A DNA stretch of 23,235 nt from a virus, in the IMG/VR virus record IMGVR_UViG_3300027801_000175, positions 1-23,235 of that record; one strand, written 5' to 3'. How positions within the stretch are numbered: position 1 is the stretch's first letter; each line of letters opens with the position of its first letter. The notes beneath the pieces are model-generated. The model saw only the letters and a program-made list of their open reading frames with translations, did no database searches and was not told the origin of the DNA. Shown here in pieces: positions 1 to 23,235 of the stretch. A program made the position numbers and the translations under genes.

Positions 1-1377
1 TTTAATATACGTTGTTTTATAATCAATGGTTGACGGGTCATCCAATTTTTGTATTAAATCACTATCCCTTATATTAATTGATATTTTTGACGCATGTTTT
101 TTACCTTCAATACGGTAATTACCTGGGTCATAAAATGTAGGGTTCTGTTTTAAATTATTATTACCTTCATTAATTAACCCGGCTAATTTAGTTAATGCAG
201 TTTTTTTACCTTGTTCCTTAAGTTCTTTTTTTAATCCGTATAATACGGACGCTTTAGTATTATTTAAAATTAAAATCGATGATGGGTCAACATATAAATT
301 AAACCAATTATCCTTTTTCGTTGGATAGATGTTTCTTCGATACTCCCTAATACTTTTTTCATAATTAACAATATCGGTAAGTACTGACATATCTTCCTTT
401 GAGTAGGCCTCCATTACATATCGATTAAAGTACTCTAACCTCATACTCATCTGAGATAAGGTTATCTCTGGAAAATCATCGGCGATTAGACCTTTTGCTT
501 TATATAATGAGTAAACTTCTTTTATTTTTTCCATACCTTTCGTAGTAGTAATCGTATCTATACCAACGGTACCATCTTTAGTACCATTACGATTATTATC
601 AATAACATACTCTTTAGGATACATATGGGGTGTCGTGTATAGATAATCTAATAAGGTATCTTGTAAAAAGGCATGAGACCTAGCAATATAGTTAGTGGTA
701 ATTTTATAACTACCATCAGAAGGGTCGAATCTAGCGTTAAAATCTTTTAACATTAATTCTAATTTAATCGCCTTTCCGTAATGACCTTTAACCGTTAATA
801 TAAAAATTGGATAAGGTAAGTGCATAAAAACCGCGTATGGTGATTGGTCACCTCTTTCGAATAAAGCTCTACCTTGTATATCCGTCATTTCAATACTAAC
901 AGTTGGAACAAATGCCGGATTCATTTTAATATTAATTCGAGTGATACCTAATAGTTGCGTATCAATACCTCTACCTGAACTAAAGATATCATTTTCCCTA
1001 TCACCATCTTTTTGTCCCGGTAAAAATTGGTCAGTCCATGTCGTATCAAAATATTTTGGGTCGTCATTTGAATCTCCACCTAAATTAACATTAGGCTCTT
1101 TTTGATTTTGAGATTTACCCTCTAAGAAATTAACTTTTAGCTGAGCAACACCAACATTCCTAACACTATCGTCATAATTTGAACCAATAGCTAATTTAGT
1201 TCTAGGGATAACTCTAGCCTCTAAGTTAGCATAAGTCATTAAGTTCTCAGGATTAATATTTCGTTCTTCAACGGTACCATCACTATTAACCACTTTGTTT
1301 GGGTCGACCACTACGACATTGTCATAGTCAGTTTCTACATATATTTTTTGATTTCCGAAAAATTTGCTACCTGCCAT
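1..1377 (-). CDS. Baseplate-associated structural protein, 3' end cut by window edge
   Basis: An open frame runs from an ATG at 1377 to the left edge with no stop, so at least 459 residues are present and the C-terminus is missing. It begins MAGSKFFGNQKIYVE. The region around residues 145-215 (motifs such as DIQGRALFERGD and LTVKGHYGKAIKLE) looks like a conserved beta-rich core, but I cannot name a T4 counterpart with certainty. The start overlaps the end of the preceding gp53-like gene by 11 bases, which suggests translational coupling. Its position downstream of tape measure, tube-initiator-like and wedge-like genes points to the baseplate or hub. No membrane segment or signal peptide is visible. 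The structural role is inferred mainly from context. Confidence 0.6.
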   Translation of the reverse strand, partial: MAGSKFFGNQKIYVETDYDNVVVVDPNKVVNSDGTVEERNINPENLMTYANLEARVIPRTKLAIGSNYDDSVRNVGVAQLKVNFLEGKSQNQKEPNVNLGGDSNDDPKYFDTTWTDQFLPGQKDGDRENDIFSSGRGIDTQLLGITRINIKMNPAFVPTVSIEMTDIQGRALFERGDQSPYAVFMHLPYPIFILTVKGHYGKAIKLELMLKDFNARFDPSDGSYKITTNYIARSHAFLQDTLLDYLYTTPHMYPKEYVIDNNRNGTKDGTVGIDTITTTKGMEKIKEVYSLYKAKGLIADDFPEITLSQMSMRLEYFNRYVMEAYSKEDMSVLTDIVNYEKSIREYRRNIYPTKKDNWFNLYVDPSSILILNNTKASVLYGLKKELKEQGKKTALTKLAGLINEGNNNLKQNPTFYDPGNYRIEGKKHASKISINIRDSDLIQKLDDPSTIDYKTTYIK

Positions 1378-1684
1378 AATAAAAGAAATGGTTTTCAACT
1401 GCCGCTTTATAATCCTGTAAAGAATTAGTTAACGGGAACGGTATGAATAGAAGTGCGTTATCTGGTATATTTGACTCCAACCCACCATATTTAGGGTTTG
1501 AGGCTAATATTAACCACCCAAAATATGGTGATTCATAAAATTCATAACTTAACTTATCTAATCTACTACGTCCCGTCCTATAAACATACCGCTTATCTGA
1601 CGGTTTTGAAGCTATTTTCACAAAAGGGACAACAGTTTGTTGTCCATTAACTAAAAAATCACCATATCTGTTCCAATATCTCAT
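1367..1684 (-). CDS. gp53-like baseplate wedge protein with LysM-like fold
   Basis: This 105-aa protein has an N-terminal tract (MRYWNRYGDF) followed by a LysM-like segment at about residues 33-85. That segment contains RTGRSRLDKLSYEFYES, then the aromatic core YFGWLILASNPKY, and ends near LLFIPFP. The arrangement of a periodic repeat-start, a W-x-I-hydrophobic stretch and a terminal hydrophobic strand is typical of the gp53/LysM wedge proteins of contractile tails, which tie wedges to the hub and tube. The gene starts two bases after the stop of the 1586-aa baseplate gene (TAA-TT-ATG) and overlaps the next gene by 11 bases, so it is part of one polycistronic baseplate unit. No Shine-Dalgarno sequence is seen. 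The family call is by pattern recognition, not search. Confidence 0.7.
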   Translation of the reverse strand: MRYWNRYGDFLVNGQQTVVPFVKIASKPSDKRYVYRTGRSRLDKLSYEFYESPYFGWLILASNPKYGGLESNIPDNALLFIPFPLTNSLQDYKAAVENHFFYYGR

Positions 1685-1686
1685 AA

Positions 1687-4600
1687 TTAATTAAATGTAT
1701 GTTTACCATTAAAAGAGTCAACATCTCCTTCGTTTAATCCTGAATATAATAAATTAAAATACCCGTCCTTAGTTGTATTAATATACTCTTTAGGTACATT
1801 AATATAAAGAAAGGTCCTTTCTTTTTCTTTACTAAATGGAGAATAGTCATTGAATTTCTTTACTGATGAACGCTTTGAAAATTTATTTAACTTTCTTTCA
1901 GTCTTTATGGCTACCTTTTCGTAGTCCTTATTTAAATCACCAACTATATTATTAACATAACGAACCCATTTATTAATATCATTAATTCTACCGTCTAATA
2001 ATTTAGTAATTATTTTTTCTTGTGAATTAAGAATTTCTTGATACATTACATTCATTAATCTGGCGTATTCCGCACCTTCATTAAATTCAATAGAAAAGGA
2101 CATATCTTCATCCCATTCATTTTCGACTAATCTATTATTATCCTCAAATATTTGGTTATAATAACCTACCATATCCGAACCTAAGGTAGTCATATCCTGA
2201 GTCATCTCCGAATATGTATTGTCGACATTTTTAGATGTTATATCAATATTAGAGGTACCACTAATAGAAACTTGAATATTCTTTGATTTAGTGGTAAACC
2301 CATCAGTATTTGTTAAAATGAAATTAATTTTATCGATTGTCTTAACCAACTTTAATTGGTTATTAACTATTTTAGGCATAACACTCATATAGTCTGAGAT
2401 ATAATTTGGTTTTATCTCGTTAATAACATTTCTGACATTAAATTTATATAAATCAATATCCACCTGTTGGAAGTTCTTATTTTGTATTCTTTTTAATAAT
2501 GGCGAAGTTTCTAAGTCAACCTCCTCAATTACTTTATCGAATAAATTATTTATCTTATTCTGTAATTCATCTTCTTTTGGTTTACCAAACATCTTAGTGT
2601 CCGTTGTAGTACCCGTAAATCCTTCAGTATAGTACCCGATAATTTTACCTTTAGAGTAATTTCGTTCATCAGTAAAATAAGCTAATCCATCAATAGAGTA
2701 TTTAGTCGCTACTTGAGTTAATGATTCTGTCGTTGAGATAGCATATGATTTAACCTCATCAATTGATTCGTCTAAAATTTGTTTATAATTTATCTGTCCA
2801 CTTGTTGTAATAATATCGGTCGGGGGATAAGTCGTTATATTATTAGTCTCGATAACTCCAATAGTATCACCTTTATCTGGTATAGTATCATTGGTTGGTC
2901 TATTATCTGACCCAAATGGTACCACACTATTAATTTGGTCCCATATCTCAGCATTTAACTCATCCCTATTCTCCGTAACAACTGACCTATCATCATATAC
3001 CTCAGTATTTGCATAATAATTAAAAGAAAGAGCGTTTTGTAATCTATTAACAGGCTCTTTTAATCCTTGCCCTCCAATAAAAAAGAACGACATATTAATA
3101 TCTGCTAACATCGGTTGTACTCCAATACCTTCAGGATTTAAATCAAATATAAGTGGTTCGTATGTTATCGATATTTGATTAATAGCTATCTTAGTATGAT
3201 AGAAATCACCAATTCTTAACACACATATTGGTGGAGCCCCAAAAGAGGTGTTCTTAGCGTTAAACTCTGTGGGTCGGCCATCATCACCAATAACAGGAAT
3301 CGTTTCTCCCGGTCTTATACATTGTTGTAAAAATGTTAATCGTGAGTTTAATCCTTCAGGAGTTGTCGAGTGAAAGGCAGGTTGGAAATATTTTAGTTTT
3401 TCCTTAATACCGTTATATACCATAGGAGAACTTTCTTTAACTAAGTTAAAGTAGTCACACTCCGTAAGTAATTTTCTAACGATTATCTTAGCTACCTGTT
3501 GTTTTTGTTTTTCAACTTTTTCGGGTTTTTTAGTGATAGGGATTGGTTGGGTATTTTGAATAACATCATTAGACACAACTGGAGGTTCCTCATCTATATC
3601 AGTAGTAGGTGGGTCTTGAATAGGTGGTGGAGTTTCACGTACGGAACTAATTCGAACTCTTCTACATTTCATTGCCGCTACCGAATAAGTGGTATCATTA
3701 CCCGTTAACGGAGCAGTACAGTCGGTACCACCAATACTGGCTTCTTCACCTTGTGGGTCTTCATCGATTATTAATTTACCGTCATCCACCCATTTTTGTA
3801 ATGATTTTTGATTCTCATCTTCTAAAGGTAACAGATATTTTTTAACGCAATCGATTCTTCTTTTGGATAATGCTTCATTATAGACCACTGATGCGGGGGC
3901 AGATGCTGAGCCTTGTAATAACATATTTACTGTAGCTCCAGCGTTTAACGCCACACTTAATTTAGTAACAAATAAGTTAGTCTTAGTTAATGGTATTTTA
4001 TCCGTACCTGACACTATATTATCTAAATAAAATTGAGCTATATTTGATTTTTCATCAGTATTTGCCTCAGCAGCATATGTCGGTTTTAGAGCGATATAAG
4101 ACTGTAAAGTTTCTGTGTAGGTCTCATCAGTTGTTATGACATCTTTGTTCTGCGGACCCGGTACATCATTATGGAAATAAAACCCGTAATCCCAATCAGA
4201 AGAAGTTATTTTATCTTCGTACTCTTCAACAGTAACCTCCTCAGGTCCTGGTATCTCCGCAGTTATAATATCAAAATTTTCTTTAACTGTTTCACCAACG
4301 GATGACATTGTAATAATCTCGTATATGTCGCTATACGTAAATTGTTTATATCTAAGAGCTAACTCATAAATATCGTATTTTCTACAACCAGCAAAGAATG
4401 AATCTACAATACTAGTAATTTTATCATTGTTACTCTCATTAGCCAACTCTTTATCAACAATAGCGTTTAAGATAGATGGGTGGTCAACTACTATCTTCCA
4501 ACTTAAACTACCTTGTCTTGTTGTATTATTGTAGGTATATATTGGCTCAGGACGACCTAAAAATTCATTAGTATTCCAATTAGCTGAGTTTGTTTCACTA

Positions 4601-6447
4601 ACTTTCATATCATATGGTGGAAACCACATAATTCTACCTCCATTAGGCCCTCTTTCACAATGAGGTAAGTCTTGGTAGGTAAATCCCTTTTTACTTGACG
4701 TTCTCCAAGCTAAGTTTTCTAATGAGAACATATATTTCTTAACTCCCTCACTACTGAAATCATTACCCGTGAGATTGGTAGTATCCTCCCCTCTAATAGG
4801 TGCAATATTTAAGTTATACGTACTATCCAATACTGAGTAGGTAAACTTTCTATTATTAGTGGTTATACCTTCACTTTTTTGTAAATCTCCCATTGTAAAA
4901 TATGGGGTATCTTTAGTAAAAACTCGACAATATTCCTTACCTATAATAGCTCCGGCATCATCTTTGTATGCGATAACTCTAGAACCTTTAGTTAATTCTC
5001 TTGTTCCGTCATGAAACACTTTAGATATTTGGTCAATGGCATTACCTACGTGTTGTAATTTTCTTACACCAACAACTTCATCCGCAGCATTTATTAATTT
5101 TTGAGTATTATCTAAAATAGACCCTTTAGTATATTGGTAGTTACCTGAACCATCTACGGATTGATTAGCAGTAAAAGTATTTTGCACCCCTTGTTCATTC
5201 CAATCCGTATCTATCGTACCATAAAATTCCCCTCCCTTACCGACTTTTTGACCTGCCCTATCTTGATATTTCGGAGAAACCCAAGTAAATCCACCTTGTA
5301 ATCCTCCATCATTATATGATGCGGTTTGATTTAAACCAAACTTATATTGGTTATCTTTTTCTTCATTTTCATATATTTTTGCTACCTCATCATAACCGTA
5401 AACCGGCGATTGAGTCTTATCCCCATCTCGATTTAATGGTAAGGACTCTGCTGGAGCAACTATATCTCTAAGCTCTTGTTTTGAGCTACCAACATAGTAA
5501 TTTTGTTTAGGTACTTTAGTAAATAAGTCCGTTAAGAAATTTTTATTATAATCAGGAATATACCTATTCATTCTAAGACCATGGAATAATCTTGACCTCT
5601 GTCCACCACCCGTATTATCTAAAAAGACTTGCATTCCAGCCTTTTCTGAAGGTAACTTTAATACCCCTCTTTTATCAAATTTCCCGTCTACTTTGTTATC
5701 TAATTGATTTAGAAACATTTGTTTTGGGGCATTACTGAAATAATCTCCAGGTATCCAAGAATATGGGGAATATACACCACTAATACGACTTAGAAAATCA
5801 ATACCTTTACCGATAATACTTTTGGGTACCGATATCTTCCAATCTCTTTCAATTATAGATTTATTTCCTGTAACGATACCTAATAAATCAAATGGGTCAC
5901 TTAAGGCATCTACCGCATTAATTCTACCAATGGTTTGTTGATACGTTTCTTGAGAAACCCTATATTGAAATTCGGTTTTAAGTGACTCGGCACCTATTCG
6001 AGCTAAATCAGAATCCTGAGATAACGACCCATTATTACCCTGTGGGTCATTACTCGTTAATAAATTAAATGAATTATAAGTGGAAGCAAGAAAAGTAAAA
6101 TAAGGACTTTTACCAATTAAAGAAGGTATTCCTTTACTCATATCGAGATTTAAGGTATTACCGAGACTAGTGACGGAATTTATAAATGATACATCATCAA
6201 TAGATTTTGGTATGTCAAACCCCCCTACAGGTCCGTATTGATTCTTAACATACGCAAGTTTACCTTTATCTGCTCCGATAACTTCAACCTCTTGTGAATC
6301 AGTAACCGATACGTCATTAATATTAATTTCACTTTGACCGGGCTGACTAGAAGCATTGAACCCATCACTACTGTAAGGTTGTAAATTTTTAACTAATAAC
6401 TTTTTTCTAAAGTTCTCAGTTGAATCAAATGATAACGGGCTCTCCAT
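1687..6447 (-). CDS. Giant baseplate/tube-initiator-like protein with internal OmpA-like domain
   Basis: The protein has 1586 residues. Residues about 600-670 (RIMWFPPYDM, then GRPEPIYTYNNTTR and LSWKIVVDHPS) resemble the N-terminal domain of tail-tube initiator/LysM-type baseplate proteins. Residues about 815-936 form an OmpA-like domain: a beta strand (LFVTKLSVALNAG), a GSASAP turn and the hallmark helix NEALSKRRIDCVKKYL (N857, R863, R864), which in the OmpA family contacts peptidoglycan. A Pro/Lys-rich linker spans about 938-990. Residues about 1005-1150, with PPICVLRIGDFYHTK (G1080, D1081) and LADINMSFFFIGG, look like the C-terminal domain of T4 gp48/gp54. The last 400 residues are unrecognised and probably partly helical. 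T4 gp48/gp54 are only about 320-365 aa, so this is a multi-domain expansion. It has its own upstream TATTTATC motif and is followed two bases later by the gp53-like gene. Confidence 0.7.
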   Translation of the reverse strand: MESPLSFDSTENFRKKLLVKNLQPYSSDGFNASSQPGQSEININDVSVTDSQEVEVIGADKGKLAYVKNQYGPVGGFDIPKSIDDVSFINSVTSLGNTLNLDMSKGIPSLIGKSPYFTFLASTYNSFNLLTSNDPQGNNGSLSQDSDLARIGAESLKTEFQYRVSQETYQQTIGRINAVDALSDPFDLLGIVTGNKSIIERDWKISVPKSIIGKGIDFLSRISGVYSPYSWIPGDYFSNAPKQMFLNQLDNKVDGKFDKRGVLKLPSEKAGMQVFLDNTGGGQRSRLFHGLRMNRYIPDYNKNFLTDLFTKVPKQNYYVGSSKQELRDIVAPAESLPLNRDGDKTQSPVYGYDEVAKIYENEEKDNQYKFGLNQTASYNDGGLQGGFTWVSPKYQDRAGQKVGKGGEFYGTIDTDWNEQGVQNTFTANQSVDGSGNYQYTKGSILDNTQKLINAADEVVGVRKLQHVGNAIDQISKVFHDGTRELTKGSRVIAYKDDAGAIIGKEYCRVFTKDTPYFTMGDLQKSEGITTNNRKFTYSVLDSTYNLNIAPIRGEDTTNLTGNDFSSEGVKKYMFSLENLAWRTSSKKGFTYQDLPHCERGPNGGRIMWFPPYDMKVSETNSANWNTNEFLGRPEPIYTYNNTTRQGSLSWKIVVDHPSILNAIVDKELANESNNDKITSIVDSFFAGCRKYDIYELALRYKQFTYSDIYEIITMSSVGETVKENFDIITAEIPGPEEVTVEEYEDKITSSDWDYGFYFHNDVPGPQNKDVITTDETYTETLQSYIALKPTYAAEANTDEKSNIAQFYLDNIVSGTDKIPLTKTNLFVTKLSVALNAGATVNMLLQGSASAPASVVYNEALSKRRIDCVKKYLLPLEDENQKSLQKWVDDGKLIIDEDPQGEEASIGGTDCTAPLTGNDTTYSVAAMKCRRVRISSVRETPPPIQDPPTTDIDEEPPVVSNDVIQNTQPIPITKKPEKVEKQKQQVAKIIVRKLLTECDYFNLVKESSPMVYNGIKEKLKYFQPAFHSTTPEGLNSRLTFLQQCIRPGETIPVIGDDGRPTEFNAKNTSFGAPPICVLRIGDFYHTKIAINQISITYEPLIFDLNPEGIGVQPMLADINMSFFFIGGQGLKEPVNRLQNALSFNYYANTEVYDDRSVVTENRDELNAEIWDQINSVVPFGSDNRPTNDTIPDKGDTIGVIETNNITTYPPTDIITTSGQINYKQILDESIDEVKSYAISTTESLTQVATKYSIDGLAYFTDERNYSKGKIIGYYTEGFTGTTTDTKMFGKPKEDELQNKINNLFDKVIEEVDLETSPLLKRIQNKNFQQVDIDLYKFNVRNVINEIKPNYISDYMSVMPKIVNNQLKLVKTIDKINFILTNTDGFTTKSKNIQVSISGTSNIDITSKNVDNTYSEMTQDMTTLGSDMVGYYNQIFEDNNRLVENEWDEDMSFSIEFNEGAEYARLMNVMYQEILNSQEKIITKLLDGRINDINKWVRYVNNIVGDLNKDYEKVAIKTERKLNKFSKRSSVKKFNDYSPFSKEKERTFLYINVPKEYINTTKDGYFNLLYSGLNEGDVDSFNGKHTFN

Positions 6448-6466
6448 CTATATATATTCTTTTTAG

Positions 6467-6473
6467 ATAAATA
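6467..6473 (-). promoter_or_regulatory. Candidate late-promoter motif (TATTTATC variant) before the giant baseplate gene
   Basis: On the minus strand the sequence reads CTATTTATCTAAAAAG, ending 19 bases before the ATG at 6447. It matches the motif seen before other late genes here, with C instead of A at the last position. It lies in the 71-base gap after the tape measure gene. The promoter role is inferred from recurrence only. Confidence 0.4.
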
Positions 6474-6518
6474 GATGATAATATAATTTTGTGTTATGAA
6501 ATCATTTGGAATTATACA

Positions 6519-8453
6519 TTATCCCCCCCAATCGTTACCATAAGCATTTAAACTATTATCTATCTGTGATTTTATTATACTCATTGACGTTGGGTTATTT
6601 GTTAGTAACTGAGCAAGAGTCTCAGCATCTAATGTTGAATCAGTTGGAATACCTTCTAAGGTTAAACTAACCACCCCATTAACCGTAACCTCAGCCGATT
6701 GATTTGTAGGTTGAGATTGGTTAGATGACTGGCTATTTATAGTCTGTAACGCGGAGGTAGAGTTACTCCTGTCAATACCTCCATCATCTACACCATTACT
6801 CCTGTCAAGATTATTTCCGTTTAATATTGTTGTAGGAGCAGATTCATTACTCCTGTCAATATTTCCATTAATATTTACAGTATCCGGAAATATATTAATT
6901 AGGTCAAGGTCACTTAAAAACCCTGAAACATTTTCCCAACCATTTTTTAAGCTTTTTATAATAATCTCTGCAAATTCCGTATTATTAATCTGGGTAACAA
7001 CACTCTCCATTGCGTCATTGAATTTACCTAAACCATTCACAACAGCACCAGTTATATCTTTCGCTTGGGGTTCTGTAACCTTTAGTTGTGTCTCTAAGTA
7101 GGTTACTGCGTCGGTAATACTATTAGGTAACTTAATCTCATCCTCTCTTTTCATGAACGAGTCAGTCATGAGTTGTTGTGACTTTGAAATATTTTCACTT
7201 AAGTTTTCAAACCCTCCAGATTGAACTAAATTTAATGTAGTTAACTTAATTATAGCATCTTGAGCCGCCTTAATTTGATTCAAATACCCCATAGATTTTT
7301 TAGCCACATCTAATTCTGACATCGCATTGGTATCTAACATACCTTGTAATGCGGCATAATCATCGTTTATCAAGTCATTGAATCCTTGCCCAATTTTTTT
7401 AACTGTACCATCAGGCATCGTAATTTCTAAATTACCGTTACTACCTATTTTACCCAAACTAGCAATCAATTCTTTTTGTTCTTCAGGTACCGTTTGAAAT
7501 TGGTCTAATAACTTAATCTTCTCAGTTCTTTGAGCCGCGTTCATTGCCATTTCGGAAAACTCCTGATAGTTCATTCCCGCTAATGTAGCGGCTTCCCTTA
7601 ACCTATACATTTGCGTTATCGGAATATCAAATTCGCCAGATTCCTTATTAAAAGAAACCGCCCCCGCCGCCATCTCAACAAGACTATCTTGTAACCCTTC
7701 CATGTCTGTTTGAGCCATATTAAGTAACTTAAATGGGTCACCTAAGGCACCAACGGAACCACCTAACATTTGAAATCCTGCCGCGGTTTCAATCGCCTTT
7801 GAGGGGTCTAATAAACCATCAGCAAAACTCACAGTTTTACTCATATCAATCCTTAGGGCTTGTGCTTGAGCAACCATTTTAGATAGTCCTTTAACACCAT
7901 CTTTAAAATTATAGGTAACCATTAACTTTAAGTTATCATTAACTTTACCCATAAATGAAGAAACGTTAACACCATACGACCTAGCTTGTTTGGTCATATC
8001 TTCCATAGTACTTAACGCTTCGTCTGTAGTATACCCTAAGGTATCGAATGATGTGGCCATTTGGGCTAATTGAGCACTTGTCATATTAGCATTAACCCCT
8101 AAGGCTTGGAATCTAACGATTTGTTGTTCAGTAAAATAAGTATTTCTTAACATAGCAGTGTTAATTGCCGCAAATAGTTCAATATTTTTCTCAGCACCTA
8201 CTCCGATTTGCATTGTTGACTTAGCTGCCTGAGCAATTACTTTTTGGACATCGTTACTAATCGCTCGAGTTTGACCAATAGAATCTCTAACCGCATTTGC
8301 GGTTTTAGTATTGATAAGTCCAGCCTGCTGAATAATCCCTTTTACCCCAGTAACGCTTTTTTTAAGTCTTTTGACAAACTCCTTTAAAGAGATATCCGCT
8401 AACGCTATACCGCTTGCTATCGCATCAACGTCATCTTTTACTCCTTGAAACAT
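6519..8453 (-). CDS. Tail tape measure protein
   Basis: The 644-aa protein is mostly predicted helix with Ala/Met/Gln-rich heptad-like segments. Examples are NAVRDSIGQTRAISNDVQ near the N-terminus and the stretch about residues 80-240 rich in MTSAQLAQMATSFD-like repeats. Both are typical of phage tape measure proteins, which set tail length and are ejected ahead of the DNA. At the usual 1.5 Å per residue it predicts a tail near 100 nm, similar to T4 (gp29 is 590 aa). Residues about 540-600 are a Ser/Asn/Gln-rich linker with three IDRSN-type repeats, followed by a small beta-type tail (VTVNGVVSLTLEG). It directly follows the tail assembly frames, the canonical position. A TATTTATA motif ends 13 bases before its ATG, and no Shine-Dalgarno is visible. 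Confidence 0.85.
   Translation of the reverse strand: MFQGVKDDVDAIASGIALADISLKEFVKRLKKSVTGVKGIIQQAGLINTKTANAVRDSIGQTRAISNDVQKVIAQAAKSTMQIGVGAEKNIELFAAINTAMLRNTYFTEQQIVRFQALGVNANMTSAQLAQMATSFDTLGYTTDEALSTMEDMTKQARSYGVNVSSFMGKVNDNLKLMVTYNFKDGVKGLSKMVAQAQALRIDMSKTVSFADGLLDPSKAIETAAGFQMLGGSVGALGDPFKLLNMAQTDMEGLQDSLVEMAAGAVSFNKESGEFDIPITQMYRLREAATLAGMNYQEFSEMAMNAAQRTEKIKLLDQFQTVPEEQKELIASLGKIGSNGNLEITMPDGTVKKIGQGFNDLINDDYAALQGMLDTNAMSELDVAKKSMGYLNQIKAAQDAIIKLTTLNLVQSGGFENLSENISKSQQLMTDSFMKREDEIKLPNSITDAVTYLETQLKVTEPQAKDITGAVVNGLGKFNDAMESVVTQINNTEFAEIIIKSLKNGWENVSGFLSDLDLINIFPDTVNINGNIDRSNESAPTTILNGNNLDRSNGVDDGGIDRSNSTSALQTINSQSSNQSQPTNQSAEVTVNGVVSLTLEGIPTDSTLDAETLAQLLTNNPTSMSIIKSQIDNSLNAYGNDWGG
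6763..6859 (-). repeat. Three in-frame copies of a 13-base repeat in the tape measure linker
   Basis: The plus-strand 13-mer TTACTCCTGTCAA occurs at 6763-6775, 6796-6808 and 6847-6859. The copies are 33 and 51 bases apart, both multiples of three, so each encodes (I/L)DRSN in the tape measure protein. The sequence between copies is unrelated and low in complexity. Confidence 0.8.
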
Positions 8454-8466
8454 ATTATTCTTTTAT

Positions 8467-8474
8467 TATAAATA
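8467..8474 (-). promoter_or_regulatory. Candidate late-promoter motif TATTTATA before tape measure
   Basis: The minus strand reads GTATTTATAATAAAAG, with the 8-mer ending 13 bases before the tape measure ATG at 8453. It sits in the short gap after the 54-aa frame. It is identical to the motif before the sheath, tube, 46-aa and gp13-like genes. Confidence 0.45.
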
Positions 8475-8475
8475 C

Positions 8476-8640
8476 TTAGGAACGTGATTTGTTGCGTTGT
8501 TTTTCAATTTCATCATTTCTTTCTTCAAACTCGGTTGAAAGTTTGTTTATGAAAAATTTTCGTTCGTAAGTAGGCATAATCATGAGGTCAGAGTATGACA
8601 TATTCACATGTTTACTCAGATAATAGAACTCATCAAGCAT
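8476..8640 (-). CDS. Small tail assembly protein frame downstream of gp26-like gene (possible frameshift extension)
   Basis: This 54-aa frame starts MLDEFYYLSKHVNMSYSDLM and ends in a charged helical tail (EERNDEIEKQRNKSRS). I choose the ATG at 8640 because a GGAG lies four bases upstream (CCGGAGAACC-ATG), one of the few Shine-Dalgarno-like sequences in the window. It also starts 13 bases after the upstream stop. The frame is open further back to an ATG at 8700, inside the end of the gp26-like gene, so it could also be made as a +1 frameshift extension of that protein. The location between tail tube and tape measure is that of lambda gpT-like and other tail assembly chaperone extensions, which bind the tape measure. 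In T4-like phages small gp28/gp51-type proteins occupy similar places. Its reality is well supported by position; the exact product is uncertain. Confidence 0.65.
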   Translation of the reverse strand: MLDEFYYLSKHVNMSYSDLMIMPTYERKFFINKLSTEFEERNDEIEKQRNKSRS

Positions 8641-8653
8641 GGTTCTCCGGTAA

Positions 8654-9400
8654 TCAGAAGAAAGGACGAAAAAACTCCGCCCCAAAAGTGATACGCACAT
8701 TCACTTTTTCTCCTGACGGGGCTGATACAGTCCTGTTAAGGTCCAATTTAGGTTCACAATCACTCATTGTGTTCCTAATGAATTTGGAGTCCATAATAGG
8801 TAGCGTATTAATAAAGGTTGATATGGTTTCTCTGTTAGTATCTCCATCGATTGAAACAACATGTTTCTCTAATCGTTTAGTTATAACAGGAACGGTTACC
8901 CCTTCAGGATAACTCTCATGTAATCGTGTTAACTCATTTGTGTCACCGACATTTAGTAATTTACAAACAACACTAACTCCCGTTCTCGGTAAGTTCATTT
9001 CAAATAAACCCTGTTCATTCGGTTTAATTTTAGGTTGTAAAATATTTAATTCATCTAATTGAATAGTGGTTTCAAAATCAGAACCCGTTTTAGGGTCCTT
9101 TAATTTAAAAATATAATCACTACCAAAAGCAGTGTTTCTTAAAAAGATTAATATGGCTTCGGCATCACCATCAATTAATTCATTAATATTAAAATCAGGT
9201 TCATATATTTTATTCTTCAATAATGTCATAACCAAATTAGGATTTCCTGTCGACAGTAATATATTTTCGTCTTGAGCAGTTAAATAACCCACCTTAAGTG
9301 ATTTCTTTTTACTCGTATAAAAAATACCTTGAGAGGGTAATCGTACCACGTCATGTGGTAAATCCATATTTATTTCCCCGTATTGTTTTCCTTGGTCCAT
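8654..9400 (-). CDS. gp26/gp51-like baseplate hub assembly protein (T4_baseplate family), probable tail assembly chaperone
   Basis: The 248-aa protein shows the pattern of the T4 baseplate hub assembly family. It has LPSQGIFY near residue 22, then LKVGYLTAQDENILLS, a helical stretch with VMTLLKNKI and LIDGDAEAILIFLRNTAFG, and a beta segment with YIFKLKDPKTG. It ends FGAEFFRPFF. T4 gp26 and gp51 act as chaperones in hub assembly rather than as virion parts, and the position between tube and tape measure fits a tail assembly chaperone. The coding sequence ends inside a TTTTTTC run preceded by a GGAG, where a +1 slip would extend it into the next frame. A terminator-like hairpin lies just upstream, so it may be transcribed by read-through or from an unseen promoter. 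No Shine-Dalgarno precedes the ATG at 9400. Confidence 0.75.
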   Translation of the reverse strand: MDQGKQYGEINMDLPHDVVRLPSQGIFYTSKKKSLKVGYLTAQDENILLSTGNPNLVMTLLKNKIYEPDFNINELIDGDAEAILIFLRNTAFGSDYIFKLKDPKTGSDFETTIQLDELNILQPKIKPNEQGLFEMNLPRTGVSVVCKLLNVGDTNELTRLHESYPEGVTVPVITKRLEKHVVSIDGDTNRETISTFINTLPIMDSKFIRNTMSDCEPKLDLNRTVSAPSGEKVNVRITFGAEFFRPFF

Positions 9401-9413
9401 AATTGTCTACTCT

Positions 9414-9453
9414 TAATAAAAAAACCATAGAAGTTCAATGACCCCTATGGTTT
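9414..9453 (-). terminator. Rho-independent-type terminator after tail tube gene
   Basis: In the minus-strand direction a 9-base-pair stem AAACCATAG / CTATGGTTT (9453-9445 with 9430-9422) closes a 14-base loop. It is followed by a run of seven T in all (9424-9418), partly inside the stem. It lies between the tail tube stop at 9497 and the gp26-like start at 9400. It would lower downstream expression relative to the abundant tube protein. Confidence 0.7.
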
Positions 9454-9496
9454 ATATTATATCATTAATTCTTTTATAATCAATACTTGTTTTATA

Positions 9497-9985
9497 TTAA
9501 TAAACTAAAATACATCTATCGGGACGTAAAGTAGCCGTAATCGTAGCAAGTGCATCATCACTATAACCTAAACTATCGAAATTAACATCGGTTAAGAATG
9601 TTCCTTGTAGTATCCATTTTTCAACCGCAACTCCTGTTGGGTCTAACATCTCAAGGTCAATATCTTTCTTATATCCTGCAGCGTATCCCATACGACCTGT
9701 AACAGACTCAGCGTGTAGACGAACCCATTCCATTAATGCTTGTGATGCCGATGGTCCAATTGGGTCACGGAAAGTAACGTTTATAGTGTTCCAAGTGAAC
9801 CTACCAGCCACATATGTGGATGTATTTAAAAAGGGAATTTCTGTTGACCCGATTTGGACGTTAGGTCTTGATGTAGACTCAACATACCAAGAATTGATAC
9901 CTAGTGAAGATGGGAATGATAGAATAAACCTATTCTTTCTCTTTGGTTCATAAGGTACGGGCATTTTCATTAATAAGTCTGCCAT
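9497..9985 (-). CDS. Tail tube protein, gp19-like
   Basis: The 162-aa protein is nearly the same length as T4 gp19 (163 aa). Features of the T4 tube family include PVPYEPKRKNRFILSFP near the N-terminus, the strand INSWYVESTSRPNVQIG, WNTINVTFRDPIGPSASQ in the middle, and a C-terminal LTDVNFDSLGYSDD followed by a beta strand (ATITATLRPDRC). These polymerise as hexameric rings forming the inner tube through which DNA passes. It is followed by a strong terminator-like hairpin and preceded by a TATTTATA motif 36 bases upstream, consistent with high late expression as its own unit. Its leader lacks a Shine-Dalgarno sequence. The HAD-type gene separates it from the sheath, whereas in T4 gene 19 follows gene 18 directly. 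Confidence 0.9.
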   Translation of the reverse strand: MADLLMKMPVPYEPKRKNRFILSFPSSLGINSWYVESTSRPNVQIGSTEIPFLNTSTYVAGRFTWNTINVTFRDPIGPSASQALMEWVRLHAESVTGRMGYAAGYKKDIDLEMLDPTGVAVEKWILQGTFLTDVNFDSLGYSDDALATITATLRPDRCILVY

Positions 9986-10021
9986 AGTATTTGTGTTTTA
10001 TTTTTCTTTAGTTTATTTAGT

Positions 10022-10029
10022 TATAAATA
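10022..10029 (-). promoter_or_regulatory. Candidate late-promoter motif TATTTATA before tail tube
   Basis: The minus strand reads ATATTTATAACTAAATAAAC, with the 8-mer ending 36 bases before the ATG at 9985. The extended 18-mer TATTTATAACTAAATAAA differs at only two positions from that before the sheath gene. The rest of the gap 9986-10106 is A/T-rich with no other recognisable element. Confidence 0.5.
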
Positions 10030-10106
10030 TCTAACATAAATGTTTTTCTATTTACTTTTATTTTATTTTCAATAATATACTAGAGCATTTAAAATAATAA
10101 TTATTA

Positions 10107-10958
10107 TTAAACTTCTATTTTATCTCCTCCTTTAGTTAAATATGTTTTAACTGGCTTATCTTTATATTCCTTATCTAGAAAGGATTTAATCGTTTCTACA
10201 TTACCTGGGTCATCATCAGAGAATCCTATCGTTGGTATAAAGTTGTTTTTAATATCGTTCTTAAGAAACGCATTTTTTCCAATTCTCTTACTCATTTCCC
10301 TAACATACGTAATAAATTCTCTTAATGCCTTAACCTTACCTTCTTCAGGGTTGGAAGCCTCCCCTTCTCCGTAAGTCACAGGATAATATTTATTTAAATC
10401 TAAGTAGTCATTAATCATAATTGAAGTGTCTGACTCTTCATTTCCGTCCATATCACGATACTTCTTAAGGTTTTGTATTAAAGACTCCTTACTAATCCCG
10501 TTATGGTCGGTTACTATCATATTATAAATTGCGTCACGAAGAACGGATGGAGTATGACCTCTAGCCGTGATTATTGAAAATATTGAACCTCCATTTATAG
10601 CTTCTACAAAATCGTCCCATGATGGTCCTGGTTTTGCAATCAACGAATCAATAATAAATGACTTATCCCCCTTAACCCCGAAATTTCTATAGGAGTCACT
10701 CGCATATCCTATAATATTTTCACCCTTATATTCGAACGGTTCCTTACCAAGTACACCTCTATAGTTAGCAAAGTCTTCAGTGGACATACCTATCTCCTTA
10801 CCTTCATCAGTGGAAACTATTAACTGTGTTGGCATAATCATAATATTATCATCCCAATCAAAGGCGTAATACTTTAAATCAGGATTACCTTCAGGGTCAA
10901 ACCCTTCACATAATTGTTTTTCTTTATAAAACTCTTTTATTACCCTCTTCAAACTCAT
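10107..10958 (-). CDS. HAD-superfamily phosphatase-like protein
   Basis: The 283-aa protein carries the haloacid dehalogenase motifs in order. Motif I is YAFDWDDNIM, with D34 as the likely nucleophile and D36 as acid/base. Motif II is FSIITARGH with T131. A Lys suitable for motif III lies in the KVKALREF region. Motif IV is IGFSDDDPGN (D248-D250). All catalytic positions appear intact, so a phosphohydrolase is plausible. The substrate is unknown; T4 polynucleotide kinase carries a HAD 3'-phosphatase domain, which is one precedent among phages. The N-terminal 30 residues are a basic extension (MSLKRVIKEFYKEKQLCEG). The gene is eight bases-scale close to the upstream 47-aa gene and lies between sheath and tube, an unusual place for an enzyme. 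No Shine-Dalgarno is seen. The fold call is confident, the role is not. Confidence 0.75.
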   Translation of the reverse strand: MSLKRVIKEFYKEKQLCEGFDPEGNPDLKYYAFDWDDNIMIMPTQLIVSTDEGKEIGMSTEDFANYRGVLGKEPFEYKGENIIGYASDSYRNFGVKGDKSFIIDSLIAKPGPSWDDFVEAINGGSIFSIITARGHTPSVLRDAIYNMIVTDHNGISKESLIQNLKKYRDMDGNEESDTSIMINDYLDLNKYYPVTYGEGEASNPEEGKVKALREFITYVREMSKRIGKNAFLKNDIKNNFIPTIGFSDDDPGNVETIKSFLDKEYKDKPVKTYLTKGGDKIEV

Positions 10959-10965
10959 AACTCAT

Positions 10966-11109
10966 TTATTTTTTTTTGTTAATCTTTTCAATTAACCTTT
11001 CTAATTGTGTCTCAGAAATAACGATATTTTGAGGATTCTTAGAGAAAGACTTTCCACCAGTAGATTTAATCTCTAATGTTTCGTTAAGTGTTTTTTTATT
11101 AAATTCCAT
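10966..11109 (-). CDS. Small 47-aa protein of unknown function
   Basis: The frame encodes MEFNKKTLNETLEIKSTGG and ends NIVISETQLERLIEKINKKK. It stops seven bases before the HAD start, so the two probably form a pair. The C-terminal half is a predicted amphipathic helix of the type (I/V)-S-E-x-Q-L-x-R-L-I that I associate with short tails or heads of phage virion proteins in Bacteroidetes phages. No domain can be named. The leader is purely A-rich (AAACAAAAAAAAATG) with no Shine-Dalgarno, like its neighbours. A DNA-binding, scaffold or adaptor role would be guesswork. Confidence 0.55.
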   Translation of the reverse strand: MEFNKKTLNETLEIKSTGGKSFSKNPQNIVISETQLERLIEKINKKK

Positions 11110-11138
11110 TTTTTTTTGTTTAAAATTTTAATTGGCTA

Positions 11139-11162
11139 TGAGGGGGAAATTAATCCCCCTCA
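11139..11162 (-). terminator. GC-rich hairpin after tail sheath gene
   Basis: TGAGGGGGA at 11139-11147 pairs perfectly with TCCCCCTCA at 11154-11162 around a six-base loop, giving a 9-base-pair stem that stands out in AT-rich DNA. In the minus direction it follows the sheath stop at 11183, but only a T-poor stretch (TAGCCAATTAAAATTTT) comes after it. It may act as a leaky terminator, a 3' stabilising structure for sheath mRNA, or a 5' hairpin for the 47-aa/HAD transcript. Confidence 0.6.
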
Positions 11163-11166
11163 GTAA

Positions 11167-11174
11167 TATAAATA
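11167..11174 (-). promoter_or_regulatory. TATTTATA motif between sheath and the 47-aa/HAD pair
   Basis: The minus strand reads CTATTTATATTACTGAGG, 57 bases before the ATG at 11109 and immediately before the GC-rich hairpin. It could start a separate transcript for the 47-aa and HAD genes. It is further from its gene than the other copies, so this one is less certain. Confidence 0.3.
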
Positions 11175-11182
11175 GTCTAAGT

Positions 11183-14100
11183 TTAAATATCTTCAAATGA
11201 TGCTCCTGTCGGAGTAATCAAAAATTCAATATCTATGAATTCAAGAGCTCTTGTTGGTTTCAAGTAAATCTTACCTGTTAACGTATTTGAGTCTAAATCC
11301 TCAGGTGTATTAGAAACTGTCACTCTAAAATCAATTAAACCTCTATCTCTTCTGATACTATCTAATATTGGATTTACTGAGTCTAAGAATTCTTGTCTTA
11401 CTTGTTCGTCATTTTGTTCAAACAATAATCTTACTGCCACTGCGGAAATTAATTTACGAGCTTGTAATAACAATCTTCTAACATTTATTCTATCAAGTGC
11501 AGATTCCTTAACTTGTAACGTTTTGTTACCCCATATTACCGTACCAACATCAGAGAAGGTAGCTATTGGGTTTAATCTACCTTTATATAACGTATCTCTA
11601 TCTTCTTGTGTCAACTTTTTACGAGCTTTAATAGAGTTAACTAACCCTCTCGTATAACCTGCGGATGCAAACCATGGGAAAGCGATATTATCTGTTAACG
11701 CTAAGTTTCTAACAACCTCACCTGTTGGTGGTAGATAAATTTGTGTATTATTAACGGAGTCTCTAGTCAATATCCACGGATAGTAACTTGCGGTATAATT
11801 TGAATCAATACCCGTATCCGTTAAATTATCTACCGCTTCTTCTGGGTATATAAAATTAGTATCAAAATCACCTAATGTTGGTGTGAACATTTGATAATCA
11901 GGTGTTGTACAAATATATACCGAGTCTGACCTATCATTTTCAACCATATCAATTGCTGATTCAACAAGATTTGAGTTATTAACCATATCAATCCCTGGAG
12001 TAGTAAACACGTTAATGTTAACTGCTTCAGGATTTAAGAAGGTGTATTGTGCCCATAAGTAAGCGTAATAATCGGTATTCGCCCAAGTCAATTGGTCAGG
12101 TCCTGTTATTTGTTTAAACGCTCCCCACCCTGTCGCGGTTGGATAACTTATAGATGGTGCAGCTCCTTTTCTGAATCCAGCAGCCCCTAATTGATATCTA
12201 TCCCCATTAGTTCTATACTCTCGATATATGTCCCATCCATCAAAACCACCTTTAGGTGCCACAGTGAATTTACGCGAATTTAATCTAAAATAAGGACTAC
12301 CTTCTTGTGGTTCAGTATTAAACGACGCATCGCCAACTTCAAATGACGTTTCACCCGAAGTAGTATATCCAGCTGGTATAAGAACTACAGTTGCTCCTGA
12401 ATCCATATGGAATCCCTTAGTTAAGTAAGCCCATGGTTGTGAGTCAGTAGCAGTTGCTAAATTAACAGGGTTTTGTTTTCCTTTATATTGGAAGAAGTCA
12501 GAATCAATACCTGCTGTGTTTGAAACACCTAAGTAAGTTCTTCTAACTCTATCACCTGAACTTCTAGTTTCATTATCCGTTCCTGCTGCATTACCAAATG
12601 GTGGATTCCAAATGACCTCACCTGGTTTATCGTATTTAGTTTTATATTCTAAGAATGGTGAATTAACTCCCGAGTATTGTCTTGTTTGGTATCCACGGAA
12701 ACCACAAGGTAATGAATCGTAAGGTGCATCCTCATTCATTTCTACCATAATATATCTTGACTTCAATTCGAAATCTCCATTAGACGTACCAATTTTTTTA
12801 GCTATGAAACTATTTTGATTCATATCCATCGTACAGTTAGTGAATTTTTCTAAAACAACAGGATTAGCATCCGTATCAAAGAAATCACGTACTGCAACAT
12901 CAAATGTGCCTTGGTTAAATGATATATTAATTATTGATATTTTAATTTCTCTATTTGCAGAATTACCATCTGAAATTGTAAGGAATTTAAACATATCGTA
13001 AACTTGATTACCTCTAAGTTCCGACACTAAGTACGGAGTTTCAGGTGTCTGATATCTATCCAAATACCAACCGATACTCGTATTTGAAGTATCCTGTCTT
13101 GCACTTGGTAGAGATGTGAATGAAGTATTTAAACCTCTAATCTTACCTAAACGATAACCTGTATTTAATAGTGTGTTATATTCTTCTTCTAAAAATAATG
13201 GTACCTCACTTTTCAATTTAGAAAAATTAGATTTACCAAACACTTTAGATATATAATTTGCTTTAGATAAATTAAATGAGGTATTGAAGGTAAAAATATC
13301 TCCATCGTTAGTTTGTGCTGATACCACAAAAGACGCGAATGGGTTTGTTGTTATCGCGGAGTATGCTCCTGATGAGTCAATAACTGCGCTTGTTAAACCT
13401 GACACTTCATATACTGGTCCATCATCAGTCGTGTATGTATCAATACCTCTTGAACGTAATGTACCGACAACTACATCGTGATATTCTGTAATTGGTGTTC
13501 CTGTGTAACTAGTCACATAAATCTCTGCGGTTCCTGTATAAGTCGCACCTACTGTATTAATAAGTGTAGCTACTCCCATACCGAATCCTGTTCCGTTATA
13601 TATATTATTAGTTTCCGTAAATAACGCATAATACCATGGGTCATTAACCGACGCATTTAAAACACAATTTTCGAATGAAATATTATTAACCTCTAAAACA
13701 TTCGTATTTCCTACATAGTTAGGTGTAGCGCCCGTTACATCATTAAATGTAGTTGAACTTACTGCTCCCCAAAAATATGAAGTAGTTCCTGAAGTTGATG
13801 GACTCACAATTTCCGAATACAAATATCCGTTCATGTCTCCAAGTATGGTTGATAGACCACCAGTATATGTGGTGTATGGGTTTGTTATAACATCAGTTAT
13901 TGATGTCGGTAATGATGAGTAATCAGTAACCTGAATACTTGTCGATGTACCTGAAGTTCCTGAGAATGTAATAGTGTAAGCTGACGAAACTGAAGTTACG
14001 GTCGCTCCTGTACTATCTAAGTTACCTACAGTCGTTATAGACCATGACGGTCCTGCGTCATATCCTGATAAACCAAGTACTCTTGTTACAAACAATTGAT

Positions 14101-14365
14101 TTGATTGTTGTAAATATGACTTAGCTATGTAAGCCGCCTCGTACTTTGGTATCTGAGTATTTATGAATTTAGTTGGATTTGTACCGCCGAAGTAAGATTG
14201 GAACTCGTCATAGTTTGTGATGAAAATTGGCTCGAATGCTGGACCCGAAATTGTTTCACCTACTAAACCAAGAGTTGTTACACCCACGCTTTGCGCTACA
14301 AAACTTAAATCTCTTTCTGATGTGTAAACACCAGGAGAGACGAATACTTTGTTAGTTTGTGCCAT
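11183..14365 (-). CDS. Tail sheath protein, gp18-like, enlarged
   Basis: The 1060-aa protein begins with the conserved sheath start (VFVSPGVYTSERDLSF) and ends with the conserved sheath core. That core includes PWFASAGYTRGLVNS, LNPIATFSDVGTVIWGNKTL, INVRRLLLQARKLIS and a final LKPTRALEFIDIEF. These C-terminal elements form the handshake contacts between subunits and with the tube. T4 gp18 is 659 aa, so this protein is about 400 residues longer. The extra sequence lies roughly between residues 100 and 600 and is rich in Thr, Ser, Gly and Tyr (for example TITFSGTSGTSTSIQV), as expected for surface-exposed beta domains projecting from the sheath. It contracts on infection to drive the tube through the envelope. 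It has an upstream TATTTATA motif and a downstream hairpin, and no Shine-Dalgarno. Confidence 0.92.
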   Translation of the reverse strand: MAQTNKVFVSPGVYTSERDLSFVAQSVGVTTLGLVGETISGPAFEPIFITNYDEFQSYFGGTNPTKFINTQIPKYEAAYIAKSYLQQSNQLFVTRVLGLSGYDAGPSWSITTVGNLDSTGATVTSVSSAYTITFSGTSGTSTSIQVTDYSSLPTSITDVITNPYTTYTGGLSTILGDMNGYLYSEIVSPSTSGTTSYFWGAVSSTTFNDVTGATPNYVGNTNVLEVNNISFENCVLNASVNDPWYYALFTETNNIYNGTGFGMGVATLINTVGATYTGTAEIYVTSYTGTPITEYHDVVVGTLRSRGIDTYTTDDGPVYEVSGLTSAVIDSSGAYSAITTNPFASFVVSAQTNDGDIFTFNTSFNLSKANYISKVFGKSNFSKLKSEVPLFLEEEYNTLLNTGYRLGKIRGLNTSFTSLPSARQDTSNTSIGWYLDRYQTPETPYLVSELRGNQVYDMFKFLTISDGNSANREIKISIINISFNQGTFDVAVRDFFDTDANPVVLEKFTNCTMDMNQNSFIAKKIGTSNGDFELKSRYIMVEMNEDAPYDSLPCGFRGYQTRQYSGVNSPFLEYKTKYDKPGEVIWNPPFGNAAGTDNETRSSGDRVRRTYLGVSNTAGIDSDFFQYKGKQNPVNLATATDSQPWAYLTKGFHMDSGATVVLIPAGYTTSGETSFEVGDASFNTEPQEGSPYFRLNSRKFTVAPKGGFDGWDIYREYRTNGDRYQLGAAGFRKGAAPSISYPTATGWGAFKQITGPDQLTWANTDYYAYLWAQYTFLNPEAVNINVFTTPGIDMVNNSNLVESAIDMVENDRSDSVYICTTPDYQMFTPTLGDFDTNFIYPEEAVDNLTDTGIDSNYTASYYPWILTRDSVNNTQIYLPPTGEVVRNLALTDNIAFPWFASAGYTRGLVNSIKARKKLTQEDRDTLYKGRLNPIATFSDVGTVIWGNKTLQVKESALDRINVRRLLLQARKLISAVAVRLLFEQNDEQVRQEFLDSVNPILDSIRRDRGLIDFRVTVSNTPEDLDSNTLTGKIYLKPTRALEFIDIEFLITPTGASFEDI

Positions 14366-14394
14366 TGTGTAATTATTTTCTAATTTTATTTAAC

Positions 14395-14402
14395 TATAAA
14401 TA
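14395..14402 (-). promoter_or_regulatory. Candidate late-promoter motif TATTTATA before tail sheath
   Basis: The minus strand reads ATATTTATAGTTAAATAAAAT, with the 8-mer ending 29 bases before the ATG at 14365. The longer 18-mer is almost the same as the one before the tube gene. Confidence 0.5.
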
Positions 14403-14455
14403 TTAAGTAAAACACGAAAACACTATTACAGAATGAGGATACTTATTATAAGTAG

Positions 14456-14476
14456 GAAAAAATTCTACCTTTTTTC
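14456..14476. other. A/T hairpin in the sheath upstream region
   Basis: GAAAAAA (14456-14462) pairs with TTTTTTC (14470-14476) around a seven-base loop, and GGTAG-type repeats flank it. It lies between the divergently placed sheath gene and the small plus-strand gene at 14498. It could terminate or regulate in either direction, but stability is low. Confidence 0.3.
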
Positions 14477-14497
14477 TACCTTTAAAAAAAAACGTCT

Positions 14498-14653
14498 ATG
14501 GATAAAATAAAGAATATAAAAATCTCTCCTGAATCTCACGAGTTACTAAAGAGTTACTGTAATAAACACGGATTTAAGATATATAAGTTTTTAGAACGGT
14601 TAATTGAAGATAATTGTAAGAAAATTACTGACATATATGGCGAGGAACTATAG
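14498..14653 (+). CDS. Small ribbon-helix-helix-like protein
   Basis: The frame encodes 51 residues, MDKIKNIKISPESHELLKSY and onward through GFKIYKFLERLIEDNCK. A short strand (residues 5-10) is followed by two helices (about 11-24 and 28-41) separated by an NKHGF turn. This is the strand-helix-helix layout of Arc/MetJ-type DNA-binding proteins and antitoxin-like small phage proteins. It is encoded on the opposite strand from the surrounding tail genes and converges with the gp15-like gene, overlapping its end by six bases. No TATTTATA motif or Shine-Dalgarno precedes it, which suggests different timing, perhaps early expression. It is a candidate transcription regulator, though a structural RHH-like protein is possible. 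Confidence 0.6.
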   Translation: MDKIKNIKISPESHELLKSYCNKHGFKIYKFLERLIEDNCKKITDIYGEEL

Positions 14654-15688
14654 TAAAGTCGCCTTAGATATTAATGTTCCTGATTTAGTAATATCATCTT
14701 TTATAATCTCAATCTTAATTAAATCATTTGTCGAAACCTTAATTATATCTATATCATCACCAATGTAATTATCGTTAATATATACGGAGTAACTCGCAAT
14801 ATTCTTAGATTCTAATATCGATAAATTAACCTGATAACGATATGTTTCAGTCAGAGCACTAATTCCGGGATTAAATAAAATATTTAAATCAAAATTCTTA
14901 GGATTTGCAGGATATTTTTTAGCTCTTCGTTTAGAACTAAAGGTTTCTACTTCTAATACCGTTGAGGTTCTTGAGATTGCTGGTGACACTTCGAACTCAT
15001 CTTCATCTAGCAAGAATCCCATCATTAAAAATTCATAATTTTGAACATAGTACTTTCTCTTTTCGATTTCTAATACTGATTCGTCAGAAGAACTGTTTAA
15101 TATAATTGGAATATAATGACCCTTTATTTCCGTATATGCTTGTCTCGATGAAAATGTTTGTAATACTTTTTTATTAAAATCATTTAAGTGCCTCATTTTA
15201 CTACAGAAAATTTTAACATTATAAGTAATATCGACAGGTACTGGTTGAGGTATTTTATATATATCCATACCTTTTCTTTGACCGTCCCACGTTGGTACCT
15301 TAGCATAATAAAATTGTTTCCTATTTGGTATGGTATACTGTAATGATGGATTAGTCCCAAACTTAACATCCGGATTTCTAACTGTGGCAACAAAGGGAGG
15401 TTTAATATTTTTATCTAAATCTTGAAATTTCCACGTCTCAGTAAATTGAGCCCAATTTTGTGTGGTTATAATTAAATCTACGGTATTAATTCTTTTACCA
15501 CTTACAGAAACTTCTAAATCATTTTTAACAAACTCTAACATACCCATATCTAAATCTGCATGTAATATTGATTTAGGTAAATAAGTACCGTTTTCTTGAA
15601 TTTGTTCTAATAACTCTTCTCTTCTCTGATGTAAAATTTTATCAGGTGTTAACGGTAAATGTTTCTTTATGTTTTTAGGTAATGCCAT
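14648..15688 (-). CDS. gp15-like tail terminator / sheath stabiliser
   Basis: The 346-aa protein has a central region similar in pattern to T4 gp15. It has VPVDITYNVKIFC near residue 155, followed by a helix (NKKVLQTFSSRQ) and IKGHYIPIILN, then a basic KRKYYVQNYEF strand and MGFLLDEDEFEV. T4 gp15 caps the tail as a hexamer and joins it to the neck. The protein is longer than T4 gp15 (272 aa), with an N-terminal helical part and a C-terminal beta domain of about 90 residues (from NFDLNILFNPG) that I do not recognise. It begins on the last base of the preceding gene's stop (TAATG), indicating coupled translation. Order gp14-like, zinc protein, gp15-like, sheath follows the T4 13-14-15-18 logic. 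The assignment is moderate. Confidence 0.5.
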   Translation of the reverse strand: MALPKNIKKHLPLTPDKILHQRREELLEQIQENGTYLPKSILHADLDMGMLEFVKNDLEVSVSGKRINTVDLIITTQNWAQFTETWKFQDLDKNIKPPFVATVRNPDVKFGTNPSLQYTIPNRKQFYYAKVPTWDGQRKGMDIYKIPQPVPVDITYNVKIFCSKMRHLNDFNKKVLQTFSSRQAYTEIKGHYIPIILNSSSDESVLEIEKRKYYVQNYEFLMMGFLLDEDEFEVSPAISRTSTVLEVETFSSKRRAKKYPANPKNFDLNILFNPGISALTETYRYQVNLSILESKNIASYSVYINDNYIGDDIDIIKVSTNDLIKIEIIKDDITKSGTLISKATLL

Positions 15689-16248
15689 TATTTTGTAATT
15701 TCACTAATAAAAAATACTTTATTTTTAGAATTAATCATCTGAACTTCATTTGCTTTAAATATTGGCTCTTCAGTATCTTTTTTAACAAATGAATCGTACT
15801 TGTAAGGATTATATGTTATGATATTCTCATTTGGTTCATTAGGTAGTTCTTCACACGGGTAAGTGCAAAAGTCGGTTAAAGTACCTATAACAAAGGCATG
15901 TACATTTTTTCTCATTTCATTTCTTACTTTTTCTTTTCCTCCCTGTCTAACTCTAAACTCTACGTCCATTAATTTAACGTAATCGGCATACATAACAATT
16001 TTACCCTTATATGAAACTGAAAATGTGTGTTTATGTAAATTATAATAAACCATAACTTTTTCACCTACATAGTTTACCTCTTGATTATCGTTACCACATT
16101 TATGACAAATATATGGGTCATCCCCACCGTCACTTAAATCCCAAGACCACTCACAATTATCACACACAACTTTTTCGCCCTCTATACCTTCACACATATG
16201 TACCATATGTCTCTTAATTAAATTTATTTCTTTTATTAATTTTTTCAT
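15688..16248 (-). CDS. Neck-region protein with N-terminal zinc ribbon
   Basis: The 186-aa protein has a four-cysteine zinc ribbon at residues 29-51: VVCDNC (C29, C32), a 15-residue spacer with WSWDLSDGGDDPY, then CHKCG (C48, C51). After it comes a compact domain, about residues 60-125, with VMVYYNLHKHTFSVSYKG, a YVKLMDVEFRVRQGG strand pair and a VRNEMRKNVHAFVIGTL end. I recognise this as a recurrent small phage domain of unknown function. The C-terminal 60 residues are extended. The first 20 residues are basic and helical (MKKLIKEINLIKRHM). It shares an ATGA overlap with the gp14-like gene and a TAATG with the gp15-like gene, so the three are tightly coupled. The role in head-tail joining is inferred from neighbours. 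Confidence 0.6.
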   Translation of the reverse strand: MKKLIKEINLIKRHMVHMCEGIEGEKVVCDNCEWSWDLSDGGDDPYICHKCGNDNQEVNYVGEKVMVYYNLHKHTFSVSYKGKIVMYADYVKLMDVEFRVRQGGKEKVRNEMRKNVHAFVIGTLTDFCTYPCEELPNEPNENIITYNPYKYDSFVKKDTEEPIFKANEVQMINSKNKVFFISEITK

Positions 16249-16760
16249 ATCCCTCTAAATTCTCCGTCATTAACTGGAGAGGCGATTATACTTCTATAGA
16301 ACGGTTTAAACCCACCATAAGTGTGTTTATTGTCACTAACAACACGACCGTCATTTACTACCGAATAATACCTAACTCTATTTTCAGTTTCATAATAACC
16401 AATATAATCACCATACTCGACATCAACTTCCAATTCATCTAATGTCTCTTGGTATACCCCAACCTTTAAATTACCTGGCTCCATCTGCGATAGTTTAGAG
16501 TTCGCGTAATCTATATTATCAGGTGACTCAATAGTTACGTAACCCCTAAACTCTACAGGAGGTAAATATTTAATACCATCTTCTTCTGTCTCACCATAGA
16601 CATTGTCTGTTTTAGTTTTTTGACGGTCAATCCTGTATAATACTAAAGTAAAATTCATATCCCCCTCAAGCCATTCGCGTCCCATACTTTGCTCTAAGTC
16701 AAAGTCTTCAGACCCAAAAAACTTCTCTAATCTAGTGATTGGTATTTTTCTGTTACTCAT
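16245..16760 (-). CDS. Neck protein, possibly gp14-like
   Basis: The 171-aa protein begins MSNRKIPITRLEKFFGSEDF. Its second half, with VDVEYGDYIGYYETENRVRY followed by YSVVNDGRVVSDNKHTYG and FKPFYRSI, resembles the C-terminal part of T4 gp14, where a G-D-x-I-x-(F/Y) strand and a final FYQL/FYRS segment occur. gp14 binds gp13 to close the head and dock the tail. It is the first gene of a minus-strand unit leading into the gp15-like gene and sheath, and a TATTTATC motif ends only six bases upstream of its ATG. If that motif were a -10 element the mRNA would be nearly leaderless. T4 gp14 is longer (256 aa), so the match covers only part of the family. The neck role is likely; the exact equivalence is tentative. 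Confidence 0.45.
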   Translation of the reverse strand: MSNRKIPITRLEKFFGSEDFDLEQSMGREWLEGDMNFTLVLYRIDRQKTKTDNVYGETEEDGIKYLPPVEFRGYVTIESPDNIDYANSKLSQMEPGNLKVGVYQETLDELEVDVEYGDYIGYYETENRVRYYSVVNDGRVVSDNKHTYGGFKPFYRSIIASPVNDGEFRGI

Positions 16761-16766
16761 ATATTG

Positions 16767-16773
16767 ATAAATA
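16767..16773 (-). promoter_or_regulatory. Candidate motif TATTTATC for the leftward neck/tail unit
   Basis: The minus strand reads ACTATTTATCAATATATG, six bases before the ATG at 16760. With the motif at 16777-16784 it makes a compact divergent control region of 46 bases. Confidence 0.35.
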
Positions 16774-16776
16774 GTA

Positions 16777-16784
16777 TGTTTATA
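16777..16784 (+). promoter_or_regulatory. Candidate motif TGTTTATA for the rightward helicase unit
   Basis: The plus strand reads TATGTTTATAGTTATATT, with the 8-mer ending 22 bases before the ATG at 16807. It has one mismatch to TATTTATA. It lies back to back with the leftward motif. Confidence 0.3.
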
Positions 16785-16806
16785 GTTATATTATAAGTAT
16801 TTCAAT

Positions 16807-18570
16807 ATGGAAAGTAAGAACGATAAGTTATCAAAAATACCAGAGGTAAGGGCTCAACGTATACTAGAAGTATATGATGGGTTCAATAACCACATACTGT
16901 CAATTCAAAAAAAATTTAAAGAATTAAAACATTTTAAATTAACAAGAGCACAATCAGACTATATAATTATCAATCATACATTAACTCCTAAGATAGCTAG
17001 AAGATGGGTAGATTTAGATAGTTATTTTGGTAAAAAAATGATGGAGGACAAGTTATTGACAAAAGTACCTGAAAAAATTTATATTGAGAAACTTTTAGTT
17101 GAAAAAGATAAAGCATTTCATATTTGGGGTAAAATATTTGAAAATGAGAAGTTACACTCATTTTGGTTACCAAGAGTCGCCCTTATAAAAACACAGGAAA
17201 ATAATCAAGTCGATATCTCATATGACGATTACTCACATAGACCTCCGTTGGAACATCAAAAAGAGGCTATTGAGAAACTAGCCACACATAATAAATATAT
17301 TTTAGCTGACGATATGGGGTTAGGTAAAACCACATCGGCAGTAATTGCTGCTTTGGAGTCAGGAATTGAGAGAGTATTAATTGTCTGTCCCGCATCATTA
17401 AAAATTAATTGGAAAAGAGAAATACAAAACTACACCGATAAATCAATATCTATAGTTGAGGGTAAAAAATGGGAGAGTGCTGACTTTGTTATTATGAACT
17501 ATGACATACTAAAGAATTTTCATGACATAAAAAATAAAGAGGACTCTATAATATTACAGGAAGGATTTGATTTAGTAATTGTTGATGAGGCTCACTATAT
17601 TCAAAATGTACAAGCTAAAAGAACTAAATTAATTAATGACATTATTAATTCAATAGGTAAAGTATGGTTACTCACGGGCACTCCAATGACCTCCCGACCG
17701 ATTAATTATTATAATCTATTAAATTTAGTGGAATCCCCTGTGGCGTATAATTGGATGGCTTATGCTATCCGATATTGTGAAGGATACCAATTTAATGTGG
17801 GTAATCGTAGAATATGGAATGTAACGGGTTCGTCAAACCTAACCGAGCTAAGGGATAGAACTAAAACACACGTATTACGAAGGTTAAAACAAGACATATT
17901 AGACTTACCCGATAAAATAATCACACCAGTTTACCTTAACTTAAAATCTAAAGAGTATATGGCTTTAATGGGGGAGTATTATAATTGGGTTGAAGATGAT
18001 AGTGAAAAAAAATCATTAACTGTTCAGTTCTCGAAATTAATGAAGGTTCGTCAAGTTATTGCCGAAAATAAAGTTAAATCAACCTGTGAGTTGGTTGAAA
18101 ATATTATTGAACAAGGTAAAAAGGTAATCGTCTTTACTAACTTTACTGATACATTAAATAGGATAGTTGACCACTTTGGTAAATCAGCAGTAAAGTTAGA
18201 TGGGTCTATGAGTAAAGTTGCCAGACAAAATTCTGTTGACCAATTTCAAGAAAACGATAAGATTAAAGTTTTTGTTGGTAATTTAAAAGCTGCCGGTGTT
18301 GGTATAACCTTGACAGCTGCAGAGGCCGTAATTATGAATGATTTATCCTTTGTACCATCTGACCACGCACAGGCAGAAGATAGGGCGTATAGATATGGCC
18401 AAAAATCTAATGTTTCGGTATTTTACCCTATTTTTGAAAACTCTATCGAGGGAGTTATTTATGATATCTTGTCCCGAAAAAAAAATATTTTCGAGACAGT
18501 AATGGGAGATAATGAAAATAAAGGAGATATAATGGAACAAATTATAAATGAAATTTCGGTAAGACGATAA
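16807..18570 (+). CDS. SNF2-family DNA helicase/translocase
   Basis: The 587-aa protein contains the superfamily 2 motifs. Walker A is DDMGLGKTT (K174), motif Ia is VLIVCPASLKINW, the DEAH box is VDEAH (D260-H263), motif III is LLTGTPMTSRP (T290-P293), and motif V is AAGVGITLTAA. Motif VI is QAEDRAYRYGQ (R526, R529), with the Q-x-x-D-R-x-x-R-x-G-Q form characteristic of SNF2/SMARCAL1-like proteins. The N-terminal 150 residues are an accessory region (RAQSDYIIINHTLTPKIAR and WGKIFENEKLHSFWLPR). In T4 the related translocase UvsW handles branched DNA in replication and recombination; a similar role is inferred. It is the first gene of the rightward block, divergent from the neck genes. All motifs are intact. 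No Shine-Dalgarno is seen. Confidence 0.9.
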   Translation: MESKNDKLSKIPEVRAQRILEVYDGFNNHILSIQKKFKELKHFKLTRAQSDYIIINHTLTPKIARRWVDLDSYFGKKMMEDKLLTKVPEKIYIEKLLVEKDKAFHIWGKIFENEKLHSFWLPRVALIKTQENNQVDISYDDYSHRPPLEHQKEAIEKLATHNKYILADDMGLGKTTSAVIAALESGIERVLIVCPASLKINWKREIQNYTDKSISIVEGKKWESADFVIMNYDILKNFHDIKNKEDSIILQEGFDLVIVDEAHYIQNVQAKRTKLINDIINSIGKVWLLTGTPMTSRPINYYNLLNLVESPVAYNWMAYAIRYCEGYQFNVGNRRIWNVTGSSNLTELRDRTKTHVLRRLKQDILDLPDKIITPVYLNLKSKEYMALMGEYYNWVEDDSEKKSLTVQFSKLMKVRQVIAENKVKSTCELVENIIEQGKKVIVFTNFTDTLNRIVDHFGKSAVKLDGSMSKVARQNSVDQFQENDKIKVFVGNLKAAGVGITLTAAEAVIMNDLSFVPSDHAQAEDRAYRYGQKSNVSVFYPIFENSIEGVIYDILSRKKNIFETVMGDNENKGDIMEQIINEISVRR

Positions 18571-18588
18571 AAGTTTATTAATTACCAT

Positions 18589-18596
18589 TATTTATA
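18589..18596 (+). promoter_or_regulatory. Candidate late-promoter motif TATTTATA before the 46-aa/SOD pair
   Basis: The plus strand reads ATTATTTATAATAAAAAGATAAAAATG, with 14 bases between the 8-mer and the ATG at 18611. The downstream AATAAAAG resembles that before tape measure. It suggests that the 46-aa and superoxide dismutase fusion genes can be transcribed separately from the helicase. Confidence 0.45.
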
Positions 18597-18610
18597 ATAA
18601 AAAGATAAAA

Positions 18611-18751
18611 ATGAAGTTCAAAAGATTAAAAAGTAAAATCTCGTTAATTGAACATAAAATAAAAAGTCGAGGTAATCTATATCAAATAGACGAATCAACC
18701 TCGCAACCCCCACAAAGAAATATTAAAAGAAATGGAAAATATTGGTATTGA
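18611..18751 (+). CDS. Small basic 46-aa protein overlapping the SOD fusion gene
   Basis: The frame encodes MKFKRLKSKISLIEHKIKSR, an Asp/Glu/Ser/Thr and Pro stretch (DESTSQPPQ) and a basic end (RNIKRNGKYWY). It has a TATTTATA motif 14 bases upstream and overlaps the start of the superoxide dismutase fusion gene by 20 bases in another frame, suggesting translational coupling. Its strong positive charge is compatible with binding DNA, RNA or another acidic partner. I recognise no family. It could be a leader peptide whose translation controls the next gene. Confidence 0.5.
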   Translation: MKFKRLKSKISLIEHKIKSRGNLYQIDESTSQPPQRNIKRNGKYWY

Positions 18752-20174
18752 AAAATTACCGTACTCTTATTCTGCCTTAGAAAGATTTATAGATTCAGAA
18801 ACTATGGATATACACTATAACAAACACTATAAAGGATACGTAAAGAAATTAAATAACGCATTAGTTAAAAAAGTTAATAATGGAGTTGATTTAGAACAAA
18901 TAATTAAAGGAGTCTCAAGGTATAGTGAAACCGTAAGAAATAACGCTGGAGGAGCGTTTAATCACTCTTTATTTTGGAAAATGTTATCTCCTAAAACACA
19001 AAGAGCTCAAGGAGAGATTTATAAAAAAATAATCAGTGATTTTGGTGATTTTTCTAAATTTAAAAGAATATTTAGTAATGAATCCCTTAAGAATTTTGGT
19101 TCAGGATGGACTTGGTTAGTATTAACTAACACAGGCAAATTAAAGGTTATGTCTACTACTAATCAGGATAATCCATTAATGGATGTAATTAAAAATGGGG
19201 GGTACCCACTTTTAGGTATAGACACATGGGAACATGCGTATTACTTAAAATATCGTAATAAAAGAGACGAATATGTCAAAAATTTTTGGTCAGTGGTTAA
19301 TTGGGATTTTGTTAATGAATTATATGGATTAAGAACTAAGAAAAAATTAGACGAGGTCACTCAAGTTAAAACCATTATTTTTGAAGGGGCAAGTGCTGGT
19401 TGTAATAGAAATCAAGTACAAGGGTACCGAAGACTATTTAATACTAATCCTGAAATTAAAAGAAGATTCATGCATACTATTATGGATATTCTTAAGGAAG
19501 TATTTTCCGAATATTGGTACGAGAAAAATAAATATGATATAGGTCAGATGTCAGGGGTTTATGATTATGAACAAAAAGGTCGTTCAGTCATTAATAAATT
19601 AAATACAAACTATACCGCATTTTGTACTTTAGTTAATGACACTAACCAATATTTGAAAAAATATGGGGTTGACGCAATTAATTTTAACAACAAAAACCGT
19701 AAAGAAGAACAAACTGAAGTAGACCGATTTAATAAATATTTAGTGGAATTAAGATATAAAATATTTGATTCAGAATCCCCAACATTTAAAACAGTTATGT
19801 CAGGATTAGATAAAACTAATCGTTTTGGGGATAAGAGAGAAGTCGATGCCGTGGTTAAATTAAAAGAACTATTTAAGACGGATAAGGTTAAAAAGGTAGG
19901 TGAATTAGGTGGTGTTGATGATATGATTAAAGGTATTGACGCGACTGTCGATTTAGGTGAAGGTATTAAAACAATACAAATTAAACCATTTAATCGAGTT
20001 AGTAATAAAAATGGTAAGGTCATTGTATATGGTACCGCGAATGTAAAACCATATAAAACAGACTACTTAGTTTTTCATAATAATAAATTAGGTACTAAGA
20101 TTTTTGATAACTCATCAACTAAAATTATTAATGGAAGATATGTTTTTAATGAGTCCTCTGAATACATTAATTAG
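18732..20174 (+). CDS. Fe/Mn superoxide dismutase fused to a C-terminal PD-(D/E)XK nuclease-like domain
   Basis: Residues 8-200 of this 480-aa protein are a full Fe/Mn superoxide dismutase. They contain LPYSYSALERFIDSETMDIH, GGAFNHSLFW, FGSGWTWLVL, STTNQDNPL and the signature DTWEHAYY, then FWSVVNWDFV. The metal ligands H28, H78, D164 and H168 are present, as are second-sphere H32, Y36 and Q145; a Gln in the NQD position and Gly-Gly at 73-74 favour the Mn type. Typical enzymes end here. Residues about 200-355 are an unrecognised, mostly helical linker (EGASAGCNRNQVQGYRRLF). Residues about 360-470 resemble a PD-(D/E)XK nuclease: a helix with REVDAVVKLKELF, then GGVDDMIKGIDATVD (D403) and KTIQIKPF (Q416, K418). 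No signal peptide or frameshift is visible, so it is one intact fusion. It sits between helicase and gp13-like neck genes; T4 gp4, a head-completion protein with a similar EIKP motif, is one possible analogue for the C-terminus. Confidence 0.85.
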   Translation: MENIGIEKLPYSYSALERFIDSETMDIHYNKHYKGYVKKLNNALVKKVNNGVDLEQIIKGVSRYSETVRNNAGGAFNHSLFWKMLSPKTQRAQGEIYKKIISDFGDFSKFKRIFSNESLKNFGSGWTWLVLTNTGKLKVMSTTNQDNPLMDVIKNGGYPLLGIDTWEHAYYLKYRNKRDEYVKNFWSVVNWDFVNELYGLRTKKKLDEVTQVKTIIFEGASAGCNRNQVQGYRRLFNTNPEIKRRFMHTIMDILKEVFSEYWYEKNKYDIGQMSGVYDYEQKGRSVINKLNTNYTAFCTLVNDTNQYLKKYGVDAINFNNKNRKEEQTEVDRFNKYLVELRYKIFDSESPTFKTVMSGLDKTNRFGDKREVDAVVKLKELFKTDKVKKVGELGGVDDMIKGIDATVDLGEGIKTIQIKPFNRVSNKNGKVIVYGTANVKPYKTDYLVFHNNKLGTKIFDNSSTKIINGRYVFNESSEYIN

Positions 20175-20193
20175 ATAAATCCTATTTTGTTAA

Positions 20194-20201
20194 TATTTAT
20201 A
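20194..20201 (+). promoter_or_regulatory. Candidate late-promoter motif TATTTATA before the gp13-like gene
   Basis: The plus strand reads TAATATTTATAGATAAACC, with 14 bases between the 8-mer and the ATG at 20216. Spacing and sequence match the copy before the 46-aa gene. Confidence 0.5.
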
Positions 20202-20215
20202 GATAAACCATAGCT

Positions 20216-21328
20216 ATGTCCATAATTAATGAACCACAAAGAACGAAACTATATACACGAATTAAACATCTATTAGGTGCTCCAATACGTAGCATAGAAA
20301 TAGAAGATGAAATGATGGACTCACTACTTGAGTTATCAATTCAAGATTATGCCCAATACGTGAATGATTGGTTAATAGAATCACAATGGACTTCACTATA
20401 TGGACTAAATTTAGACGAACAATCGGTAACAAGAGCATTGACTACTCGTTCTTTAGATTGGGAAACACAATATACTTACTCCTACTCAAAAATTGTCGGA
20501 TTACAAGCTGGTGGTGATTCTGTTTTAAAGAAAGATTATATTTCTCTAATTCCAAACCAACAAATATATGAAATACCGGCAGGTAGAGAACTTAACGAAC
20601 TTTTATGGTTTACTAGAGCTGAATTAGACGCCGCCTTTTTTGACCCATTTATGGGTGGATTTGGTGGTATGGGAGGTGTTGGATTAGGTGGTGGTGCTGG
20701 TATGTCACAAATGGGTTCAGGCGGTAATTACATGATTACTCCCGCATTTGATATCTTACTTAGAATGCAAGATATTAATATTAAAAGAAGACTTATTGGT
20801 GGTGAATTAACTTATAGAGTCACGGCATTACCTGAAGGTAAAAAGGCATTACACCTTTTTAATGTACCTGGAGGTAAGTTTGATTTTGGTAATATGCAAA
20901 ATAACGAATACCGTGTATGGTATTGGTATTATGAAACTAACGATAGAGAAGATTGTTTAGCTAAAAACCCTGATATTGTTAGGTTACCTTCTGATATCCC
21001 TATAGATGAAATGAAGTGGGATGAGTTAAATAGTCCCGCACAGACGTGGGTAAGAAAATGGTTTGTTGCATATGTAAAGGAAACCTTAGGACGTGTTAGA
21101 GGTAAATTTAGTGGTAACTTAAAAACTCCTGACTCTGAAGTTACATTAGAATATGATTCTTTATTAACTGAGTCAAAAGATGAGAAAAGTAAACTTATAG
21201 AAGAATTAACCTTAAGACTAGAAAGGTTAAGACCTGAAAAAATGATGGAAAGAGAGGCATTACTAGCGGAAAACCTTAATAAAACATTAACTTATCGTGC
21301 AATGCCACGACAAATATATGTAATATAA
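20216..21328 (+). CDS. Neck / head-completion protein, gp13-like
   Basis: The 370-aa protein starts with a helical segment typical of head-tail connector proteins (LYTRIKHLLGAPIRSIEIED, then MMDSLLELSIQDYAQYV). T4 gp13 likewise begins with a short helix, LGAPV-type motif and acidic D-x-x-M-x-D helix. The middle holds a beta domain with YISLIPNQQIYEIP and, after an insertion, FDILLRMQDINIKRRLIGG and ALHLFNVPGGKFDFG. The C-terminal helices (TWVRKWFVAYVKETLGRVRGK, then a charged coiled coil) and the ending MPRQIYVI also fit. T4 gp13 sits between portal and gp14. An unusual Gly/Met-rich loop (about residues 144-175, GGFGGMGGVGLGGGAG) interrupts the beta domain. The gene has its own TATTTATA motif and is followed after two bases by the 110-aa gene. 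Confidence 0.6.
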   Translation: MSIINEPQRTKLYTRIKHLLGAPIRSIEIEDEMMDSLLELSIQDYAQYVNDWLIESQWTSLYGLNLDEQSVTRALTTRSLDWETQYTYSYSKIVGLQAGGDSVLKKDYISLIPNQQIYEIPAGRELNELLWFTRAELDAAFFDPFMGGFGGMGGVGLGGGAGMSQMGSGGNYMITPAFDILLRMQDINIKRRLIGGELTYRVTALPEGKKALHLFNVPGGKFDFGNMQNNEYRVWYWYYETNDREDCLAKNPDIVRLPSDIPIDEMKWDELNSPAQTWVRKWFVAYVKETLGRVRGKFSGNLKTPDSEVTLEYDSLLTESKDEKSKLIEELTLRLERLRPEKMMEREALLAENLNKTLTYRAMPRQIYVI

Positions 21329-21330
21329 TT

Positions 21331-21663
21331 ATGGGTATTGTTAAATCATATCCAATCACAAAAATCGTGTATGGTAAGAAAAAAGAAATATCGGATAGTA
21401 TTATAGTTAAAGGCTCAACCTATAAAACGAAGGGTGAAGGGTATATTGTGGTAAAATATTCTGATATATGTACCATAGTTTTAGATGAGACAACTACCGA
21501 ACACTTAACAATTAAAGCAATGTCGGAGGCTATAATTAAAACAAACAAACTAATCGATGAAGAATATGAGGAAATTCAACTCGAAAAGTTTGCGTCTGTA
21601 GAATTAAGATTTATTATCGATAATTGGTATGTTATGTCGTCTGATGGGATAAAGAACTCATAA
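21331..21663 (+). CDS. 110-aa protein of unknown function, probably virion-associated
   Basis: The protein is beta-rich and acidic. It contains YIVVKYSDICTIVLDETTTE in the middle, then HLTIKAMSEAIIKTNKLIDEE and the C-terminal VELRFIIDNWYVMSSDGIK. The end, with a W-Y-V-x-S-S-D-G-(I/L)-K pattern, looks like a conserved strand of small phage capsid or tail decoration proteins, but I cannot name a family. It starts two bases after the gp13-like stop (TAATTATG), so the two are co-translated, which suggests a shared structural unit. Its last 32 bases overlap the end of the DNA polymerase gene on the other strand, so the C-termini of both are constrained together. No Shine-Dalgarno is seen. Confidence 0.55.
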   Translation: MGIVKSYPITKIVYGKKKEISDSIIVKGSTYKTKGEGYIVVKYSDICTIVLDETTTEHLTIKAMSEAIIKTNKLIDEEYEEIQLEKFASVELRFIIDNWYVMSSDGIKNS

Positions 21664-23235
21664 TTTTTTTATTTTTTTCAACATATTCACCACTGACTAA
21701 TCCTATAGTATTATCGAGATACATATAGAACGGGTCAATTTTTACATCATTCCAAAATTTTACTTCAGTATCTGCCATTGTTAATACCTCATCTAAAGTA
21801 TCTTGGTCACCATCTCTACGAGGGAATCCTCTAACTAATTTAGTCTGAGTTTTAGTGAAAAAGGGTCTATCCTCAGGAACATCAATTAATATCTCATCAC
21901 GTATCTCAGGGTCAAATACTACCGTTAATGGCTCAACACGTTTATTAAACGCCGCCATATATCGAGCAATGTTGTATTCCCCTAACTTATCAGGTTGATT
22001 TTTAAGTTCATCATCATCAATTAAATAACAATTCAGTACAATTTCCGTATCATCAGGTGGCATAGCAACCCCATGTGTCGATTTATAGATTCTCTTATCG
22101 GCTGCGGTACCGTGCCAAATATTCTTTTTCTGAACATCTCCATGGGATTTTCTTTCACCATTATTGACGTAATGGATTGTATCTCCTAATCCGACAGTTA
22201 AATTATGAGCGATAGCCAACTCCATATGCGCTTGTCTCGACATTAAAGAACCTGATTTGGTTCTTTTAGTCATATGAAGTTTATAGTCTTTTATACTTTG
22301 TTTAACACGCGATTTGTTAGCCACTTTAGATAGTGGTATTTCTCGGTTATATATTTTTTCAACATAACTATAATAAAAGTCTAAAAACTCGTGACCCTTA
22401 CCGTCCAATAATAATCTAAGACCATGGTCCAAAAACTCGGCAACATATGTTTGTAATTTTTTAGATTTAATACTGTTACCTGTTAATTTAACCTTACCTG
22501 ATGCGGTCAGTAACGCATAGTTTTTACGAGCCACATTTATTGTTGATGGCCATACTCCGTCCGTATCTAACCCCATCTCACCTCTCATGAATATATCGTT
22601 ATATTCTGCAACATCCGCTTCGGTACCTTTATATTCCTTCCCTTCTATAACCAAACCATTAAGTCCTTTACCGATATAGGTGTGAGAATCGATACCTTTA
22701 GGTGATGAAAAGTTAACCCCATCCGTATCCATTACTAAAGGATTATAACCTTTCTCCATAAACCACATAATCATTTGTCTAAGATATTGTCTTCCTGTAC
22801 AAGTGATTTGTTCTCCCATATCCATATCTCCCCACGGAAACACATGTGGGGCGGATAATGAACCAAAAAACGCATTAATAAAAATCTTAATCGGTAATTG
22901 TTTTCTGTTGTATTTTTTAGACAATTCAGGGTTTGACTCATAAAGGTCTGACGCTAATTTTTTATATGTTATACGTGTATCTCTAAAGTGTTTTAATATG
23001 CTTTTCATTGCTCCTGTAACATCACACTTAGGGAATACATTATGAACTAACTGAATTGAGGGATATAGTGAAGAGTAATCTAATTTTAATACGTCTGTAG
23101 AATACCCTACCGCTAATAATCTTGATAACCCACCTGTAAATGGTCGTTTTTCTCCCTTTTTAGGTATCGCTAAATTATGTTTATATGACCATGCCGCCAT
23201 AATCATCTTCCATAGTGTTGCCGTCCCCATAGTTG
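21632..23235 (-). CDS. Family B DNA polymerase, C-terminal part, 5' end beyond window
   Basis: The frame is open to the right edge; the first ATG at 23230 is only five bases from it and the preceding codon is open, so the real start is outside. About 534 residues are present and hold the palm and fingers. Motif A is LKLDYSSLYPSI, with the catalytic Asp near 23080. Motif B is LPIKIFINAFFGS. Motif C is VMDTDGVNF near 22732-22709, where the usual D-T-D-S is D-T-D-G. The 3'-5' exonuclease domain expected upstream is not in view. The C-terminal 200 residues include thumb-like sequence (YNIARYMAAFNKRVEPLTVVF). It is the replicative enzyme of the phage by family. It converges with the 110-aa gene and overlaps it by 32 bases, with no separate terminator visible. 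Confidence 0.9.
   Translation of the reverse strand, partial: TMGTATLWKMIMAAWSYKHNLAIPKKGEKRPFTGGLSRLLAVGYSTDVLKLDYSSLYPSIQLVHNVFPKCDVTGAMKSILKHFRDTRITYKKLASDLYESNPELSKKYNRKQLPIKIFINAFFGSLSAPHVFPWGDMDMGEQITCTGRQYLRQMIMWFMEKGYNPLVMDTDGVNFSSPKGIDSHTYIGKGLNGLVIEGKEYKGTEADVAEYNDIFMRGEMGLDTDGVWPSTINVARKNYALLTASGKVKLTGNSIKSKKLQTYVAEFLDHGLRLLLDGKGHEFLDFYYSYVEKIYNREIPLSKVANKSRVKQSIKDYKLHMTKRTKSGSLMSRQAHMELAIAHNLTVGLGDTIHYVNNGERKSHGDVQKKNIWHGTAADKRIYKSTHGVAMPPDDTEIVLNCYLIDDDELKNQPDKLGEYNIARYMAAFNKRVEPLTVVFDPEIRDEILIDVPEDRPFFTKTQTKLVRGFPRRDGDQDTLDEVLTMADTEVKFWNDVKIDPFYMYLDNTIGLVSGEYVEKNKKIMSSLSHQTT

What the first reader, a model, noticed from the sequence alone, without database searches (positions are those of the whole stretch)
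18732..20174. Phage superoxide dismutase fused to a nuclease-like domain in a structural gene block
The N-terminal 200 residues are a complete Fe/Mn superoxide dismutase with all four ligands (H28, H78, D164, H168) and the DTWEHAYY signature. About 280 further residues follow in the same frame, ending in a GIDATVD...KTIQIKP arrangement like PD-(D/E)XK nucleases. I know of no characterised phage protein with this architecture. It lies between an SNF2 helicase and a gp13-like neck gene, with a late-type motif upstream, so it may be a virion or packaging-stage protein. Possible roles: protecting DNA or an Fe/Mn-dependent nuclease from oxidants during infection, metal sensing by the SOD fold to gate a nuclease, or head completion as for T4 gp4.
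Basis: partly seen in the sequence, partly recalled or inferred. Interest (0 to 1): 0.88.

Follow-up and report, generated by a model that had tools for sequence, protein, structure and literature searches.

The report
Phage-head cargo: superoxide dismutase plus nuclease
An uncultured T4-like virus of bacteria makes one long protein holding an antioxidant enzyme and a DNA-cutting enzyme joined by protease-cutting signals, which suggests that both are packed into the virus head, cut apart there and injected into the host.

Summary
ORF 18732-20174 is a complete Mn-type Fe/Mn superoxide dismutase (SOD) followed by a PD-(D/E)XK-fold domain. It is not an assembly join: 189 distinct fused proteins, down to 40% identity, lie at one fixed locus (SNF2 helicase - SOD-nuclease - neck gene). 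SOD ligands and nuclease residues E370, D403, Q416, K418 are essentially invariant. The disordered SOD-nuclease linker carries two conserved (L/I)xE sites (79 seen versus 25±4 in shuffles of 40 non-redundant linkers). Most family leaders end in (L/I)xE exactly before the SOD methionine. L/I-X-E is the T4 gp21 prohead-protease motif, and 7 of 8 large relatives encode gp21 and gp23. Best explanation: an internal-head cargo polyprotein, packaged, cut by the prohead protease into free SOD and nuclease, and injected with the DNA. Cleavage, virion location and activities are inferred, not shown. In the window itself the leader is out of frame. Similar proteins already sit in databases, annotated only 'superoxide dismutase'. 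I call it a new variant of a known kind (T4 internal proteins / polyvalent proteins).

The parts
16807..18570 (+). SNF2-family helicase, conserved upstream neighbour
   Evidence: Pfam SNF2-rel_dom 1e-26; adjacent upstream in 211 of 215 testable loci
18611..18751 (+). 46-aa leader-like ORF (MKFKRLKSKISLIEHKIKSRGNLYQIDESTSQPP...), out of frame with the SOD ORF and overlapping its start; homologous to the in-frame leaders of relatives
   Evidence: identical in independent contigs L001 and L002
18723..18731 (+). In-frame L-K-E immediately before the SOD Met: putative cleavage site (leader / SOD junction)
   Evidence: in 21 of 27 non-redundant leaders [LIVM]xE sits at exactly this place, 19 of 27 with [LI] versus 1.1 in shuffles
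18732..19334 (+). Mn-type Fe/Mn superoxide dismutase domain (residues 1-201), ligands H28, H78, D164, H168
19335..19385 (+). Disordered linker with two (L/I)xE motifs: L206-D-E208 (19347-19355) and I216-F-E218 (19377-19385), putative prohead-protease sites
   Evidence: pLDDT below 50 at 204-220; E208 in 188/189 and E218 in 177/189; enrichment
19386..19778 (+). Helical subdomain of the nuclease module (residues 219-349) with conserved G275, R284, S285
19779..20171 (+). PD-(D/E)XK-fold nuclease core (residues 350-480): E370, D397, D403, Q416-x-K418
20216..21328 (+). Neck / head-tail adaptor-like gene, conserved downstream neighbour
   Evidence: phrog_211 3e-10; adjacent in 206 of 210 testable loci

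Best explanation
A cargo polyprotein of the phage head. The SOD-nuclease chain (in most relatives with an N-terminal helical leader) is packed into the prohead of a T4-like jumbo phage. The gp21-type prohead protease cuts after (L/I)xE before the SOD and at two sites in the linker, leaving a free Mn-SOD with its native N-terminus and a free PD-(D/E)XK nuclease. Both are ejected with the genome: the SOD blunts superoxide early in infection and the nuclease acts on DNA in the cell (host, plasmid or rival phage). Shown here: domain identity, conservation, fixed locus, modularity, motif enrichment and position, and presence of gp21/gp23 in relatives. Inferred: cleavage, packaging, injection, enzymatic activities and targets. 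For the window phage itself the leader is out of frame, so its targeting may use the internal linker signal, a frameshift, or be impaired.
For: (1) Linker: 40 non-redundant linkers (<80% identity) hold 79 (L/I)xE versus 25.3±4.3 in shuffles (maximum 39 of 1000 shuffles); all have at least one and 85% at least two; density 6.6 per 100 aa versus 0.8 in the SOD; genome background for at least two in a 30-aa window is 5.6%. (2) Leader: 149 of 165 distinct leaders, and 21 of 27 non-redundant ones, end in [LIVM]xE exactly before the SOD Met; [LI]xE 19 of 27 versus a maximum of 5 in 2000 shuffles. (3) L/I-X-E is the T4 gp21 motif, and CTS fusions, including nucleases, are packaged and delivered (PMC9026906). 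(4) Seven of eight large relatives encode Peptidase_S77/gp21 and gp23; their capsid propeptides end in INE|A, T4-like. (5) Modules swap or stand alone, each with its own leader: nuclease alone 'MTTVKTSTYLILLTE|', SOD alone 'KFILSE|MKKIGIEKLPY'; a nuclease paralogue next to gp21 begins 'MKITISE|GQYKILSE|'. (6) Many other proteins of G001 (72 versus 30.5 expected) and G008 (34 versus 14.4) have N-terminal (L/I)xE leaders.
Against: No virion proteomics or cleavage data. (L/I)xE is short and common. Scaffold-like proteins of these phages are not enriched in it overall. The window's own leader is out of frame, and the window fragment shows neither gp21 nor gp23. Leaders look like coiled-coil helices and could serve oligomerisation instead. 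A packaged nuclease must be kept from cutting the phage's own DNA, and how is unknown. N-terminal motif enrichment across the proteome is moderate in G008.
Confidence: 0.62

Rival explanations
1. An uncut bifunctional cytoplasmic enzyme made late in infection: the SOD protects phage DNA or the nuclease while the nuclease works in replication, repair or packaging.
For: SOD and nuclease share one open frame in 294 of 315 SOD proteins fetched; locus between helicase and neck genes; fold close to Holliday-junction resolvases (Hjc, Z 8.5).
Against: The linker is disordered and enriched for prohead-protease motifs; modules occur separately; some relatives lack the gene.
Confidence: 0.2
2. The nuclease works with the adjacent SNF2 helicase as a split ZorD-like pair that destroys host or rival-phage DNA in the infected cell; the SOD is an accessory passenger.
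For: SNF2 gene adjacent in 211 of 215 loci; the SNF2 protein scores against ZorD (SNF2 plus Mrr-like nuclease) at 1e-46; D...QxK resembles Mrr nucleases (from memory).
Against: The SNF2 gene persists where SOD and nuclease are absent (L364, L379, L390) or replaced by other C-termini; SNF2 matches are generic to the superfamily.
Confidence: 0.1
3. Processing of the polyprotein is not by the prohead protease but by a metallopeptidase domain, as proposed for polyvalent proteins, in the host cell after injection.
For: Some members carry an N-terminal domain with an HEWVH (HExxH) motif; zincins are proposed processors in polyvalent proteins (PMC5512222).
Against: Most members, including the window's, lack that domain; the conserved sites fit the gp21 motif.
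Confidence: 0.05
4. The SOD fold is only a dimerising scaffold or metal sensor that gates the nuclease.
For: Fusion is widespread; both domains are expected to bind metals.
Against: All SOD ligands and second-sphere residues are conserved, as expected for catalysis; the nuclease exists without the SOD at the same locus.
Confidence: 0.03

Closest known systems
Phage T4 internal proteins and Alt (capsid-targeting leader cut by gp21)
   Same: L/I-X-E sites, leader peptide in most members, gp21/gp23 in the same genomes, diverse swappable cargo
   Different: Two enzymes in one chain with sites between them; the cargo is an SOD and a PD-(D/E)XK nuclease; virion location untested; leader out of frame in this phage
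Polyvalent proteins of phages and plasmids (PMC5512222)
   Same: Several unrelated enzymatic domains in one polypeptide, some with an HExxH metallopeptidase; proposed to be injected
   Different: SOD is not mentioned in that paper; here cutting is proposed by the prohead protease
Bacterial Mn-SOD (Sphingobacterium, 6gsc)
   Same: About 45-51% identity, same ligands and Mn-type residues
   Different: No fused bacterial form was found; phage SODs stand apart at no more than 51% identity to the bacterial ones retrieved
PD-(D/E)XK enzymes: I-Ssp6803I, archaeal Hjc, Eco15I, DpnI
   Same: Core fold and E...D...xK residues
   Different: Q replaces D/E in the third motif; extra helical subdomain with invariant G and R; no sequence-level family match
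Chlorovirus PBCV-1 Cu/Zn SOD (A245R)
   Same: Virus SOD, late gene, packaged in the virion, thought to lower superoxide early (PMC7019647)
   Different: Unrelated Cu/Zn SOD fold, algal virus, not a fusion
A0A6J5L953, 501 aa, 'superoxide dismutase', uncultured Caudovirales phage
   Same: Its model matches the nuclease domain (E 2e-25, TM 0.89) and its name says SOD: evidently the same architecture
   Different: Automatic annotation only; nuclease and cleavage sites unrecognised

Membership tests
Fe/Mn superoxide dismutase | Pfam Sod_Fe_N and Sod_Fe_C above curated cut-offs | tested here: met
   81.6 and 131.7 bits versus 27 and 20.9
Fe/Mn superoxide dismutase | Three His and one Asp metal ligands, conserved | tested here: met
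   H28, H78, D164, H168 in all or all but one (a gap) of 189
Fe/Mn superoxide dismutase | Dismutase activity and metal content | not testable with these tools
   needs purified protein
PD-(D/E)XK nuclease superfamily | Core alpha-beta fold | tested here: met
   2ost E 2.6e-3 probability 1.00; Hjc 2wcw Z 8.5, rmsd 3.4 over 102 residues
PD-(D/E)XK nuclease superfamily | Conserved acidic residues and Lys, E...D...(D/E)xK | tested here: inconclusive
   E370, D403 and K418 are essentially invariant but Q416 replaces D/E; QxK variants are known in Mrr-type enzymes (from memory)
PD-(D/E)XK nuclease superfamily | DNA cleavage | not testable with these tools
   needs assay
T4-type internal head cargo cut by gp21 | L/I-X-E sites at leader end and between modules | tested here: met
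   family-wide; the window has LKE, LDE and IFE
T4-type internal head cargo cut by gp21 | N-terminal capsid-targeting leader in frame | tested here: inconclusive
   present in nearly all relatives; out of frame in the window, L001 and L002
T4-type internal head cargo cut by gp21 | gp21-type protease in the same phage | tested here: inconclusive
   in 7 of 8 large relatives; the window is a 23-kb fragment
T4-type internal head cargo cut by gp21 | Present and processed in virions | not testable with these tools
   needs virion proteomics
Polyvalent proteins | Domains of disparate biochemical activity in one polypeptide | tested here: met
   SOD plus PD-(D/E)XK fold, in some members also an HExxH domain
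Polyvalent proteins | Injected with the DNA | not testable with these tools
   needs infection experiments
T4 gp4 head-completion nuclease | Sequence or profile relationship to gp4 | tested here: inconclusive
   no PHROG head-completion match; no direct profile comparison with gp4 was made

The most novel reading that the evidence does not exclude
Tailed phages use the prohead protease as a polyprotein processor. A family of T4-like jumbo phages packs a chain of (metallopeptidase)-SOD-nuclease into the head, matures it into free enzymes, and delivers an antioxidant plus a DNase with the genome as a first-strike kit. The same (L/I)xE leader marks tens of other, swappable cargo proteins per phage, so that it could serve as a sequence tag to predict the injected proteome of uncultured phages.
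Probability: 0.5. Interest if true: 0.85.

Novelty: new variant of a known kind. Interest (0 to 1): 0.72.

Why it matters
I found no report of a tailed-phage SOD carried in the virion or of an SOD-nuclease chain (open-access papers only). If true, oxidative chemistry at the moment of phage entry is important enough to be countered by a delivered enzyme, and prohead-protease sites can be read from sequence to list the injected arsenal of uncultured jumbo phages. It also explains a repeated 'superoxide dismutase' annotation in viral metagenomes that would otherwise be read as an auxiliary metabolic gene expressed in the cell.

Tried and rejected
Assembly chimera: rejected. Ordinary SOD C-terminal tail: rejected. 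Late-promoter motif: not above chance. Sequence profiles for the C-terminus in Pfam, PHROGs, NCBIfam, PADLOC and PDB sequences: nothing significant. Fold search with the full-length model listed only SODs in the rows shown, so the domain was folded alone. Bacterial copies of the C-terminal domain: none confirmed in genome contigs with one peptide pattern. Phage records: no C-domain match in annotated phages; the phage SODs looked at there are standalone in unrelated settings. (L/I)xE enrichment of the scaffold-like proteins was checked and not found overall. Searches failed through input errors. My early trimming of homologues at the SOD Met hid the leaders until.

Full report
What is there. 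The window is a 23,235-bp virus record, a fragment, carrying T4-like genes. ORF 18732-20174 encodes 480 aa without interruption. Residues 6-200 are a full Fe/Mn SOD: both Pfam halves are above cut-off, the best solved relative is Sphingobacterium Mn-SOD 6gsc, E 1e-60, and the AlphaFold model matches SODs at Z 26 over about 200 residues. G74 and Q145, which are Mn-type signatures from general knowledge, and all ligands are conserved in 189 distinct fused proteins.

The C-terminus. No sequence family matched. Folded alone with 73 homologues it gives pLDDT 92 and pTM 0.85. Foldseek and VIA-align put PD-(D/E)XK enzymes on top: I-Ssp6803I (E 2.6e-3, probability 1.00), archaeal Hjc (Z 8.5, rmsd 3.4 over 102 residues), Eco15I, DpnI, PvuII and EcoRV. 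Z near 8 is modest by the tool's own yardstick, but the list is consistent and E370, D403 and K418, with Q416 in place of D/E, are essentially invariant. I take the fold as well supported and nuclease activity as likely but unproven. Ahead of the core is a helical subdomain with invariant G275 and R284.

Not an artefact. The SNF2 gene is adjacent upstream in 211 of 215 and the neck-like gene adjacent downstream in 206 of 210 testable loci. The C-terminal domain was not found in the bacterial species collection with the one pattern scanned. The nearest bacterial SODs retrieved are Sphingobacterium, 45-51%.

A modular locus. At this same place relatives carry: nothing (L364, L379, L390), nuclease alone with a short leader ending LLTE (L353, L355), SOD alone with a leader ending ILSE (L366), or metallopeptidase-like (HEWVH) plus SOD with or without different C-terminal modules, some with their own GxD...QVKP or DV...SCK arrangement (L174, L175, L177, L184, L205, L226). 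Of 80 neck-gene loci, 74 have the SOD plus this C-domain. Separable parts argue against a mechanism that needs the two domains coupled.

Cleavage signals. The linker is the least confident part of the model (204-220) and varies, except for two (L/I)xE motifs about 10 residues apart: E208 in 188/189 and E218 in 177/189. In 40 non-redundant linkers there are 79 such motifs versus 25.3±4.3 in composition-preserving shuffles. Upstream, in-frame leaders end in [LIVM]xE exactly at the SOD methionine in 149 of 165 distinct and 21 of 27 non-redundant cases; with [LI] only, 19 of 27 versus a shuffle maximum of 5. Cutting there would regenerate the native SOD start. L/I-X-E followed by cleavage is the gp21 specificity, and leader fusions, including nucleases, are packaged and delivered by T4 (PMC9026906; PMC3012670). 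Seven of eight large relatives have gp21 and gp23 relatives, with capsid propeptides ending INE|A.

A wider cargo class. In the 322-kb relative G001, (L/I)xE peaks at residues 7-10 and 22 of its proteins; 72 start this way versus 30.5 expected, many as MKKVIRLTE-SDLVRLVKRIINE. In the closer relative G008 it is 34 versus 14.4. A standalone nuclease paralogue, E 4e-16 to the C-domain profile, lies next to gp21 and starts MKITISE-GQYKILSE. This suggests a general tag for head cargo; it is a statistical inference.

Caveat for this window. Its leader ORF (18611-18751) is one frame off and ends shortly past the SOD ATG; L001 and L002, differing by 1-2 bases in 6 kb, share this. LKE still precedes the ATG in frame. 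Whether this lineage makes the leader by frameshifting, or has lost it, is open.

Function. Most likely sequence: synthesis, packaging, prohead cleavage, ejection, then superoxide removal and DNA cutting in the new host. Virion-borne SOD has a precedent in PBCV-1 (PMC7019647), and a packaged nuclease kept silent until metal is supplied has one in T4 engineering (PMC3012670). The nuclease's target is unknown; host or rival DNA is my guess.

Known or new. BFVD already holds A0A6J5L953, named 'superoxide dismutase', whose model contains this nuclease domain, so the sequence type is deposited but, as far as the searches showed, undescribed. I rate it a new variant of a known kind.

Noticed in passing
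G001 (322-kb contig of L172), held as L255-L270: Tens of small, mostly unknown proteins share an N-terminal leader MKKxIRLTE-SDLxxLVKRIIxE or MKxLITE-S, a possible capsid-targeting tag.
   Followed up: partly
window 10107-10958 (-): Gene between tail sheath and tube genes, start MSLKRVIKEFYKEKQLCE-GFDPEG; the G001 homologue starts MRKKYILE-GITE-EG: also leader-like.
   Followed up: partly
window 15688-16248 (-): Protein with a CxxC-type zinc-ribbon-like start after MKKLIKE-INLIKRHMVHMCEG; matches phrog_586 of unknown function.
   Followed up: no
window 18611-18751 (+): Leader ORF out of frame with the SOD ORF in three near-identical contigs; possible frameshift or translational coupling.
   Followed up: partly
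L308 6542-7861: A TnpB/IS605 OrfB-like gene sits between the SNF2 and neck genes in a 484-kb uncultured phage (LR756508), the place where the SOD-nuclease sits in others.
   Followed up: no
L366 3956-4468: A nucleotidyltransferase-like ORF (KIVFTNGCFDIIHKGHV...) follows the SOD-only gene at the same locus.
   Followed up: no
L175 2518-4617 and L184 2524-4620: A roughly 700-aa form with an HExxH domain, SOD and a third, unrelated-looking C-terminal module (SPYDVF...ISCKI).
   Followed up: partly
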